Source of the DNA: Pseudoxanthomonas japonensis
GTDB taxonomy: Bacteria; Pseudomonadota; Gammaproteobacteria; Xanthomonadales; Xanthomonadaceae
Direction: 5' to 3'
NCBI RefSeq assembly: GCF_010093445.1
Contig: NZ_PDWW01000023.1
Coordinates: 1-64,000 of the forward strand
Length of the DNA: 64,000 bases
Made by a program: the position numbers and the translations under genes
The notes under the pieces: generated by a model
The model's database searches: none
The model's input: the letters and a program-made list of their open reading frames with translations, nothing else
Told to the model about the DNA's origin: nothing
Shown here: positions 1 through 64,000 of the stretch, one piece after another
How positions within the stretch are numbered: the stretch's first letter is position 1
Layout of the letters: the number at the start of each line of letters is the position of its first letter

Positions 1-80
1 GGTGGGTGGGAGGCGCCTTCGGTGGCTGGGCCTCGCCGGGATGGACGCAGGATGCGCGCCGGCAAGGCATTCGGCCAATT

Positions 81-112
81 TATCTGTTGAATTTCAGATA
101 TATGGAATTCAA
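81..112 (+). promoter_or_regulatory. candidate LysR operator, two overlapping dyads
   Basis: An AT-rich patch directly before the LysR start carries TATCTG-N8-CAGATA (81-100) and an overlapping TTGAATT-N12-AATTCAA (87-112). LysR regulators usually bind imperfect dyads near their own promoter, so this is a plausible autoregulatory site. The gene on the other side lies outside the window. The dyads are seen directly; the role is inferred. Confidence 0.45.
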
Positions 113-121
113 TATGACTGC

Positions 122-1039
122 ATGCGCTACGACCTCAACCTGTTGCCCGTCTTCCTGGCACTCATGGACGAACGCAGCGTGACCCGTGCCGCCGCACGGC
201 TGGGCATCACCCAGCCCGCACTGTCGAATGCGCTGGTGCGGCTGCGCGAGATGCTGCAGGACCCGTTGTTCATCCGTGAGCGCTACGGGATGCAGCCGAC
301 GCAGAAGGCGGTGGAACTGGCGCCGGCCATCGCCGCCGCGCTGTCGCAGGTGGATGCGCTGGTGCTGGGCCAGCGGCAGTTCGATCCGGCGAAGGAGGAG
401 CGTCTGTTTACGCTGGCGCCAAACAGCTACGTGGAGTACGTGCTGGTGCCGGCGATCGCGGCGCGGCTGCGGGAACGTGCGCCGGGCATCCGGCTGCGAC
501 TGACGCCTTACGGCACCGATCTGGCCGCGACCGGTGCGATATCCGGCGAGACCGCGATGGTGCTGGGTCGCATCGTCGATCCGCCCGAGAACCTGGTGGT
601 GCAGCACCTGATGGATGACGGCCTGGCCTGTGTGGTGCGTGCCGATCACCCGGTGGTCAACAAGCGTCTTTCAAAGCCGCAATACGAGCAGTTGAAGCAC
701 GTCAACGTGCTGCCGCCCGGACGGCTGCGCGCCGGCTTGTTCCAGGCGCTTGAAAGACAAGGGTTGCGACGCGACGTGGTCGTGTCGGTTTCGCACTTCC
801 TGTCGGTCCCCGAACTGGTCGCTGCGACCGACTACTGCGCGACGTTGCCCCAGCTGATCTGTCGACGCCTGGCGCGCGATCCGCGTCTGAAGGTGCTGCC
901 TACGCCGGTGGACCTGGGCACGTTCCCGCTGGAGATGGCATGGCACGTGCGCTACCGCCACGATCCGGCGCACCAGTGGCTGCGTGCGCTGGTCGCGGAG
1001 GCGGCGAAGGATGTCGCGCGGGGCGCGGCATCCCCTTGA
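122..1039 (+). CDS. LysR-family transcriptional regulator (NodD/LeuO-like)
   Basis: This is a 305-residue DNA-binding regulator of the cytoplasm. The N-terminal winged helix-turn-helix (about residues 3-62) reads DLNLLPVF, SVTRAAARLGITQPALS and ALVRLREMLQDPLFIR, the signature of the NodD/LeuO branch of LysR proteins. A periplasmic-binding-protein-like effector domain fills the rest. The reading frame is open further upstream, but the ATG at 122 starts exactly at the conserved MRYDLNLL and follows the AT-rich promoter patch, so it is the preferred start. The gene converges on the TonB-dependent receptor downstream, so that receptor is not an obvious divergent target. Effector and targets cannot be read from the sequence. 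Confidence 0.9.
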   Translation: MRYDLNLLPVFLALMDERSVTRAAARLGITQPALSNALVRLREMLQDPLFIRERYGMQPTQKAVELAPAIAAALSQVDALVLGQRQFDPAKEERLFTLAPNSYVEYVLVPAIAARLRERAPGIRLRLTPYGTDLAATGAISGETAMVLGRIVDPPENLVVQHLMDDGLACVVRADHPVVNKRLSKPQYEQLKHVNVLPPGRLRAGLFQALERQGLRRDVVVSVSHFLSVPELVAATDYCATLPQLICRRLARDPRLKVLPTPVDLGTFPLEMAWHVRYRHDPAHQWLRALVAEAAKDVARGAASP

Positions 1040-1046
1040 CCGGAAA

Positions 1047-1071
1047 GCCGGCGCCCGTGCAGGACGCCGGC
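1047..1071. terminator. hairpin between convergent genes
   Basis: GCCGGCG and CGCCGGC form a 7-bp stem with an 11-nt loop in the 45-bp gap between two convergent stop codons. There is no strong T-run, so it may be a weak bidirectional terminator. Confidence 0.45.
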
Positions 1072-1084
1072 CTCCGTCGATCGA

Positions 1085-3700
1085 TCAGAACTTCCAGCCC
1101 ACGCGGGCGTAGTAGAAGCCGCCGTTGAAGCCGTACGGCGAATGCACCGGATACGCCGCACCGGCGACCGACGCGCCCCACGGATTGTCGTCCGGGGTCT
1201 CGTCGAACAGGTTCTGCGCACCGACGTTGACGTACAGACCGGAGGGGAAGGTCCAGCCCACTTCGGCATCGACGATCAACTTGCTGTCCTCGTAGATCGG
1301 CAGGCCACCGTCTTCGATGGTGATCGCGCCGCTGTCCAGGTGATCCTCGTACCACGAGCCGTAGTAGCCCAGGCGCAGGTTGGCGTGGAAGACCTCGCGC
1401 TGGTGGTTGACGCTGAAGTAGCCCTTGGTCTTCGGCAGCGATTCCTCGATCTTGTAGACGCGGGCTTCGTTGATGAAGTTGGCGTCGTAGCGGTCCACTT
1501 CGGTCTTGTTCCAGTTCACCGCGAGCGAATACGTGGTCTTGCCGCCGAAGTGCGCCGTCTCCACGCTGGTCACCAGGTCGACGCCGGTGGTGGTGGTGTC
1601 GAAGGCGTTGCCGAAGTAGGTCACCGAACTGAGCGAGGCGGCTTCCGGATTGCCCGAGGCGACCAGGGCGTCGCGCTCGGCCGGCGTCAGCGCGAAGCTG
1701 GTGCTCAACGCAATGCGGTCTTCCACCTCGATGCGATAGCCGTCCACGGTCACCAGCCAGTCGCCGCTGCTCCATACCATGCCCAGCGACAGGTTCTTCG
1801 ATTCCTCGGGCGTCAGGGCGCGTGCGCCCTTGAGGATCGCGATGGGGTTGGTCGGCGGCAGCGTCGCGATGTCCTCCAGCACGCTGCCGTTGAACGCCGT
1901 GCTGATCTGGCTGATGTTCGCCTGGCCGGGCGTGGGGGCGCGGAAGCCGGTGTTGTATGCGCCACGCAAGGCGAAGGTGTCGGACACGTCGAAACGCGCG
2001 GTCAGCTTGCCGTTGGTGGTGCTGCCGAAATCGTCGAAGTCTTCATGACGTACTGCGGCGGCCAGCAGCAACTGTTCGGTGAACTGCGCCTCCAGGTCCA
2101 GGTAGACCGCCCAGTTCTTGCGATCCCACTCGCCGGCCGTGCGCGGACTGAACCCGTTGAAGCCGTTCGAGCCCAGCGCGAAGCCCTGTTGCGTCAGCGG
2201 GCCGATCGCGGTGGAAGGACCGTCGCCGGCTTTCACCTCGAAACTTTCCTCGCGCCACTCCGCACCGGCCGACAGGCGCAGGGGCTGCGCGGTGAACGAG
2301 GTCTCGAAGTCGGTGCCGACGTCGAAATTCACGCCCTTCTCGGTCTGCGTGTTGCCGCCGGGACTGAAGCGCAGGCCTTCCGGCTGCGCCGCACCGAGCG
2401 ATGCGTTGACCGTGTTGTAGATAGTGAAGTCGATGTCGTTGCGGCCGTAGGTCACGCTGGCATCCCAATGCCAGCCGTTGCCCCACGTGCCCTTGATGCC
2501 GCCGACCACCGACACGTCTTCCAGGCTGCCGCCGAAGCGTGGCGTGAAGCCGCCGGGCAGCGACGAGAGGAAGGTGAAGCAGTTCGACGGCAGCGCCGAC
2601 ACGGCCGAGCTGACCGTGCTGTACGGAATCAGGTTGCCGTTGGCATCGCGCAGCGCGATGGTCGGGCAGGTGCCGACGCCCGTGGTGTTGCCGATCAGCA
2701 GCGTTTCGCCGCCGTCGTTGGAATACACGCCCGAGCGCGCGGTGGGATCGCGGAAATAGAAGCCGCCATCGACGTCGCGCTTCGCGTAGTTGCCGAACAG
2801 GTAGAGGTCGACGCTCTCGCCGGTGATGCCAAGGTTGGCGACGAACTTGAGGTCGTCGTTCACCTCCGGCGAACCCCAGATCTGCGCCGGGACGGGCACG
2901 CCGGGATAACCGGCGGCGATCGCGGCCGCCGCATCGTCGCGCTGCACGCTGCGCGAGGTGGCATCGGCATTGCGCCATTCGGCAGTGAACGTGGCGTAGC
3001 CGTTCGCGGTCAACGGCAGGCCGATCTGCACCGAGTACTGGGTGGTGAAGCCGTCGCCTTCGTAGTACTGGCCGGCGAAGGCTTCGAACGCGCCACCTTC
3101 GCTGATCTTCTTCAGGCCGAAGTTGACCACGCCGGCGATGGCATCGGAACCGTACTGGGCCGCCGCGCCGTCACGCAGCACTTCCACCTGCTCCAGTGCC
3201 ATCGACGGGAACACCGAAAGATCCGGGCCCTGGGAGCCATCGGACAGGCCATGGCCGAGGAAGGTGATGACGGCCGAGCGATGGAAGCGCTTGCCGTTGA
3301 CCAGCACCAGTGTGTTGTCCGGCGGCAGGCCACGCAGGTTGGCGGGACGCACCAGGCTGGCGGCGTCGTCGATCGGAATGGTGCTGACGTTGAACGACGG
3401 CACGAGCACGCGCAGCTGGTCGAGTGCGTCGGTGGCGCCCTGGTTGCGGAATTCCTCGGCGCTGATGATGTCGATCGGCACGGCCGACGACGAGACGGTG
3501 CGGGGTTGGCCGCGACTGCCGAGGACCGACACCGTATCGAGCGTGGTCGCCTCCCCGGTTGACGGCGGGGTGGCCGGCTCGGCGGTCTGCGCGATGGCGG
3601 TGCCGCTGCCCGCCAGCGTGGCGGCGATCAAGGCCCATCTGACAGCGGACGCCAGCGGCGTCCTGGAAACACGTGCGTACGGCTGCTCTCTCTTGCCCAT
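1085..3700 (-). CDS. TonB-dependent outer-membrane receptor
   Basis: This 871-residue protein is an outer-membrane barrel that would import a scarce ligand using TonB energy. It has a long basic N-terminus and a signal peptide ending near GTAIAQ (about residue 38). A TonB-box-like TLDTVSVLG follows, then a plug domain (about 70-190) with the typical LVLVNGKRFHRSA and LEQVEVLRDGAAAQYGSDAIAGVVN motifs, then a beta-barrel ending in an aromatic residue (VGWKF), the usual outer-membrane assembly signal. The start at 3700 is preceded by an AGGGG ribosome site; the frame is open 40 codons further upstream but without such a site. No FecA-like signalling extension is evident. The substrate is unknown: it could be a siderophore, cobalamin, carbohydrate or peptide. 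Confidence 0.93.
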   Translation of the reverse strand: MGKREQPYARVSRTPLASAVRWALIAATLAGSGTAIAQTAEPATPPSTGEATTLDTVSVLGSRGQPRTVSSSAVPIDIISAEEFRNQGATDALDQLRVLVPSFNVSTIPIDDAASLVRPANLRGLPPDNTLVLVNGKRFHRSAVITFLGHGLSDGSQGPDLSVFPSMALEQVEVLRDGAAAQYGSDAIAGVVNFGLKKISEGGAFEAFAGQYYEGDGFTTQYSVQIGLPLTANGYATFTAEWRNADATSRSVQRDDAAAAIAAGYPGVPVPAQIWGSPEVNDDLKFVANLGITGESVDLYLFGNYAKRDVDGGFYFRDPTARSGVYSNDGGETLLIGNTTGVGTCPTIALRDANGNLIPYSTVSSAVSALPSNCFTFLSSLPGGFTPRFGGSLEDVSVVGGIKGTWGNGWHWDASVTYGRNDIDFTIYNTVNASLGAAQPEGLRFSPGGNTQTEKGVNFDVGTDFETSFTAQPLRLSAGAEWREESFEVKAGDGPSTAIGPLTQQGFALGSNGFNGFSPRTAGEWDRKNWAVYLDLEAQFTEQLLLAAAVRHEDFDDFGSTTNGKLTARFDVSDTFALRGAYNTGFRAPTPGQANISQISTAFNGSVLEDIATLPPTNPIAILKGARALTPEESKNLSLGMVWSSGDWLVTVDGYRIEVEDRIALSTSFALTPAERDALVASGNPEAASLSSVTYFGNAFDTTTTGVDLVTSVETAHFGGKTTYSLAVNWNKTEVDRYDANFINEARVYKIEESLPKTKGYFSVNHQREVFHANLRLGYYGSWYEDHLDSGAITIEDGGLPIYEDSKLIVDAEVGWTFPSGLYVNVGAQNLFDETPDDNPWGASVAGAAYPVHSPYGFNGGFYYARVGWKF

Positions 3701-4145
3701 GCGATGCGCCCCTGAATAGTGCGTTGGAAGTGGTGGATCCCTCTCGTGTGCGGGATGCAACGAATGAAGCGTTGTCCCAGGCACATCGGTAACCGGCGTA
3801 ACGCTGTTGCGCAACAGCATCGGGTTACTCGAATCACCTTAGGCGGCGGCGAAGTGTGCGAAGTGAGGTGGCGATCACATGGCGACGCGCGATGACGCGA
3901 AAGTAATCGACGTTATTTCCAGAACACCCGTGTCTCCATACGGTTTTTCGACGGCGCACTCGCGTGGTGCGCAAAGCATCATTCCTGTGCATGCACTGCT
4001 GAACGCGTGAACGAGGCGGATAAACGGATGCGGTCGCCGTGTTCGTACGGCGATGTGCGGCATGCCGTCTTCACGACGTACATCCGCGTGTCCGGTCGAT
4101 GGTGTCGGCGCCGGAGCGGAACGAATTCCGCTCCGGATGCCGCGA
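3701..4145. other. intergenic region upstream of the receptor
   Basis: This 445-bp stretch between two minus-strand genes holds the leader of the receptor gene, a 16-bp perfect palindrome at 3803-3818 and a less GC-rich stretch around 3890-3990. I see no convincing coding frame: open frames here lack ribosome sites and family resemblance. No tRNA-like or riboswitch structure was recognised. Confidence 0.6.
3803..3818. promoter_or_regulatory. 16-bp perfect palindrome, candidate operator
   Basis: GCTGTTGC is followed directly by GCAACAGC, about 105 bp upstream of the receptor start, with partly matching outer arms (GTAAC upstream, GTTAC downstream). A perfect dyad of this length in a promoter region suggests a dimeric repressor site, as found before many Xanthomonad TonB-dependent receptors. 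No regulator gene is adjacent, so the protein that binds it is unknown. Confidence 0.5.
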
Positions 4146-4883
4146 TCAGGCGCGCAGGTCGACCACCGGCATAAAGCCGCCATAGACCATGCGCTGGCCG
4201 TCGAACGGCATCGGCGTGTCGCCCTGATTGGCGGGGTCCATGCGCGGATCTTCCATCACCTTCCTGGTGCCGGCATCGCGCGACGCCTTGTCCGGCCATT
4301 CGATCCACGAGAAGGCGACGTTCTCGCTCTCCGTGGCCTGCACGGCGCGGAAGAAGTCGGTCTGCGTGCCGCGCGGCACGTCGTCGCCCCAGGCCTCGAT
4401 GATGCGCGCCGCGCCGTACTCCATGAAGATCGCGTCGAACGTGGCGGCGAAGTCGGTGAACGCCCCCTTGCCGTCCGCGGGTGCGGCAAGGATGAAGCCG
4501 TCCACGTACGACGACGGCGCGCCTTCCGGCCCCAACGTCACCGTGGGGACGAAGCCGCCGTAGATCAGCCGCTTGCCGTCGAATGGCATCGGATTGACCT
4601 CCGGCGTCATCCGCGGGTCGTCCATCATCTTCTTCATGCCGACATCGCGCGTGGCCTTGTCGGGCCATTCGATCCAAGAGAACACCACGCTCTCATCCGC
4701 CTTCGCCTGCACGGTCCTGCGGAAATCGGTGACCTTGCCGTCGGATACGTCGTCCTCCCAGCATTCGACCACGCGCGTCGCGCCCTGCTCGATGAAGACG
4801 GGATCGCCGAGGTTGGCGTGGTCGATGAACTTCTGCTTGTTGGCGGTGGGCACGGCGGCCACGAAACCATCGATGTACGGCAT
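4146..4883 (-). CDS. tandem DUF1428 (YbaA-like) protein
   Basis: This is a 245-residue soluble protein made of two copies of a DUF1428 domain, the family of E. coli YbaA, which is normally a single domain of about 117 residues. Each half starts with Y(I/V)DGF, contains a VxExWGDDV-type segment, then SWIEWPDKA(T/S)RD, and ends with MPFDG(K/Q)R(L/M)(I/V)YGGF. The halves cover about residues 1-115 and 125-245. The start is well supported by a GGAGG ribosome site. The family adopts a ferredoxin-like dimeric fold, so a fusion could be a pseudo-dimer in one chain. The biochemical function is unknown. It is a single-gene unit on its strand. Confidence 0.85.
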   Translation of the reverse strand: MPYIDGFVAAVPTANKQKFIDHANLGDPVFIEQGATRVVECWEDDVSDGKVTDFRRTVQAKADESVVFSWIEWPDKATRDVGMKKMMDDPRMTPEVNPMPFDGKRLIYGGFVPTVTLGPEGAPSSYVDGFILAAPADGKGAFTDFAATFDAIFMEYGAARIIEAWGDDVPRGTQTDFFRAVQATESENVAFSWIEWPDKASRDAGTRKVMEDPRMDPANQGDTPMPFDGQRMVYGGFMPVVDLRA

Positions 4884-5042
4884 GGAAACCTCCGGGGATG
4901 CGGCACCGGAATGGCGCCTTCCTGAACGCGACGAGCGGGCCGGGCCGATTTCGACATCCCGCCTCGCATCCCGTGCCCAACCTGCACGAGCGGGCGGAAC
5001 AGTGGCGTGACGATCTCCGTGCGCGCCGGCGGAGGGAACGGC

Positions 5043-6143
5043 TCAGCGCTGCAGGCAGTTCCGGTAGCGCTCGTCCACGCGGGTGGCGAACCAGGCGGTG
5101 GTCAGTTCGCGGGTGATCTTGGGGCTTTCCAGCCGGATGCCGGGGATAACGGCGCGCGGCAACGGTTTTCCTGCACGCGCTTCGGCCAGGGCATAGACGC
5201 GTGCGTACAACTCGGTATCGCCGAAGTCGAGCCGGTTGCCGCGCTCCAGTGCATCGCGGATGGCGCGGTCGTCCATGCGCAACTCGGCCGCCAGCGTCCG
5301 CACCGCGCGCTCGGTCTGGCCAGGCCTGGCCAGTGGCGCCCCCGGAGTCAGCAGATCGCCATCGAGCGCGAGCGTGGCACCGGTCGCGATGCCGACTGCG
5401 CTCTGGAACGCCGCGTTGCGGCTGGCGTACCAGCCGGCGTTGTAATCGGCGAAGCGGTGCACCTTGCGGGTGTAGGGCGTGTCGTAGCCCAGCAGATGGG
5501 CGATGCCGAAGTACAGGCCACCGCGTCGGGTGAACACTTCGTCGCGGATGCTGCCGTCGACCGGATACGGATAGCCGGCGGCTTTCGATTCGGCGAACGG
5601 AATGCCGACCTGCATCGGGCCGCCGGTCTGCACCGGGTTGTAGTCCGCGAACAGGCGCTTGCCCAGCGGCACGCTGCCGATCATGTCCTGGTAGATGTCG
5701 CTGAGGTCGCGCTCGGTGCGCACCACGCGCAGGCGTTCCGAGTACGTGCGTCCGTCCGGTGAACGCAACGCCAGCGCGGCGTCGACGAGGAACGTCGGCA
5801 CGTGCATGGCCGCGGCGCGACGGTCGATCTCGCCACGCGCGATCTTCGGCAGGTTGGCGACGGCAGGATTGGCGACGTAGCCCGACTCCTGTTCGGTGAC
5901 GGCCAGCACCGCGCAGATGTTTTCGCTGTTCGGGGCGATGCGCTGTGCGGCGAACGCGGTTTCGATGTCGGCCGCCCAGCGTTCCCGGTCGGCCACGGTG
6001 GCCGGCATCCGTCGCACGATCTCGCTGCGGGTGTCGGCGGGCGGTCGGGTCGGCGCGGGTGGTGCGGTGACGCAGCCGGCGAGCAGCAGCGCGAGCCACG
6101 GTGCGATGTGGCGCAATGGACGACAGGTGGCAGGCAGGGTCAT
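5043..6143 (-). CDS. DUF1615 family lipoprotein
   Basis: This 366-residue protein starts with a short signal peptide and lipobox (LLLAGC, Cys at about residue 22), so it should be a lipid-anchored envelope protein. The body matches the DUF1615 family, with segments such as AVTEQESGYVANPAV and YNAGWYASRNAAFQ. The first of these recalls the glutamate of lytic-transglycosylase folds, so a role in cell-wall turnover is possible but unproven. The frame is open far upstream of 6143, but the signal peptide fixes the start there. It is divergent from the acetyltransferase gene, with a 96-bp shared intergenic space. Confidence 0.82.
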   Translation of the reverse strand: MTLPATCRPLRHIAPWLALLLAGCVTAPPAPTRPPADTRSEIVRRMPATVADRERWAADIETAFAAQRIAPNSENICAVLAVTEQESGYVANPAVANLPKIARGEIDRRAAAMHVPTFLVDAALALRSPDGRTYSERLRVVRTERDLSDIYQDMIGSVPLGKRLFADYNPVQTGGPMQVGIPFAESKAAGYPYPVDGSIRDEVFTRRGGLYFGIAHLLGYDTPYTRKVHRFADYNAGWYASRNAAFQSAVGIATGATLALDGDLLTPGAPLARPGQTERAVRTLAAELRMDDRAIRDALERGNRLDFGDTELYARVYALAEARAGKPLPRAVIPGIRLESPKITRELTTAWFATRVDERYRNCLQR

Positions 6144-6239
6144 GCGCGCAGCATACGAAGCGCGCCGTCCGGATGCACCCGCGTGCAGCGCAGCGGTGGG
6201 CCGCCATGGATAATCGGGGCTCCCCCGACAGCCGCCGCC

Positions 6240-6920
6240 ATGGACACTGCCCTCGACAATCCCTTCTGGTCGGCGCTGGATTCGATCCATCGCGAGGTCG
6301 CCGTGCGCTCCGGCGACTTGTCGCGCTACCCCGCGGCGTTCGCCCCGTTCCTGGGCGTCGCGTCCGTCGACACGGCGGCGGGGGACGCATTCGACCTGCT
6401 GGTCGCGCCCGGCGAATCCGTCTACCTGCTCGGCATCGCGCCGGTATTGCCCGCGGGTTGGCGGCTGCAGGCCTTCCGCCCGCTGGCGCAGATGGTGTGC
6501 GACGCGCCGTTGCCGATGGCCGACGGCCCCGACATCGTGCCGCTCGGCGATGCGCAGCGCGAGGACGTGCTGGCGCTGACCGCGCTGGTGTACCCGCATT
6601 ACTTCCGCGCACGCACGATGGACCTGGGTCGCTATTTCGGCATCTACGAACAAGGCCGGCTCGCGGCGATGATCGGCGAGCGTCTGGGCAGCGCCGGCAG
6701 CCGCGAGATGAGCGCCATCTGCACGCATCCGGATTTCACCGGCCGTGGCTACGCACGGCATCTCACCGCATGGCTGACCAACGCGACGCTGGCGCGCGGC
6801 GTGCAGCCGTTCCTCCACGTCAGCCATGAGAATGCGCGCGCGAAAGCCCTGTACGAGCAACTCGGCTACCGGGTGCGGCGCGATATCGAGTTCTGGTCGC
6901 TCACGCGCGAAGCGCGCTAG
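6240..6920 (+). CDS. GNAT-family N-acetyltransferase (FR47-like)
   Basis: This 226-residue cytoplasmic enzyme would transfer an acyl group from acyl-CoA to an amine. The C-terminal half carries the GNAT core: SAICTHPDFTGRGYARHLT, with the R/Q-x-x-G-x-G/A pyrophosphate-binding loop, followed by LHVSHENARAKALYEQLGYR. The N-terminal about 100 residues are a family-specific extension. The start at 6240 opens the conserved region, but its ribosome site is weak; longer in-frame starts exist upstream and would overlap the divergent lipoprotein gene. The substrate cannot be predicted. Confidence 0.85.
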   Translation: MDTALDNPFWSALDSIHREVAVRSGDLSRYPAAFAPFLGVASVDTAAGDAFDLLVAPGESVYLLGIAPVLPAGWRLQAFRPLAQMVCDAPLPMADGPDIVPLGDAQREDVLALTALVYPHYFRARTMDLGRYFGIYEQGRLAAMIGERLGSAGSREMSAICTHPDFTGRGYARHLTAWLTNATLARGVQPFLHVSHENARAKALYEQLGYRVRRDIEFWSLTREAR

Positions 6921-7015
6921 CGCGTGCCGGCACGATGCAGCTTCGTGAAGCGGATTTGACACGCGGTGCCGCCGGCACGGGCTAAGGTCGCCGCTGGTTT
7001 TCATGGAGCGCGCGC

Positions 7016-7405
7016 ATGATCGAGATCCTGGCGAGCCCGCCGCACGTCGCGGGGTACCGCTTTACCGATGAACTCACCGGCGCCGACTACGCCGCCTGCA
7101 TCGCCGACCTCGAATCGCGGCTGGCGCGCTTCGAGCGCATCGCCGTGGTCAGCGACATCAGCGACCTGCATGGGCTGGCGCTGGACGTGATCGGCAAGGA
7201 TCTGCGCTATGCGTTGTCCAGACGCGGCGAGTACGACCGCTTCGCGCGCGCTGCGGTGGTCACCGACAAGCGCTGGCTGGTGACGGTCACCGGACTGGCG
7301 GACAGGGTGATGCCGCGGACGGAAATGCGCACCTTCGCCCCCGAGGAACGGACCGTGGCCCTGACGTGGGCGACAAACCTGGAGCCGGCGCCGCCGACGT
7401 CCTGA
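7016..7405 (+). CDS. SpoIIAA/STAS-like protein
   Basis: This 129-residue soluble protein resembles the SpoIIAA-like family, with an MIEI start, the segment ISDLHGLALDVIGKDLRYAL and a C-terminal TFAPEERTVALTWA. These small proteins have a STAS-type fold also seen in anti-anti-sigma factors, but this branch lacks a recognised kinase partner and its role is unknown. The start has a GGAG ribosome site in GGAGCGCGCGC. No related sensor or sigma gene is adjacent. Confidence 0.75.
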   Translation: MIEILASPPHVAGYRFTDELTGADYAACIADLESRLARFERIAVVSDISDLHGLALDVIGKDLRYALSRRGEYDRFARAAVVTDKRWLVTVTGLADRVMPRTEMRTFAPEERTVALTWATNLEPAPPTS

Positions 7406-7409
7406 TCGC

Positions 7410-7508
7410 TCAGGGGAACAGCGCCGCGCTGAGCACCGCGAGCGTCATCCCCAGGCCCATGAAGGCCAGGCGATGCAGCAGCGAGAACGGGGCAGGTGCG
7501 CGGTGCAT
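7410..7508 (-). CDS. possible 32-residue membrane miniprotein
   Basis: A short frame encodes 32 residues: a basic start (MHRAPAPFSLLHR) followed by a hydrophobic run (LAFMGLGMTLAVLSAALFP) long enough for one membrane span. It fills the gap between the SpoIIAA-like gene and the beta-propeller gene on the opposite strand. Its ribosome site is poor and no family was recognised. The orderly basic-then-hydrophobic layout is the only support, so it may be chance. Confidence 0.3.
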   Translation of the reverse strand: MHRAPAPFSLLHRLAFMGLGMTLAVLSAALFP

Positions 7509-7651
7509 GGCGGTATCCAAACCTGAGTGGCGCGAACGCGCCGTGAAGCCCTGTTCTCCCTGGAACGCCTGTGTCGGGAGCGACCGGCCAGCCCTGCCGA
7601 TGGACGGCGCGCAGCGTCGTTGCCTATAGTGGAGGCATCGGGGAGGGGCCT

Positions 7652-10399
7652 ATGGAGCTGCAGGGACGCGGGGACGCCGTTGCACACGGCCGGAACGTCG
7701 CATGGACGAGGAGCAGGCATCGCGGATTCAAGGGCCTGCTGCTGGCGATGCTGTTGCCGGTGCTGTCCCAAGCGTCACCTTCCACGCCGCCCACCCTGAT
7801 TACCCTCGCGGGAGGCGGTAGCCAGCTGGGCGATGGCGTGCCGGCGACGCAGGCCGCGCTCGGCCAGCCCGTCGACGTCGCCATCGATGGCCACGGCAAC
7901 ACCTACATCGCCGATCGCGGGCACGCGCGCGTGCGGAAAATTTCCGTCGACGGGACCATGACCACGGTCGCAGGCAATGGTTCGACGGCCTACAGCGGAG
8001 ACGGCGGCGCCGCCACGGCGGCGGGCATGCAGCCCGTTGCGGTCGCCGTCGATGCGTCCGGCACCCTCTACATTGCCGACCACGCGGGTTCGCGCATACG
8101 CAAGGTCACCCAGAACGGCATCATCTCCACGATCGCGGGCACCGGTACGCGTGGATACAGCGGCGACGGTGGGCCAGGCGTCGCCGCGTCGCTGTACGAT
8201 CCGGCGGACGTCGAGGTCGATGCGGCGGGCAACGTCTACATCGCAGACTTCGGCAACCATCGTATCCGCAGGCTCGCGCCGGGTGGCACGATCACCACCA
8301 TCGCCGGCACGGGATCGGACAGCTTTGGTGGCATGGGCCTGCCTGCCACGCAGGCCGATGTGGGCTATCCGCAGGGCCTTGCCGTCTCGCCGCAGGGCGA
8401 GGTTTACGTCGTGAACGGCTTCGTCGTCAGCCGGATCGATAGCAGCGGGATCATGGTGATGGTTGCGGGTCAAGGGAGTATCAGTGGGGATCCGGCGGCC
8501 AACAGCAGCATGAGCGACGTCCGTGACGTCGCGGTCGATGGGCGCGGCAACGTCTATGTCTCGACCAGCCATACCATCCAGATGGTGACCCCGGAAGGCG
8601 GCATGCACCACGTGGCGGGCACGCAGGACACGCGTGATGGCCAGCGGAACACCGCCTATGGTTTCGGCGGCGACGGTGGGCCGGCCACCGGGGCATGGCT
8701 TTCCGGTCCGTCGGGCATCGCACTGGATGCCGCTGGCAACCTGCTGATCGCGGACCGCTATAACGCCCGCGTCCGTCGGCTCAGTCCGGTCCCGCATCCC
8801 GAGCCGCCTCCGGGGATCGGCGCCTTCCATGGCCAGGTCAACCGCTACAACAACTTCTACAAGGACATGGTGACCGGCGACTTCAATGGAGACGGTCGCG
8901 ACGATGTCGCTTTTTCGACTGCCAAGGACGCAACGACGGAGTACAGCACCAGTATCCCGAGCCGGGTAGGCATCATGCTGCAGACGGCGCAGGGCACCTT
9001 GTCGCCGCCCGTCTACGTCGACTTCCCGGCCGTCGTCCGACCTTCCTCGGTCATGGATTTCCACGGAGGCGGCCTGGCGGTCGCCGACATGGATGGCGAC
9101 CGCATCGTCGACATCCTGGTGGCGCAAGGGGATGGCATTGGACTGATCGCGGGATCGCGGTCCGGACAGTTCTGGCGGACGTCGTTCAGCGGTGCCCATG
9201 GCGTGCCCGCCGATCGGCTGCTGGTCATGGATGTCAATCGCGATGGGCGCAAGGATGTCGTCGCACGCAGCCTTGAGGCCCCCGGCAGCGCGCAGGTGGG
9301 AGTGAGCATCTACGTCGGCGGTGGTGCGCAGGCCGTCCGGAGGGATTTCATCGCGCTGCCACACCTCCCGTTCGGCAGCATGGCGGCAGGCGACTTCAAC
9401 GGAGATGGATTGCCTGATCTCGTGCTCGCCTACACCTTCACGTTCACGAATACGAACACGGACGATGGCGGCGCCGCGCTGCTCCTTCAGGACGGCCGGT
9501 CCGGTTTCGAGCCCCCTGCGCTCTATCCCGCGCCTGGCACTGGAAAAGCCAATCTGGCGATCGGAGATCTGGATGGCGATGGCATGCTCGACATCGTCAT
9601 CACGCGTAATCGCACGAGGACGAATGCGGACATCCTGGTCCTATACCAGCGCTTCGCCGGGCAGTTCCAGAGAATCCCGCTGGCGACGGCGCCGGAACCC
9701 GACAACCTGGTCATCGCCGACATCGACCGCGATGGGCGGCAGGACCTGATCGTCCTCCACGTCAACAATTCGTCGGTCGGCTACTTCCAGCAGCATCCTT
9801 CGCGGGGCCTGACCACCGAGGCGCGATACTCGGGTGGTGGCATGTACAACCATGCGTTCAATCCCGTCGCGGTCGGTGACGTCAACAGCGATGGTCACCT
9901 GGACCTGGTCCTGCGCGAGGGCAACAGTGGCGTCTACGTGCGACTCGGCACCGGACGCAAGATCGGACTGCGCGTGAATGGAGGTCAACCTTTGATGCCT
10001 TCCGGTGCTGGCGGCAGCATGCCGCTCGTGCCGTCGGTGGCGAATGTCGCAGCGCCGACCCGCGTGCCGCTGTTAACCGCCGACAATGCATCGACGGCCA
10101 TTGATACCCGCGAGACGGGCGTCGTGTCGCGTGGCGCGAGCTGGGTGCGGGCCTGGCAGCCACAGGTCGCGATCCGGCGCATCCAGCAGGTCGTCCAGCC
10201 ATGGACGGCGAGGGCGGCCGTCATCGCCCGCCGGTGGTTCGGCACGCCGCAGGAAGAGGCGCGCGTGTCCGCGCCCGTTCGGGCCGTCCGCGTATCGACC
10301 GCCTCCCTGCCTGTACGGGTAGTAGCGGCTGCAGCGCCGGCCACGGTCGCGTGCCCCCTGTTCGTCCGCCGTTCCATCGTCTGCGAGCGGCTGCGTTGA
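7652..10399 (+). CDS. exported NHL-repeat and FG-GAP/VCBS beta-propeller protein
   Basis: This 915-residue protein begins with a basic stretch and a hydrophobic signal (GLLLAMLLPVLSQAS). Next come about five NHL-like blades (about residues 50-365), each with a (D/N)xxGNxYIAD-(F/R)-G-N/H-xRIRK core and the loop TIAGTGTxGYSGDGGPA. A second propeller follows (about 375-775), built of FG-GAP/VCBS motifs such as GDFNGDGxxD and DxNxDGxxD that bind calcium in integrin-like folds. The last about 120 residues are Ala/Val/Arg-rich with no recognised domain. The start at 7652 has a GGGAGGGG ribosome site. It is probably an extracellular or surface binding or adhesion protein; no enzymatic motif is seen. 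Confidence 0.85.
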   Translation: MELQGRGDAVAHGRNVAWTRSRHRGFKGLLLAMLLPVLSQASPSTPPTLITLAGGGSQLGDGVPATQAALGQPVDVAIDGHGNTYIADRGHARVRKISVDGTMTTVAGNGSTAYSGDGGAATAAGMQPVAVAVDASGTLYIADHAGSRIRKVTQNGIISTIAGTGTRGYSGDGGPGVAASLYDPADVEVDAAGNVYIADFGNHRIRRLAPGGTITTIAGTGSDSFGGMGLPATQADVGYPQGLAVSPQGEVYVVNGFVVSRIDSSGIMVMVAGQGSISGDPAANSSMSDVRDVAVDGRGNVYVSTSHTIQMVTPEGGMHHVAGTQDTRDGQRNTAYGFGGDGGPATGAWLSGPSGIALDAAGNLLIADRYNARVRRLSPVPHPEPPPGIGAFHGQVNRYNNFYKDMVTGDFNGDGRDDVAFSTAKDATTEYSTSIPSRVGIMLQTAQGTLSPPVYVDFPAVVRPSSVMDFHGGGLAVADMDGDRIVDILVAQGDGIGLIAGSRSGQFWRTSFSGAHGVPADRLLVMDVNRDGRKDVVARSLEAPGSAQVGVSIYVGGGAQAVRRDFIALPHLPFGSMAAGDFNGDGLPDLVLAYTFTFTNTNTDDGGAALLLQDGRSGFEPPALYPAPGTGKANLAIGDLDGDGMLDIVITRNRTRTNADILVLYQRFAGQFQRIPLATAPEPDNLVIADIDRDGRQDLIVLHVNNSSVGYFQQHPSRGLTTEARYSGGGMYNHAFNPVAVGDVNSDGHLDLVLREGNSGVYVRLGTGRKIGLRVNGGQPLMPSGAGGSMPLVPSVANVAAPTRVPLLTADNASTAIDTRETGVVSRGASWVRAWQPQVAIRRIQQVVQPWTARAAVIARRWFGTPQEEARVSAPVRAVRVSTASLPVRVVAAAAPATVACPLFVRRSIVCERLR

Positions 10400-10424
10400 T
10401 GTGCCGGGTCGCGCGGTGACGGTG

Positions 10425-10991
10425 TCAGGCGCGGAGCGGCTCCACCCTGCATCCGTCGCCATCGCAAGCGGGCGCATGTTCCGTCGGGTCCGCTGGTAGC
10501 GGCAGTCGCGAGGTGGCTTCCGCCTCATGCACCAGCGATGCGATCTGCGCGCCCAGCACCAGATCGCCGACCTGGCCGAAGTGCTGGTGGCGGATCCGGC
10601 CCTGTGCGTCGATCAGCACCAGCGTCGGTGTGCCGCGCATCGCGTAGGCCTCCATCGTCTGCGGAATCGGGCCGCGCGTGCCGGGCCGGTCCACGCCGAC
10701 GGGGAAGCCAATGCGGTACTCGTGCAGGAACGCTTCCAGCGCGACCGGCGTCATCGCCGCGTGGTGCTCGAAGACGGTGTGCAGTCCGATGACGGCGACC
10801 TGGTCGCGCGGGAACGTGGCGTGCACGCGCGCCGCCTGGGGTAGGCCGTGCGCGACGCAGCCGGGGCAGAGCATCTGGAAAGCTTCCAGCACGACGACCT
10901 TGCCGCGCAGGGATTCGAGGGTGATGGCGTCAGGCGTGTTGAACCAGCGGTCCACCTGCAACGGTGGCGCCGGGCGATCAATGGCGTTCAT
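10425..10991 (-). CDS. thioredoxin-fold redoxin with CPGC motif
   Basis: This 188-residue protein has an AhpC/TlpA-type thioredoxin fold. After LRGKVVVLEAFQMLC comes the redox motif CPGC (Cys42, Cys45), then a cis-proline region RGTPTLVLID and a C-terminal CDGDGC pair (Cys176, Cys181). It should carry out thiol-disulfide exchange. No signal peptide is visible, so it is probably cytoplasmic unless the start is wrong. It lies last in a minus-strand series with the periplasmic protein and the cysteine-rich MarR regulator, which suggests that the regulator controls a thiol-stress response. Confidence 0.82.
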   Translation of the reverse strand: MNAIDRPAPPLQVDRWFNTPDAITLESLRGKVVVLEAFQMLCPGCVAHGLPQAARVHATFPRDQVAVIGLHTVFEHHAAMTPVALEAFLHEYRIGFPVGVDRPGTRGPIPQTMEAYAMRGTPTLVLIDAQGRIRHQHFGQVGDLVLGAQIASLVHEAEATSRLPLPADPTEHAPACDGDGCRVEPLRA

Positions 10992-11014
10992 CGGGATGTC
11001 TCGTGGGTTCGCGA

Positions 11015-11033
11015 CCGGCCTGGTGCAGGCCGG
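11015..11033 (-). terminator. intercistronic hairpin
   Basis: CCGGCCTG and CAGGCCGG pair perfectly around a 3-nt loop in the 57-bp space between the periplasmic protein gene and the redoxin gene. There is no T-run, so it may lower read-through or stabilise the upstream mRNA rather than terminate fully. Confidence 0.45.
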
Positions 11034-11048
11034 CGCGAGGGAGAGGGA

Positions 11049-11807
11049 TTACTTGTTCGGCTTGCCCGGCAGACTGAGGTTGCCGGAGGCGACCTTGAGC
11101 ACGTCCGCCACGCACAGCAGCGGGGCATGCACGCTGGCGTTGACGCGCAGGCCGGCGGTGACGCCGTCGAAGCTGCCGGCGGTGACCACGCCGATGTCGT
11201 CGAACGGCACCTTCACTTCCACCGTCTCCGCATTGAGCGTCGGGCTCCAGCCGGGGCTGTCGAGCAGGATGGGGAAGCCCGGCCAGGTCTTCGGCAGGCG
11301 CGGCTTGCTGCCTTCCGGAATGTCTACCACGCCCAGCGCGCCCGGACCGCAGGCCTCGTTCGGCTGCAGCACGACCCAGTGGCTGTGCCAGAGGTCGCCA
11401 TCGTTGTCGAGCTTGCCGTCGCCGTTCTCGTCGTACAGCGGCGTGTCGTCGAAGTCGGGATGCGCGGTGACCGCCATCGCGAGGATGCCGGCGCCCTTCT
11501 CGAAGCCGACCTCGTACGGGTCGATGGTGGTCGGCCACACGTAGGAGAACACATCGCTGCCGGCCAGCTTGCCGGTCGCCGCCGGCGTGGTCTTGCCGGC
11601 CTTGCCGGAGACGGCCATGTGGAAGGTGGCGATGTTCTTCTCGGTGGTGATCTTGGTGTGCACGATGTCGAAATCGGCCGTCACGGCTTTGTTGGCGGCT
11701 GACGCGATGCCGCCGGTGTGGGCCTTGCCGTCGTGGGCGTGCGCGCCGCCGATGGCCAGCGCGAGTGCGGCGGCCAACGCGAAACGTCGGGTGGTGTTCT
11801 GGCGCAT
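11049..11807 (-). CDS. periplasmic protein of unknown function
   Basis: This 252-residue protein has a clear signal peptide (RRFALAAALALAIGGAHA, cleaved about residue 24) followed by a His-containing segment HDGKAHTGG. The mature part includes DENGDGKLD, which looks like an EF-hand-type calcium loop, followed by LWHSHWV. Two cysteines (in NEACGPG and LLCVAD) could form a disulfide. I do not recognise the family. The ribosome site (AGAGGAG) is strong. Its position between a cysteine-rich MarR regulator and a CPGC redoxin suggests it belongs to the same envelope or redox response; a metal- or ligand-binding role is a guess. Confidence 0.8.
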   Translation of the reverse strand: MRQNTTRRFALAAALALAIGGAHAHDGKAHTGGIASAANKAVTADFDIVHTKITTEKNIATFHMAVSGKAGKTTPAATGKLAGSDVFSYVWPTTIDPYEVGFEKGAGILAMAVTAHPDFDDTPLYDENGDGKLDNDGDLWHSHWVVLQPNEACGPGALGVVDIPEGSKPRLPKTWPGFPILLDSPGWSPTLNAETVEVKVPFDDIGVVTAGSFDGVTAGLRVNASVHAPLLCVADVLKVASGNLSLPGKPNK

Positions 11808-11853
11808 AATTGAACTCCTCTTGCTTGCTCTCTCAGGGTGGGTGGGAGGTACC

Positions 11854-11893
11854 GGGCGGCGTCCGATTGCAGTCGGGCGCCGCCCATCTTTTT
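11854..11893 (+). terminator. hairpin with T-run, plus-strand orientation
   Basis: GGGCGGCG pairs with CGCCGCCC, with an inner CCGA/TCGG extension, and is followed by ATCTTTTT. This is a textbook intrinsic terminator read on the plus strand, yet both flanking genes are on the minus strand. On the minus strand it would form a leader hairpin before the periplasmic protein gene, without a T-run. Confidence 0.55.
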
Positions 11894-11897
11894 CCGC

Positions 11898-12542
11898 CTA
11901 GGGCGGAGTCGGTTGCCGGAAGCACAGGACGCTTGCCTCGCGTTGATCGTCATCGGCGGGCTGCTGCTCCGCGCAGTCCACGCGCAGTTCCGCATCGCCG
12001 AACGCCTTGTCCAGAAACGCGCAGACATGCGGCGCGTCGCGTCGGCCCGAGGCGAACGGACGGAAGAACCCGCAGCCCAGGCAGGTGCGCAGGCCGGTGG
12101 CCAGGCCCTGTTCCTGCGCCTCGTTGACCAGCAGCTGGGTCACGCGCAGCAGCGCGCCGAGATCGGCTTCGCCCAGCGACTCCACCAGCGAGCCCATGCC
12201 CTGGTCGGGGCGCTGCAGCTGCGTGGCCATGCGCGAGCCGGCGGACGTCAGGCGTACGCGCGCGGCGCGCGCATCGTCGGGGTCGGGCGTGCGACGGATC
12301 CACCGTTTGCCTTCCAGCGCCTTCAGCGAATCGCTGAGACTCGCCGCCGAGACCCCCAGGCGCTCGGCGATCTGGCGTGCACGCAGGCCGTCCTGCACGC
12401 CTTGCAGCATGCGCAGCACGGCGGCTTGGGTCGGTGGCAGCGACGGTGTGCCGTCCTGGCGCCAGGACTGCGCACGGACCAGCGAGGACAATTGCTCGAG
12501 TCCGCGCGTGGCCTGCCTGCGTTGGAAGGGGGTATCGATCAT
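11898..12542 (-). CDS. MarR-type regulator with C-terminal cysteine cluster
   Basis: This 214-residue regulator has a winged helix-turn-helix (about residues 35-110: PPTQAAVLRML, LRARQIAERLGVSAASLSDSLKALEGKRWI, and the wing DPDDARAARVRLT). It also has a tail not found in plain MarR proteins, containing C154-x2-C157, His172-x-C174 and C190. The spacing suggests a zinc, iron-sulfur or thiol sensor. No Shine-Dalgarno sequence precedes the ATG, and the predicted promoter places transcription start at or next to it, so the mRNA may be leaderless. It probably represses itself and the downstream periplasmic protein and redoxin genes through the dyad at 12551-12567. Confidence 0.85.
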   Translation of the reverse strand: MIDTPFQRRQATRGLEQLSSLVRAQSWRQDGTPSLPPTQAAVLRMLQGVQDGLRARQIAERLGVSAASLSDSLKALEGKRWIRRTPDPDDARAARVRLTSAGSRMATQLQRPDQGMGSLVESLGEADLGALLRVTQLLVNEAQEQGLATGLRTCLGCGFFRPFASGRRDAPHVCAFLDKAFGDAELRVDCAEQQPADDDQREASVLCFRQPTPP

Positions 12543-12549
12543 GGCGTAT

Positions 12550-12578
12550 AAGTTAGGACTCCTAACTATATAAGTCAA
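12550..12578 (-). promoter_or_regulatory. marR promoter with embedded operator
   Basis: Read on the minus strand, TTGACT (12578-12573) and TAACTT (12555-12550) are separated by 17 bp, a plausible sigma-70 promoter. Inside it sits the dyad AGTTAGGA-C-TCCTAACT (12551-12567), 8 bp per arm with a single central base, the size and placement expected for a MarR dimer blocking RNA polymerase. The elements are seen directly; autoregulation is inferred. Confidence 0.65.
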
Positions 12579-12615
12579 CGACCGTCCGTCGGCGTGGGCA
12601 GGACTGGCCTGCATG

Positions 12616-13149
12616 TCACCACCGCATCATCGGCAGCGGCGAGAAGGGATGCCGATACAGGCGTTGCAGGGTGAACTGCAGCAGGCGGCGATGGAATCCC
12701 GCATCGGGAAACCTCACCCTGACCTCGTGCACCACGTCGCGGCTCAGGCCGAAGCGCAACGCGCCGTTGCTGACGTCGATCCAGTCGGCACGCCGAAACG
12801 TCTCCACGCTCGCATGCGTGTCCGTTGGCATGCGCCGGATCCGGTGGTGATGGTCGATCATCGCGTCCACGTCCTCCTGCCACTCCGGCCTGCCGATCGC
12901 CTGCAGGTGGTTCCGGGCGAGCAGGCGCGACGGCGGGAGATAGTCGAAAGTGCGTGCCGTCCAGATGCCGAGGTCGTGGAACGCCACGGCGATGCAGAGC
13001 TTCTCCAGCGCCTCCGCATCGCCGGGCGCCAGCAGCCAGTAGAAATTCGCGACCCGGTATGCGTGATGGCGGTAGCCGGCCGCATCGCCGCCGAGGTGCG
13101 GGGCGTGCGCATGGAGCAGGGCATCCAGCGTGGGCAGCGACGTCAGCAT
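12616..13149 (-). CDS. HD-domain protein
   Basis: This 177-residue protein carries the metal-binding residues of the HD phosphohydrolase fold: HHAYRV (His28/His29), AFHDLGIW (His58-Asp59) and a later DHHHRIRR. Such enzymes hydrolyse phosphate esters or nucleotides in the cytoplasm; the substrate here is unknown. It starts 19 bp after the membrane protein gene ends, so it is probably the last gene of that operon. No partner domain such as RelA or GGDEF is fused. Confidence 0.78.
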   Translation of the reverse strand: MLTSLPTLDALLHAHAPHLGGDAAGYRHHAYRVANFYWLLAPGDAEALEKLCIAVAFHDLGIWTARTFDYLPPSRLLARNHLQAIGRPEWQEDVDAMIDHHHRIRRMPTDTHASVETFRRADWIDVSNGALRFGLSRDVVHEVRVRFPDAGFHRRLLQFTLQRLYRHPFSPLPMMRW

Positions 13150-13168
13150 GGCCGCTGCACGCCAGCGC

Positions 13169-13675
13169 TCAGGTCGCAGGATGGGCCAGCTGCACCCGCC
13201 CGCGGCGCAGTGCGCGCACCTGCAGGACCATGCCCACGAGGAACACGAGGAACGTCGCGCCCACCAGCTTCTGCAGCAGCGGATCCTGCGGACCCGACAC
13301 CAGCGGTGCGCCGATCGGCACGCGCGTCAGCGTTTCGGTGAAGCCGGGGATGAAGTGGAAGTACACGGTCAGCGTGAAGGCCAGCGATGCCGCGACATGC
13401 CGCCACGAACCGAGCACGGCGTTGCGGCCCAGCAGCACCGCGATGGCGAGCACGAGCAGGGTCAGCACGGTCAGGCCATGCGCTTCGCTCAGCTTGCCGG
13501 TCCGCATCAGGAAGAAACTGGTCAGGCAGGTGGCGACGGTGAACCAGGTGTAGGTCTTGCCCAGCGCGGTCGCATAGCGGATGTCGTGGAAGCGCAGCAG
13601 CGCGTACAGGCCGCCGAACAGCGACACGAGGCTGATGGCGGTGTGGAACCAGCCGAACGGCGTGATGTTGAGCAT
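13169..13675 (-). CDS. integral membrane protein, about four spans
   Basis: This 168-residue protein is mostly hydrophobic, with probable membrane spans near residues 8-27, 40-57, 68-88, 95-110 and 138-155, and a basic C-terminal tail (LRRGRVQ). I do not recognise a named family. It begins 9 bp after the stop of the SMP-30-like gene and ends 19 bp before the HD-domain gene, which indicates cotranscription. Function unknown. Confidence 0.75.
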   Translation of the reverse strand: MLNITPFGWFHTAISLVSLFGGLYALLRFHDIRYATALGKTYTWFTVATCLTSFFLMRTGKLSEAHGLTVLTLLVLAIAVLLGRNAVLGSWRHVAASLAFTLTVYFHFIPGFTETLTRVPIGAPLVSGPQDPLLQKLVGATFLVFLVGMVLQVRALRRGRVQLAHPAT

Positions 13676-13684
13676 GGGAACTCC

Positions 13685-14767
13685 TCAGCGGGCATGCGGT
13701 GGCGGATCGGGAAGGTCGAACTGCATGAGGTTCCAGCGGGTGACGTCCTCCTCCCATTCGTCCCCCGCGACAGGCGTGAGCGGCAGGGCGAGGTTGGCGA
13801 CGATCATCCGCCGTCCCTGCACGACGGATGCGGCAGGGAACAGCAGCCCACGCGGCAGGCCATCGGCGGTCACGCCGAGGAAATCCCCCGCGCGGTGGCG
13901 CAAGCGGCCGCGCTCGTCGAGTGCGACGAGGGTGTCGATCTGGTTCGCCGCCACCCACAGCAGTCCCTGGTGGAACAGCAGGCCGTCGGCGCCGTAGACG
14001 CCGTCGGCGAGTACCTCGATGGCACCATCCGGCACGCGCTTGCGCAGGACGCGGCCGTCCCCGGCATTGTTGAGGTAAAGGATCGATTCGTCCGCGTTGA
14101 ACGCCAGTCCGTTCGCACCGAACGGCAGCGCGCCGGTAGTCGCCAGCAGCGGATCGCGTGCGAACACCTCGACATGGCATGGCCTGCACGTCGCGACGTC
14201 GGCGATCCGGTAGATTGCGCCCTGGAAGGAATCCGACACGTAGAGGTCGCCGGCGCGGTCGAAGACCATCCCGTTGATTGCCGGGAATCCCTGCGAGCCG
14301 TAGGTGATGGCGTCCTGGCTGCCGTCAGGATTGGCGATCTCGCGCGGTGGCGGGGCCGCAGGTATCAGCGCGGCGAACATCACTACGTCCTCGACCGGCG
14401 TACCGGCGGTGAAGCGTGCATCGAGTCGCTGCAGCTTCGACGCACCGAAGTTCAGCACGTATAGCTTGCCGTCGCGGAAGGCGATGCCGGTCAGCGGCGT
14501 CGCACCGAACCGGCGCTGGGCGAGCAGGCGGCCGTCGGCATCGAAGCGCAGCAGTTGGTTGTCGCGCGCTGCCGCCGGTTCGCGCGCGTCGAAGGTGCCG
14601 GCGTAGACCTCGCCACTGGCGGGATCGGTGGCCAGGCTTTCCGGATGGCGCACGTTGTCGGGCAGCACCACGAAAGGCGTCACCGGCAGGCGCGCCAGGT
14701 CCGCCGCCTGTGCGTACGCGCCTGCGAACAGGCCTGCCAGGCATAGCAGCGTGAGTCGAACGGGCAT
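13685..14767 (-). CDS. exported SMP-30/gluconolactonase-like beta-propeller
   Basis: This 360-residue protein has a signal peptide (LTLLCLAGLFAGAYAQA, about 20 residues) and a six-bladed propeller pattern: PESLATDPASGEVYAG, INGMVFDRAGDLYVSDSFQGAIYRI and GANGLAFNADESILYLNNAGDG. These resemble SMP-30/gluconolactonase and NHL-type proteins that hydrolyse lactones or bind small ligands in the periplasm. A C-x2-C pair in ATCRPCHV could be a disulfide. It heads a close-spaced group with the membrane and HD-domain genes. The actual substrate is unknown. Confidence 0.8.
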   Translation of the reverse strand: MPVRLTLLCLAGLFAGAYAQAADLARLPVTPFVVLPDNVRHPESLATDPASGEVYAGTFDAREPAAARDNQLLRFDADGRLLAQRRFGATPLTGIAFRDGKLYVLNFGASKLQRLDARFTAGTPVEDVVMFAALIPAAPPPREIANPDGSQDAITYGSQGFPAINGMVFDRAGDLYVSDSFQGAIYRIADVATCRPCHVEVFARDPLLATTGALPFGANGLAFNADESILYLNNAGDGRVLRKRVPDGAIEVLADGVYGADGLLFHQGLLWVAANQIDTLVALDERGRLRHRAGDFLGVTADGLPRGLLFPAASVVQGRRMIVANLALPLTPVAGDEWEEDVTRWNLMQFDLPDPPPHAR

Positions 14768-14854
14768 GTCGGGATCCGCGGCGAGACAGCCTGCACGCTC
14801 GCATGGCGCCCGCGTCCGCTGCTTGTACCGGCGTGCGGTCGCGGATTCCCACAA

Positions 14855-14885
14855 CGACGAACGCCGGCACGGGGCCGGCGTCGTC
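14855..14885 (-). terminator. hairpin after doxX-like gene
   Basis: CGCCGGC and GCCGGCG form the core of a stem extended by CGACG/CGTCG, just downstream of the DoxX gene stop on the minus strand. It probably separates that transcript from the SMP-30-like operon. Confidence 0.55.
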
Positions 14886-14906
14886 CTGTCGCAGGGCTGC
14901 GATGGA

Positions 14907-15314
14907 TCAGCTGTTGTCGACGCTCCAGCCGCCGGCACCGCGTGCCGCCAGCGTGATGAAGCCGCCGGCGATGGCGATGTTCTTGAGGAGCATGATCTGC
15001 TGGATCTGGTCGCCGAGGTTGCTGTGGAAGATCACCGCGCTGGCGATCGAGAACGCGGCGAGCAGGCTGGCGACGATGCGCGTGCGGTAGCCGGCGACGA
15101 TGGCCAGGCCGCCGACCACTTCCAGCGCGATGACCAGCGGCAGCAGGGCGCCGGGGACGCCGACCGATTCCATGTAGCCGGCGGTGCCGGCGTAGGCGGT
15201 CAGCTTGCCGAGGCCGGAGATGACGAACAGCGAAGCGAGCAGGGTGCGGCCGGCCAGGTCGGCGGCGCCACGAAGGGCAGGGGTACGGGTGAGCGGGGCG
15301 GTAACGGTGGACAT
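14907..15314 (-). CDS. DoxX family membrane protein
   Basis: This 135-residue inner-membrane protein has four predicted spans and the DoxX signatures GRTLLASLFVISGLGKL and IVAGYRTRIVASLLAAF. DoxX/YphA-type proteins are linked to oxidative stress and thiol metabolism in several bacteria, without a settled reaction. The start at 15314 has a GGAG ribosome site; a longer frame upstream lacks family similarity. It is transcribed divergently from the LysR gene at 15428, a typical regulator-target arrangement. Confidence 0.85.
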   Translation of the reverse strand: MSTVTAPLTRTPALRGAADLAGRTLLASLFVISGLGKLTAYAGTAGYMESVGVPGALLPLVIALEVVGGLAIVAGYRTRIVASLLAAFSIASAVIFHSNLGDQIQQIMLLKNIAIAGGFITLAARGAGGWSVDNS

Positions 15315-15395
15315 GATGGACTCCGGGGAATGAGGTAGGTGCAGCGGGTACGGGGCGCAGGTTAGGCCGTCGCCATGCATCCAGGAAGCCTATAT

Positions 15396-15408
15396 ATTTC
15401 GATGAAAT
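15396..15408. promoter_or_regulatory. candidate LysR operator
   Basis: ATTTC-GAT-GAAAT is a perfect 5-bp dyad between the divergent doxX-like and LysR genes, 19 bp before the LysR start. It is likely to be the site through which the LysR protein controls itself and the DoxX gene. Confidence 0.5.
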
Positions 15409-15427
15409 CCATCGTCTGGAGCGATAC

Positions 15428-16324
15428 ATGCTTGATGCCGTCACCCTCGACCAGCTGCGCACCTTCGTCGCGGCGGCCGAGCAGGGCAGTTTTTCCGCCG
15501 CCGGACGCAAACTGCGGCGTGCGCAATCCGTCGTCAGCCAGACGCTGGCCAACCTGGAACTGCAACTCGGCGTCACCCTGTTCGACCGCAGCGCCCGCTA
15601 TCCGCAGCTCACCGATGCCGGCCGCGCACTGCTGGTGGAAGCGCGCGCAGTCGCCGAGCGCATGGACACGTTCAAGGCCCGCGCACGGAGCGTCGCCGAG
15701 GGGCTGGAACCGGAACTGTCGGTGGCGATGGACGTCATGTTCCCGATGCAGGCGCTGACGCGCGCGGCCGCCTACAGCGGTACCGCCTTCCCGCACACGC
15801 CGCTGCGGCTGTATGTGGAAGTGCTGGGTGGCGTCATCCAGCCCGTGCTGGACGGCACCTGCGGCTTGGGCGTCGTCGGCTCGCTGCCGGAACTGCCCGC
15901 CATGCTGGCGGTGGAACCGTTGCTGTCGGTTCCGCTCGTCACCGTGGTCGCGCCGTCGCACGCGATGGCGGCCGTGCGCGGTGCAGTGCCGACGAAAACG
16001 CTGGTCGGGCACGTGCAACTGGTGCTCACCGATCGCACGCCGTTGACCGCCGGCCGCGATTTCGCGGTGCAGTCGCCGCTGACGTGGCGTCTGGCGGACC
16101 TGGGTGCGAAGCATGCGTTCCTGCGTGCCGGGCTGGGCTGGGGCAACATGCCGCTGCATATCGTCGAAGAAGACCTCGCTGCGGGACGCCTGAAGCGCCT
16201 GCGCCTCGCCGACGCCGATCCGCGCTATGCGCAGATGCCGATGCGTGCGGTCTGGCGCAAGGACGCGCCGCCGGGCCCCGCGGGTCGCGCCTTCCTCGCG
16301 CAACTGCGCGGAGAAGCTCGCTAA
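15428..16324 (+). CDS. LysR-family transcriptional regulator
   Basis: This 298-residue regulator has an N-terminal helix-turn-helix (LDQLRTFVAAAEQGSFSAAGRKLRRAQSVVSQTLANLE, split here as residues 7-44) and a LysR effector domain ending in VWRKDAPPGPAGRAFLAQL. It is divergent from the DoxX gene, with the shared 113-bp region containing an ATTTC-GAT-GAAAT dyad. Many LysR genes beside doxX-like genes respond to quinones or electrophiles, but the inducer here is unknown. Confidence 0.88.
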   Translation: MLDAVTLDQLRTFVAAAEQGSFSAAGRKLRRAQSVVSQTLANLELQLGVTLFDRSARYPQLTDAGRALLVEARAVAERMDTFKARARSVAEGLEPELSVAMDVMFPMQALTRAAAYSGTAFPHTPLRLYVEVLGGVIQPVLDGTCGLGVVGSLPELPAMLAVEPLLSVPLVTVVAPSHAMAAVRGAVPTKTLVGHVQLVLTDRTPLTAGRDFAVQSPLTWRLADLGAKHAFLRAGLGWGNMPLHIVEEDLAAGRLKRLRLADADPRYAQMPMRAVWRKDAPPGPAGRAFLAQLRGEAR

Positions 16325-16439
16325 CCGCCCTTGTTCACGCGAGTGAATCCGCGACGACATCGCTGAAGCTGGTCGGCGCGATGTCAACGCGTGCGCGTAC
16401 GGCGCGTTGAAACTCCTGTCGTACCCACGGAGCCCCAGC

Positions 16440-17843
16440 ATGATCCGACGTGAAGCCGTCAGCGCCGCCAACCGGTTCGGGCTGGGTGCACGACCGGGGA
16501 CGCTCGAACGCATCGACGATCCGCGCGCCTGGTTGCAGTCTCAGCTGGGTACGCCACCTGCGACGTCCCCGGCGGCACTGTCGTCCAGCGCGGACTACTT
16601 GCAGGCGGAGTACGACTACCTGCGCGAACGGCGCGAGATGCGTGAGGAAGGCAAGCCAGGCGAGGCGGCGATGGGATTCCGCGAACGCTTCGGCAGACAG
16701 CAGCAGGCGGAACTCGGATGGCGCTATCGCCAGGCGGTCGTGACCGAACAGGATTTCGTCGAACGGCTGGTACGGTTCTGGTCGAACCATTTCGCCGTTT
16801 CCGTCGACAAGCGCACGGCGACGCTCTACGCCGCACCGATGGAGCGCGAAGCGATCCGTCCGCATGCGACCGGCGATTTCGCCGACCTGCTGCTGGCGGT
16901 CGAGCGGCATCCGGCGATGCTGCGCTATCTCGACAACGTACGCTCGGTCGGCGAGCAGTCGCGGCTGGCCGAGCGGCAGCGGCAGCGGCGGCGCGCGCAG
17001 GACGATGCGGCGCCACGCGCCGGCCTGAACGAGAACCTCGCGCGCGAGATCCTGGAACTGCACACCCTCGGCGTCGACGGTGGCTACGCGCAGGACGACG
17101 TGCGCGAACTCGCGCGCGCGATCACCGGCTGGAGCGTGCCGGCGGCGCGCGGCCGCCAGGCCGGCGACGGCAATGCGAGCTTCCAGTTCCGTCCCAATGC
17201 GCACGAGGCCGGCACGCGCCAGGTGCTCGGCCGCCGCTACGCCGCCGACGGCGAGGCGCAGGGACGCGCGATCCTGCGCGACCTGGCCGTGCATCCGGCG
17301 ACCGCACGCCACGTCTGCGGCAAGGTGGCGCGGCATTTCATCAGCGACACGCCACCGCCGGCGGTGATCGAGCGCATGGCCGCCGCATGGCAACGGCACG
17401 GCGGTGCGTTGCGGCCGGTGTACACCGCATTGATCGACAGCGACGAGGCGTGGTCCGGCGATGCGCGGAAACTGAAGACGCCGGACGACTTCGTCGTGTC
17501 GACGCTGCGCAGTACCGGCACGGCGACGATCGCACAGCCGCGCGTGCTGGCCGGCCTGCTGGGCCGGCTGGGGCAGCCGCCGTTCACGCCGCGGTCGCCG
17601 GAAGGCTTTGCCGATGCGGCCGCCGACTGGAGCGGCGCCGATGCGGTGTGGAAGCGCATCCAGGCCGCGCAGTCACTGGCGGAAACCGCTGCAGGCGAAG
17701 ATCCCGATCCGCTGCGCACCGCGGCGGTCGTGTTCGGCGATGCGCCCGATGCCGACACGCTGACCGCCCTGCGGCGCGCGGAATCTCCTCGCGAGGGACT
17801 CGCGCTGCTGTTCGCCAGCCCCGCCTTCCAGTGGAGGACCTGA
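16440..17843 (+). CDS. DUF1800 domain protein
   Basis: This 467-residue protein matches the DUF1800 family: AANRFGLGARPG at the N-terminus, ERLVRFWSNHFAVSVDK, LNENLAREILELHTLGVDGGYAQDDV, and ISDTPPPAVIERM. These proteins nearly always sit directly before a DUF1501 gene, as here (2-bp gap), and the pair is thought to act in the envelope on an unknown substrate. No obvious signal peptide is present, which is common in this family's shorter members. The start at 16440 (MIRREAV) fits the conserved N-terminus better than the in-frame start 11 codons upstream. Confidence 0.88.
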   Translation: MIRREAVSAANRFGLGARPGTLERIDDPRAWLQSQLGTPPATSPAALSSSADYLQAEYDYLRERREMREEGKPGEAAMGFRERFGRQQQAELGWRYRQAVVTEQDFVERLVRFWSNHFAVSVDKRTATLYAAPMEREAIRPHATGDFADLLLAVERHPAMLRYLDNVRSVGEQSRLAERQRQRRRAQDDAAPRAGLNENLAREILELHTLGVDGGYAQDDVRELARAITGWSVPAARGRQAGDGNASFQFRPNAHEAGTRQVLGRRYAADGEAQGRAILRDLAVHPATARHVCGKVARHFISDTPPPAVIERMAAAWQRHGGALRPVYTALIDSDEAWSGDARKLKTPDDFVVSTLRSTGTATIAQPRVLAGLLGRLGQPPFTPRSPEGFADAAADWSGADAVWKRIQAAQSLAETAAGEDPDPLRTAAVVFGDAPDADTLTALRRAESPREGLALLFASPAFQWRT

Positions 17844-17845
17844 CC

Positions 17846-18979
17846 ATGTCGATCACCCGACGCCATTTCCTCGCCGCCGGTGCGGCCGCCACCACGCTCA
17901 GCCTGTGGCCGCGTTTCGCGCAGGCGAGCGGACGAGACGATACACGCCTGCTGGTCGTGCTGCTGCGTGGTGGACTGGATGGCCTGCATGCGGTCGTCCC
18001 CACCGGCGATCCGCAGCACGCGGCCTTGCGCGGTCGCCTGGCCGTGGCCGATGCGCGGCGGCTGGATGCGGATTTCGCCCTGCATCCGGCGCTGGCCTTC
18101 AGCCATGACCTGTATGCGCGTCGCGAATGGATGCCCGTGCTTGCGGTGGCGCCGCCGTACCGGCAGCGCTCGCACTTCGAAGCGCAGGACAACCTGGAGA
18201 GCGGCACGGCCGCCACCGGCGGCGCCTCCGGCGGCTGGCTCAACCGCTGCGTGGCCGCGCTGCCGTCATCGCGCGCGCTGTCGGTCAGCACGGTGATGCC
18301 GCTGATCCTGCGCGGTCCGGCCGAGGCGACGACGTGGTCGCCGCCCTTGCCCGACGACGTCAACCCGATCCTGCTGCAGCGCCTGCAGACGCTGTACGCC
18401 GCCGATCCGCACCTCGCGCATCCGTTCGAACAGGCGGTCGCCGCGCAGGGCATGCAGGCCGGCGGCAACGTCGCGCGCCTGCCGCAGGCGATGGCCGCGG
18501 CGGCACGCTTCATGGCGGCGAACGGCGGGCCGCGCGTCGGCTTCGTCGAGAACACCGGCTGGGACACGCATGCGCAGCAGGGGCCGGTGCTGGCGCGCAA
18601 GCTGGCCGAACTCGACCAGGGCCTGCGCCAGTTCCACGACGGTATCGGCGAAGCGTGGTCGCGCACGGTGGTGGTGGTGACCACGGAGTTCGGTCGTACC
18701 GCGGCGGTGAACGGCACGGGCGGCACCGATCATGGCACCGGCACGCTGGCGATGCTGGCCGGCGGCGCCGTCGCCGGCGGACGGGTCGCCGGCGATTGGC
18801 CTGGCCTGTCGCCATCGCAACTCAACGAAGGGCGCGACCTTCGCGCGACCGCTGACTTGCGCAGCGTGTTCAAGGGCGTGGTGGGCGATCACCTCGGCAT
18901 CGCGCGCACGACGCTCGATGCCCGGGTGTTCCCCGACAGCGGTGGCACGACCGCGATGAAGGATCTGCTGCGCGGTTGA
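17846..18979 (+). CDS. DUF1501 protein with Tat signal
   Basis: This 377-residue protein starts with a twin-arginine signal (TRRHFLAAGAAATTLSLW), so it should be folded in the cytoplasm and exported by Tat. The DUF1501 body is related to the alkaline phosphatase/sulfatase fold, with LLVVLLRGGLDGLHAVVP, NTGWDTHAQQ, TEFGRTAAVNGTGGTDHG and a conserved metal-site-like His/Asp pattern. It follows the DUF1800 gene by 2 bp and is surely cotranscribed. The enzymatic activity of the family has not been established. The gene ends 3 bp before the convergent GGDEF/EAL gene. Confidence 0.9.
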   Translation: MSITRRHFLAAGAAATTLSLWPRFAQASGRDDTRLLVVLLRGGLDGLHAVVPTGDPQHAALRGRLAVADARRLDADFALHPALAFSHDLYARREWMPVLAVAPPYRQRSHFEAQDNLESGTAATGGASGGWLNRCVAALPSSRALSVSTVMPLILRGPAEATTWSPPLPDDVNPILLQRLQTLYAADPHLAHPFEQAVAAQGMQAGGNVARLPQAMAAAARFMAANGGPRVGFVENTGWDTHAQQGPVLARKLAELDQGLRQFHDGIGEAWSRTVVVVTTEFGRTAAVNGTGGTDHGTGTLAMLAGGAVAGGRVAGDWPGLSPSQLNEGRDLRATADLRSVFKGVVGDHLGIARTTLDARVFPDSGGTTAMKDLLRG

Positions 18980-18982
18980 GCG

Positions 18983-21900
18983 TCAGCCGGCGCCGTGGCG
19001 CAGTTCGCCGCGCGCCAGCGTGGTGGCCTCGTCGACCTCCATCGGTCGGCCGAAGAAGTAGCCCTGCATCTCGTCGCAGCCCATCTGCTGCAATGCCTGC
19101 ATCTGTTCGGACGTTTCCACGCCTTCGGCGATCGTGCGCATGCCCATTTCGTGTGCGAGCACGAGGATGGTGCGTGCGATGGCGCGGTCGGTGCTTTCGG
19201 TGGCGATGCCGTCCACGAAGCTGCGGTCGATCTTGATGATGTCCAGCGGCAGGCGTTGCAGGTAGGCCATGCTGGAATACCCCGTGCCGAAATCGTCCAG
19301 CGCCAGCCGCACGCCCAGCGCGTGCAGCGCCTGCAGCATGTCCTGCGCGGCGCCCATGTCTTCCACCAGCACGCTTTCGGTGAGTTCCAGCGTCAGCGCG
19401 TCGGCCGGCAGGTCATGGCGCTGCAGGCAGTCGGCGATCCACGGTGCCAGCGTGGGCTGGCCGAGCTGGCTGGGCGACAGGTTCACCGCCATGCCCAGCG
19501 TGCGCAGGCCCATGGCGCGCCAGCGCGCCAGCTGTTGGCACGCCTGCTCCAGCACGAAGTGGCCGATGTCCTCCATCAGCCCCGCGCTTTCCGCCAACGG
19601 GATGAAGACGGACGGCGGCACGTCGCCCCAGGCGGGATGGCGCCAGCGCGCCAGTGCTTCGAACCCGATGAGCTGCGACGAATCGCCGGCGACCACGGGC
19701 TGGTAGACCAGCCTCAACTGGCCCCGGGCGACGGCCTCGCGCAGGGCCGTGACGCGGCTCAGGCGGTCGCTGGTCTCCTGCTGCGTGGTGGCCGACGGCA
19801 GGCGCACCTGGTTGCGCCCCGCGCGCTTGGCGAGGTGGCGGGCGTCGTCGGCGCAGCGCAGCAGCGTCTGCAGGTCGGCACCATGCTCGGGTGCGTGTGC
19901 CAGGCCGATGCTGGCGGTGACCGTGAACGACGGATGGGTGGAATACAGCGCGACCGGCTGCCCCACGGCGCGACGGATCTCTTCCGCGCACCGGTTGAGC
20001 TGGTCGATGTCCATGTCGGGGAACAGCACCAGGAACCCTTCGCCGCCGTAGCGGTACACGCCGCCCTGGTCCTCGCAGGCCGCGGAGATCCGCTGGCCCA
20101 TCCTGCGCAGCACTTCGTCGCCGCCGTCGTGCCCGAACGAGTCGTTGACCATGCCGAAGCCGTCGAGGTCGACGATCGCCAGCCCGTGCCCGTGCCCGTG
20201 CGCCGCCGGCGCGGCGATCCGCTCGGCGATGAGGCTGGCCTGCGCCGAGAAGCGCGGCAGGCCGGTGGCGCTGTCCATCGCGGCGGCATCGTTGAGCCGA
20301 CGCTGTGCATCGAGGCGGCGTTCGGTTTCCAGCAGCAGCGAGCGTGCGGTTTCCGCCGCTTCCGACGAGCGTCGGCGCGAGATGTCCAGCAGGAACAGCA
20401 CGAAGGCGATCAGCAGGCCGCTGCTGAGGCCGCCGACCACCAGCGCGCGTGGCAGCGTGAACGAGGTCAGCGATGGCGGCGCCCACAGTTCCAGCTGCAC
20501 GTCGTGACCCGGCAGCGAGACGCGTTCGATGGACAGTGGCGTGCCCTGCGGCTGCCCCTGTTCCACCGCCGGCATGCCCACGGCGGTAGCGCGCACCGGC
20601 CGGTCCGACAGCACCGCCTTGCTCAGCGTCCTGACGAAATCGTCCAGCGCGATGAAGCCCTGCGTGCGGCGCCCTGCGGTGTCGACGGTGAGCCACCAGC
20701 CGCCCGCGACCGGCAGCAGGTGGCCCGCGTCCGCGACCGGCACGGGCGGCGAAGGGGCCACCGGCGCCTCGAACCCCGGCTGCACCCAGCGGAACTCGCG
20801 ACCGTCGTCGCCCACGCTGCGGACCACGCGGAAGCCGGCGAAGGCACCGACCATGTCATGGACGTAGTGGTCGAACAGGGTCTCGGCGGCCTCCGGCGTG
20901 GCCGCGCTCAGGGACGCGGACAACTGGCGCAGCGCGCTGCGGCGCAGTTCGATGCCGCGCACGAACGTCGGCGTGGTGGTGGCCGTCTGCGTCTTCATGA
21001 CGTTGCGCGCCATCGCATCGCGATCGCCGGACGCGGCTGTCCAGTACAGTCCGCCCAGCATCAGCGCCGCCGCCATCGGCAGCACGCCGAACATGCGCTC
21101 GCGCAGCGAGTTCTCGCCCGCCACCGCCAGCGCCAGGCCCAGCGCCACGATCTGGGCGGAGGCCGTCAGCGATATCTGGTAGATCGACAGGCCTTCCTGG
21201 TGATACGGCAACTGGATCAGCAGTCCCAGCGTCGCCATGCCTGCGACCGATGCCATCGCGATGCCGAGGCCGCGGGTGATGCCCCAGCGCACGCTTTCCC
21301 ACCGCTGCAACGGCGATGGCAGCACGGCGACCGCCAGCCACGCGGTCAGCACGCCGTAGTCGGTATAGCCACCGATCAGGGGCAGCGTCGGCGTCGGCAG
21401 CCAGCCCAACCGGTGAAGCAGCGCGTTGACGGGTGTTGTGATGCCGCCCAGCGTCTGCAACAGCGTGAACAGCAAAGGCACCGTGACCAGGGCCAGCACG
21501 ATCCACGCGGCGCGCTCCTGTTCGCGCTGCCGCAGCAGCAGCGCGAAGGCGACGCCGGCGACGCACAGGGTGGAGATCGGTCGCATCGGCGGAAAGTCCA
21601 CGCCCATCTTGCCGACCAGACTGCCGGGCACGTGCCAGCCGATCAGCGCGATCACCGCGAACGCCAGGACGAAGGCGACCAGTTCGGTACTGATGTCCAG
21701 CGTGCGCCCTTCGCGCAGCGACGGCGTGTACACCAGCAGGAACATCGCCAGCGCCGACAGCGACAGCGCCCAGCCGATTTCCGGCACGCGGCTGCCGGCC
21801 TGCAGCGCGCCCAGTACCGGCTGCATCGCGAGCAGCAGCAGGGCCGCGGCGAAGACGCGCATGACGAATTCCGGCCAGAAACCGCGCCAGACCCGTGCCC

Positions 21901-22195
21901 AGGCGATCACCGTCGCCGCAATGAGCACCAGGCACGTACCCAGTGCGTGGAACTGCCACGCGTGCAGCAGGAGCAGGATGCTCAGCAGGCCTGCCACGGC
22001 CAGGCGGACAGGACGTTGCGTGTTGCGCCACGTGGCGATGGCCACCAGCACGCCGACCACCGGCACGCTGTCGTCGAGGAAATGGCCGCTGCCTGCATCC
22101 ACCAGGGTCAGCGTGGCGGCCAGCAGCCACGCGAACGCGGCCGCAAAGCGCTGTGCCCATTGGACAGGCCGCCAAAGGTCCTGGTGTATTGCCAA
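18983..22195 (-). CDS. membrane GGDEF/EAL c-di-GMP protein, degenerate GGDEF
   Basis: This protein of about 1070 residues has roughly ten hydrophobic spans, then a periplasmic CHASE-like sensor segment, a further span, a GGDEF domain and a C-terminal EAL domain. The cyclase signature is GGEGF instead of GGDEF/GGEEF, so cyclase activity is probably lost. The EAL domain keeps FEALARWRHP, LELTES, DDFGTGYSS, IKIDRSF and EGVET, as expected for an active c-di-GMP phosphodiesterase. The start is uncertain: I chose a TTG at 22195 with an AGGGGA ribosome site immediately before the first span. An ATG at 22372 and longer frames lack a ribosome site and would run through a promoter-like dyad. Confidence 0.85.
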   Translation of the reverse strand: MAIHQDLWRPVQWAQRFAAAFAWLLAATLTLVDAGSGHFLDDSVPVVGVLVAIATWRNTQRPVRLAVAGLLSILLLLHAWQFHALGTCLVLIAATVIAWARVWRGFWPEFVMRVFAAALLLLAMQPVLGALQAGSRVPEIGWALSLSALAMFLLVYTPSLREGRTLDISTELVAFVLAFAVIALIGWHVPGSLVGKMGVDFPPMRPISTLCVAGVAFALLLRQREQERAAWIVLALVTVPLLFTLLQTLGGITTPVNALLHRLGWLPTPTLPLIGGYTDYGVLTAWLAVAVLPSPLQRWESVRWGITRGLGIAMASVAGMATLGLLIQLPYHQEGLSIYQISLTASAQIVALGLALAVAGENSLRERMFGVLPMAAALMLGGLYWTAASGDRDAMARNVMKTQTATTTPTFVRGIELRRSALRQLSASLSAATPEAAETLFDHYVHDMVGAFAGFRVVRSVGDDGREFRWVQPGFEAPVAPSPPVPVADAGHLLPVAGGWWLTVDTAGRRTQGFIALDDFVRTLSKAVLSDRPVRATAVGMPAVEQGQPQGTPLSIERVSLPGHDVQLELWAPPSLTSFTLPRALVVGGLSSGLLIAFVLFLLDISRRRSSEAAETARSLLLETERRLDAQRRLNDAAAMDSATGLPRFSAQASLIAERIAAPAAHGHGHGLAIVDLDGFGMVNDSFGHDGGDEVLRRMGQRISAACEDQGGVYRYGGEGFLVLFPDMDIDQLNRCAEEIRRAVGQPVALYSTHPSFTVTASIGLAHAPEHGADLQTLLRCADDARHLAKRAGRNQVRLPSATTQQETSDRLSRVTALREAVARGQLRLVYQPVVAGDSSQLIGFEALARWRHPAWGDVPPSVFIPLAESAGLMEDIGHFVLEQACQQLARWRAMGLRTLGMAVNLSPSQLGQPTLAPWIADCLQRHDLPADALTLELTESVLVEDMGAAQDMLQALHALGVRLALDDFGTGYSSMAYLQRLPLDIIKIDRSFVDGIATESTDRAIARTILVLAHEMGMRTIAEGVETSEQMQALQQMGCDEMQGYFFGRPMEVDEATTLARGELRHGAG

Positions 22196-22824
22196 TGCAT
22201 TCCCCTGCGGAGCCGACGCTCCGTGGCACTGTGATACCCAAATCACCTGCTGGCCGCAAGCGCGACCGTCCTCGTTCAGGAAGGGCAGGGCCCTTCGCCC
22301 GCAGGCGAGGCGCCGGCGTGGAAGAAATGCGTGTAGTGCAGGCCGGAAGTTCGTGGAAAGCGGCATCGTCATGCGATGCACGCGTGTGACCTGCGTCAAT
22401 CTTTGGCTGGCTGCGGTGTGCGATCGGGCGCCGCGTCCCATCGACCGGAGATGCCGCCCCGGCCAGCGGCGCATCCAGCGGCGTGCCGTCGAGGTTCGCT
22501 TCGTGCAGATCACGCCGCGTCCATGATCCGATGGCTGCCATGTCGCGCGCTGCATGAACGCGAATGACGTTGCGCCGGCCGCTTCCAGCGGCATACCGTT
22601 GTTCAGTTCGCCACCCTGTGCGAACAGGCCACACGGCTGCTGGCCGACGTCGTCCGCGTGGTCCGCGCCAACGCCGTATGCGGCGGGTCATCGGTTGCGC
22701 CAGCGCGAAGCGCAGCGTGGTGAGGGGAGGCGAGCGGGACATCGTCTCCATGCCGCCGGTCGGTACGGCACGCAGGCCGCGGGCTGCGCTAGAGTGGCGG
22801 CCCTTCGCCCAGGAACGCGCTGCC
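22196..22824. other. intergenic region between divergent genes
   Basis: This 629-bp stretch is shared by the GGDEF/EAL gene (minus) and the MAPEG gene (plus). The minus-strand frame of the GGDEF/EAL gene stays open through much of it, but codes for low-complexity, unconserved-looking sequence. It contains a hairpin and dyad near 22208-22246. No other gene was recognised. Confidence 0.55.
22208..22246 (-). promoter_or_regulatory. CRP/Clp-like dyad and leader hairpin
   Basis: GTGAT-N6-ATCAC (22231-22246) resembles a Clp/CRP site but has a spacer 2 bp longer than the consensus. A 6-bp hairpin CGGAGC-CGAC-GCTCCG (22208-22223) lies between it and the proposed TTG start. Together they suggest promoter and leader sequence here. 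Binding by a Clp-type protein is speculative. Confidence 0.35.
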
Positions 22825-23214
22825 ATGCCGATCGAACTGGAAATGCTGGCCTGGTCCGTCGCCCTGGGCCTGGTGCACGTGTTGCTGGGCGCGGCGCTGA
22901 CCACCCACCAGCGCGGGCTGAAGTGGAATGTCGGCGCACGCGATGCCGTGCTTCCGCCGCTGACCGGCGTGGCGGCCCGCACGGACCGCGCGCTGCGCAA
23001 CTTCCTGGAGACGTTCCCGTTCTTCGCTGCCGCCGTCCTCGCGGTGGTGGTGCTCGACCGTGGCGATGCCACGACCGCCCTGGGTGCGCAGTGCTACTTC
23101 TGGGCGCGACTCCTCTATGTTCCTGTGTATGCGGCGGGCATTCCCTACGTGCGCACCGTGATCTGGGCCGTCTCGCTGTGGGGGCTGCTGCAGGTGCTGT
23201 GGGCGCTGTTGTGA
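22825..23214 (+). CDS. MAPEG family membrane protein
   Basis: This 129-residue protein has four hydrophobic spans and the MAPEG-family pattern: an ARTDRALRNFLETFPFFAA motif after the first loop and ARLLYVPVYAAGIPYVRT in the third. The family includes membrane glutathione-dependent enzymes and eicosanoid-metabolism proteins. Bacterial short members are widespread and mostly uncharacterised. The start at 22825 begins directly at the first span; the frame is open upstream, but that extension is not membrane-like. It is a single-gene unit. Confidence 0.85.
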   Translation: MPIELEMLAWSVALGLVHVLLGAALTTHQRGLKWNVGARDAVLPPLTGVAARTDRALRNFLETFPFFAAAVLAVVVLDRGDATTALGAQCYFWARLLYVPVYAAGIPYVRTVIWAVSLWGLLQVLWALL

Positions 23215-23335
23215 GGCGAACCTGCGGTCCCGGGTTCATCGCACGGTGGGCCGGCGCGCGCGATTTGACCCTAGACTAGGTCGCCCCCCTCCATGCCAGG
23301 CCCTCGCGGTCTGGCGTCGCGCCGTGATCGACCGG

Positions 23336-24490
23336 ATGCTGTCCCGCAAGCCCCATCTCGCCCTCGCTTCGCTGCTGATCGCTGTCCTGTTGGCCGCCTG
23401 TGGTCCGTCGGCTACCGAGGGTGCGCCCGATGCCGTGGCCGAGGCGCCGCCCGCATCGACCACCGACACGCCGGCCAGGCAGGCCGAGCGCGGCGACGGC
23501 GCGGTATCGACCGGGCCGGTGGTGTCTGCGCCGGCAGACGCCCCGAGCGCGCGCACGACGACCGACTGGCCGCTGTCGAAGGTGACCTCAGGCAAGGCCT
23601 GGATCAGCTGCCAGGCTGAATACAACACCGAAGAGGGCGACGGCACCCCGCTGGAGTCGCTGGCGTTCTTCAGCGTGGTCGATGCGCTGTCGCCGTGCCA
23701 GAAGGGCGGGGTGCTGCGGCTGCGCTACCAGGGCAAGATCGCCGCCGATTTCACCGATCTGGTCACGCGGGTCGCCGACATCGCCGGCCGCATGGGCATC
23801 CACAAGCGCATCCTGGACCTCGATTCCGCCGGCGGACAGGTCGAGGACGCGATCCGGGCAGGCGACGCCATCGGCGCCGGCGGCTGGACCATCTGGGTGC
23901 GCGAGGGCTCGGTCTGCCACAGCGCCTGCGTGTTCGTGCTGGGCGCGGGCGACAACCGGATGATCTCCGGCAAGGTCGGCGTGCACCGCATCATCCGCAT
24001 GAGTTCCACCGCTACCACCCGCGCCGAACTCAACGAGGAACTGCGCGGCGTCTATGACCGCGTCAAGGACTACCTGTCCCGCAACGGCGTCGCGGTCGCG
24101 GTGGCCGACCTGATGATGACCGTGCCCAACCGCCGCCTGCGCCTGCTCAGCAAGGACGAGCTGCAGGAATACGGCCTGGACGGCACCAACGCCGCACAGG
24201 ACGACCTGGACCGCCTGCAGCTGATGCGCCGCTGCGGCGACGACTTCGTGATGCGTCGCGACGCCTTCATGCGCAGCTTCGACAGCAGCTGCAAGAAGTC
24301 GGGCGCCGGGCTGGACGACATGCAGGCGTGCGGCCTGGAACTGCGTACCCAGTTCGGTTTCCCGGACACCAAGTGCCCGGCGGACAGCCCGCTGTCGGAG
24401 TTCGACCGCATGGCGGATGCGGACGCCGCGCCCGATGCGGCGGACGACACGCCGGATGCCGCACCACTGGACGCCGGCGCCGCGCATTGA
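23336..24490 (+). CDS. ClpP/crotonase-fold envelope lipoprotein (COG3904-like)
   Basis: This 384-residue protein has a lipobox signal (LLIAVLLAAC, Cys about residue 21), a Pro/Ala/Thr-rich linker, then a domain resembling the predicted periplasmic ClpP-fold family. Motifs are LDLDSAGGQVEDAIRAGDAI, SVCHSACVFVLGAGDNRMI and GKVGVHRI. In related serine proteases the SAC segment holds the nucleophile, so Ser in HSAC could be catalytic. The C-terminus is acidic and Ala-rich. The gene is alone, followed by the 63-bp repeat array. A peptidase activity is inferred only from the fold. Confidence 0.8.
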   Translation: MLSRKPHLALASLLIAVLLAACGPSATEGAPDAVAEAPPASTTDTPARQAERGDGAVSTGPVVSAPADAPSARTTTDWPLSKVTSGKAWISCQAEYNTEEGDGTPLESLAFFSVVDALSPCQKGGVLRLRYQGKIAADFTDLVTRVADIAGRMGIHKRILDLDSAGGQVEDAIRAGDAIGAGGWTIWVREGSVCHSACVFVLGAGDNRMISGKVGVHRIIRMSSTATTRAELNEELRGVYDRVKDYLSRNGVAVAVADLMMTVPNRRLRLLSKDELQEYGLDGTNAAQDDLDRLQLMRRCGDDFVMRRDAFMRSFDSSCKKSGAGLDDMQACGLELRTQFGFPDTKCPADSPLSEFDRMADADAAPDAADDTPDAAPLDAGAAH

Positions 24491-24533
24491 GTTTGAGGTC
24501 CGCGCGGGGAGAGAGTCAGCGCGAACCGCGGCA

Positions 24534-24786
24534 GTCTTTTCCACTGGTACGCCAGGCTGAAAGAGTCAACGCCCAGTCGTCGTGTGACTAGAGCGGGTCT
24601 TTTTCACTGGCGCGCGGGGCAGAAAGACTCAGCGGCGAGTCCTTACGTGAGTAGAGCCAGTCTTTTTCACTGGCACGACAGGCAACAAGACGCGACGCCC
24701 AGCCGTCGTGTGAGTAGAGCGAGACTTTTTCACTCGCGCGTCAGGCAAAAAGACTGGACGCCCAGTCTTTGTGTGAGGAGAGCGTC
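24534..24786. repeat. 63-bp tandem repeat array, four copies
   Basis: Four direct copies begin at 24534, 24597, 24660 and 24723, exactly 63 bp apart, each opening with GTCTTTTTCACTGG or a variant. Copy 4 contains AGACTTTTT early and AAAAAGACT later, so units can fold as hairpins with T-rich arms. Because 63 is divisible by three, the array yields long open frames of 21-residue repeats (RASLFHWHDRQQD-type) that are unlikely to be real proteins. The array fills the 349-bp gap between the ClpP-fold lipoprotein gene and the S4 gene. Confidence 0.85.
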
Positions 24787-24839
24787 GCTGGGCCCTCACA
24801 GGGCCATGACGCCGGCGTCTCCTGCGCGTCCCGCGTCCG

Positions 24840-25061
24840 TCAGCCCTGGATCCGGATCTCGGCGTCGTCGATCCGCACCACCTGCCCGGCACGGATCTTG
24901 GCGGTCTTGCGCAGTTCCACCGCACCATCCACCGTCACCGCGCCGCTGGCCACGATCGCCTTGCCCTGGCCGCCGCTGTCGGCGATGCCGACCAGTTTCA
25001 GCAGCTGGTTGAGTTCCACGAAGTCGTGGCCGGCGTCCAGGTCGAAGTCGATGCGTTGCAT
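24840..25061 (-). CDS. S4 RNA-binding domain protein (YbcJ-like)
   Basis: This 73-residue protein is a single S4 domain: FVELNQLLKLVGIADSGGQGKA followed by ASGAVTVDGAVELRKTAKIRAGQVV. It matches the size of E. coli YbcJ (about 70 residues), an S4-like RNA-binding protein of unknown target. The start at 25061 gives exactly this length; longer frames upstream are not supported. It lies downstream of the ECF sigma operon on the same strand with a 25-bp gap and may be cotranscribed. Confidence 0.85.
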   Translation of the reverse strand: MQRIDFDLDAGHDFVELNQLLKLVGIADSGGQGKAIVASGAVTVDGAVELRKTAKIRAGQVVRIDDAEIRIQG

Positions 25062-25086
25062 GCACGCCAGTCTACGCGAGGGCCGC

Positions 25087-25782
25087 TCAGTCGGCTTCGA
25101 AGCGTGCGACCTCGTCGATCCGCGCCTGCGCACGCCGCAGGCTGCCGCCGGTGATGCTGGCCTCCATCGCACTGGCCAGCCGCGGCCGCGAAGGATCGCG
25201 CGACCAGCGATGGAACCAGGCCGTCGCGGCCAGGCCCGCCACGCCCACGCCCAGGCCGATCCACACCAGCGCCGGCGCCTTCGCATACAGGTCGTTCCCA
25301 CCCAGCCCGGCCAGCACCATCAGCAGCGGTACCCACAGGAACCACCACGGCAGGCCGGCGAGCATGCCGTTGACGAGGTAGGTGCGGCGTACGGTGGCCA
25401 GCCGCTTCTGGATGTCGACGACAGGTTGCGTGCAGTCGATCTCGCGGATGCGCAGCAGGGTCTGGCCGGCCATCGCGATCGTGGCGATGCCGTACAGCTG
25501 CACGACGATGCCGGCCACGATCGTCGTCCATGGCAGTCCGCCGGACTGCCCGCCGACGATCCACAGCAGCGCCGCCAGCAGGAGGAAGGGAATGCCGAAC
25601 AGCGTCTGCACCACCTGGCCCCAGAACAGCGGGCGCAGGCTGGTTAGCGCCTTCTGCTTGCGTTGCTCCAGCAGCACATGGGTCTGCAGGGCGTCGTGGC
25701 GTTCCAGGCGGCGCGACAGCGTCTGCCAGGCGAGTTTCAGGTCATCGGGTTCCATGGCGGCGTTTCCGTAGGAAGAAGTCAT
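25087..25782 (-). CDS. membrane protein cotranscribed with ECF sigma factor
   Basis: This 231-residue protein has a charged N-terminal helix (DDLKLAWQTLSRRLERHDAL) followed by probable spans around 55-75, 80-105 and 140-190 and a cytoplasmic tail. It begins 3 bp after the sigma factor stop, so it is translationally linked to it. The layout of a cytoplasmic helix plus membrane spans would suit an anti-sigma factor, but no zinc HxxxCxxC motif is present and the family is not one I can name. A start at 25755 is also possible. Confidence 0.75.
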   Translation of the reverse strand: MTSSYGNAAMEPDDLKLAWQTLSRRLERHDALQTHVLLEQRKQKALTSLRPLFWGQVVQTLFGIPFLLLAALLWIVGGQSGGLPWTTIVAGIVVQLYGIATIAMAGQTLLRIREIDCTQPVVDIQKRLATVRRTYLVNGMLAGLPWWFLWVPLLMVLAGLGGNDLYAKAPALVWIGLGVGVAGLAATAWFHRWSRDPSRPRLASAMEASITGGSLRRAQARIDEVARFEAD

Positions 25783-25785
25783 CGG

Positions 25786-26307
25786 TCAGAGTTCCTGGCG
25801 CAGCCGCTGTTTCAGCCGGCCGATCTTGGTGGCGACATTGGTTTCGCTCAGGCCGAGCACGTCGGCCATCTCGCGGTAGCTGTGGTCTTCCAGGTAGAGC
25901 AGCAGCAGCGCGCGGTCGAGCGGCGGCTGCGCCTGGATGAAGCGGTACAGCAGGTCGACGTGCTGGCGGCCCTCGTGGTCGTGCGCCCGCGGGTCGGCCA
26001 GGTCGTGGTGGTCCTCGTGCCAGGCCTCCGGCTGCATGCCGCGGGTACGGCTGCGGACGTGGGAGATGGCCACATTCAGCGCGATCCGGTACATCCAGGT
26101 GGAGAACGGCCGCGCCGGGTCGTAGTCCGGCCAGGCGCGCCACAGCTGGGTGGCGATCTCCTGCACCAGGTCGTCGCGGTCGTCGGGGTGCCAGGCGTAG
26201 GTGCCGGCCACCTTCATCAGGACGCCGCGGTGCTGTTGCAGCAGGCGCGGGAAGTCCGTGGAGGCGTCCGTGTCCGTCAGGGGGTTCATGATCGTGATCG
26301 TTTCCAT
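25786..26307 (-). CDS. ECF-type RNA polymerase sigma factor
   Basis: This 173-residue sigma factor directs RNA polymerase to a stress regulon. Region 2 reads HPDDRDDLVQEIATQLWRAWPDYDP-RPFSTWMYRIALNVAIS, and region 4 is LDRALLLLYLEDHSYREMADVLGLSETNVATKIGRLKQRL (about residues 128-169). The start at 26307 (METITI) was preferred; the ATG at 26289 would remove only six residues. It is divergent from deaD. The membrane protein gene immediately downstream is its likely partner, and autoregulation is usual for such operons. Confidence 0.88.
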   Translation of the reverse strand: METITIMNPLTDTDASTDFPRLLQQHRGVLMKVAGTYAWHPDDRDDLVQEIATQLWRAWPDYDPARPFSTWMYRIALNVAISHVRSRTRGMQPEAWHEDHHDLADPRAHDHEGRQHVDLLYRFIQAQPPLDRALLLLYLEDHSYREMADVLGLSETNVATKIGRLKQRLRQEL

Positions 26308-26468
26308 CCCGGCACCCGTCGATTGTGCGGTCTGGAAGGTAATTCGCCGGGGCGGCGGAAAAATCACGGCCCCGGCCCCCGGTTCGTGCTGCAACGCGAC
26401 AGGAGCCCCCCGAAGGCGCACAATACGCGGCTCGGCGTGCGGCTCCGCGACGCCACCGGAGTGTCCGC

Positions 26469-28367
<1,899 letters not shown>

Positions 28368-28534
28368 CCGTTGATGTCCACCGGCGCGGACGGGCCGGGG
28401 AACGGAGCTGGGCCAGCGTGCCGGCATCGGGACATCCAGTGACGGCGCAGCCATCGCGTCGGCCGTGGCATGGAAATTGCATTTCGTAGGCGCACGCCAG
28501 CGCACCGGAGGTCGGTAAGCGGCGACGTACCGGA

Positions 28535-30193
28535 GTGTCAGTGAAGCGGAGCAGGGGGCGAATCGTCGGAATCACGGGGTGGCTGTGGCTGCTCGTGGCC
28601 CTGTCGTGCCCGGCGCTGGCCGCCCCCCAGGTCGGCCGCGACTACCTGGTCACCGGCGCACCCACGTCCGAACAGGCCCCGCAGCGTCACTGCACGCCCG
28701 AAATGCAGGCGGAACTGACCGAACGCGTCGAGATTCCCGCGCCGCCCGGCGGCTGGTCGGGCGCGCCGCAGGCGATCAATGTCTTCAACATCTTCGCTGG
28801 CGAGGTGCGCGTGCACCACGGCGACCGCGAGATCTGCGGGCGCATGCACGACGCGCGCACGCGCGACTCGCGCTTCCGCGCAGGCGTCGGCATGGTGGTG
28901 GTGCCCCCGGCCGGGAACCATGAGCCGATCCAGGTTGCGTGGGAAAAGCCGCTCAAACCCGGCTGGATCCCGACCGTGCGCATCGGCGCACCCAGCCCCG
29001 TGCAGCAGTTCGACACCGCGCGCCTGCTGGTGCGCACCGCCTGCGTGGCCATCGCCATCGCGCTGGCCTTCATGGCGTTGATGGGCTTCCTGAGCACGCG
29101 CGACCGCGTCTTCTTCGGCTACGCGCTGCTGTGCGCGTTGAGCGTGCTGGGGCAGTCGGTGCTGAGCGGCCTGAGCGGCTATCCCGAACCGTGGCTGCCG
29201 GTCGACGGGCAGGAGACCCGCTGGCTGGTGGCGTTCTCCTGCGTCGGCCTGCCGATCCTGCTGTACGTGATGTGGCTGCTGGTCGGCGGTGCACGCCTCT
29301 GGCCGAAGACCCAGCGCTGGTTGCCGTGGTTTACCGCTGGCCTGTGTGCGCTGGCCGTGGCGGCGGCGTGGCTGCCGACCGCGGGCCTGTCGCGGCTGGC
29401 GACGGCGATGGACAGCGGCTTCGTGATGGGGGGCGTGGTGGTGTTCGCGCTGGGCGTCGCGCTGCTGCGCCGCCATCGCGCCGACGCCGTGCCGGCGATC
29501 GCCGCGGTGCTGCCGTTCCTGGCGATGGCGGCGATGGACCTGGCCGACAACTGCCTCCTGATCGAATACCGCGTCGAAGCCATCCAGCTCTCGATCACCT
29601 GGTTCCTGACCGTCAGCGCGTACGTGCTGAACCTGCGCCTGGGCCAGTTGCGTCGCCAGCGCGACGAGATGCGTGCGCTCGCCGACACCGACGAACTGAC
29701 CGGCCTGCCGAACCGGCGCGCCGGCCTGAAGCGGCTGGAACAGCACATGCGCGACGCGCGCGCCAGCGACGACACGCTGGCGGTGGGCTTCCTGGACATC
29801 GACCTGTTCAAGCGCATCAACGACGTGCACGGGCATGAAGCCGGCGACCGCGTCCTGGTCGCGGTCGCGGCGACGCTGACCGCGGCGGTGCGCGATCCGG
29901 CGGACGTGATCCGCATGGGCGGCGAGGAGTTCCTGGTACTGCTGCCGGGCATCGGCGGCGCGACCGCGCGTGCGCGGCTGGAGGCGATGCGGAGCCAGGT
30001 CAGCGCCGCGGGCGCGAGCCTGGGCGTCGACGGACTGGCCGTCACCGCCAGCATCGGCCTGGCCACGCTGATCGCCGAAGATGCCGATGCCGCCTCGCTG
30101 CTGCGGCGCGCCGATGGCGCCATGTACCGTGCCAAGCACGCGGGGCGCGACCGCGTGGTCGATGCCGAGGCCGCGCGCGACGGCGAGGACTGA
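28535..30193 (+). CDS. membrane diguanylate cyclase with 7TM-type sensor
   Basis: This 552-residue protein has a signal peptide ending near ALAAPQ, a periplasmic domain of about 130 residues, about seven membrane spans (about 165-360) and a C-terminal GGDEF domain. It resembles 7TMR-DISM sensors that pass an extracellular signal to an intracellular enzyme. The active-site motif GGEEF is intact, preceded by DELTGLPNRRA and FLDIDLFKRINDVHGHEAGD. The spacing RDPADVIRM before GGEEF does not give a canonical RxxD inhibitory site. The start is a GTG; a second GTG lies two codons on. It should produce c-di-GMP. Confidence 0.88.
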   Translation: MSVKRSRGRIVGITGWLWLLVALSCPALAAPQVGRDYLVTGAPTSEQAPQRHCTPEMQAELTERVEIPAPPGGWSGAPQAINVFNIFAGEVRVHHGDREICGRMHDARTRDSRFRAGVGMVVVPPAGNHEPIQVAWEKPLKPGWIPTVRIGAPSPVQQFDTARLLVRTACVAIAIALAFMALMGFLSTRDRVFFGYALLCALSVLGQSVLSGLSGYPEPWLPVDGQETRWLVAFSCVGLPILLYVMWLLVGGARLWPKTQRWLPWFTAGLCALAVAAAWLPTAGLSRLATAMDSGFVMGGVVVFALGVALLRRHRADAVPAIAAVLPFLAMAAMDLADNCLLIEYRVEAIQLSITWFLTVSAYVLNLRLGQLRRQRDEMRALADTDELTGLPNRRAGLKRLEQHMRDARASDDTLAVGFLDIDLFKRINDVHGHEAGDRVLVAVAATLTAAVRDPADVIRMGGEEFLVLLPGIGGATARARLEAMRSQVSAAGASLGVDGLAVTASIGLATLIAEDADAASLLRRADGAMYRAKHAGRDRVVDAEAARDGED

Positions 30194-30328
30194 TGCCGCG
30201 CAACCGCTGGTCGGCGCGACCTCCCCGGATCCGGCCTGGGTCCTCAAGCCATGCAGACTGCGGCCGATGAACGACGGCAGGGTCCGGCGCGGGAGCCTTC
30301 CTGCCGCGCGGACCAAGGGGAGCCATCA

Positions 30329-32764
30329 GTGGACAACGGAATAGCCAGGGACCGGGGACGGCCCGGCCGTCAGGGCGACGATCGCGGGCTGCAGCGGCTG
30401 CCTGCACGCGTGGCGGCCCTGATCCTGCTGTCCGCGCTCGGCGCCCTGCTGACGGCCGCCGTGCTGGAAACGCAGGCAGGCGCGACGGCCTACATCATCG
30501 GCGAGAGCCACTGGTCCAAGGCTCAGCAGCGCGCCGTGCATGGCCTGTACCGCTATGCCAGCCATGCGCAGCCCGCCGACCTTGCCGAGGCACGCGCTGC
30601 GCTGCGCATCCCGCTCGGCGATCGCGACGGCCGGCTTGCGCTGGAGCGCGATCCCGTCGACCTCGCCGCCGCGCGTGCCGGGTTCCTGCAAGGCAACAAC
30701 GCACCGGACGACATCGGGCGCCTGATCTGGATGTACCGCGTGCTGGCCGACGCACCGTATTTCCGCGACTCGGTGCGCCTGTGGCGCGAAGCCGAGGTGG
30801 AACTGCAGCATCTCGTCACGCTCGCCGACGCTCTGGAAGCGGAGCAGGCGCGGGGTGCGCTCGATCCCGCCAGCATCGAGGCCTACCAGCGCCAGCTGAT
30901 GGTGATCGACGCACGCGTGCGCCCCAAGGAACTGGCGTTCTCGCGTTCGCTCGCCGATGGCGCCAACTTCATGCGGCGTGTGCTGCTGGCGCTGAGCGCG
31001 CTGGTGGTCGTCGTCCTGTGCGCCTATGCCCTGTACGTCGTGCGCAGCACCCTGCGTCGCGTGCGCGAGACGGAGAGCGAGTTCCGCATGGCCTTCCACC
31101 AGTCGATGGTGGGCATGCTCAAGCTGGACCGCGACGGCCGCCTGACCCAGGCCAACGAAGCGCTCGCGCAGATCCTGTCGCGCCCGCTGCCGGAACTGCG
31201 CGGGCTGGGCCTGGCAGACGTGCTGCACGCCGACGACCTGCCGCGCGATACGGCGGGCGGCATCGACTGGGACCGCGTGTGCGAGCCGGGCGAGCGCCGT
31301 TTCCTGCGGCCCGGCGGCGATGTGCGCTGGGTGCGCTGGACCGCCTCCGTGGTGGACGCGCGTACGGGATGCGGCGAAGGCGTGTTCGTGCTGGCGGAAG
31401 ACGTGTCCGAGGCGCACGAACTGGCCTGCGAGATCGCGCACCAGGCCAGCCACGACGAGCTGACCGGCCTGATCAACCGCCGCGAGATCGCGAGGCGGCT
31501 GGGCAGTGCCCTCGGCAGCGCACGCGGCTGCCGCCGGCGGCACACGCTGTGCTTCATCGACCTGGACCAGTTCAAGCTGGTCAACGACACCTGCGGCCAC
31601 GAGGCCGGTGACCGCTTCCTGTGCCAGTTCGCGCAGCGCCTGGCGGCGCAGCTGCGCCGCGACGACTGGGTGGGGCGGCTGGGCGGCGACGAGTTCGCCG
31701 TGCTGCTGCACGACACCACGCTGGAAGAAGCGGAGACGGCGATGGCACGGATCCATGCCGCGCTCGGCGAGGACGCCTTCCGCTGGAACGGCCGCATGTT
31801 CGGCCTGAACTGCAGCATCGGCGTGGCCGAGATCAACGACGACGCGGTGGATGTCGACTGGTTGCTGCGCGCCGCCGACGCCGCGTGCTACGTGGCCAAG
31901 GAAGAGGGCCGCAACCGCATCCGCTGCTACCGCGATTCCGATCCCAGCCTGTCGCGTCGACGGCGCGAACTGGAGTGGGTCGCCCACACGCAGCTCGCCA
32001 TCGCCGAACAGCGCCTGCTGCTGTACGCGCAGCGGATCGTTCCGCTGGCCGGCGAGGGACGCCTGCAGTACGAAGTGCTGGTGCGCCTGCGCGATCGCGA
32101 GGGCGAGGTGCATGCGCCGGGCGTCTTCCTGCCGGCGATGGAGCGTTATGGCCAGGGCATGGCGGTGGACCGCTTCGTGGTGGATGCGGTGTGCGGGTTC
32201 CTTTCACGGCATCCCGGCCATCTCGCGCAGGTGGAGCTGTGCCACGTGAACGTGTCCGCGCAGTCCATCGCCGATCCGGCGTTCCTGGAACACGTCGGCC
32301 TGCTGCTGGACCGGCATCCGGGCGTCGCGACGCGGCTGTGCTTCGAGATCACCGAGACGGCGGTGATCGCCAATCTGGACGATGCCTGCCGCTTCATCGA
32401 TGCGATGCGCGCGCGCGGTTGCCGGATTGCGCTGGACGACTTCGGCAGCGGACTGTCGTCGTTCGCCTACCTCAAGCGCCTGCCGGTGGACATCCTGAAG
32501 ATCGACGGCGCCTTCATCCGCGATCTCGCCCGCGGCGAGTCCGACCTGGCGCTGGTCCGCTCCATGAGCCAGATGGGCCAGGCGCTGGGCAAGGTCACGG
32601 TGGCGGAGTGGGTGGAAAGCGAGGCCGTGCTCGCGCAGCTGAGCGAGGTGGGCATCGGCTATGCGCAGGGCTATGCCGTCCATGTCCCGTGCCCGATCGG
32701 CGAACTCGTGGTCGACGAAAGCGTGGACGCGGTGCCCGCCGGGGCGCTGGCCGAACCCGCCTGA
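30329..32764 (+). CDS. membrane PAS-GGDEF-EAL c-di-GMP protein
   Basis: This 811-residue protein has a span near residues 28-48, a periplasmic segment of about 165 residues, a second span (about 215-235), a PAS domain (about 250-360), then GGDEF and EAL domains. The GGDEF motif RLGGDEF is intact and preceded by RRDD, matching the RxxD inhibitory site. The EAL domain has EVL for EAL but keeps the catalytic Glu and further residues in HVNVSAQS, EITET, DDFGSG, LKIDG and AEWVES. Either or both activities may be retained. The GTG at 30329 has an AGGGGAG ribosome site, better than the ATG at 30251. It follows another cyclase gene by 135 bp. Confidence 0.88.
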   Translation: MDNGIARDRGRPGRQGDDRGLQRLPARVAALILLSALGALLTAAVLETQAGATAYIIGESHWSKAQQRAVHGLYRYASHAQPADLAEARAALRIPLGDRDGRLALERDPVDLAAARAGFLQGNNAPDDIGRLIWMYRVLADAPYFRDSVRLWREAEVELQHLVTLADALEAEQARGALDPASIEAYQRQLMVIDARVRPKELAFSRSLADGANFMRRVLLALSALVVVVLCAYALYVVRSTLRRVRETESEFRMAFHQSMVGMLKLDRDGRLTQANEALAQILSRPLPELRGLGLADVLHADDLPRDTAGGIDWDRVCEPGERRFLRPGGDVRWVRWTASVVDARTGCGEGVFVLAEDVSEAHELACEIAHQASHDELTGLINRREIARRLGSALGSARGCRRRHTLCFIDLDQFKLVNDTCGHEAGDRFLCQFAQRLAAQLRRDDWVGRLGGDEFAVLLHDTTLEEAETAMARIHAALGEDAFRWNGRMFGLNCSIGVAEINDDAVDVDWLLRAADAACYVAKEEGRNRIRCYRDSDPSLSRRRRELEWVAHTQLAIAEQRLLLYAQRIVPLAGEGRLQYEVLVRLRDREGEVHAPGVFLPAMERYGQGMAVDRFVVDAVCGFLSRHPGHLAQVELCHVNVSAQSIADPAFLEHVGLLLDRHPGVATRLCFEITETAVIANLDDACRFIDAMRARGCRIALDDFGSGLSSFAYLKRLPVDILKIDGAFIRDLARGESDLALVRSMSQMGQALGKVTVAEWVESEAVLAQLSEVGIGYAQGYAVHVPCPIGELVVDESVDAVPAGALAEPA

Positions 32765-32801
32765 GGCCCCCGCCGGGCGGCCGATCCCGGATAATGGCGG
32801 C

Positions 32802-33521
32802 ATGACCACCCGCCTCAACAAACACATCGCCGAGACCGGCTTCTGTTCCCGCCGCGAGGCCGACCGCCTGATCGCCGAGCGCCGCGTGACCGTCAACGGC
32901 CTCGCAGCCGGCATGGGCGCGGTGGTGGGCGAGGGCGACGAAGTGCGTGTCGACGGCCAGTCGATCAAGCAGCGCGCCGCCAAGGCCGGCAAGCGCAAGC
33001 ACGTGTACATCGTGCTCAACAAGCCGGTCGGCGTGACCTGCACCACCGAGTCGTCGGTGAAGGACAACATCGTCGACTTCATCGGCCACGAGCAGCGCAT
33101 CTTCCCGATCGGCCGCCTCGACAAGGATTCGGAAGGACTGATCCTGCTGACCAGCAACGGCGACATCGTCAACCAGACCCTGCGCGCGGAGAACCGCCAC
33201 GAGAAGGAATACCTGGTCGCGGTCAACAAGCCGGTGACCGACGAGTTCCTGCGCGGCATGGCGCGCGGCGTGCGCGTGCACGGGCAGATGACGCTGCCGT
33301 GCCGCACCAGCCGGATCGCCAAGTTCGGCTTCCGCATCACGCTGACGCAGGGCCTGAACCGGCAGATCCGGCTGATGGCGGCCGCGTTCGACTACCGCGT
33401 CACCCAGCTTCGGCGCGTGCGCATCGACAACGTGAAGCTCGGCGACCTGAAGGCCGGACGCTGGCGCAACCTCACCGACCAGGAACTGCGCGGCCTGCTG
33501 CCGCAGCAGGACACGTGGTGA
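32802..33521 (+). CDS. rluF: 23S rRNA pseudouridine synthase RluF-type
   Basis: This 239-residue enzyme converts a uridine of 23S rRNA (position 2604 in E. coli, when RluF) to pseudouridine. An S4 domain opens the protein (RLNKHIAETGFCSRREADRLIAERRVTVNG split at residues 4-33). The catalytic motif GRLDKDSEGLILLT has Asp107, and the later NRQIRLMAAAFDYRVTQLRRVRI is the family's C-terminal signature. Length is shorter than E. coli RluF (about 290), as is common outside enterics. RluF rather than RluB/RluE is inferred from the KDSEGL and FDYRV segments. Confidence 0.88.
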   Translation: MTTRLNKHIAETGFCSRREADRLIAERRVTVNGLAAGMGAVVGEGDEVRVDGQSIKQRAAKAGKRKHVYIVLNKPVGVTCTTESSVKDNIVDFIGHEQRIFPIGRLDKDSEGLILLTSNGDIVNQTLRAENRHEKEYLVAVNKPVTDEFLRGMARGVRVHGQMTLPCRTSRIAKFGFRITLTQGLNRQIRLMAAAFDYRVTQLRRVRIDNVKLGDLKAGRWRNLTDQELRGLLPQQDTW

Positions 33522-33610
33522 CGCGATAGCGTGACGACGGTCGCGTCAGTGCGGCTTACCTCGGCAGCACCCGCAGGCATACTGCGGCCGTCTTCTTTCC
33601 GGTAGACGGC

Positions 33611-34681
33611 ATGAGCCGACCCCCCAAGCCCGACAACGAGGAAGCGCGCCTGGCGGCGCTGCACGGTTTCGACATCCTCGACAGCGAGCCCGAGCGCGCG
33701 TTCGACGACTTGGTCCGCATCGCCGCCGGCATCTGCGGCGTGCCGATGGCCGCGGTCACCCTGATCGACCGCGACCGCCAGTGGTTCAAGGCGCAGGTCG
33801 GCATGGGAAGCCCGGATCCCTCGCTCGACACCTCGTTCTGCGCGCACACGGTGCTGGATCCGACGGCCGCGACGGTGGTCCCTGACGCGACCCGCGACCA
33901 CCGCTTCGCCGACAACCCGCTCGTGGCCACCGCCAACGGCATCCGTTTCTATGCGGGGGCACCGCTGGTGACGCAGGAGGGATTCGCGCTCGGCGCGTTG
34001 TGCGTGGTGGACGATCAACCGCATGAGCTCGCGCCGTTCCAGCTGCAGGCGCTGGATGCGCTGTCGCGGCAGATCGTGCAGTTGCTGGAACTGCGCCGCG
34101 TCAGCAAGCAGCTGCGACACCAGTTGCAGGAGCGCGCGTGGTACGAGCAGCAGATGCAGCATTACCAGGACCAGTTGGAACAGCAGAACGCCGACCTGTC
34201 CGAGCAGACGAAGACCGATCCGCTGACCGGGCTGCCGAACCGCCGCGCGTTCGCCGCCGCACTGGACGGCGCCATGCGGAAAGCCGCGCAGAGCGGCGAT
34301 CCGCTCGCCGTCGCGGTGCTCGATGTGGACCACTTCAAGACGGTCAACGACCTCCATGGCCACGACGAGGGCGACCGCGTGCTGGTCGCGCTGGCCGACA
34401 TGCTGAAGTCGCAGGCCGCGGGTCGCGGTATGGCGGCCCGCCATGGCGGCGAGGAGTTCGTCATCCTGATGCCGGGCGCCTCGCTGGAAGAGGCCCGCCT
34501 GCAGTGCGAGTTCATGCGCCAGGCCGTGGGCCTGCTGCCGATCGGCCTGCCGGTGTCGGTCAGCATCGGTCTGGCGGCACGCTCGCGCGACGATACGTCG
34601 GAGACCCTGTTCCGCCGCGCCGACCAGGCGTTGTACGAAGCCAAGCGCAGCGGCCGCGACCGGGTGGTGGCCGCCGCCTGA
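33611..34681 (+). CDS. GAF-GGDEF diguanylate cyclase
   Basis: This 356-residue soluble protein has an N-terminal GAF domain (about residues 25-160; VTLIDRDRQWFKAQVG, DTSFCAHTVL, FYAGAPLVT), a coiled-coil linker (about 162-200) and a GGDEF domain. Its active motif is GGEEF (279-283), preceded by DPLTGLPNRRA and DVDHFKTVND. The place of the usual RxxD inhibitory site is AGRG, so product inhibition there is probably absent. The coiled coil suits signal transfer to a dimeric cyclase. The next gene encodes a universal stress protein under an FNR/Anr-like site. Confidence 0.88.
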   Translation: MSRPPKPDNEEARLAALHGFDILDSEPERAFDDLVRIAAGICGVPMAAVTLIDRDRQWFKAQVGMGSPDPSLDTSFCAHTVLDPTAATVVPDATRDHRFADNPLVATANGIRFYAGAPLVTQEGFALGALCVVDDQPHELAPFQLQALDALSRQIVQLLELRRVSKQLRHQLQERAWYEQQMQHYQDQLEQQNADLSEQTKTDPLTGLPNRRAFAAALDGAMRKAAQSGDPLAVAVLDVDHFKTVNDLHGHDEGDRVLVALADMLKSQAAGRGMAARHGGEEFVILMPGASLEEARLQCEFMRQAVGLLPIGLPVSVSIGLAARSRDDTSETLFRRADQALYEAKRSGRDRVVAAA

Positions 34682-34682
34682 C

Positions 34683-34696
34683 TTGATCCCGATCAA
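34683..34696. promoter_or_regulatory. perfect FNR/Anr box upstream of universal stress gene
   Basis: TTGAT-CCCG-ATCAA matches the FNR/Anr consensus (TTGAT-N4-ATCAA) at every defined base. It begins 2 bp after the cyclase stop and 92 bp before the universal stress protein start. That is a suitable distance for an activator site at about -41.5 with a transcript start near 34731. Confidence 0.75.
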
Positions 34697-34774
34697 TGCG
34701 GGCTGCGACCGGCGGCCGCATCGTGGCGGTGTCGGCGGCGCATCGTGCGCTCGCCCGGTATGCGGAGCACGACG

Positions 34775-35197
34775 ATGAAGATCCTGTTGGCCGTGGATGG
34801 AAGCGAAGTGGGCCTGGCGGCGGTGCGTCAGCTGGTCGAATTCGGCAAATCGCTGGCCGAGCCGCCGGAGGTGACGCTGTTCTACGCCGACCCGCCGCTG
34901 CTGCGTTCGGTTGCCCTGAACCTGGGCAAGGATGGCGTGGCGAGTTACCACGCGGAGAACGCCGCCTACGCGATGAGGAAGGCGCGCACGGCGCTCAAGC
35001 GCGCGCGGTTGCCGTTCCGCGAGGCCTATCTGGTCGGCGAGCCGGCGGAAAGCATCGTCAAGCAGGCGAAGGCATCGAAGGCCGACCTGATCGTCGTCGG
35101 CACGCATGGCCGTGGCGCGCTGAAGCAGCTGTTCGTCGGCTCGGTCGCGTTGAAGGTCATCGCACTGAGTCCGATGCCGGTGCTGGTCGCGCGCTGA
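34775..35197 (+). CDS. universal stress protein (UspA family)
   Basis: This 140-residue protein has the UspA fold: MKILLAVDGSE at the N-terminus and GTHGRGALKQLFVGSVALKVI-SPMPVLV at the C-terminus, where G-2x-G-9x-G-type residues bind ATP in this subclass. Universal stress proteins support survival in stasis and low oxygen. The perfect FNR/Anr box upstream fits the known Anr control of such genes in Pseudomonas. The start at 34775 was chosen because the conserved MKILLAVDGS begins there. Single-gene transcript expected. Confidence 0.9.
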   Translation: MKILLAVDGSEVGLAAVRQLVEFGKSLAEPPEVTLFYADPPLLRSVALNLGKDGVASYHAENAAYAMRKARTALKRARLPFREAYLVGEPAESIVKQAKASKADLIVVGTHGRGALKQLFVGSVALKVIALSPMPVLVAR

Positions 35198-35218
35198 CCG
35201 GCTTCAGTCGATGATGTT

Positions 35219-36166
35219 TCAGTCGACGACGTTCTTGGCCTCGGAAGTGCCCAGCATCTCCGGGTGCTCGATGCGCTTCGGGCGCTGCACCAGCGGGTGC
35301 AGGAACACCGCGGCCAGGATGATGCCCACGCCCAGGTAGAACAGCGGCGTCAGTTCGCGCTGTTCGCCCAGCAGCACGATGGCCAGCACGATGGCGTAGA
35401 CCGGTTCCAGGTTGGTCACCAGCTGCACGCCGTACGCGCTCAGGTGCTTCAGCGCGACCAGCGACAGGGCGAAGGGCAGCAGCGTGCACGCCAGCGACAG
35501 CACCACCAGCAGTGCGCCATCCTTCAGGCCGGGCAACACGAACAGGTCACCGGCGAAGGCGGGGAACAGCATCGGCATCAGCGGCGCGAGCAGGGTCAAC
35601 AGGAGCGTGCCCGCGCCGAGTTCCAGGCCGGTGATCGTCAGCGGCTCGCCGTGGTCGATCAGCCGCTTGTTGAGCGGGCCGAACACCGCCACCAGCAGGG
35701 CCGACAGCGCACCGACCAGCACGCCCAGGCGCATGCCGTCGGGAATGCCGCCGACCACCAGCGCCACGCCGGGCAGCACCGCGACACCGAACAGCAGTTC
35801 GCGCCAGGAGAACGGCCGCCGCGTCAGCCAGGGTTCGATCACCGAGGTGAAGGCCGGGGCCAGCGCGATGCAGGTCACCGCCACCGATGCGTTGGAGAGC
35901 TTGATGGCGCCATAGAAGGTCAGCCAGTGCAGCGCCACGATCAGGCCGATGCCGCAGTAGGCGAGGATCAGCTTCGGCGACATCGCGCGCAGCCCGCGCC
36001 AGACCCGCGGCAGGAAGGCGAGGGCGACCACCACGATCAGCATGCGCCACCACACCAGCGGCAGGGCGGACAGGCTGATCAGCTTGCCCAGGATCGGAGT
36101 GAAGCCCCACAGCAGCACGCACAGGTGGATCTGCAGTTGGGCTTTGGCGGTCGGGGTCATCGGCAT
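35219..36166 (-). CDS. EamA/DMT-family transporter
   Basis: This 315-residue inner-membrane protein has ten predicted spans arranged as two EamA repeats, starting LQIHLCVLLWGFTPILGKLISLSALPLVWWR and ending LLGEQRELTPLFYLGVGIILAAVF. Members export or import metabolites such as amino acids. The second repeat has the typical NLEPVYAIVLAIVLLGE. Start codons at 36166 and 36160 are equally possible. The gene is convergent with the stress protein gene; its substrate is unknown. Confidence 0.88.
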   Translation of the reverse strand: MPMTPTAKAQLQIHLCVLLWGFTPILGKLISLSALPLVWWRMLIVVVALAFLPRVWRGLRAMSPKLILAYCGIGLIVALHWLTFYGAIKLSNASVAVTCIALAPAFTSVIEPWLTRRPFSWRELLFGVAVLPGVALVVGGIPDGMRLGVLVGALSALLVAVFGPLNKRLIDHGEPLTITGLELGAGTLLLTLLAPLMPMLFPAFAGDLFVLPGLKDGALLVVLSLACTLLPFALSLVALKHLSAYGVQLVTNLEPVYAIVLAIVLLGEQRELTPLFYLGVGIILAAVFLHPLVQRPKRIEHPEMLGTSEAKNVVD

Positions 36167-36251
36167 GCGTGCATTGTCGCCGACGCCCGCATGGCTGGCG
36201 ATGGCCGGCCGTGCACGGAACGTCCGTGGCTTGGGGACAGGCCCCTGCGGA

Positions 36252-36917
36252 ATGACCATGCACGATCCCGCCCCGCTTACCCCCTTCGCACGCCGCGCAC
36301 TGCTGGCGCTGGCACTGCTGGTGGCCGGCTCGCTGGCGGTGGAGTACCTGCTGCTGTTGCGCGCCACCTGGACGGAGCTCGGGCCGGTGTTGGGCAGCGT
36401 GCGCTACGTCAGCTACTTCACCATCCTCAGCAACCTCGCCGTGCTGCTGGTCTGCGTCTCGGCGCTCACCGGGTGGCCGGCGTTCTTCGCCCGCCCGGCC
36501 GTGCGGGGCGCGGTGACGCTCTACATCGCCCTCACCGGCGTGATCTATGCGCTGCTCCTGCGCGACACCTGGGAGCTGGAAGGTATCCTGCGCCTGACGG
36601 ATGCCAGCCTGCACTACGTGGTGCCCGCGGTGTCCGTGCTGGCCTGGCTGGCGTCGCCCGGCCACGGCACCCTGCGGTGGCGGCTTGTGGTCTCGTGGCT
36701 GGCGTTCCCGGTCGTCTACCTGACCTGGGTACTGCTGCGCGGCGCGAGGTCGGGCGAGTACCCCTACCCCTTCCTGGATGTGGCGGAGCTCGGCCTGTCC
36801 GTCGTGCTGTTCAACGCACTCGTGCTGCTGGGGGTGTTCCTGGCTTCCGGCGGGATGCTGGTGGCCGTGGACAAGGTCGCCGCGCGCCGCCTGGCGTCTG
36901 CGCGCGCACCCACCTGA
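36252..36917 (+). CDS. Pr6Pr family membrane protein
   Basis: This 221-residue protein has six predicted spans and the family pattern RYVSYFTILSNLAVLLVC, LTGVIYALLLRDTWE, HYVVPAVSVLAWL and YPYPFLDV. It belongs to the Pr6Pr (FAR-17a/AIG1-like) group of six-span membrane proteins; animal relatives are fatty-acid ester hydrolases with conserved Thr and His. A His in the DASLHYVVP position fits, but enzymatic activity in bacteria is untested. It lies divergent from the EamA gene with a shared 85-bp gap. Confidence 0.8.
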   Translation: MTMHDPAPLTPFARRALLALALLVAGSLAVEYLLLLRATWTELGPVLGSVRYVSYFTILSNLAVLLVCVSALTGWPAFFARPAVRGAVTLYIALTGVIYALLLRDTWELEGILRLTDASLHYVVPAVSVLAWLASPGHGTLRWRLVVSWLAFPVVYLTWVLLRGARSGEYPYPFLDVAELGLSVVLFNALVLLGVFLASGGMLVAVDKVAARRLASARAPT

Positions 36918-36991
36918 CACCGGCTGGACGGCGTGCGCGTCGCGTGCGATGGTCGCGCGCCGCGCCTCGTGCGCCCGAGGACGCAGCACCG

Positions 36992-38284
36992 ATGTCTGGC
37001 GAGGATTCCGTGTCGCTCCGCCCGTTCAACCGCCATGACGCGAGGACCCTGGGCCTGTCCGCGCTGGGCGGGGCGCTGGAGTTCTACGACTTCGTCGTCT
37101 TCGTGTTCTTCGCCAAGGCGCTGGGCGCGCTGTTCTTCCCGCCGGGGACCGAGCCGTGGCTGGCGCAGCTGCAGGTGTACGGCATCTTCGCCGCGGGGTA
37201 TGTGGCGCGGCCGCTGGGCGGGATCGTGATGGCGCACTTCGGCGACCGGCTGGGACGCAAGCGCATGTTCACGCTGAGCGTCTTCATGATGTCGGTGCCG
37301 ACGCTGCTGATCGGCCTGCTGCCGACGTATGCGCAGGTCGGGGTACTGGCACCACTCCTGCTGCTGGCGATGCGGCTGGTGCAGGGCATCGCGGTGGGCG
37401 GCGAGGTGCCGGGCGCGTGGGTCTTCGTCGCCGAGCACGTGCCGCGCCGTCGGGTTGGCATCGCCTGCGCCACCCTCACCGCGGGACTGACGGCCGGCAT
37501 CCTGATCGGCTCGCTGCTGGCGGCATGGATCAACACGAGCTACACCCCGGACGAGGTGCGGGCCGGGATCTGGCGCGTGCCGTTCGTGCTGGGTGGCGTG
37601 TTCGGCTTCATCGCCGTGTGGCTGCGTCGCTGGCTGGAGGAAACGCCGGTGTTCGTGGAGATGCGCGAACGCAAACTTCTCGCGCGCCAGTTGCCGGTGA
37701 AGCAGGTGCTGGCCGCGCACCGTCCGGCTGTGCTGCTGTCGATGCTGGCGTCGTGGCAGCTGACGGCGGCCATCGTGGTGATCGTGCTGCTGACACCGAC
37801 GCTGGTGCAAACCAGTTTCGGCATCGGTGCCGCTACCGCGTTCCATGGCAACAGCGTGGCGACACTGGCACTGATCGCCGGCTGCCTGGCGGCAGGCTGG
37901 GCGGTGGATCGCTTCGGCGTTGGCCGCGCGCTGCTGGCCGGCTCGCTGGGATTGGGCGTGTCCGCGTATGCGCTCTACGGCGCACTGGTGTCGGGTCACC
38001 ACGATCAGTTCGTGGCCTGGTACGCGCTGGCCGGCTTCTGCTGTGGCGTGACCGGGGTGACGCCGGCGTTGATGGTGGCCGCGTTTCCGCCGGAGGTGCG
38101 CTTCTCCGGCCTGTCGTTCTCGTACAACGTCGCCTACGCGGTGTTCGGTGGACTGACGCCGCCGATGATCGCGTGGCTGTCGACGTCATGGGGCCCGATG
38201 GCGCCCGCGCACTATGTGGCCTTCACCTGTCTTGTCGGTATGGGTGTCGCGCTGCAGTGGCTCAGGCAGCCTGTGTCGCGATGA
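36992..38284 (+). CDS. MFS transporter, metabolite:proton symporter type
   Basis: This 430-residue transporter has twelve predicted spans. ALGGALEFYDFVVFVF at the first span, FGDRLGRKRMF between spans 2 and 3, and LVQGIAVGGEVPGAWVFVAEHVPRRRVG are signatures of the MHS branch (ProP, ShiA and KgtP types) of the major facilitator superfamily. It should import an organic acid or osmolyte with protons. The frame is open far upstream, but the ATG at 36992 matches the family's N-terminus. A REP pair follows the stop by 8 bp. Confidence 0.9.
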   Translation: MSGEDSVSLRPFNRHDARTLGLSALGGALEFYDFVVFVFFAKALGALFFPPGTEPWLAQLQVYGIFAAGYVARPLGGIVMAHFGDRLGRKRMFTLSVFMMSVPTLLIGLLPTYAQVGVLAPLLLLAMRLVQGIAVGGEVPGAWVFVAEHVPRRRVGIACATLTAGLTAGILIGSLLAAWINTSYTPDEVRAGIWRVPFVLGGVFGFIAVWLRRWLEETPVFVEMRERKLLARQLPVKQVLAAHRPAVLLSMLASWQLTAAIVVIVLLTPTLVQTSFGIGAATAFHGNSVATLALIAGCLAAGWAVDRFGVGRALLAGSLGLGVSAYALYGALVSGHHDQFVAWYALAGFCCGVTGVTPALMVAAFPPEVRFSGLSFSYNVAYAVFGGLTPPMIAWLSTSWGPMAPAHYVAFTCLVGMGVALQWLRQPVSR

Positions 38285-38292
38285 ACCCGCTC

Positions 38293-38376
38293 TTGTAGGA
38301 GCGCGCATGGGCGCGATGCGCTCTATTGATGGGGCGCCAAGCGCAGAAGCATCGCGCCCATGGGACGCTCCTACAA
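38293..38376. repeat. GTAG-type REPIN (inverted REP pair)
   Basis: TTGTAGGAGCG at 38293 and its inverse CGCTCCTACAA ending at 38376 enclose further matching arms (GCGCGATGC/GCATCGCGC). This is the GTAGGAGCG form of the REP palindromes of Pseudomonas and Xanthomonads. It lies between the MFS gene and the convergent DUF72 gene and could stabilise the mRNA 3' ends. Confidence 0.85.
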
Positions 38377-38409
38377 AGAAGGGGGCTCCAGCTCGTGCGC
38401 GCGGCGCTG

Positions 38410-39228
38410 CTACAGCCGCCGGATCAGTTCCATCGCGGCGGCCGGATTGCGCTCCTTTGCACTGCTGATGAAGTAGACGAACACGTCGCGCCGCGGCAGC
38501 GCCGGTGCACGCTCGCCCACGTGCGGCAACTCGGCGATGTCTTCGCCGCGCGACCAGGCGCGTGCGCGCTCGGCCCACAGGTCCAGTTCCTTCGACGGAT
38601 AACCGGTGTCGATCGGCTGCGAGCGCATCAGCCGCGCGTAGACGAAGTCGGCGGTGAGGTCGGCGAACGAGGGATAGTCGGTGGAATCGGTGAACACGGT
38701 CGCGACCTGATGGCGGCGCGCAAGCTCGATGAACTCCGCGTCCACCGCGGCAGGATCGCGGACCTCCAATGCATGCCGCAACGGTCGTCCGTCCATCGCG
38801 GGCGGCAGCAGCGTGAGGAAGCCATCGAGTTCCTCGGCATCGACGCGGCGTCCGGCTTCGAACTGCCAGACCAGCGGTCCGAGCTTTGCGCCGAGCTCGG
38901 CGATGCCGCCGACGAAGTCCTCCACCTGCGTCTGCATCGACGCCAGCGAGCGCGACTGCATGATGCGCTTGGGCGCCTTGGCGGAGAACACGAAACCGTC
39001 GGGCGTCAGGTCGCGCCAGTTCGCATAGGTCGCCGGCTTCTGCACCCCGTAGTACGTGCCGTTGATCTCGATGGCGGTCAGCTGGCGGCTGGCGTATTCC
39101 AGCTCGCGCCGCTGCACCAGCCCGGCCGGGTAGAAGTTGCTGCGCCAGGGCGCGAAGGTCCAGCCGCCGATGCCGACGCGGATGCCTTCGGTCGCGGTGG
39201 GCGGTGCGGAAGCGAAGAGGTCGGCCAT
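38410..39228 (-). CDS. DUF72 protein (YecE-like)
   Basis: This 272-residue soluble protein matches DUF72, a TIM-barrel family: [57 protein letters not shown] and [14 protein letters not shown], ending in [19 protein letters not shown]. The biochemical function is unknown. It is divergent from rraA with a 73-bp shared promoter space. The start at 39228 (MADLFA) is preferred over an ATG four codons upstream. Confidence 0.88.
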
Positions 39229-39301
39229 GCGCGCCAGCATAGCCCGGCGCGTGTCGCGCCCGCGTTACCATGCGGTCAACCCGCGCCCTCGGAGATGCCG
39301 C

Positions 39302-39778
39302 ATGACCTGGACCACGCCCGACCTCTGCGACCAGTTCCCCGACGTGCAGGTGGCCGAGCCGGTGTTCCGCAGCTTCGGCGGCCAGGCGCGTTTCGCCGGG
39401 CCGGCGGTGACGGTGCATTGCCTCAACGACAATTCGCGTGTGCGCGAACTCGCGGCGACGCCGGGCGAGGGCAGGGTGATCGTTGTCGATGGCGGCGGAT
39501 CGCTGCGACGCGCGCTGCTGGGCGACATGATCGCGGCGAATGCGGTGAAGCACGGCTGGGCCGGCTTCCTGATCTTCGGCTGCGTGCGTGACGTGGAGAT
39601 CCTGTCGACGCTGCCGCTGGGCGTGCTGGCGCTGGCCGCACACCCGATGAAGACGGATCGTCGCGACCTGGGCGAGGTCGATGTGCCGGTCGCGATCGCA
39701 GGCGTGTCGATCACGCCAGGGGACTGGATCTATGCGGATGCCAATGGCGTGATCGTCGCGAGAACCCGGCTTCTGTAG
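39302..39778 (+). CDS. rraA: RraA-family protein (RNase E regulator / HMG aldolase fold)
   Basis: This 158-residue protein is close in length to E. coli RraA (161), which binds RNase E and lowers its activity; the wider family includes metal-dependent hydroxymethylglutarate-type aldolases. Motifs: [14 protein letters not shown] at the start, [37 protein letters not shown] in the middle, and [14 protein letters not shown] near the end. The start at 39302 has a GGAGATGCCG ribosome site. The TAG stop is part of a REP element (GTAGGAGCG), so the palindrome begins inside the gene's last codons. Confidence 0.88.
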
Positions 39779-40225
39779 GAGCGGGCCATGCCCGCGATGC
39801 CTTTCGCTGTTCCGGCATCGCGCCAAGCCGGGCAAGCTCGGCTCTACGCGGAGCCGTGCAAGCGCCAGGATCCGTAGAGCGGAGCTTGCTCCGCTGCTTT
39901 CGCTTCGGTGTTCGTGCGGAGCCGGGCAAGCTCGGCTCTACGGTGAATCGGTGCAGGGGGGGCGACGTAGAGCGGAGCTTGCTCCGCTGCTTTTGCTCCG
40001 GTGTTCGTGCGGAGCCGGGCAAGCTCGGCTTTACGGGATAGCGGTGCAGGCACGGGGCCGACGTAGAGCGGAGCTTGCTCTGCTGCTTTTGCTTCGGTGT
40101 TCGTGCGGAGCCGGGCAAGCTCGGCTTTACGGGATAGCGGTGCAGGCGCGGGACCGACGTAGAGCGGAGCTTGCTCCGCTGCTTTTGCTTCGGTGTTCGT
40201 GCGGAGCCGGGCAAGCTCGGCTCTA
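39774..40225. repeat. array of paired GTAG palindromes (REPINs)
   Basis: A GTAGGAGCG-type REP starts at 39775. Inverted GTAGAGCCGAGC arms end at 39847, and then come four units beginning GTAGAGCGGAGCTTGCTC at 39874, 39967, 40063 and 40159 (spacing 93, 96 and 96 bp). Each is followed by an inverted GCCGGGCAAGCTCGGCT(C/T)TAC. The form is that of Stenotrophomonas GTAG palindromes. The array fills the 539-bp gap between rraA and the DUF885 gene. Unit lengths divisible by three produce long spurious open frames on both strands. Confidence 0.9.
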
Positions 40226-40317
40226 CGGGGGTGTCGGCGGTGCGGTGAAGGCGCTGGACCCCCGCGTGCGCGGGGGTGACGTCGCGGCACAGGCGCGCTG
40301 GCGCGCGCGCCGCGACG

Positions 40318-42129
40318 TCACTTGATCGGTTCGTCCAGCATCAGCTGGCGCACGAAGCGCACCGGCGGCGCGCCGTACGACAGCACCTGGTCGTGGTACG
40401 CCTTCAGGTTGAACTGTGCGCCCTGCTTGGCCTCTGCGGCCTTGCGCAGGTCGAAGTGCTCCTGCACGCCGACGAAGTAGGTCGGCAGCTGCGCCGAGGT
40501 CAGCTGCGCGCGCGTCCACTTGCCCGCGGCTTCGCGTTCCTGCTGGAAGGTCTGGCGTACCATCAGGTCCATCGCCTGCTCGCGCGTCCAGCCGTCCACC
40601 TGCACGCCCTGGTCCAAGATCGCGTTGGCGATCGTGCGCAGGTAGAACTTCATCTGCACCAGGTGGAACAGCGGATCGTTGTCCAGGTAACCGGCGTCGG
40701 ACATCATCTTCTCGGTGTACACCGCCCAACCCTCGGCGAACATGCCGGAGCGCAGCACGGCGCGCAGCGTCGACGGGAACTTGGCCGAGTGCCAGCCTTC
40801 CAGGTAGTGGCCCGGCGTGCCTTCGTGGATGCTCAGCAGGTGGATCATCCGGCTGTTGTATTCGCGCAGGAAGGAATCGACCTGCGTCTTGTCCCAGTCT
40901 TCCGGGATCGGCGACACGGCGTAGAAGGTCTTCAGATGCTTGTCGAGCGGGCCGGGCGAATCGCAATAGGCCACCGCGACGCCACGCTGGAATTCCGGCA
41001 TCTCGATGATTTCCACCGGCGCGTCGGGCAGGGTGACCAGATCGTGCTTGCGCACGAACTCGGTGGCCTGCGCGAGTGCTGCTTCCGCGTCCGGCACGAC
41101 CTTGTCGCGCGCGGGACGTTCGGCGTACGCCAGCTCGAGCGCGGCTTCGATGGCCTTCTGCTGTTCGTCGGCGGTCGGCGCTTCCGGCAGCGCGGGTGCG
41201 CCCGGCTTTTCCTTCAGCACGGTGCGCGCGATGCCGTACATCGCCTCGCGCACGCGCTTGAGTTCGCCCTCCGCACGCTGCTTGATGTCGGCACGCGACA
41301 GCGACGACAGCAGGGCGAACTGCAGCTTCTGGTCGTACAGCGTCTGGCCGATGCGGAAGTCGCCCTTCGCGTTCGGCACCAGCGTCTTGTCCAGCCAGGC
41401 CTGGTGCTCGGCGACCGCCTTCTTCAGGCCGTCGATGGCGGCCTGCGCCTGCTGGCGGTCGGCCTCGGACAGGTCCTTGAGGTTCGGTGTGATGAACGTG
41501 TCGACGATGCTGAGGATGCCGGCGTTCTGCCTGGCGACGGTTTCGGCATGCACCTTCGGCACGCGCGCGGGGTCGAGGTTCTCGCGCGCCTGCGCCAGCA
41601 GCGCGGGAATCTTCTGCATGCGCGCGGTCGCCGACTTCAGGCGTTCCGGCAGCGGCGCGAACTCGCGCGCCATCAGGCCGTAGATCGCGCCGCCGGCGAC
41701 GTTGTTGTAGACCTGTGGGTCCCACGCCCAGCTCTCCAGCGTTTCCGCCGTCCAGATGTCGTACTGCAGCTGGTTGCGCAGGATGGCCGCATCGACCTGG
41801 TTCTCGCGCGACAGTGCGGTGACATCCATCGCATCCAGTTCGCCGAGGGTCTTCTTGCTGAAAGCGAGGCTCTTCTGCCGGCCGTCCGCGCTGAGGTCGT
41901 CCAGCTCTCCGTCGTACTTGTGCTCGCCGATCTGGGTGGCGCTGACCGGCGAGAGCTGCAGCCAGCCCTCGAGCGCACGCTTGGACAGGTCGGCGAAGGC
42001 GGCGTCGGCCTTGGCGGTATCCGTGGCCGTGGCGGCGGTATCCGCACCGGAGGCGGCGACGGGAGCTTCACTCTTCTGGCAGGCGGACAGCGAGGCCAGC
42101 AGGGCGGCGGCGAGCAGGGTCTTGCGCAT
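40318..42129 (-). CDS. DUF885 family lipoprotein, putative metallopeptidase
   Basis: This 603-residue protein has a lipobox signal (LLAAALLASLSAC, Cys at residue 17) and the DUF885 body. The zinc-peptidase-like motif HEGTPGHYLEGWHS and a later AEGWAVYTEKMM supply the His/Glu residues conserved in the family. It is therefore a likely membrane-anchored periplasmic peptidase. The start at 42129 places the signal peptide first; a longer frame to 42186 does not. It stands alone, divergent from the GFA gene, with the REPIN array behind its stop. Confidence 0.88.
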   Translation of the reverse strand: MRKTLLAAALLASLSACQKSEAPVAASGADTAATATDTAKADAAFADLSKRALEGWLQLSPVSATQIGEHKYDGELDDLSADGRQKSLAFSKKTLGELDAMDVTALSRENQVDAAILRNQLQYDIWTAETLESWAWDPQVYNNVAGGAIYGLMAREFAPLPERLKSATARMQKIPALLAQARENLDPARVPKVHAETVARQNAGILSIVDTFITPNLKDLSEADRQQAQAAIDGLKKAVAEHQAWLDKTLVPNAKGDFRIGQTLYDQKLQFALLSSLSRADIKQRAEGELKRVREAMYGIARTVLKEKPGAPALPEAPTADEQQKAIEAALELAYAERPARDKVVPDAEAALAQATEFVRKHDLVTLPDAPVEIIEMPEFQRGVAVAYCDSPGPLDKHLKTFYAVSPIPEDWDKTQVDSFLREYNSRMIHLLSIHEGTPGHYLEGWHSAKFPSTLRAVLRSGMFAEGWAVYTEKMMSDAGYLDNDPLFHLVQMKFYLRTIANAILDQGVQVDGWTREQAMDLMVRQTFQQEREAAGKWTRAQLTSAQLPTYFVGVQEHFDLRKAAEAKQGAQFNLKAYHDQVLSYGAPPVRFVRQLMLDEPIK

Positions 42130-42242
42130 GGGAATCCTGTTGCGGTGCAGGGTGGGTCGGGACCGACAGCATAGGCCGAAGGTCATGCCCGGACCCGTGC
42201 CATTCGATATACGCTGGCGCCCCCGGGCCAGGAGTCGCTGTC

Positions 42243-42593
42243 ATGAAGCATGAAGGAAGCTGCCACTGCGGTCGTATCGCGTTTGAGGTCGAGGGCGATA
42301 TCGGCGACGTGATCGATTGCAACTGCTCGCTGTGCCGTCGCCGTGGCGGCCTGCTGTGGTTCGTGCCGCGCGAGGCGCTGGTACTGAAGACGCCGGAAGG
42401 CGACCTGTCCACCTACACGTTCAACAAGCACCACATCCGTCACCACTTCTGCGCCGTGTGCGGCATCGCACCGTTCGGTGAAGCGGCGCATCCGAAGACC
42501 GGCATGCAGATGGCGGCGGTGAACGTGCGTTGCCTGCCCGACGTGGACCTGGCCGGTCTCAGGGTGAACCCGTTCGACGGGGCCGCGCTCTGA
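42243..42593 (+). CDS. GFA-family (glutathione-dependent formaldehyde-activating) protein
   Basis: This 116-residue protein has the zinc-binding cysteine pattern of the GFA/Mss4-like fold: GSCHCGRIAFEVEGD (Cys7, Cys9), DCNCSLCRRRGG and FCAVCGIAPFGEA. GFA enzymes accelerate formation of S-hydroxymethylglutathione, but most small members are uncharacterised. It precedes the DUF2785 gene by 29 bp and may be cotranscribed with it. Confidence 0.85.
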   Translation: MKHEGSCHCGRIAFEVEGDIGDVIDCNCSLCRRRGGLLWFVPREALVLKTPEGDLSTYTFNKHHIRHHFCAVCGIAPFGEAAHPKTGMQMAAVNVRCLPDVDLAGLRVNPFDGAAL

Positions 42594-42622
42594 CGGGGAA
42601 GGACCGGCGCAAGGAGAACATC

Positions 42623-43507
42623 ATGCCTTCGTTGATATCGCTGGTACTGGCAGGAATGCTGCTCCCATCGTCCGCCCAGGCGGCGTGCCCGCCGGCAGGC
42701 ACCGACGCGGCATCGCTGCGGTTGCTGCGCGAGCAGCGGTTCGTTGTCCCCGACGACGTGCGCGCCGCGTTGGTGGAGACGCTTCCCGCCTGCCTGTCCG
42801 ATCCCGACCCGACGCTGCGCGACGGCGTCGCCTACGAGGCACTCAGTGCGTGGCTGCGTGCGGGACTGCTGGATGCCACCCAGCGGCGCACGCTGCGTGA
42901 CCGCCTGTATGCCGTGCTGGAGGAAGACGATGCGAACGGCTTCGGTCGGCCCTTCGCCGCGTTGGTGTTGTCGGAGATCGCACGGACGGACCGTGTGGAA
43001 CCCTGGATGTCGCCCAGCGAGCGCGATGGCATGGTGATGCATGCATCCGCGTATCTGTCGTCGGTGCGCGATTACCGTGGCTTCGACGCGACCGAAGGAT
43101 GGCGGCACGGCGTGCCGCATGGTGCGGACTGGCTGATGCAGCTGGCGCTCAACGACCGCCTGGGTCCCGCCCAACTGGAGGCCTTGTTGCAGGCGGTCGC
43201 CGAGCAGGCGGTGCCTGAGAGTGCGCATGCCTATGTATTCGGCGAACCCGGGAGGCTGGCACGCCCCGTGCTTTATGCCGCCAGGCGCGGCGTGCTGGGC
43301 GAGGACGCGTGGATGCGCTGGTTCGCGGCATTGCCGCTCCGGCTGGGCAATCCGGATCACGCCTACGCGGATGCCGCCTGGCTGGCGCGCAGACACGACC
43401 TGATGGCCTTCCTGATGAGCGTCCATCTGGAGGCCGACCAGTCCAGCGACCCCAACATCCGTGCGCTGAAGCCGGCGGTGATCGCGGCGCTCAAGGCCGT
43501 GCCGTGA
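42623..43507 (+). CDS. exported DUF2785 protein
   Basis: This 294-residue protein has a short signal peptide (LISLVLAGMLLPSSAQA, cleaved about residue 20) and a helical body matching DUF2785: VAYEALSAWLRAGLL, GFGRPFAALVLSEIARTDR, HASAYLSSVRDYRGFDATEGWRHGVPHGADWLMQLALN. The AAGGAGAAC ribosome site supports the start. The family is of unknown function; the helical-repeat layout suggests protein binding. It ends 12 bp before the convergent LysR gene. Confidence 0.85.
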   Translation: MPSLISLVLAGMLLPSSAQAACPPAGTDAASLRLLREQRFVVPDDVRAALVETLPACLSDPDPTLRDGVAYEALSAWLRAGLLDATQRRTLRDRLYAVLEEDDANGFGRPFAALVLSEIARTDRVEPWMSPSERDGMVMHASAYLSSVRDYRGFDATEGWRHGVPHGADWLMQLALNDRLGPAQLEALLQAVAEQAVPESAHAYVFGEPGRLARPVLYAARRGVLGEDAWMRWFAALPLRLGNPDHAYADAAWLARRHDLMAFLMSVHLEADQSSDPNIRALKPAVIAALKAVP

Positions 43508-43519
43508 CCGCTGGCCGCG

Positions 43520-44455
43520 TCATTCGCGGCCGCGTCCCAGGAAATCGTCCGGCATCGGTGGCAGCGGCGTGCGTTCGTCGCGCGCCTCTTCCTTCAGCCA
43601 GTCGATGAACACCTGCGCAGCGGCACTCGGCTGCCGATGCGCGGGATGCACCGCGTAATACGCGAACCGTGCCTTCAGCGCGGGACCCGGCAGCCGGACG
43701 AGTTCGTAGCGTTGCAGGTAAGGCTGCGCCACATGGCGACGTGCCAGTGCCGCGCCCACGCCATACACCGCGGCGCGCATCGCATCGGTGCTGTCGTTGA
43801 AGCTGTGCATCGGCGGCAGCCGCAGGCCGCGCACGCCGGCGCCGCGGAACCAGTCGCGCCAGCCCTGCAGCGCCAGGTCGGTGACCAGCGGCAACTGCGC
43901 GATCTGGCGCGGCTCCCGCACCGCATCGAGTCCGGGCAGGGCGGGCGAGGCGACCGGGAACAGTTCGTCGTCCATCAGGTGATGCGACGTCAGCCCGGCC
44001 CACTGCCCCGGACCATGGCGGATGCCGAGTTCGGGGCCGTCGTCGTCGAAGCGCGTCAGCGCGATGCCGGTATCCACGTGCAGGCGCACATGCGGGTGAC
44101 GCGCGCAGAAGCGCGGCAGCCGTGGCAACAGCCAGCAGTACGCCAGCGAGTGCAGCGTGGTGATGCGCAGGGTCGCGGTCTTGCCGGCCAACCGCAGGTG
44201 CGAGGCGACGGCGTCGATGTCGCCGAGCGCCGCATTGGCCGCGTCGGCCAACTGCCGGCCTTCGGCGGTGAGCTTCACCCCGCGTGCATGGCGCTGGAAC
44301 AGCACCACCCCGAGCAGCCCCTCCAGCTTGCGTACGTGGTGGCTGACCGCGCTCGCGGTGAGGTGCAGTTCGTCGGCCGCGTGGGCGAAGTTCTGGTGGC
44401 GCGCGGCGGCCGCGAACACGCCGAGGGCGGGCAACAGGGCAGGGCGCAGGCTCAT
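43520..44455 (-). CDS. LysR-family regulator (GcvA-like)
   Basis: This 311-residue regulator has the GcvA-branch helix-turn-helix: LPALGVFAAAARHQNFAHAADELHLTASAVSHHVRKLEGLLGV with VLFQRHARGVKLTAEG. The effector domain runs to RFAYYAVHPAHRQPSAAAQVFIDWLKEEA. It is divergent from the EamA transporter gene, its likely target. The start at 44455 is preferred; an ATG five codons upstream also exists. A dyad in the shared region supports local regulation. Confidence 0.88.
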   Translation of the reverse strand: MSLRPALLPALGVFAAAARHQNFAHAADELHLTASAVSHHVRKLEGLLGVVLFQRHARGVKLTAEGRQLADAANAALGDIDAVASHLRLAGKTATLRITTLHSLAYCWLLPRLPRFCARHPHVRLHVDTGIALTRFDDDGPELGIRHGPGQWAGLTSHHLMDDELFPVASPALPGLDAVREPRQIAQLPLVTDLALQGWRDWFRGAGVRGLRLPPMHSFNDSTDAMRAAVYGVGAALARRHVAQPYLQRYELVRLPGPALKARFAYYAVHPAHRQPSAAAQVFIDWLKEEARDERTPLPPMPDDFLGRGRE

Positions 44456-44467
44456 GGTCGCTCCAGG

Positions 44468-44484
44468 CACAAGCCAGATTTGTG
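44468..44484. promoter_or_regulatory. candidate LysR operator
   Basis: CACAA-N7-TTGTG lies between the divergent LysR and EamA genes, with AGCCA/TGGCT arms overlapping it. It could be the binding site of the LysR regulator at 43520. The dyad is short, so the evidence is modest. Confidence 0.35.
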
Positions 44485-44562
44485 GCTCGCCCGCATGCTA
44501 CGCGCTTGTGGGCGCCTACGGGTGATCCAGAATAGCCCCAGTCACGAACGAGGGCTGCCGCG

Positions 44563-45459
44563 ATGGCACAGGGAGACAGCATGGCCATGACCCCGCCGCA
44601 GGCACTGGAGCGCGACTGGCGCACCCCGCTGGAACTGCTGGTATTGGGCGCGATCTGGGGCAGCTCGTTCCTCTTCATGCGCATCGCGGCCAACCCGTTC
44701 GGTCCGTTTGCGCTGGTGGAAGTGCGGCTCGCGCTCGGCGCGCTGGTCCTGCTGCCGTTCCTGTGGCGCGAGCGCGCGCATTTCCGTGCTGGCCTGTGGC
44801 CGAAGCTCGCGATCATCGGCGCGATCAACTCGGCCATTCCGTTCCTGCTGTTCGCCTGGGCCGCGCAGCGTTCGCCGGCGGCCATCGGTGCGATCTGCAA
44901 CGCGATGACGGTGCTGTTCGCCGCGATGGTCGGCTTCCTGTTCTTCGGCCAGAAGATCGGCCTGCGCCGCTCGCTGGCGTTGCTGGTCGGCTTCATCGGC
45001 GTGGTGGTGCTGGCGACCAGCAAGGCCGGCGGCCTGAGTGTCGGCGGTGCCGTCATGGCGGGCGCGACCGCGGCGCTGCTTTACGGTGTCGGCGTGAACC
45101 TGGTGCGCAAGCACCTGGCCGGTATTCCGCCCGCGGCCGCGGCGGCGGCGACATTGAGTTGCGCAGCGCTGCTGGTGCTGCCGTTCGCGGCGACGCACTG
45201 GCCCACGCATGCGATCGGCGCCGGCCCATGGGGTGCGGCGATCGCCATCGGCGTTGTCTGCACCGGCTACGCCTTCCTGCTGTACTACCGGCTGATCCAC
45301 CGCATCGGTCCCGCGCGCGCGGCGACGGTGACCTACCTGGTGCCGCTGTTCGGCGCCGGCTTCGCCTGGCTGTTCCTCAATGAGCCGGTGACGCCGGCGA
45401 TGCTGGCGGCCGGCGCGCTGATCCTCGGCAGCGTGGCGGTGAGCCAGCGGGCGTCGTGA
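44563..45459 (+). CDS. EamA/DMT-family transporter
   Basis: This 298-residue transporter has ten predicted spans in two EamA repeats, starting LELLVLGAIWGSSFLFMRIAANPFGPFALVEVRL. The second repeat includes RIGPARAATVTYLVPLFGAGFAWLFLNEPVTPAM, typical of RhaT/YedA-like exporters. It is divergent from a GcvA-like LysR gene, which probably regulates it. Two starts have ribosome sites, 44563 (GAGGG) and 44581 (GGGAG); I list the longer. Substrate unknown. A REPIN lies just after the stop. Confidence 0.88.
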   Translation: MAQGDSMAMTPPQALERDWRTPLELLVLGAIWGSSFLFMRIAANPFGPFALVEVRLALGALVLLPFLWRERAHFRAGLWPKLAIIGAINSAIPFLLFAWAAQRSPAAIGAICNAMTVLFAAMVGFLFFGQKIGLRRSLALLVGFIGVVVLATSKAGGLSVGGAVMAGATAALLYGVGVNLVRKHLAGIPPAAAAAATLSCAALLVLPFAATHWPTHAIGAGPWGAAIAIGVVCTGYAFLLYYRLIHRIGPARAATVTYLVPLFGAGFAWLFLNEPVTPAMLAAGALILGSVAVSQRAS

Positions 45460-45478
45460 AAGTCAGGATTGCACCCCT

Positions 45479-45614
45479 GTAGGAGCGACGTAAGTCGCGA
45501 CCACACGGCGTCACAGTCGGGCGATGTCGGTCACACGCGCCTCGATCATTCTTCAGAACCACTGTGTGCTGGATCGTGCGGACATCCTGCGGTCGCGACT
45601 CACGTCGCTCCTAC
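45479..45614. repeat. GTAG-type REPIN
   Basis: GTAGGAGCGACGTAAGTCG at 45479 is mirrored by CGACTCACGTCGCTCCTAC ending at 45614, so the arms match over more than 20 bp with one difference. They enclose about 85 bp of unique sequence. The element lies between convergent EamA and cyclophilin genes, where it can form a long hairpin at both mRNA 3' ends. Confidence 0.88.
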
Positions 45615-45631
45615 AAGAAGCAGTCGACGAC

Positions 45632-46537
<906 letters not shown>

Positions 46538-46610
46538 GGGCATTCCTGGGCACGGGATGCCCGGATTGTAGTGCGCCCGGCGCGCAGTCTGTCGTCCCGG
46601 TGACGAGAGA

Positions 46611-47921
46611 TCAGGACTTGTAGTTCTTCGCGCGGTTGATGCCGAGCGCGATCAGCGTGCCCAGCGCACCCGACAGCAGGTAGGCGCCCAGCCACGACAG
46701 GCCGAAGTTGGCGCACAGACCCAACGCGACCAGGGGGGCGAAGCCGGCACCGATCAGCCAGGCCAGGTCGGAGGTCAGCGCGGCGCCGGTGTAGCGGTAG
46801 CGGCGACCGAAGTTGGCGGTGACCGCACCCGCGGCCTGGCCGTACGACAGACCGAGCAGGGCGAAGCCGATCAGGATGAAGGCGCCCTGGCCGACCGGGC
46901 CGCCCTCCATCAGCGTCGGGGCGAAGCCACTGAACATCGCGATGCCGACTGCCAGTCCGCCCAGCGTGCGCGCGCGACCGACACGGTCGGCGATCAGGCC
47001 CGAGACCACGATCGCGCCGGCGGCGATGAAGGCGCCGAGGATCTGCACCAGCAGGAAGCTGACGACCGATTGCTGCGAGTACAGCAGGGTCCAAGACAGC
47101 GGGAAGATGGTGACGATGTGGAACAGCGCATAGCTGGCGAGTGCGGCGAACGCGCCGATCACCACGTGGCGGCCCTTGGCCTGGAACAGCTGGCGTATCG
47201 GCGTGGGTTCCAGTTCCAGCTCGCCCATCTTGTCCTGGTATTCGTCCGCGACCACGATGCGCAGGCGCGCGAACAGCGCCACCACGTTGATGGCGAACGC
47301 GACGAAGAACGGATAGCGCCAGCCCCAGGTCAGCAGGTCGGTTTCTTCCAGGTTGGCGTAGAGGAACGCGAACACGCCGGCGGCGACGATGAATCCGACC
47401 GGCGCACCCAGCTGGCCGAGCATGGCGTACCAGCCGCGGCGCTCCTTCGGTGCATTAAGTGCGAGCAGCGACGGCAGGCCATCCCACGAACCACCCAGCG
47501 CCAGGCCCTGCAGCACGCGCAGGAAGGCCAGCAGTGCGATCGAAGCGGCACCGAGTGAGGCGTAGCCCGGCAGGAACGCGATACCGGCCGTTGCGGTGCC
47601 CAGCAGGAACAGCGCGACGGTCAGCTTGAGTCCGCGACCCCAGCGATCCTGGATCTTCATCGACAGCATGGTGCCGAACGGACGCGCGACGAACGCCAGC
47701 GCGAACAGCGCGAACGACCATAGCGTTCCCTCCAGGCGGTCCACGAACGGGAAGAACACCGACGGGAAGATCAGCGCCGAGGCGATGCCGAAGACGAAGA
47801 AGTCGAAGTACTCGGACGCGCGCCCGATCACCACGCCGACGGCGATCTCGCCCGGGGCGACATCGGCATGGGCCTTGGTGCCATGGTCGTGGGTGGAAGT
47901 CGTGGGGCTGATGGACGCCAT
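46611..47921 (-). CDS. MFS transporter, metabolite:proton symporter type
   Basis: This 436-residue protein has twelve predicted spans after a His-rich hydrophilic N-terminus ([10 protein letters not shown]). [24 protein letters not shown] and the A-motif-like [12 protein letters not shown] place it in the MHS branch, together with [30 protein letters not shown]. The start at 47921 was chosen at MASISPT; the frame stays open to 48011. It is divergent from cyoA, and the FNR/Anr box between them could also act on this gene, since its centre is about 124 bp from the start codon. Confidence 0.87.
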
Positions 47922-48038
47922 GGGAACGGGGCTGCCGGGTCGGACCAGGGGAAAGGTACGCCCATAGGGTCGCAGACCGCACCCGCCGTCGCGATAGGAC
48001 AAAACGTCCAATACTCCGCGCAGGGCCGGCGCACTACA

Positions 48039-48052
48039 TTGATCCAGATCAA
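48039..48052. promoter_or_regulatory. perfect FNR/Anr box before cyoA
   Basis: TTGAT-CCAG-ATCAA agrees with the FNR/Anr consensus at all defined positions. Its centre is about 25 bp before the cyoA ATG, which would overlap the promoter and suits repression under low oxygen, as FNR does for cyo in E. coli. Activation of the divergent MFS gene is an alternative. Confidence 0.75.
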
Positions 48053-48070
48053 TCCGTAAGCCCCACGCCC

Positions 48071-49141
48071 ATGTCCCTCATGCGCAGAGCCCTGCAGGCC
48101 GCCGTGGCGATGTCCGCCGCCGCCGTGCTGTCGGGGTGCAACCTGCAGGTCCTCAACCCCGCCGGCGACATCGCCGCCCGCCAGGGCCACCTGATCCTGG
48201 TGGCGACGGCGCTGATGCTGATCGTGATCATCCCGGTGATCGCGCTGACGTTCTGGTTCGCCTGGCGTTACCGCGCGTCGAACACGCAGGCCACCTACAA
48301 GCCCGACTGGGACCACTCCACGCAGCTGGAGCTGGTCATCTGGGGCGTGCCGCTGCTGATCATCATCGCGCTGGGTGCGGTGACGTGGATTGGCACGCAC
48401 CTGCTGGATCCTTACCGTCCGCTGGGCCGTATCGCCGAAGGGCGGCCGGTGCCGGAAGCGGTCAAGCCGCTGGAAGTGCAGGTGGTCGCGCTGGATTGGA
48501 AATGGCTGTTCGTCTATCCGGAATACGGCGTCGCCTCGGTCAACCAGATGGCCGCGCCGGTCGACCGTCCGATCACCTTCCGCCTGACCTCGTCGTCGAC
48601 GATGAATGCGTTCTACGTGCCGGCGCTGGCGGGCATGATCTACACGATGCCGGCGATGGAGACCAAGCTCCACGCGGTGATGAACAAGGCAGGCGACTAC
48701 GAGGGCTTCTCGTCGCACTACAGCGGCGCAGGCTTCTCGCACATGCGCTTCCGTTTCCATGCGTTGTCCGATGAAGGCTTCGACCGCTGGATCGAAGAAA
48801 CCCGTGCCGGCGGCCAGGCGCTGACCCGCGCCGAGTACCTGCAGCTCGAAGTGCCCAGTTCGCGCGAGCCATCGCGCCTGTATGCGTCCGTCGATGCCGG
48901 CCTGTTCGACGCGGTGGTGAACCGCTGCGTCGATACCGATCGCCTGTGCATGGACCAGATGATGGCCTACGACGCGATGGGCGGGCGCGGACTGGACAGC
49001 ACCGATCCGCTGCAGCGGCCGCGTCGCGGCAACCTTGCCAGTGGCCCCTTCGTCCGTTCCGATCTCTGCACGGTCGAGACCGCGCAGGCCGCGGCCCGCA
49101 TGTCGCCCATTACCACCGCTGGCGGTTTGAAGGCGCCCTGA
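48071..49141 (+). CDS. cyoA: cytochrome o ubiquinol oxidase subunit II
   Basis: This 356-residue subunit begins with a lipobox (AAAVLSGC, Cys23), has two spans (about 40-65 and 90-108) and a periplasmic cupredoxin domain. That domain has DWKWLFVYPEYGVASVNQMAAP and SSHYSGAGFSHMRFRF, where cytochrome c oxidases would have the CuA ligands. Their absence marks a quinol oxidase. It is longer than E. coli CyoA (315) because of a C-terminal extension. It is first in the series cyoABCD-SURF1-regB-regA, with an FNR/Anr box upstream. Confidence 0.93.
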   Translation: MSLMRRALQAAVAMSAAAVLSGCNLQVLNPAGDIAARQGHLILVATALMLIVIIPVIALTFWFAWRYRASNTQATYKPDWDHSTQLELVIWGVPLLIIIALGAVTWIGTHLLDPYRPLGRIAEGRPVPEAVKPLEVQVVALDWKWLFVYPEYGVASVNQMAAPVDRPITFRLTSSSTMNAFYVPALAGMIYTMPAMETKLHAVMNKAGDYEGFSSHYSGAGFSHMRFRFHALSDEGFDRWIEETRAGGQALTRAEYLQLEVPSSREPSRLYASVDAGLFDAVVNRCVDTDRLCMDQMMAYDAMGGRGLDSTDPLQRPRRGNLASGPFVRSDLCTVETAQAAARMSPITTAGGLKAP

Positions 49142-49183
49142 CGCGCTTCGCCGCCGCACCCCTGGATTCACCGGATTCGCCCG

Positions 49184-51223
49184 ATGGCTTTTGATACCAG
49201 CACCGTCACGCACTCCCCGATCACCGGTCGCCTGGCCTGGGATGCGATTCCCATGCTGCACGACCCGATCATCGCCGCGACCTTCATCGGTACCTGCCTG
49301 GGTGGCCTGGCGCTGGTCGCGGTGATCACCCGGTACAAGCTGTGGGGCTGGCTGTGGCGCGAGTGGTTCACCAGCATCGACCACAAGAAGATCGGCATCA
49401 TGTACATGGTGCTGGGCCTGGTGATGCTGCTGCGCGGTTTCGCCGACGCGATCATGATGCGCCTGCACCAGGCGATGGCCTTCGGCGACAACATGGGCTA
49501 TCTGCCGCCGCACCACTACGACCAGATCTTCACCGCCCACGGCGTGATCATGATCTTCTTCGTGGCCATGCCGCTGGTCACCGGTCTGATGAACTACCTG
49601 GTGCCGCTGCAGATCGGCGCGCGCGACGTGGCGTTCCCGTTCCTCAACAACTTCAGCTTCTGGATGACCACCGCCGGCGCGGTGCTGGTCATGCTGTCGC
49701 TGTTCCTCGGCGAGTTCTCGACATCGGGCTGGCTGGCGCTGTCCAACCTGGGCAACCAGGATCCCGGGGTGGGACTCGACTACTACATCTGGGCGTTGCA
49801 GATCGCCGGCGTCGGTACGTTGTTATCAGGCGTCAACCTGCTGGTGACCATCCTCAAGATGCGTGCGCCCGGCATGGGCCTGATGAAGATGCCGGTGTTC
49901 ACCTGGACGGCGCTGTGCACCAACGTGCTGATCGTGGTGTCGTTCCCGGTGCTGACCGCCGTGCTGGTGCTGATGACGCTGGACCGCTACGTCGGCACCA
50001 ACTTCTTCACCACGGACCTTGGCGGCAACGCCATGCTGTACGTCAACCTGATCTGGATCTGGGGCCACCCGGAGGTCTACATCCTGATCCTGCCGCTGTT
50101 CGGCGTGTTCTCCGAGATCGTGTCCACGTATTCCGGCAAGCGCCTGTTCGGCTACTCGTCGATGGTCTACGCCACGGTCTGCATCACCGTGCTGTCGTAC
50201 CTGGTGTGGCTGCACCACTTCTTCACCATGGGCTCGGGCGCCAGCGTCAACTCGTTCTTCGGCATCACCACGATGATCATCTCGATCCCGACGGGCGCGA
50301 AGATCTTCAACTGGCTGTTCACCATGTACCGCGGCCGCATCCGCTTCGAAGTGCCGATGCTGTGGACGATGGGCTTCATGGTGACTTTCGTGATCGGTGG
50401 CATGACCGGCGTGCTGCTGGCGGTGCCGCCGGCGGATTTCGTGCTGCACAACTCGCTGTTCCTGGTGGCGCACTTCCACAACGTCATCATCGGCGGCGTG
50501 GTGTTCGGCCTGTTCGCGGCGATGACGCACTGGTTCCCGAAGGCCTTCGGCTTCAAGCTCGACGACTTCTGGGGCAAGGTGTCGTTCTGGTTCTGGCTGG
50601 CCGGCTACTGGTTCGCGTTCACGCCGCTGTACGTGCTGGGGCTGATGGGCGTGACGCGCCGCATGAGCCACTTCGACGATCCGTCGCTGCAGATCTGGTT
50701 CCAGATCGCCGCCTTCGGCGCGGTACTGGTGGCGATCGGCATCGCCGCGTTCCTGTTCTGCATCTACATCAGCTTCCGTCGCCGCGAGCAGCTGCGCGAC
50801 CACACCGGCGATCCGTGGGGTGGCCGCACGCTGGAGTGGTCCACGTCGTCGCCGCCGCCGGATTACAACTTCGCCTTCACCCCGGTGGTGCACGACACCG
50901 ATGCCTGGACGGACATGAAGCAGCGCGGTTTCCAGCGTCCGCGTGACGGGTTCAAGGCGATCCACATGCCGCGCAATACCGGGGCCGGCGTCATCCTGTC
51001 GGTGCTGAGCACGCTGCTCGGCTTCGCGATGATCTGGCATGTGTGGTGGCTGGCGGGCGTGTCGCTGCTGGCGACGATCGTCTATGCGATCTGGCACAGC
51101 TTCGACCGCGACCGCGATTACTACATCCCGGCCGACGAGGTCGCGCGCACCGAGACGGCGCGTACCGGACAGCTGGAACGCGCCCTGTTGAACCAAGGCC
51201 TTGCGGATCACGCCCATGTCTGA
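49184..51223 (+). CDS. cyoB: cytochrome o ubiquinol oxidase subunit I
   Basis: This 679-residue catalytic subunit carries haem and CuB and pumps protons while reducing oxygen with ubiquinol. It contains the haem-copper core: [57 protein letters not shown], the CuB/cross-link region [30 protein letters not shown] and [15 protein letters not shown]. The size matches CyoB (663 in E. coli). The 42-bp gap after cyoA and the 8-bp overlap into cyoC show one operon. Confidence 0.95.
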
Positions 51224-51848
51224 GTCCATCGCCCTCAATCGACCCGACGGCTCGCCGGTGTTCCTGGACACCGACGGCAGGCATCATCCGGAGAACGGCA
51301 CGCTGCTGGGCTTCTGGATCTACCTGCTCAGCGACCTGATGATCTTCGGCAGCCTGTTCGCCACGTTCGGCGTGTTCTCCGGCAGCTACGCCGCCGGCCC
51401 GTCCGGTCGCGACCTGTTCCTGCCGAACCTGCACCTGATCGCGATCAACACCGGCATCCTCCTGGTGTCGTCGATCACCTACGGCTTCGCCATGCTGGCG
51501 ATGTTCAAGCGCAACGCCCGCGCGACCATCGGCTGGCTGCTGGTCACCGGCCTGCTGGGCCTGGGCTTCCTGTCGATCGAGATCTACGAGTTCCACCACC
51601 TGATCCATCTCGGCGCGGGTCCGCAGCGCAGCGCGTTCCTGTCGGCGTTCTTCACCCTGGTCGGCACGCACGGCCTGCACGTGCTGTTCGGTGTCGTCTG
51701 GCTGGTCGTGCTGTGCGTCCAGGTGCGCAAGTGGGGACTGAACCGGACCACCACGCGCCGCATCGCATGCCTGTCGATGTTCTGGCATTTCCTGGACGTC
51801 GTCTGGATCGGCGTCTTCACCTTTGTCTACCTGATGGGCGTGCAGTGA
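51216..51848 (+). CDS. cyoC: cytochrome o ubiquinol oxidase subunit III
   Basis: This 210-residue membrane subunit has five predicted spans. [61 protein letters not shown] and [24 protein letters not shown] are typical of CyoC. It supports the catalytic subunit and proton movement. The ATG lies inside the end of cyoB (8-bp overlap), and its own stop overlaps the cyoD start, so translation is probably coupled. Confidence 0.94.
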
Positions 51849-52252
51849 TGAGCCATCCTTCCTCCGATTCGCACCACGACGACGATTTCCTCGAGGACGG
51901 CATCCCGCACGCCAACCTCAAGGAATACGCGACAGGCTTCGTGCTGTCGGTCATCCTGACCGCGATCCCGTTCTGGCTGGTCATGGCCAAGGTACTGCCC
52001 ACGCCCGCCATCACCACGCTGGTGATCCTGGCGTTCGCGATGGTCCAGGTCGTCGTGCACATGGTCTATTTCCTGCACATGAATCCGAAGTCGGAAGGCG
52101 GCTGGAACCTGTTCGCGCTGATCTTCACCGCGGTGCTGCTGGTGATCGTGCTGAGCGGTACCTTGTGGGTCATGCACAACATGAACACCAACATGATGCC
52201 GGGCACTCACGACATGCATCGGATGCAGGAAGCGGCCCAGAGCCTGCCGTGA
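51848..52252 (+). CDS. cyoD: cytochrome o ubiquinol oxidase subunit IV
   Basis: This 134-residue subunit starts with an acidic His/Asp tail (SHHDDDFLED), then LKEYATGFVLSVILTAIPFWLVM and two more spans, with VVHMVYFLHMNPKSEGGWNLFALIFTAVLLVIV, the standard CyoD pattern. It helps insert CuB into subunit I. The start overlaps the cyoC stop (ATGA). No cyoE (haem O synthase) follows, so that enzyme must be encoded elsewhere. Confidence 0.93.
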   Translation: MSHPSSDSHHDDDFLEDGIPHANLKEYATGFVLSVILTAIPFWLVMAKVLPTPAITTLVILAFAMVQVVVHMVYFLHMNPKSEGGWNLFALIFTAVLLVIVLSGTLWVMHNMNTNMMPGTHDMHRMQEAAQSLP

Positions 52253-53043
52253 CCGCTTCGGCCACCGCGACACCGGTTCCGCCGCGCAGGCGGTGGCTGG
52301 TCGCGTTCGCCGTGTTGCTGGCGGGCGCGTTCTGCGGATTCATTGCGCTGGGCGTGTGGCAGGTGCAGCGGCTGGCGTGGAAGCACGAGTTGATCGCCCG
52401 CGTCGATGCGCGCATCCACGCGAAGGCCGTGCCTTCGCCATCTCGCGCGCAGTGGCCTGCCGTCAGCGACGCGAACGACAGTTACCGACGCGTGTCGGTC
52501 AGCGGGCGCTTCGTTCCCGGCAGCGAAACGCGCACGCAGGCCGTCACCGAGCTCGGCGGAGGGTTCTGGCTATTGCAGCCGTTGCACACCGACGGCGGCG
52601 ATTACGTGCTGGTGAACCGCGGCTTCGTGCCGACCAGTGCGCCATCAGCGCCGGCGCCGGCAGGCCGGGTGTCGGTGCAGGGCCTGCTGCGCATCAGCGA
52701 ACCGGAAGGCGGCTTCCTGCGCCACAACGTCCCGGAACAGGACCGCTGGTACTCGCGCGACGTCGCCGCCATCGCGCGGAAGCACGGCTTGCCTGCGGAA
52801 CAGGTCGCGCCGTTCTTCATCGATGCGGACCGCGATGCGGCGTCGCGCGACTGGCCGCGCGGCGGCATGACGGTGGTGAAATTCCGCGACTCGCACCTGT
52901 CCTACGCGTTGACCTGGTTCGGACTGGCGCTGCTGACACTGCTGGCCGGCGGCTATCTGGTCGCGTCGGAGCGCCGATTGCGCCATGATCGGCGGCGAAA
53001 CGACTCGCGCCCCGATCATGCACGCACCCACGAGCCAGGATGA
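52249..53043 (+). CDS. SURF1 family oxidase assembly protein
   Basis: This 264-residue protein has the SURF1 plan: an N-terminal span (WLVAFAVLLAGAFCGFIALGVWQVQRLAWKHELI), a periplasmic domain (YRRVSVSGRFVPGSETR, GFWLLQPLHTDGGDYVLVNRGFVP, EPEGGFLRHN) and a C-terminal span (ALTWFGLALLTLLAGGYLVA). SURF1 helps insert haem into terminal oxidases. The start is a GTG overlapping the cyoD stop. SURF1 is best known for haem a oxidases, yet here it is bound to a quinol oxidase set. It overlaps the kinase gene by 59 bp. Confidence 0.9.
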   Translation: MTASATATPVPPRRRWLVAFAVLLAGAFCGFIALGVWQVQRLAWKHELIARVDARIHAKAVPSPSRAQWPAVSDANDSYRRVSVSGRFVPGSETRTQAVTELGGGFWLLQPLHTDGGDYVLVNRGFVPTSAPSAPAPAGRVSVQGLLRISEPEGGFLRHNVPEQDRWYSRDVAAIARKHGLPAEQVAPFFIDADRDAASRDWPRGGMTVVKFRDSHLSYALTWFGLALLTLLAGGYLVASERRLRHDRRRNDSRPDHARTHEPG

Positions 53044-54361
53044 GGTCGGCACCGCACGCAGGGCCTCCAACGTGAGCAGCTCCCGCGACCGGGCGGGGCT
53101 GCGCAACATGCAGCAGCTCATCCAGCTGCGCTGGATCGCCGTGGTGGGGCAGGTGGCCACCATTTTCGTGGTGCATCATGGCCTCGGCATCGCGCTGCCG
53201 CTGGGCCTGATGTGCGGCGTGCTGGCCGCGTTGGCCGTCTTCAACCTGGTAAGCCAGTTGTGGTGGCGACGGCGCGAGCACGTGTCGAGCACCGCCCTGC
53301 TGGTCGGCCTGCTGGTCGACGTTGCGTCGCTGACCATCCAGTTGTACCTGTCCGGGGGCATCACCAATCCGTTCGTCTTCCTCTACCTGCTGCAGGTCGT
53401 GCTGGGCACGGTGCTGCTGCGCGCCACCCTGAGCTGGGTGATCGCCGCCGCCGCCGCGCTGTGCATCACCGGACTGACGCTGGTGCGCACGCCGCTGGAA
53501 CTGACGGTGGCACCGGCACGCGGGCTGGCCGATCACTATGTGCAGGGACTGCTGATCTGCTTCCTGCTGATCGCCGGCCTGCTGGTCGTGTTCATCACCC
53601 GCATCGGCCGCATCCTGCGCGAGCGCGATGCGCGCCTGGCGGAACTGCGCCAGCGCGCCGCCGAGGAAGATCACATCGTCCGCATGGGCCTGCTGGCCTC
53701 GGGCGCGGCGCATGAGCTCGGCACGCCGCTGTCCACGCTGTCGGTGATCCTGGGCGACTGGCAGCACCTGCCGACGATGGCCTCTGATGGCGAACTGCAC
53801 AACGACGTGCTGGAAATGCAGGCGCAGGTGGCGCGCTGCAAGTCGATCGTCACCAACATCCTGCTCGCCGCCGGCGGACCCCGCGCCGAGGCGCCGACCG
53901 AGACCACGCTGCATGCCATGCTGGACGACCTGGCGGCCGAATGGCGCGACGCGCGCAATCCGCCGTCCTTCCGTTACAGCAACCGCTGCGACACGGATCC
54001 GGCCATCGTCTCGGATGTCGGCCTGCGGCAGATGGTCTTCAACGTGCTGGACAACGCGCTGGAATCGTCGCCGGAATGGGTGGCGATGGAGGCGCGCTGC
54101 GACGGCGACACGCTGGTGATCGAGATCAGCGACGCGGGCACGGGCTTCGTCGCCGACGTGCTGCAGCGGCTGGGTACCCCCTACAACACCAGCAAGGGGC
54201 GGCCGGGCGGCGGCCTGGGCCTGTTCCTGTCGGTGAATGTCGCGCGCACGCTGGGTGGTAGCCTGACGGCGAAGAACCGGCCGCAGGGCGGCGCCGTGGT
54301 CACGCTGGCGCTGCCGCTGGCCACCATCGCCATCGAGGACGACGATGATGAGCAAGACTGA
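52985..54361 (+). CDS. regB: RegB/PrrB-type redox sensor histidine kinase
   Basis: This 458-residue kinase has six predicted spans (about 45-210), including the quinone-associated motif GGITNPF (124-130) found in RegB. The H-box is GAAHELGTPLST with His243. Cys285 in RCKSIV lies 42 residues on; redox-active Cys265 of Rhodobacter RegB is 40 residues after His225, so it may be equivalent. The ATP-binding domain has DNALESS and GGGLGLFLS. It probably senses respiratory-chain redox state and phosphorylates the next gene's product. An ATG at 53018 would shorten the overlap with the SURF1 gene. Confidence 0.88.
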   Translation: MIGGETTRAPIMHAPTSQDEVGTARRASNVSSSRDRAGLRNMQQLIQLRWIAVVGQVATIFVVHHGLGIALPLGLMCGVLAALAVFNLVSQLWWRRREHVSSTALLVGLLVDVASLTIQLYLSGGITNPFVFLYLLQVVLGTVLLRATLSWVIAAAAALCITGLTLVRTPLELTVAPARGLADHYVQGLLICFLLIAGLLVVFITRIGRILRERDARLAELRQRAAEEDHIVRMGLLASGAAHELGTPLSTLSVILGDWQHLPTMASDGELHNDVLEMQAQVARCKSIVTNILLAAGGPRAEAPTETTLHAMLDDLAAEWRDARNPPSFRYSNRCDTDPAIVSDVGLRQMVFNVLDNALESSPEWVAMEARCDGDTLVIEISDAGTGFVADVLQRLGTPYNTSKGRPGGGLGLFLSVNVARTLGGSLTAKNRPQGGAVVTLALPLATIAIEDDDDEQD

Positions 54362-54887
54362 TCGCCGCCTGCTGATCGTCGAGGACGACGCGGCCTTCGC
54401 GCGCACGCTGGTCCGCTCGTTCGAACGCCGTGGCTACCAGGTGCGCCATCTGGCCGGCGAGGATGGCATGCCGGCGCTGCTGGAGGACTTCGCGCCGACC
54501 CACGCCGTCGTCGACCTCAAGCTCGCCGCGGGTGCGTCGGGCCTGTCCAGCGTGAAGCACCTGCATGCCTTCGATGCGGAGATGGTCATCATCGTGCTGA
54601 CCGGTTACGCGAGCATCGCCACCGCCGTGGAGGCGATCAAACTGGGCGCCCGCCACTATCTGGCCAAGCCGTCCAACACCGACGACATCGAAGCTGCCTT
54701 CCAGCGCGCCGCCGGCGACACCGAGGTGGAACTGACCGAGCGCACGACGTCGATCAAGACGCTCGAGTGGGAACATATCCACGAGGCGCTCGCCGCCAGC
54801 GACTTCAACATCTCCGAGGCCGCGCGCCGGCTGGGACTGCACCGGCGCACGCTGGCACGCAAGCTCGAGAAGCGGCGGGTCAAATAG
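54345..54887 (+). CDS. regA: RegA/PrrA-type response regulator
   Basis: This 180-residue regulator has a receiver domain (LLIVEDDAAFARTLVRSFERRGY; phosphoacceptor Asp57 in VVDLKL; LTGYAS; LAKPS) and a Fis-type helix-turn-helix. The latter, ISEAARRLGLHRRTLARKL, is the hallmark of the RegA family. Its start overlaps the kinase gene, so the two are co-translated. RegA homologues control terminal oxidases and other redox functions, making cyo a likely target. The insertion AAGA after the phosphoacceptor loop differs from the usual EDG-type spacing and is worth noting. Confidence 0.9.
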   Translation: MMSKTDRRLLIVEDDAAFARTLVRSFERRGYQVRHLAGEDGMPALLEDFAPTHAVVDLKLAAGASGLSSVKHLHAFDAEMVIIVLTGYASIATAVEAIKLGARHYLAKPSNTDDIEAAFQRAAGDTEVELTERTTSIKTLEWEHIHEALAASDFNISEAARRLGLHRRTLARKLEKRRVK

Positions 54888-54962
54888 CAGTCCGCGGCTG
54901 CGTGCCCGCATCCACGCGCCACGGCGTCGCGTACCGGCATCAGTTCCCTCTGGTACGACGCG

Positions 54963-55505
54963 ATGCGTCCCGAATCGAAACGCCTGCTCTTCAACCTGCT
55001 GGGAAACCAGGTCGTCTGGTTCATTGCTGTCATCGCCGCCGGACGCGGCCATGCCTGGCCCGGCATGCTGGCAGCGGCGGTGTTCGTCTGCCTGCACCTG
55101 TGGAGCGTCGCTCGGCCCGCGGACGAGGTCCGTCTGGTGATGCTTGCCTTGCTGTGCGGACTGGTTATCGACGGCGTGGCGTCGGCGCAGGGCTGGGTGG
55201 TCTACCGCGCCGCGACCTTCGGTGGCTCGCTGGCGCCGCCATGGATCCTGGCCTTGTGGGCATCCCTGGCGGTCACGCTCAACACCGGCATGCGGGCGCT
55301 GCAGTCGCGGCTGTGGGCGGGCGTATTGCTCGGCGGCATCGGCGGACCGCTGGCCTATCTCGCGGCGGCGCGGGGATGGCAGGCCGCGGAGTTCGCCATG
55401 CCTGCGTGGCGGGGATGGACGTGGCTCGCGACCGCGTGGGCACTGGCCTTGCCGACGCTGCTGTGGGCGGCGCGGAGGTTGGCGGCACGAACGGCAGTGC
55501 GCTGA
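54963..55505 (+). CDS. DUF2878 membrane protein
   Basis: This 180-residue protein has five to six hydrophobic spans and resembles DUF2878: FNLLGNQVVWFIAVIAAGRG at the start, VIDGVASAQGWVVY in the middle and GGPLAYLAAARGW toward the end. Function is unknown. It follows regA by 75 bp on the same strand and could be read through from the oxidase operon, but no functional link is evident. Confidence 0.82.
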   Translation: MRPESKRLLFNLLGNQVVWFIAVIAAGRGHAWPGMLAAAVFVCLHLWSVARPADEVRLVMLALLCGLVIDGVASAQGWVVYRAATFGGSLAPPWILALWASLAVTLNTGMRALQSRLWAGVLLGGIGGPLAYLAAARGWQAAEFAMPAWRGWTWLATAWALALPTLLWAARRLAARTAVR

Positions 55506-55611
55506 AGTCGAGCGCCTGCCGGTCGGGTGGATGACTACTGGCACATTCGCTATATCAAAGTTCGCAATAGCATCGTCTCCAACCTAGCGGGGGTCCCGCA
55601 GAGGGGGAGCG

Positions 55612-55977
55612 ATGAACGAACCCGACATCCACCTGAAGAAGTTCCAGAAGGAGCTCAGCGCCGGCACCGTGTCGCTGGCCCTGCTGGCGGTCCTGGCCCG
55701 CGCTGGCGAGCCGCTGTACGGCTACCTGATCGCCAAGCAGCTGGAGCGCGTCGGCGACGGTGTGCTCAGCGGCAAGCAAAGCGCGCTGTACCCGGTACTG
55801 CGCAACCTGGAAGGCGGCGGGCTGCTGGACAGCTTCGTCGAACCCTCGGTGGCGGGGCCGCCCCGCCGCTACTACCGCATCACCGAAGCAGGGCGGCAGA
55901 CCCTGCAGTCCTGGGCCGCCGCCTGGCGCGCCACCCGCGATTCCGTCGATTCCGTGCTTGAGGGGATTCCCGCATGA
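55612..55977 (+). CDS. PadR-family transcriptional regulator
   Basis: This 121-residue regulator has a PadR winged helix: FQKELSAGTVSLALLAVLARAGEPLYGYLIAKQLERVG, SGKQSALYPVLRNLEGGGLLDSF, PRRYYRITEAGRQTLQSWA. It lacks the long C-terminal helical domain of larger PadR proteins. It overlaps the next gene by 4 bp (ATGA), so the two form an operon. Small PadR proteins paired with DUF1700/sensor-domain membrane proteins are common and usually autoregulate. The GGGGGAGCG ribosome site is good. Confidence 0.88.
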   Translation: MNEPDIHLKKFQKELSAGTVSLALLAVLARAGEPLYGYLIAKQLERVGDGVLSGKQSALYPVLRNLEGGGLLDSFVEPSVAGPPRRYYRITEAGRQTLQSWAAAWRATRDSVDSVLEGIPA

Positions 55978-56894
55978 ACACCACCACCGCCCCGGGCAGC
56001 CGCCTGCCCACCACCATTCCGGAATACCTCGATCAGCTGCGCGCCGCGCTGGCCGGTGCCGACAAGGCCATGATCCAGGACGCCGTCTACGACGCGGAGG
56101 AATACCTTCGCTCTGAGCTGGCGGAGAACCCCGGCAAGTCCGAAGCCGAGGTGATCGCCTCGGTCGCCGGCAGCTATGGCGCGCCTGAGGAGGTCGCCGA
56201 CATCTATCGGGAAACCGAGGTAACGGTCGCCCGGGCGCTGCGCCCGCCGGTGCCGCCGAAGCGCAAGTCCGTGTTTGGTCGATTCTTCGGTGTCGCCGCC
56301 GATCCGCGCACGTACGGCGCGCTGTTCTACATGCTGCTGTCGGTCGTCACGGGTACGTTCTATTTCACCTGGGTCGTCACCGGCGCCAGCCTGTCGATCG
56401 GCCTGCTGATCCTGATCATCGGCATTCCGCTGCTGCTGCTGTTCCTGATGTCGGTGCGGCTGCTGTCGCTGGTGGAAGGTCGCGTGGTGGAAGTGCTGCT
56501 CGGCGAGCGCATGCCGCGCCGTCCGCTGTACACGCAGCGCGACAAGCCGTGGATGACACGCCTGAAGGAACTGTTCACCGATGGCCGCACGTGGACGGCG
56601 GCGCTGTACCTGCTGCTCATGCACCCGCTGGGCGTGCTGTACTTCTCGGTCGCCATCACGCTGCTGGCGCTGTCGCTGGGGTTGATCGCCGCACCGGTGG
56701 CGTTCTTCCTGCCCTACGGCTACGTGATGAACTTCGGCGACTGGAACCTCGTTACCGAAGCACCCTGGTTGCTGCCGCTGGCATCGGTGGTCGGTTTCAT
56801 CCTGCTGTTCGCCACCCTGCACCTGGCGCGCGTTGTCGGCATCTTCCACGGCTGGTTGGCCAAGCACCTGCTGGTGCGTACGCCGGTGGTGTGA
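55974..56894 (+). CDS. membrane protein with DUF1700-like and sensor domain
   Basis: This 306-residue protein starts with a cytoplasmic helical segment (PEYLDQLRAALAGADKAMIQDAVYDAEEYLRSEL, about residues 14-50) typical of DUF1700/HAAS partners of PadR regulators. A membrane part follows with two pairs of spans (about 115-165 and 210-290) resembling the putative sensor domain family. It probably interacts with the PadR protein whose gene overlaps its start. The signal sensed is unknown. A strong terminator follows. Confidence 0.83.
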   Translation: MNTTTAPGSRLPTTIPEYLDQLRAALAGADKAMIQDAVYDAEEYLRSELAENPGKSEAEVIASVAGSYGAPEEVADIYRETEVTVARALRPPVPPKRKSVFGRFFGVAADPRTYGALFYMLLSVVTGTFYFTWVVTGASLSIGLLILIIGIPLLLLFLMSVRLLSLVEGRVVEVLLGERMPRRPLYTQRDKPWMTRLKELFTDGRTWTAALYLLLMHPLGVLYFSVAITLLALSLGLIAAPVAFFLPYGYVMNFGDWNLVTEAPWLLPLASVVGFILLFATLHLARVVGIFHGWLAKHLLVRTPVV

Positions 56895-56911
56895 GGAGCG
56901 AGCACCGAAAC

Positions 56912-56941
56912 GAAGAAAGCCGTCCTGTGGCGGCTTTCTTC
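56912..56941 (+). terminator. rho-independent terminator
   Basis: GAAGAAAGCCG and CGGCTTTCTTC form an 11-bp perfect stem with an 8-nt loop, 18 bp after the sensor-domain gene stop. A T-rich tract lies in the stem's 3' arm. It is the clearest terminator in the window. Confidence 0.8.
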
Positions 56942-56943
56942 TT

Positions 56944-57013
56944 GTAGAGCGGAGCTTGCTCCGCTGCTCTGGTACGAGATACAGGCTGCGAAGCCGAGCA
57001 AGCTCGGCTCTAC
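56944..57013. repeat. GTAG-type REPIN
   Basis: GTAGAGCGGAGCTTGCTCCG at 56944 and the inverted CCGAGCAAGCTCGGCTCTAC ending at 57013 are the same two palindromes that build the array at 39774-40225. It lies between convergent genes, immediately after the terminator. Confidence 0.88.
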
Positions 57014-57023
57014 ATGGGTTGGG

Positions 57024-58271
57024 TCAGCCCGCGTACCTGGCGATGAAGTCGCGCACCTGCGGATACACCTGCTCGCGCCAGCGGCGGCCGCTGAAGATGC
57101 CGTAATGGCCGGCGCCCTCGACCGTCAGGTGCCTGTGGTGCGCCTTCGCGATGCCGGTACACAGGTCATGCGCGGCGGCGGTCTGGCCCTGGCCCGAGAT
57201 GTCGTCGAGTTCTCCTTCGATGCTCATCAGCGCCGTCTTCCTGATCGCGGCAGGCTTCACCAGCTCGCCGTTGACCGTCCACTTGCCTCGCGGCAGCAGG
57301 AACTCCTGGAAGACCGTGCGGATGGTGTCCAGGTAGTACTCGGCCGGCATGTCGAGCACGGCGTTGTACTCGTCGTAGAACTTGCGGTGCGATTCGGCGT
57401 CCTGCTGGTCGCCCTTCACCAGGTCGGCATAGAAATCCCAGTGCGACATGAAGTGGCGGCTGGGGTTCATCGCGATGAAGCCGGCGTGCTGCAGGAAGCC
57501 TGGATACACGCGGCGGCCTTCGCCCGGGTACGGCGACGGCACGGTATGGATCACGTTGTTCTCGAACCACGACAGCGGGTTGCGCGTGGCCAGGCTGTTG
57601 ACCTCGGTGGGGCTGCTGCGCGCGTCGATCGGGCCGCCCATCATCACCAGCGAGCGCGGCGTGGCTTCGCCGCGTGCGGCCATCAGCGACACCGCCGCCA
57701 ACACCGGCACCGTCGGCTGGCAGACGCTGATCACGTGCAGGTTGTCCGCGCCGATGTGGCGGATGAACTCCTCCACGTAGGCGACGTAGTCGTCCAGGCT
57801 GAAACTGCCCTCGGACTCGGGCACCATGCGCGCGTCCACCCAGTCGGTCACGTAGACCTTGTGGTCGCGGAGCAGCGTGCGCACCGTATCGCGCAGCAGG
57901 GTGGCGTGGTGGCCGGACAGCGGCGCGACCACCAGCACGATCGGGTCGTCCTTCAGTGCGGTGATGGTCGCGGCGTCATCGGTGTAGCGCTTGAAGCGGA
58001 GCAGGCGGCAGAACGGCTTCCTGACGATCTCCTGTTCCACCACCGGCACGGTGCGGCCTTCGACCTCGACCTCGTGGATCTCCCAGGCCGGCTTCTCGTA
58101 ATCCTTGCCGATGCGGTAGATCAGTTCGTTGCCGGCGGCGATGCGCTCGGCACCCGGCACGTTGGACAGCCAACTGGTCGGGGCGGAGAAGATGCGCGCG
58201 TTCGCTTCGGCCATGTAGGCCAGCGGCGCCATCCATGCGCGTCCGAGTTCGTGCAGTTGGTACAGGGTCAT
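57024..58271 (-). CDS. phaZ: intracellular poly(3-hydroxybutyrate) depolymerase
   Basis: This 415-residue enzyme matches intracellular PHB depolymerases of the PhaZa1 type, which break down storage polyester granules. In place of a serine lipase box it has SVCQPTVPVL, with the cysteine nucleophile characteristic of that group; DVRMVP-type and HYGIFSGRRWREQVYPQVRDFIA segments follow, the latter with the catalytic His. The N-terminus MTLYQLHELGRAWMAPL is typical. No polymer synthase gene is in the window. A methyltransferase gene lies 80 bp upstream on the same strand. Confidence 0.88.
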   Translation of the reverse strand: MTLYQLHELGRAWMAPLAYMAEANARIFSAPTSWLSNVPGAERIAAGNELIYRIGKDYEKPAWEIHEVEVEGRTVPVVEQEIVRKPFCRLLRFKRYTDDAATITALKDDPIVLVVAPLSGHHATLLRDTVRTLLRDHKVYVTDWVDARMVPESEGSFSLDDYVAYVEEFIRHIGADNLHVISVCQPTVPVLAAVSLMAARGEATPRSLVMMGGPIDARSSPTEVNSLATRNPLSWFENNVIHTVPSPYPGEGRRVYPGFLQHAGFIAMNPSRHFMSHWDFYADLVKGDQQDAESHRKFYDEYNAVLDMPAEYYLDTIRTVFQEFLLPRGKWTVNGELVKPAAIRKTALMSIEGELDDISGQGQTAAAHDLCTGIAKAHHRHLTVEGAGHYGIFSGRRWREQVYPQVRDFIARYAG

Positions 58272-58351
58272 GGCGGTCCGGAATCCCGATTTTGGTGCAC
58301 AGTGCTGCGCCGCAGCATACCCCAAAGGCAGGGTCGCCGCGCGTGGCCTGT

Positions 58352-58960
58352 TCAGGTTATCGGCCGATAATCCGCGGCCTCCAGTACCGCCACATCGCCC
58401 GCCAACCTTGGCCCCAGCCAGCAGTGGTTGCCGATGGACTGAAACCCCTCGCCATTGAAGGCCTGCCGGTACCAGGCGGCCTTGCGCGGCTGGAAGCCGT
58501 CGTGGTCGCCTTCGAATTCGTCTTCCTTCGCGAACGTCTCCAGGAACGCCACGCCACCGCACAACTCCGCCAGCCCGGGCAGGCCGCGTTTCAGTTCGCG
58601 TGTCGGCACGTAGTGCAGCACGTCGGAACACACCAGCAGGTCGGCCGGCTCGCAGGGACGCAGGTACCGGAAGTCCTCGAAGCGTGCGTAGTGCAGGTTG
58701 CGCGTGCGCCCGAAACGCCGGACGGCGTACTCGCTGGCATCGAAGCCGAGGTACTGCAGCTTCGGCCGCAGCTTCAGCAGCGGCGCGCGCCACGCGCCTT
58801 CGCCGCAGCCGATGTCGAGCACGGTGCGGATCGGACGCTCCAGGTGGTACTCGGCCACCGCCACGGCCAGCGCCACCTTGCGCGCGAGGCGTGGCGCGCC
58901 ACCGATGTCGCCGTCGCGGTACCAGCGCTGGAAGTAGTCGGCGTCGTAATGTTTGGTCAT
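58352..58960 (-). CDS. class I SAM-dependent methyltransferase
   Basis: This 202-residue soluble enzyme has the SAM-binding motif VLDIGCGEGAWRAPLL (about residues 46-61), an acidic FDASEYAV at the end of strand 2 and LLVCSDVLHYV at motif IV. The substrate is unknown. The start at 58960 (MTKHYDADYFQRWY) matches the usual opening of such enzymes; the longer open frame upstream runs through repeat-like sequence. It may be cotranscribed with the PHB depolymerase gene. Confidence 0.85.
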   Translation of the reverse strand: MTKHYDADYFQRWYRDGDIGGAPRLARKVALAVAVAEYHLERPIRTVLDIGCGEGAWRAPLLKLRPKLQYLGFDASEYAVRRFGRTRNLHYARFEDFRYLRPCEPADLLVCSDVLHYVPTRELKRGLPGLAELCGGVAFLETFAKEDEFEGDHDGFQPRKAAWYRQAFNGEGFQSIGNHCWLGPRLAGDVAVLEAADYRPIT

Positions 58961-59009
58961 CGGGCACACGAGATTCGGGATGTGGGAGAGTGAGGCAGAA
59001 GGCGTTCGC

Positions 59010-59480
59010 TCGTCATCCCAGCGGTTTTCAACAGCCGAATGGCTGGTCACGCTGGGATCCATTGTGCTGTTGCGCTGTCTGACCCGCATGGCGACAGCAG
59101 GATCAAGATGGGTTCCAGCTTACGCTGGAACGACGGGTCGCGATCCTCGACTCGAGCGGAGGCGTACCACGCCTCGACGCTGCAGCCGCGTATTTGCTCG
59201 TCATCCTGGCGAATGCCGGATCCGTCTGGCCGTTGCTTCCGTGGACGCGTGAGCACAGCGCCAGAGTCAAGCTGGTTCCAGCGTGCGCTGGAACGTCGGG
59301 ACGGAGGCAGGGCCGGGCGTTCGCGTGCAGACGTTGAAGTGCCCTTGCATCGGACCGGCGCGTGTCTGCTCGTCATCCCGGCGAATGCCGGGATCCGGGT
59401 TGCCGTTGCTCCGGGGGACGGGTGAGCGCAGCGCGAGAATCAAGATGGGCTCCAGCGTGCGTCGGAACGCCGGGGTCCCG
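59010..59480. repeat. three degenerate copies of a dispersed TCGTCATCC repeat
   Basis: The 599-bp gap before the HemJ-like gene holds three diverged copies (about 59010-59134, 59197-59300 and 59369-59475). Each opens with CTCGTCATCC(C/T)(A/G)GCG and closes with a TTCCAGC-N4-GCTGGAA type palindrome followed by CG(A/T)CGGG. The first copy has a different internal palindrome. They look like decayed miniature elements of one family. No gene was recognised among them; open frames here follow the repeats. Confidence 0.75.
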
Positions 59481-59559
59481 GCATCCCGTTCGTTGGACAG
59501 CGCTCGTGGCAGTAGCGGAGAATTCCGCCTCATCCTTCCGAGCGACGGAGTCGGCCAGC

Positions 59560-59991
59560 GTGGACAAAGCCAGCCTTTACCTGTGGGTCAAGACCTTCCA
59601 TCTCGTCTTTGTCATCGCCTGGATGGCGACGGTGTTCTACCTGCCACGCATCCTGGTCAACCTGGCCGAAACGACGGGGCAGGCCGACGTGCAGGCGCGC
59701 CTGCTGCTGATGGGGCGCCGACTGTACGGCTTCGGCCACAGCATGTTCGGCATCGCGGTGATCCTGGGTGGCGTGCTCTGGCTTTACTTCGGTATCAGCG
59801 GCGGCTGGCTGCACGCCAAGCTGACGCTGGTCGCGCTGATGCTCGCGCACTTCATCGTCACCGGCCGCTGGCTGAAGGGCGTGGCGAAGGGCAAGTCGCT
59901 GCCTTCGCCGACGGCGCTGCGCTGGTTCAACGAACTGCCGCTGTTCGCGTTGATCGCGGTGGTGTGGCTGGTACTGGCGAAGCCGTTCTGA
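59560..59991 (+). CDS. HemJ/CopD-like membrane protein
   Basis: This 143-residue protein has four spans. YLWVKTFHLVFVIAWMATVFYLPRILV, LLMGRRLYGFGHSMFG, WLHAKLTLVALMLAHFI and LRWFNELPLFALIAVVWLVLAKPF resemble the UPF0093/HemJ group, whose members oxidise protoporphyrinogen in haem synthesis, and the related CopD group. Length (about 142) agrees with HemJ. Databases often call such proteins CopD family. A GTG at 59560 is the likely start because upstream frame is repeat sequence. It ends 36 bp before the convergent phosphatase gene. Confidence 0.78.
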   Translation: MDKASLYLWVKTFHLVFVIAWMATVFYLPRILVNLAETTGQADVQARLLLMGRRLYGFGHSMFGIAVILGGVLWLYFGISGGWLHAKLTLVALMLAHFIVTGRWLKGVAKGKSLPSPTALRWFNELPLFALIAVVWLVLAKPF

Positions 59992-60027
59992 CCCACGCGC
60001 TCCGGCACTCACCGGAGCGCGCGCGAC

Positions 60028-61722
60028 TCACTTCTTCTCGAAATCCCGCGGCTTTGGCAGTTCCACCGGCACGCCGTTCGCATCGCACGTCCCGGCCGCG
60101 CACAGGCGCGCGCGCAGCGCCGGCGCGGCCTGCACGATGAAGTGGTAGATGGTGTTCTGTTCGACGGTGCCGCGTACGGCCTCGCTGCCGGGGCCGATGG
60201 CCCAGATGCCGACGTCTTCGCCTCCGTGCGATTCCGACTTCAGCGGAACCAGCGCTTCCTGCAGGTAATCGGGGTGTTCCGTGTCGACATGGCTGAGGTC
60301 GGGGCGACCCTCAGACGGTTCGACGCTGCTCGGCGCATGCAGGAAGTGCTTCGGCCCGGCGGGCTGGCGATTGCTGGCGCCGGTGTAGCCGGGGCCGTTG
60401 GCGTAGCTCAGCGTGGTGAAGGTCATGCCGGTCTGGTCACGGGCGAGATCACCCGGCGTGTCGTCTTCGCCGCCCTGGCCGCGCACCTTGCCGAGGATCG
60501 GATTGCCGCGGACCGGATAGCCGACGAAGTTGAGCGTATGCGAATGGTCGGCGGTGACCAGGATCAGCGTGTCGTCCCGCGACGTCGCATCCACCGCGGC
60601 CTGCACGGCATCCGACATCGCGACGGTTTCGTCGAGGGCGCGGTAGGCGTTGCCGTAGTGGTTGGCGTGGTCGATGCGTGCGCCTTCGACCAGCAGCACG
60701 AAGCCCTCGCGGTTGCGCGACAGAGTGCGGATGGCGACGCGCGTCAGGTCGGCCAGCGAAGGCTCGCCCTGTGCATCCTTGCGGCGGTCGTGTTCGAACT
60801 GCATGTGGTCGTACTCGAACAGGCCAAGCAATTGCGGCGCGTCGACGGCCGCTTCCAGCTGCTGCGTGTTAGTGACGTAGGCACCCTGCGGGTGCGCCTG
60901 CTTCCACTCGTCGACGAGGTTGCGGCCATCCAGGCGCTGGCCGACCTTGTCGTCCTCCTCGGGATCGCGCACGTCGACCGGCAGGAATTCGCCGCGCCCG
61001 CCACCCAGCGCGACCGTGGGGCCTTTGCCGAAGCGTGCGGCAGCGAGCAACTGCTGTGCGATGTCCTTGCAGCCCGCGGCGACCGCTTCCGGCGGCAAGT
61101 CGGTGTCGTTTTCCCAGTCGCGGTGCGAGACGTGCGCATACGTCGCGGCCGGTGTCGCATGGGTGATGCGTGCGGTGGTGACGATGCCGGTTGACAGCCC
61201 CGCGCTGTCGGCCAGCGTCAGCCAGCTGAGCAGGTCCTTGCTGCCGTCCGGCGTGCATTCGCCCTTGTGTCCGGCGGAGACGCCGATGGCGCCCATGTGC
61301 GATTTCACGCCGGTGGCGACGGCGGTCATGGTGCCGGCGGAGTCGGGCGTCTGCGAATTGGTGTTGTAGGTCTTGCTGAAGGCGGTATGCGGAAAGCGCT
61401 CCCAGCTCAGCAGGTTCTCTTCGCCGGGCGTGCCCTTGCGCTGGCCCTCGAAGATGCGCGCGGCGGCCACGGTGGTCAGGCTCATGCCGTCGCCGAGGAA
61501 GACGATGACGTTCTTCGCGCGACCCTGCATCGCGCCGTTCGACGCGGCCTTCGCCGCACCATTCCGATACCACCACTGCGGTGTCTCGCCCTGCGGGTGC
61601 GCGACGGCGGGGACATCGACGTGTGGCGCGTTGGTGCGGGAAGCCGGGGAGGACGACGTGCTGGCGCAGCCAGCCAGCGATACGGCCAGGAGCGCAGTCA
61701 GGAACGGGGGAAGCCGGTGCAT
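60028..61722 (-). CDS. exported alkaline phosphatase
   Basis: This 564-residue lipoprotein (lipobox AVSLAGC, Cys about residue 19) matches the PhoA superfamily. It has VIVFLGDGMS (77-81 metal site), the nucleophile Ser128 in TPDSAGTMTA, EGARIDHANHYGNA and TADHSHTLNF with metal-binding His/Asp. It would release phosphate from esters in the periplasm. It differs from E. coli PhoA in length and is lipid-anchored. A good ribosome site (AAGGAAA) precedes the ATG. No convincing Pho box was found upstream. Confidence 0.9.
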   Translation of the reverse strand: MHRLPPFLTALLAVSLAGCASTSSSPASRTNAPHVDVPAVAHPQGETPQWWYRNGAAKAASNGAMQGRAKNVIVFLGDGMSLTTVAAARIFEGQRKGTPGEENLLSWERFPHTAFSKTYNTNSQTPDSAGTMTAVATGVKSHMGAIGVSAGHKGECTPDGSKDLLSWLTLADSAGLSTGIVTTARITHATPAATYAHVSHRDWENDTDLPPEAVAAGCKDIAQQLLAAARFGKGPTVALGGGRGEFLPVDVRDPEEDDKVGQRLDGRNLVDEWKQAHPQGAYVTNTQQLEAAVDAPQLLGLFEYDHMQFEHDRRKDAQGEPSLADLTRVAIRTLSRNREGFVLLVEGARIDHANHYGNAYRALDETVAMSDAVQAAVDATSRDDTLILVTADHSHTLNFVGYPVRGNPILGKVRGQGGEDDTPGDLARDQTGMTFTTLSYANGPGYTGASNRQPAGPKHFLHAPSSVEPSEGRPDLSHVDTEHPDYLQEALVPLKSESHGGEDVGIWAIGPGSEAVRGTVEQNTIYHFIVQAAPALRARLCAAGTCDANGVPVELPKPRDFEKK

Positions 61723-61977
61723 CGAGTTTCCTTGTGGGACAGGGTGGTGCTTATCTTCATGACGCTGGAGCGGGTGGCGTCCTCAGTTGTCCGATCACGG
61801 ACGCCATGGGTCACCCACGGCGGGTGGTGCGGCTCTTCAGGCGCCACCGCAGGACAAGGTGCGCAATTATGCCGTCCAGGCAGTGTCCTGTTCATGACAC
61901 CCGCCATTCCGCGCGCAGGGTCGCCGGCCGCAGGGCCTTGGGCTAAGGTGGCGCGTCCACCCGTGTGAGTCCAGAGG
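61723..61977. other. divergent promoter region
   Basis: This 255-bp space separates the divergent phosphatase and symporter genes. I found no perfect operator, hairpin or coding frame. Sequences resembling one half of a Pho box exist on both strands but not in the spacing required. Confidence 0.5.
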
Positions 61978-63255
61978 ATGAAGCTTGTCTCGGCCTGGTT
62001 GAAGATCCCGTTCTGGCAGCGCGTCGTCGCCGGCTTCGTGCTGGGCGCGCTGGTGGGCTGGCTGATGGGGGCCGACGCGGAAACCTGGCTCAAGCCGCTG
62101 GGCGACCTCTACGTCACGCTGATCAAGATGATCGCGGTGCCGCTGGTGTTCTTCGCCGTGATCAATGCGGTCTCCAGCCTGCATGGACAGAAGTCCGTCG
62201 CGGCGCTCGGCGGGCGCACTTTCCTGTGGTTCGCGATCACCGCCGCGCTGGCCGTATGCGTGGGCCTGGCCGTGGGTTGGATCGTGCAGCCGGGCAAGGG
62301 GCTCACGGGTCTGATGACGGCACCCGACTACCAGGTGCGCGAAGTCCCCACGCCGGTGCAGGTGCTGCTGGACATCGTGCCGGCCAATCCGTTCAAGGCG
62401 CTGACCGACGGCAAGATCCTGCAGGTCATCTTCTTCGCCGGCCTGCTGGGCTTTGCGCTGGTCAAGCTGGGCGAGCGCAGTGCCGGACTGCGCAAGCTGG
62501 CCGGCGAGGCCAGCGACACCATGGTGCAGGTCACGCGCTTCGTGCTGGAAATGACCCCGATCGGCACGTTCGGCCTGATCGGCAGCCTGGTCGGAACCTA
62601 CGGTTTCGAGAAGCTGCTGCCGCTGGGCAGCTATATCGGCGCGCTGTACGTCGCGTGCGCGCTGCACATCGTCGTGGTGTACGGCAGCCTGTTGCTGGCG
62701 CATGGGCTGAACCCGTGGAAGTTCTTCCGCGGCGCCGCGCCCGGCATGCAGGTGGCGTTCGCCAGTTCGTCAAGCTTCGCGTCGATGCCCGTGGCGCTGC
62801 GCAGCGTCACCCACAACCTCGGGGTGGACAAGGACTACGCTGCGTTCGCCGTGCCGCTGGGCGCGAGCATCAAGATGGACGGCTGCGGCGCGATCTATCC
62901 GGCGCTGACGTCGGTCTTTGTGGCGCAGTACTTCGGCCTGGATCTGTCGGTCAACCAGTACTTCCTGATCCTGCTGGCCTCGGTGCTGGGCAGCTTCGGC
63001 ACCGCCGGCGTGCCCGGTACCGCAACGGTGATGGTCACCGTGGTGCTGAGCGCGGCCAATCTGCCGCTGGAAGGCATCGGCCTGCTGGTGGCGATCGACC
63101 GCATCCTCGACATGATGCGCACGATGACCAACGTCACCGGCCAGATGCTGGTACCCGTGCTGGTGGCGAAGGAGACCGGCCTGCTGGATCGCGAAGTCTA
63201 CGAGCGTGCGTCCAGCAACGTGGGGCTCGCGGATGAAACCGCCCCGGCGCCATGA
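61978..63255 (+). CDS. dicarboxylate/amino-acid:cation symporter
   Basis: This 425-residue carrier has about eight spans and re-entrant loops of the GltP/DctA family: LYVTLIKMIAVPLVFFAVINAVSSL, the serine-rich FASSSSFASMP loop and PLGASIKMDGCGAIYP. The last motif departs from the common NMDGTA, with Lys for Asn and Cys for Thr, so substrate or ion coupling may differ from glutamate carriers. It is followed by a GNAT gene with an ATGA overlap. Substrate unknown, likely C4-dicarboxylate or an amino acid. Confidence 0.88.
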   Translation: MKLVSAWLKIPFWQRVVAGFVLGALVGWLMGADAETWLKPLGDLYVTLIKMIAVPLVFFAVINAVSSLHGQKSVAALGGRTFLWFAITAALAVCVGLAVGWIVQPGKGLTGLMTAPDYQVREVPTPVQVLLDIVPANPFKALTDGKILQVIFFAGLLGFALVKLGERSAGLRKLAGEASDTMVQVTRFVLEMTPIGTFGLIGSLVGTYGFEKLLPLGSYIGALYVACALHIVVVYGSLLLAHGLNPWKFFRGAAPGMQVAFASSSSFASMPVALRSVTHNLGVDKDYAAFAVPLGASIKMDGCGAIYPALTSVFVAQYFGLDLSVNQYFLILLASVLGSFGTAGVPGTATVMVTVVLSAANLPLEGIGLLVAIDRILDMMRTMTNVTGQMLVPVLVAKETGLLDREVYERASSNVGLADETAPAP

Positions 63256-63689
63256 GTGACGCCGGGACGATCACGCTGGTCGAGTCCTTCCCCGACGCGG
63301 CGACGTATCGCAGTCTCCGCGTCGAGACCGGCCTGTCGCCCAAGTCGCACGAGGCTGCCGAGCGTGGCCTGGCGAACACGCTGTACGGCGTCAGCCTGGT
63401 GAAGGCGGACGAGGTGATCGGCATGGGGCGCGTGGTCGGCGACAACGGCACGGTGTTCGCCATCGTCGACATCGCGGTGCGTCGCGACCACCAGGGGCAG
63501 GGGCTGGGCAAGCGGATCATGGCGGCGCTCGATGCCTGGCTTCGTGCCAACGCGCCCGCGTCTGCCTACGTCATGCTGATCGCGGATGGAGAAGCCAAAC
63601 ATCTGTACGCGCAGTTCGGCTTCGCCGACACCGCGCCGGCGTCCATCAGCATGGCCTACGTGGCGCGCGGACCCGTCGCTGACAGTTAG
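63252..63689 (+). CDS. GNAT-family N-acetyltransferase
   Basis: This 145-residue protein has the acetyl-CoA loop RRDHQGQGLGKRIMAALDAWLR and the later LYAQFGFAD typical of GNAT enzymes. It starts 4 bp inside the symporter gene, so the pair is translationally coupled, which suggests the enzyme modifies the imported compound or a product. Its stop codon overlaps the stop of the convergent symporter gene by 3 bases. Substrate not predictable. Confidence 0.87.
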   Translation: MSDAGTITLVESFPDAATYRSLRVETGLSPKSHEAAERGLANTLYGVSLVKADEVIGMGRVVGDNGTVFAIVDIAVRRDHQGQGLGKRIMAALDAWLRANAPASAYVMLIADGEAKHLYAQFGFADTAPASISMAYVARGPVADS

Positions 63690-64000
63690 GCGTTGGACTC
63701 ACGCGTGCCGCGCGACACCCACCAGGCGAACATCGCCGCCGTGATGAACATCAACAGGCTGTAGACCGCCGCCGGTACCGAGACGGTGGGGTTCTGCAGC
63801 ACGTTGAGGGCGATGAAGATCGCCAGCGTGCCGTTGTGGATGCCGATCTCCATCGCGATGGCGATGGCCTGCTTTTTCGGCAGCCGCAACGCCAGCGGTG
63901 CGGCGTAACCGAAGCCCATGCTGGCGAGGTTGAACAGCAGGCAGGCCAGGCCGACGATGGCGAAGTAGCTGGTCAGCGTCTTCCATTCCTGCGCGACCGC
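63686..64000 (-). CDS. bile acid:sodium symporter family protein, partial
   Basis: Only the last about 104 residues lie in the window; the start is beyond its end. The fragment has three hydrophobic spans with FAIVGLACLLFNLASMGFGYAAPLAL, RLPKKQAIAIAMEIGIHNGTLAIFIAL and the closing span. The AIAMEIGIHNGTLA motif is typical of the BASS family of sodium-coupled organic-anion carriers. Substrate cannot be assigned. Confidence 0.85.
   Translation of the reverse strand, partial: AVAQEWKTLTSYFAIVGLACLLFNLASMGFGYAAPLALRLPKKQAIAIAMEIGIHNGTLAIFIALNVLQNPTVSVPAAVYSLLMFITAAMFAWWVSRGTRESNA

Follow-up and report, generated by a model that had tools for sequence, protein, structure and literature searches.

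Regulators of the OhrR type have a MarR fold, bind a palindromic operator and repress their own synthesis, and their redox cysteines lie within the MarR core. To our knowledge, the zinc MarR regulators AdcR and ZitR have no four-cysteine C-terminal module. ArnR of Corynebacterium is described (PMC12343034) as a winged helix-turn-helix (wHTH) regulator whose C-terminal cysteine site, formed by Cys179, Cys193 and Cys223 (C-x13-C-x29-C), binds a [4Fe-4S] cluster; nitric oxide abolishes its DNA binding, and it regulates narKGHJI and hmp.

The locus analyzed here lies in a window of 64,000 nucleotides from Pseudoxanthomonas japonensis and comprises a MarR-family regulator (REG), an exported protein (EXP) and a redoxin (RDX), with the following features:

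11898-12542, minus strand: REG, MarR-family regulator of 214 aa with a C-terminal four-Cys tail (C154, C157, C174, C190; H172), assigned by Pfam MarR_2, MarR fold matches and tail conservation
11952-12086, minus strand: codons of the four-Cys tail module (REG residues 153-197), a motif found in 84 of 85 regulators
11049-11807, minus strand: EXP, exported protein of 252 aa without a recognised family (no Pfam or NCBIfam match; alignment of 18)
10425-10991, minus strand: RDX, redoxin with a CPGC active site and a C-terminal C-x4-C (Pfam AhpC-TSA; closest structure 3eyt)
12551-12567, no strand assigned: predicted REG operator, perfect 17-bp palindrome AGTTAGGA-N-TCCTAACT, based on uniqueness and conservation
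12573-12578, minus strand: candidate -35 element TTGACT, with TTGA kept 5' of the dyad
11854-11885, minus strand: predicted RNA hairpin in the REG-EXP intergenic stretch, with the apex CGACTGNNATCG

REG resembles OhrR and related MarR thiol switches in its MarR fold, palindromic operator and predicted autorepression, and differs from OhrR in that its cysteines are located in an added tail and not in the core. With AdcR and ZitR it shares the MarR fold and a possible metal dependence, and is set apart by its four-Cys C-terminal module. The likeness to ArnR as described in PMC12343034 comprises a MarR/ArsR-type winged HTH, a cysteine site that follows the dimerisation helix and a conserved nearby His. 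Compared by description only, ArnR has three cysteines whereas REG has four, spaced C-x2-C-x16-C-x15-C, and belongs to a local redoxin operon; the REG tail does not fit the three-Cys spacing of ArnR.

Operator and gene order

The three reading frames are open and collinear on one strand in the order REG-EXP-RDX, and this order is repeated in six named Pseudoxanthomonas loci (L032-L037), which bears out the set of regulator, exported protein and redoxin genes named in a preliminary description of this DNA. Homologues support the ATG at 12542 as the start codon of REG, leaving a gap of 8 nt to the dyad. The dyad itself, recognised earlier as near-perfect, is a perfect palindrome (8+1+8). It is the sole match at up to three mismatches within the window (0.01 expected), and a search for further copies, as had been proposed, yielded no second match at this threshold in the 4.08-Mb genome. 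In front of REG the dyad was kept with zero to three mismatches to the 17-mer in 17/17 related loci read, which are not independent, since nine of them belong to one genus. The exact 12-base type-I core of the palindrome was detected in 10 of 198 genomes of the window's family and was located at the REG promoter in nine of those ten, while at one mismatch it was no commoner than a control pattern, so that its specificity rests on exact matches. Taken together, the 17-bp dyad is well supported by conservation as the predicted operator of REG, and gene order and conservation suggest that EXP and RDX may also be under its control.

A TTGA block was found 5' of the dyad in 18/18 loci and a simple scan gave no sigma-70 site above threshold, which leaves the earlier placement of the dyad between -35 and -10 weak on its '-35/-10' part. 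The apex of the hairpin between REG and EXP is conserved in 17 of 18 loci and occurs in its exact form once in the genome; of the 12 predicted pairs, four are changed on both sides, and no Rfam match was obtained for the hairpin. The hairpin stretch (11854-11885) was also picked up as terminator-like; a role as standard terminator of the REG operon was ruled out, as the T-run lies on the opposite strand.

The regulator family and its two operator types

By its winged-HTH domain and overall fold REG belongs to the MarR family. The domain scored 52.8 bits against PF12802 (MarR_2, cut-off 27) and 44.5 bits against PF01047 (cut-off 24.6), and in a fold search the AlphaFold model (mean pLDDT 74.8, pTM 0.50) aligned with many MarR chains, the best at Z 14.3 and an rmsd of 7.7 over 133 aligned residues. 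These matches mainly cover residues 2-146, with the tail outside; in the model the tail is mostly coil (10-residue pLDDT means of 60-79 for residues 151-200) and shows no metal geometry.

C154, C157, H172, C174 and C190 are invariant among 13 orthologues. Across 21 diverse relatives the four cysteines remain invariant and H172 does not, and C207, an extra cysteine of the window's REG, is not conserved. From the tail as first described (C-x2-C, H-x-C and a further Cys) the four cysteines thus stand, if the further one is taken as C190, whereas the histidine is not invariant. The motif C-x2-C-x(11-22)-C-x15-C was present in 84 of 85 regulators, which were picked for reaching the tail, so that the invariance of the cysteines is partly selected while the final spacing of exactly 15 residues, seen in each of the 84, is not; the regulator of L163 lacks the last tail cysteine. 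No convincing match to the tail module was found in Pfam or the PDB, zinc-ribbon matches being isolated and weak.

REG is a member of a wide and apparently undescribed MarR family, undescribed in the sense that it was not found in the open-access literature searched. There, queries for MarR with MOSC and redoxin, NnrS with redoxin, MOSC upregulated with MarR, or a MarR Cys/zinc extension found nothing, and neither did the operator sequences in various spellings; HTHP with MarR gave unrelated titles, and the P460 review matched by P460 with MarR did so through an author's name. Regions were taken for 40 of 57 and 20 of 24 REG matches listed (G391, among the best of the 57, was already included), those left out including second copies and weaker matches that end before the tail. 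Of the plasmid matches (32 REG and 87 EXP records) nine were inspected and six used; L084 was dropped for lacking annotation, L087 as a near-repeat of L085 and L080 because its MarR is short and differs in the tail. The window's class was taken as Gammaproteobacteria (Pseudoxanthomonas) and that of G391 as Alphaproteobacteria, since the tree places its members with named plasmids of Alphaproteobacteria.

The family splits into two clades, which are also apart in a tree built without the tail (support 100/99), and two operator types were distinguished, type I (AGTTAGGA-N-TCCTAACT) and type II (AGTATCGA-N-TCGATACT). Across 83 loci (L153 and L194 were too short and left out), a type-I site with up to four mismatches was present in 19 of the 35 loci labelled clade I and in none of the 48 labelled clade II. 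A type-II site, whose consensus was derived from the same loci later counted, was present in 0/35 and 38/48, respectively. L184 is labelled clade II and placed by the tree in clade I, which corrects these counts to 19/36 for type I and 38/47 for type II. At four mismatches the own-type site was absent from 16 of the 35 and 10 of the 48 labelled loci, and a site of the wrong type passed a shuffle test in 1/35 and 2/48.

With up to one mismatch, the type-II core was detected in 19 of 30 chosen clade II genomes and its reversed control pattern in two of the 30. The type-I core with one mismatch was detected in 9 of 11 chosen clade I genomes and the control pattern in all 11, and at this threshold it is without information value. 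G016 has a second type-I core site with one mismatch (C26). The clade II genomes also harbor 11 type-II core sites away from REG; the seven inspected (L236-L240, L242, L244) all lie inside long open reading frames without a partner family and were treated as chance, not as a wider regulon. At one contig end of G1018, a GRX-DUF2024-P460 set is preceded by an exact type-II core, and REG is located at the end of another contig; this was not counted as regulation at a distance, as the two contig ends may be neighbours.

Partner genes

Recurrent partners of the REG family are genes for a redoxin, a small CPVC protein, EXP, a MOSC protein, a glutamine amidotransferase, cytochrome P460 and RpoH. Within 3 kb of 36 clade I loci, RDX was found at 20, GRX at 12, GAT at 11 and OYE at three, with a fourth OYE at about 3.0 kb. 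Of 49 clade II loci, 21 have an RpoH-type sigma gene as the divergent neighbour of the regulator. The 19 REG genomes from the window's class contain 20 P460 genes, 12 of which were located within about 1 kb of REG. P460 (PF16694) is an exported partner of related regulators and occupies the same genomic place as EXP; it is a haem family, whereas EXP has no Pfam match. A Defluviimonas locus contains NnrS, group III truncated haemoglobin, hemerythrin and Rrf2 genes, a Phaeobacter locus has nirK about 6 kb away, and L144 has truncated-haemoglobin and Rrf2 matches. Counted over 85 loci, NnrS, group III haemoglobin and Rrf2 were each present within 3 kb at one, and nirK was matched near one; P460, NnrS and nirK are all absent from the operon of the window.

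As no Pfam or NCBIfam match to EXP was found, the protein remains unrecognised, as first stated; the EF-hand-like loop then given as its feature is not a defining one, as the DENGDG loop is absent from L067. Residues H116, H141, H143, H227, C153 and C232 are invariant in the alignment of 18, and many members have a His-containing mature N-terminus. The EXP profile found no match in the PDB even at E 10, and a fold prediction from 13 rows (mean pLDDT 55.7) gave immunoglobulin domains as best matches at an uninformative Z of 4.8. That EXP is itself a cytochrome P460 was rejected, as it lacks a PF16694 or other Pfam match and a haem-binding CxxCH. Sixty-four genomes were chosen among the REG-bearing ones that do not belong to the window's family; all 16 EXP matches in them had a REG match at a distance of about 1.2 kb or less, a count in which some EXP-linked REG matches (G639 C11, G293 C1) were accepted irrespective of their tail and the EXP match of G1023 is a fragment. 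In five of the ten EXP-bearing genomes of the window's family, a REG match near EXP is absent.

RDX carries a thioredoxin-fold redoxin domain (AhpC-TSA, PF00578, 36.7 bits; cut-off 26) and, having no evident N-terminal signal peptide, is probably cytosolic. An identity as ResA thiol-disulfide oxidoreductase was rejected on the latter ground and on the NCBIfam ResA score (38.8 bits against a cut-off of 170). The preliminary description gave the redoxin two Cys pairs: the first, CPGC or the close form C[PA]xC, is kept in 21 of 23 homologues, the C-terminal C-x4-C in fewer (16/23). The closest solved structure is 3eyt (SPOA0173, E 3.5e-65). A megaplasmid cluster of Ruegeria pomeroyi comprises a redoxin, whose gene we take to be SPOA0173, a four-Cys MarR, EXP, the haem protein HTHP and two MOSC proteins. 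The redoxin there is a close relative of RDX; the cluster differs in its regulator, which belongs to clade II, and in its operator type.

Proposed mechanism and competing explanations

We tentatively favor a reading in which REG is a local autorepressor with a Cys4 centre, more likely Fe-S than Zn, that is destroyed by reactive species, most plausibly reactive nitrogen. A REG dimer would sit, in MarR fashion, on the 17-bp palindrome over the start of the transcription unit and keep REG-EXP-RDX expression low, a step that conservation supports. The four cysteines of the tail, placed after the dimerisation helices, most likely hold a metal centre, for which an Fe-S cluster appears somewhat likelier than Zn. 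Nitric oxide, hydroxylamine or a related nitrogen oxidant may destroy this centre, upon which REG would leave the DNA and the operon would be induced; ArnR, whose DNA binding is lost with nitric oxide, is an analogue. EXP might then handle the reactive species, or the damage done by it, in the periplasm, in place of the P460 of related operons, and the redoxin could restore thiols in the cytosol. The partners (P460, YiiM-like MOSC, OYE-type oxidoreductase and, at a few loci, NnrS, nirK or truncated haemoglobin) point more to stress from reactive nitrogen or electrophiles than to copper. For reactive nitrogen in particular, the argument draws on the P460 linkage and the Defluviimonas, Phaeobacter and L144 surroundings; it is guilt by association, and the small number of loci with clear nitric-oxide genes close by slightly lowers our confidence in the favored reading. 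Electrophile or oxidant stress would account just as well for the OYE-type, amidotransferase and redoxin partners.

The same partners are what a zinc-thiolate redox switch would call for, in which hypochlorite, electrophiles or disulfide stress oxidise four Zn2+-holding cysteines, zinc is expelled and the operator is freed, while OYE, the amidotransferase, a thioredoxin-like protein and the redoxin repair thiols and reduce electrophiles. Cys4 sites often hold zinc, and the RDX, GRX, GAT and OYE counts of clade I as well as the divergent RpoH-type genes of clade II speak for it. However, it predicts neither the P460 linkage nor the few nitric-oxide-type surroundings, and the tail shows no paired zinc-knuckle pattern, only the isolated weak zinc-ribbon matches; we consider this explanation less likely than the favored one. 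If the cysteines instead formed metal-free disulfides upon oxidation, as in OhrR-type regulators and as broadly envisaged before, their conservation and the redoxin partners would be accounted for; yet a two-Cys switch would not need all four cysteines, which are invariant across 21 relatives, or the exact spacing of 15 between the last two, and the NCBIfam OhrR model NF052638 reached 21.6 bits against a cut-off of 200. The four-Cys ligand set with its fixed C-x15-C spacing argues for a metal or Fe-S centre over such a plain thiol switch, which we regard as improbable.

Reversible binding of zinc or copper by the tail, with the operon handling the metal or its thiol damage, would agree with the metal-like ligands, the four invariant histidines of EXP and the His-containing N-terminus of many EXP members. 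It is quite improbable nonetheless: no metal transporter or metallochaperone was found among the recurrent neighbours identified in the annotated part of the neighbour clusters, and the model of the zinc-dependent AdcR (NF038251) scored 23.8 bits against a cut-off of 175. Least probable is a tail that is a purely structural zinc element, with REG sensing a small organic ligand through the pocket commonly used by MarR proteins; an ordinary MarR core speaks for this, but the partners are redox and detoxification genes that vary by lineage and have only tail and operator in common with REG. The preferred Cys4 autorepressor keeps to the kind of answer given at the outset, an uncharacterised thiol- or metal-sensing operon, insofar as tail and dyad are conserved, and departs from it in placing a four-Cys metal or Fe-S centre above a plain thiol and nitrogen or electrophile stress above copper.

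A still wider reading, on balance unlikely, is that of a widespread undescribed MarR family that senses reactive nitrogen species through a Cys4 module holding Fe-S or another metal, and whose two clades use different operator codes. The exported defence proteins would be interchangeable: P460 in some lineages and elsewhere, as here, EXP, which would be a new periplasmic protein without haem that does an equivalent job. If true, the MarR family would gain a new sensor module and EXP would become accessible through a first handle, and P460, YiiM-like MOSC proteins and some rpoH genes would be tied to a common regulator. One short DNA site and one four-Cys tail would then predict the sensor in at least two phyla, and the operator code would make the regulon directly testable.

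The REG-EXP-RDX genes and the dyad before REG

The MarR-family regulator (REG), a predicted exported protein (EXP) and a redoxin (RDX) are encoded in this order, with an RNA hairpin behind the first gene:

11898-12542, minus strand: REG, with a MarR domain (Pfam)
11854-11885, between REG and the next gene: RNA hairpin with apex CGACTGNNATCG
11049-11807, minus strand: EXP, without a match in Pfam, NCBIfam or PDB
10425-10991, minus strand: RDX, an AhpC/TSA-type redoxin, with 3eyt (SPOA0173) as closest solved relative

These assignments agree with the preliminary description of a MarR regulator, an unrecognised protein and a redoxin. The block from a LysR gene to RDX is kept in six named Pseudoxanthomonas loci (L032-L037). 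Upstream of REG on the same strand (12616-13675) lie a weakly HD-domain-like gene and a gene for a small membrane protein, kept only in L032-L038 among the loci compared for gene order; readthrough from this pair into REG is possible. On the opposite strand, the end of a gene for a 942-aa repeat protein (7571-10399) adjoins RDX; as judged by eye, the protein carries NHL-like, then FG-GAP-like repeats.

The 17-bp dyad at 12551-12567, initially called near-perfect, is in fact a perfect palindrome, AGTTAGGA-C-TCCTAACT, and the predicted operator of REG. Each of the 17 related loci that were read carries it ahead of REG, at 0 to 3 mismatches and invariably with a TTGA block on the 5' side. The suggested search for further copies returned none with ≤3 mismatches in the window or the whole genome. 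Among 198 genomes of the window's own family, 12 contained a long REG match and 10 the exact 12-base dyad core, nine times at REG and once (G111) elsewhere; with one mismatch allowed, the core was no commoner than a control pattern. A single local site at the regulator's promoter is the hallmark of autorepression, and REG is predicted to act in this way.

The hairpin apex CGACTGNNATCG has one exact occurrence in the genome and was present in 17/18 loci, whichever gene comes next. In 12 aligned loci, 4/12 pairs were changed on both sides and other pairs were broken in some rows. The covariation term was near zero, the folding energy by itself unremarkable (z -1.89), and no Rfam match was obtained for 11854-11885. 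The hairpin may tune EXP and RDX relative to REG.

The four-Cys tail and two predicted operator types

Residues C154, C157, H172, C174 and C190 are invariant in 13 REG orthologues. With a profile of 21 rows (A4), related regulators were detected in 23/303 genomes of the window's own class and in 49/318 genomes of another class, which is taken to be Alphaproteobacteria; some weak matches end before the tail. Plasmid records yielded further regulators, one of them from Deinococcus. The pattern C-x2-C-x(11-22)-C-x15-C describes 84 of the 85 regulators whose matches extend to the tail; exactly 15 residues separate the last two Cys in 84/84, although 12 to 17 were permitted. Of the Cys/His cluster proposed earlier, the four Cys were retained, whereas a His two positions ahead of the third Cys, present in 35/35 labelled clade I tails, was found in only 14/49 matched clade II tails. 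Scanned alone, the tails gave isolated weak matches in Pfam and no convincing relative in PDB. Because the four Cys are strictly conserved at fixed spacing, the REG tail probably holds a metal centre.

Clade I tails mostly read PHxC...LRxDC and clade II tails FGxCxxC...ICxxH. In a maximum-likelihood tree of the sequence before the tail the two clades separated with 100/99 support; the one exception was L184, which carries a clade II label but grouped within clade I. Palindromes before clade II genes yielded a type-II site, AGTATCGA-N-TCGATACT; the window's dyad represents type I. Sites were counted at ≤4 mismatches in 200 bp at each of 35 loci labelled clade I and 48 labelled clade II, two loci being too short. 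The type-I site was present in 19/35 clade I versus 0/48 clade II loci, and the type-II site in 0/35 versus 38/48, a count that describes the type-II consensus and is no independent test of it, since that consensus came from the same loci. For the clade's own site type, no more than 2 of 100 shuffles matched at least as well as the observed sequence in 23/35 clade I and 39/48 clade II loci; for the other type this held in 1/35 and 2/48. The absence of crossing and the shuffles lend stronger support to two predicted operator types.

Partner genes and their surroundings

Partners were counted within 3 kb, with L184 taken as clade I, and families were checked by Pfam or NCBIfam on representatives. 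The 36 clade I loci contained RDX (20), EXP (14), the small CPVC protein GRX (12), glutamine amidotransferase (11), MOSC (6), OYE-type oxidoreductase (3, a fourth at ~3.0 kb), DUF2024 (3) and cytochrome P460 (2), and three had none of the families sought. Among clade II loci, 49 in all, the partners were an RpoH-type sigma gene (21), P460 (11), EXP (8) and MOSC (3); EXP and P460 occurred together in none of the 85. The MOSC protein resembles 6-hydroxyaminopurine reductase (YiiM), with a score of 173, under the model's cut-off of 294. Across 64 chosen REG-bearing genomes, all 16 EXP matches (15 genomes; that of G1023 a fragment) lay by coordinates ≤~1.2 kb from a REG match; within the window's own family, REG stood beside EXP in only 5/10 EXP genomes.

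P460 genes adjoin four-Cys MarR genes in 13 loci (L160, L182, L183, L186, L188, L190-L193, L195-L198), which suggests that the four-Cys MarR proteins are regulators for this haem protein family. Across 19 REG-bearing genomes from the window's class, 12/20 P460 genes lay within ~1 kb of REG. In 21 clade II loci (L155, L158, L159, L161, L162, L164-L178, L180) the regulator is divergent from the RpoH-type gene, 18 of them with a type-II site (≤4 mismatches); a hitherto unrecognised control of rpoH is possible. Genes for DUF2024, a Pfam family of unknown function, recur beside GRX, EXP, P460 or the regulator (L073, L183, L184, L192, L195, L200, L234).

On a Defluviimonas plasmid, MarR-EXP-TlpA adjoins NnrS, nitronate monooxygenase, hemerythrin, a group III truncated haemoglobin and an Rrf2 regulator; in Phaeobacter nirK lies ~6 kb from the locus, in Deinococcus the genes for MarR, EXP and a peroxidase-related enzyme come after an Rrf2 gene, and L144 has matches to truncated haemoglobin and Rrf2. 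In Ruegeria, EXP is followed by an HTHP haem protein, a redoxin, a MOSC protein and a VanB-type reductase. These surroundings lean towards reactive nitrogen, though such loci are scarce (within 3 kb, 1/85 each for NnrS, group III haemoglobin and Rrf2), and other partners fit electrophile or oxidant stress equally well. On plasmids of Phaeobacter inhibens (L081) and Ruegeria pomeroyi (L082) EXP and a clade II MarR-MOSC pair are divergently oriented, and the Phaeobacter intergenic region carries two palindromes, GTATCGAGTCGATAC and GTAGCGAGTCGCTAC.

Proposed mechanism and relation to ArnR

The data establish the gene order, the palindrome, the conservation of both tail and site, and the linkage of the partners. 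In the mechanism we propose, REG would repress from the dyad, loss of the putative metal centre in its tail would be the signal, and reactive nitrogen is the best guess for the stimulus; EXP would act as periplasmic effector in place of P460 and RDX in thiol repair. The nearest worked example is ArnR, a wHTH regulator whose three C-terminal Cys are accompanied by a nearby His; it binds a [4Fe-4S] cluster, and its DNA binding is lost in the presence of NO (PMC12343034). REG plausibly works the same way, but on the basis of Cys number and spacing, which differ, it is not classed as ArnR.

The operon, first described as uncharacterised, is apparently undescribed within the literature searched. 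The REG system is real and conserved, and it belongs among the MarR regulators rather than forming a new kind of system.
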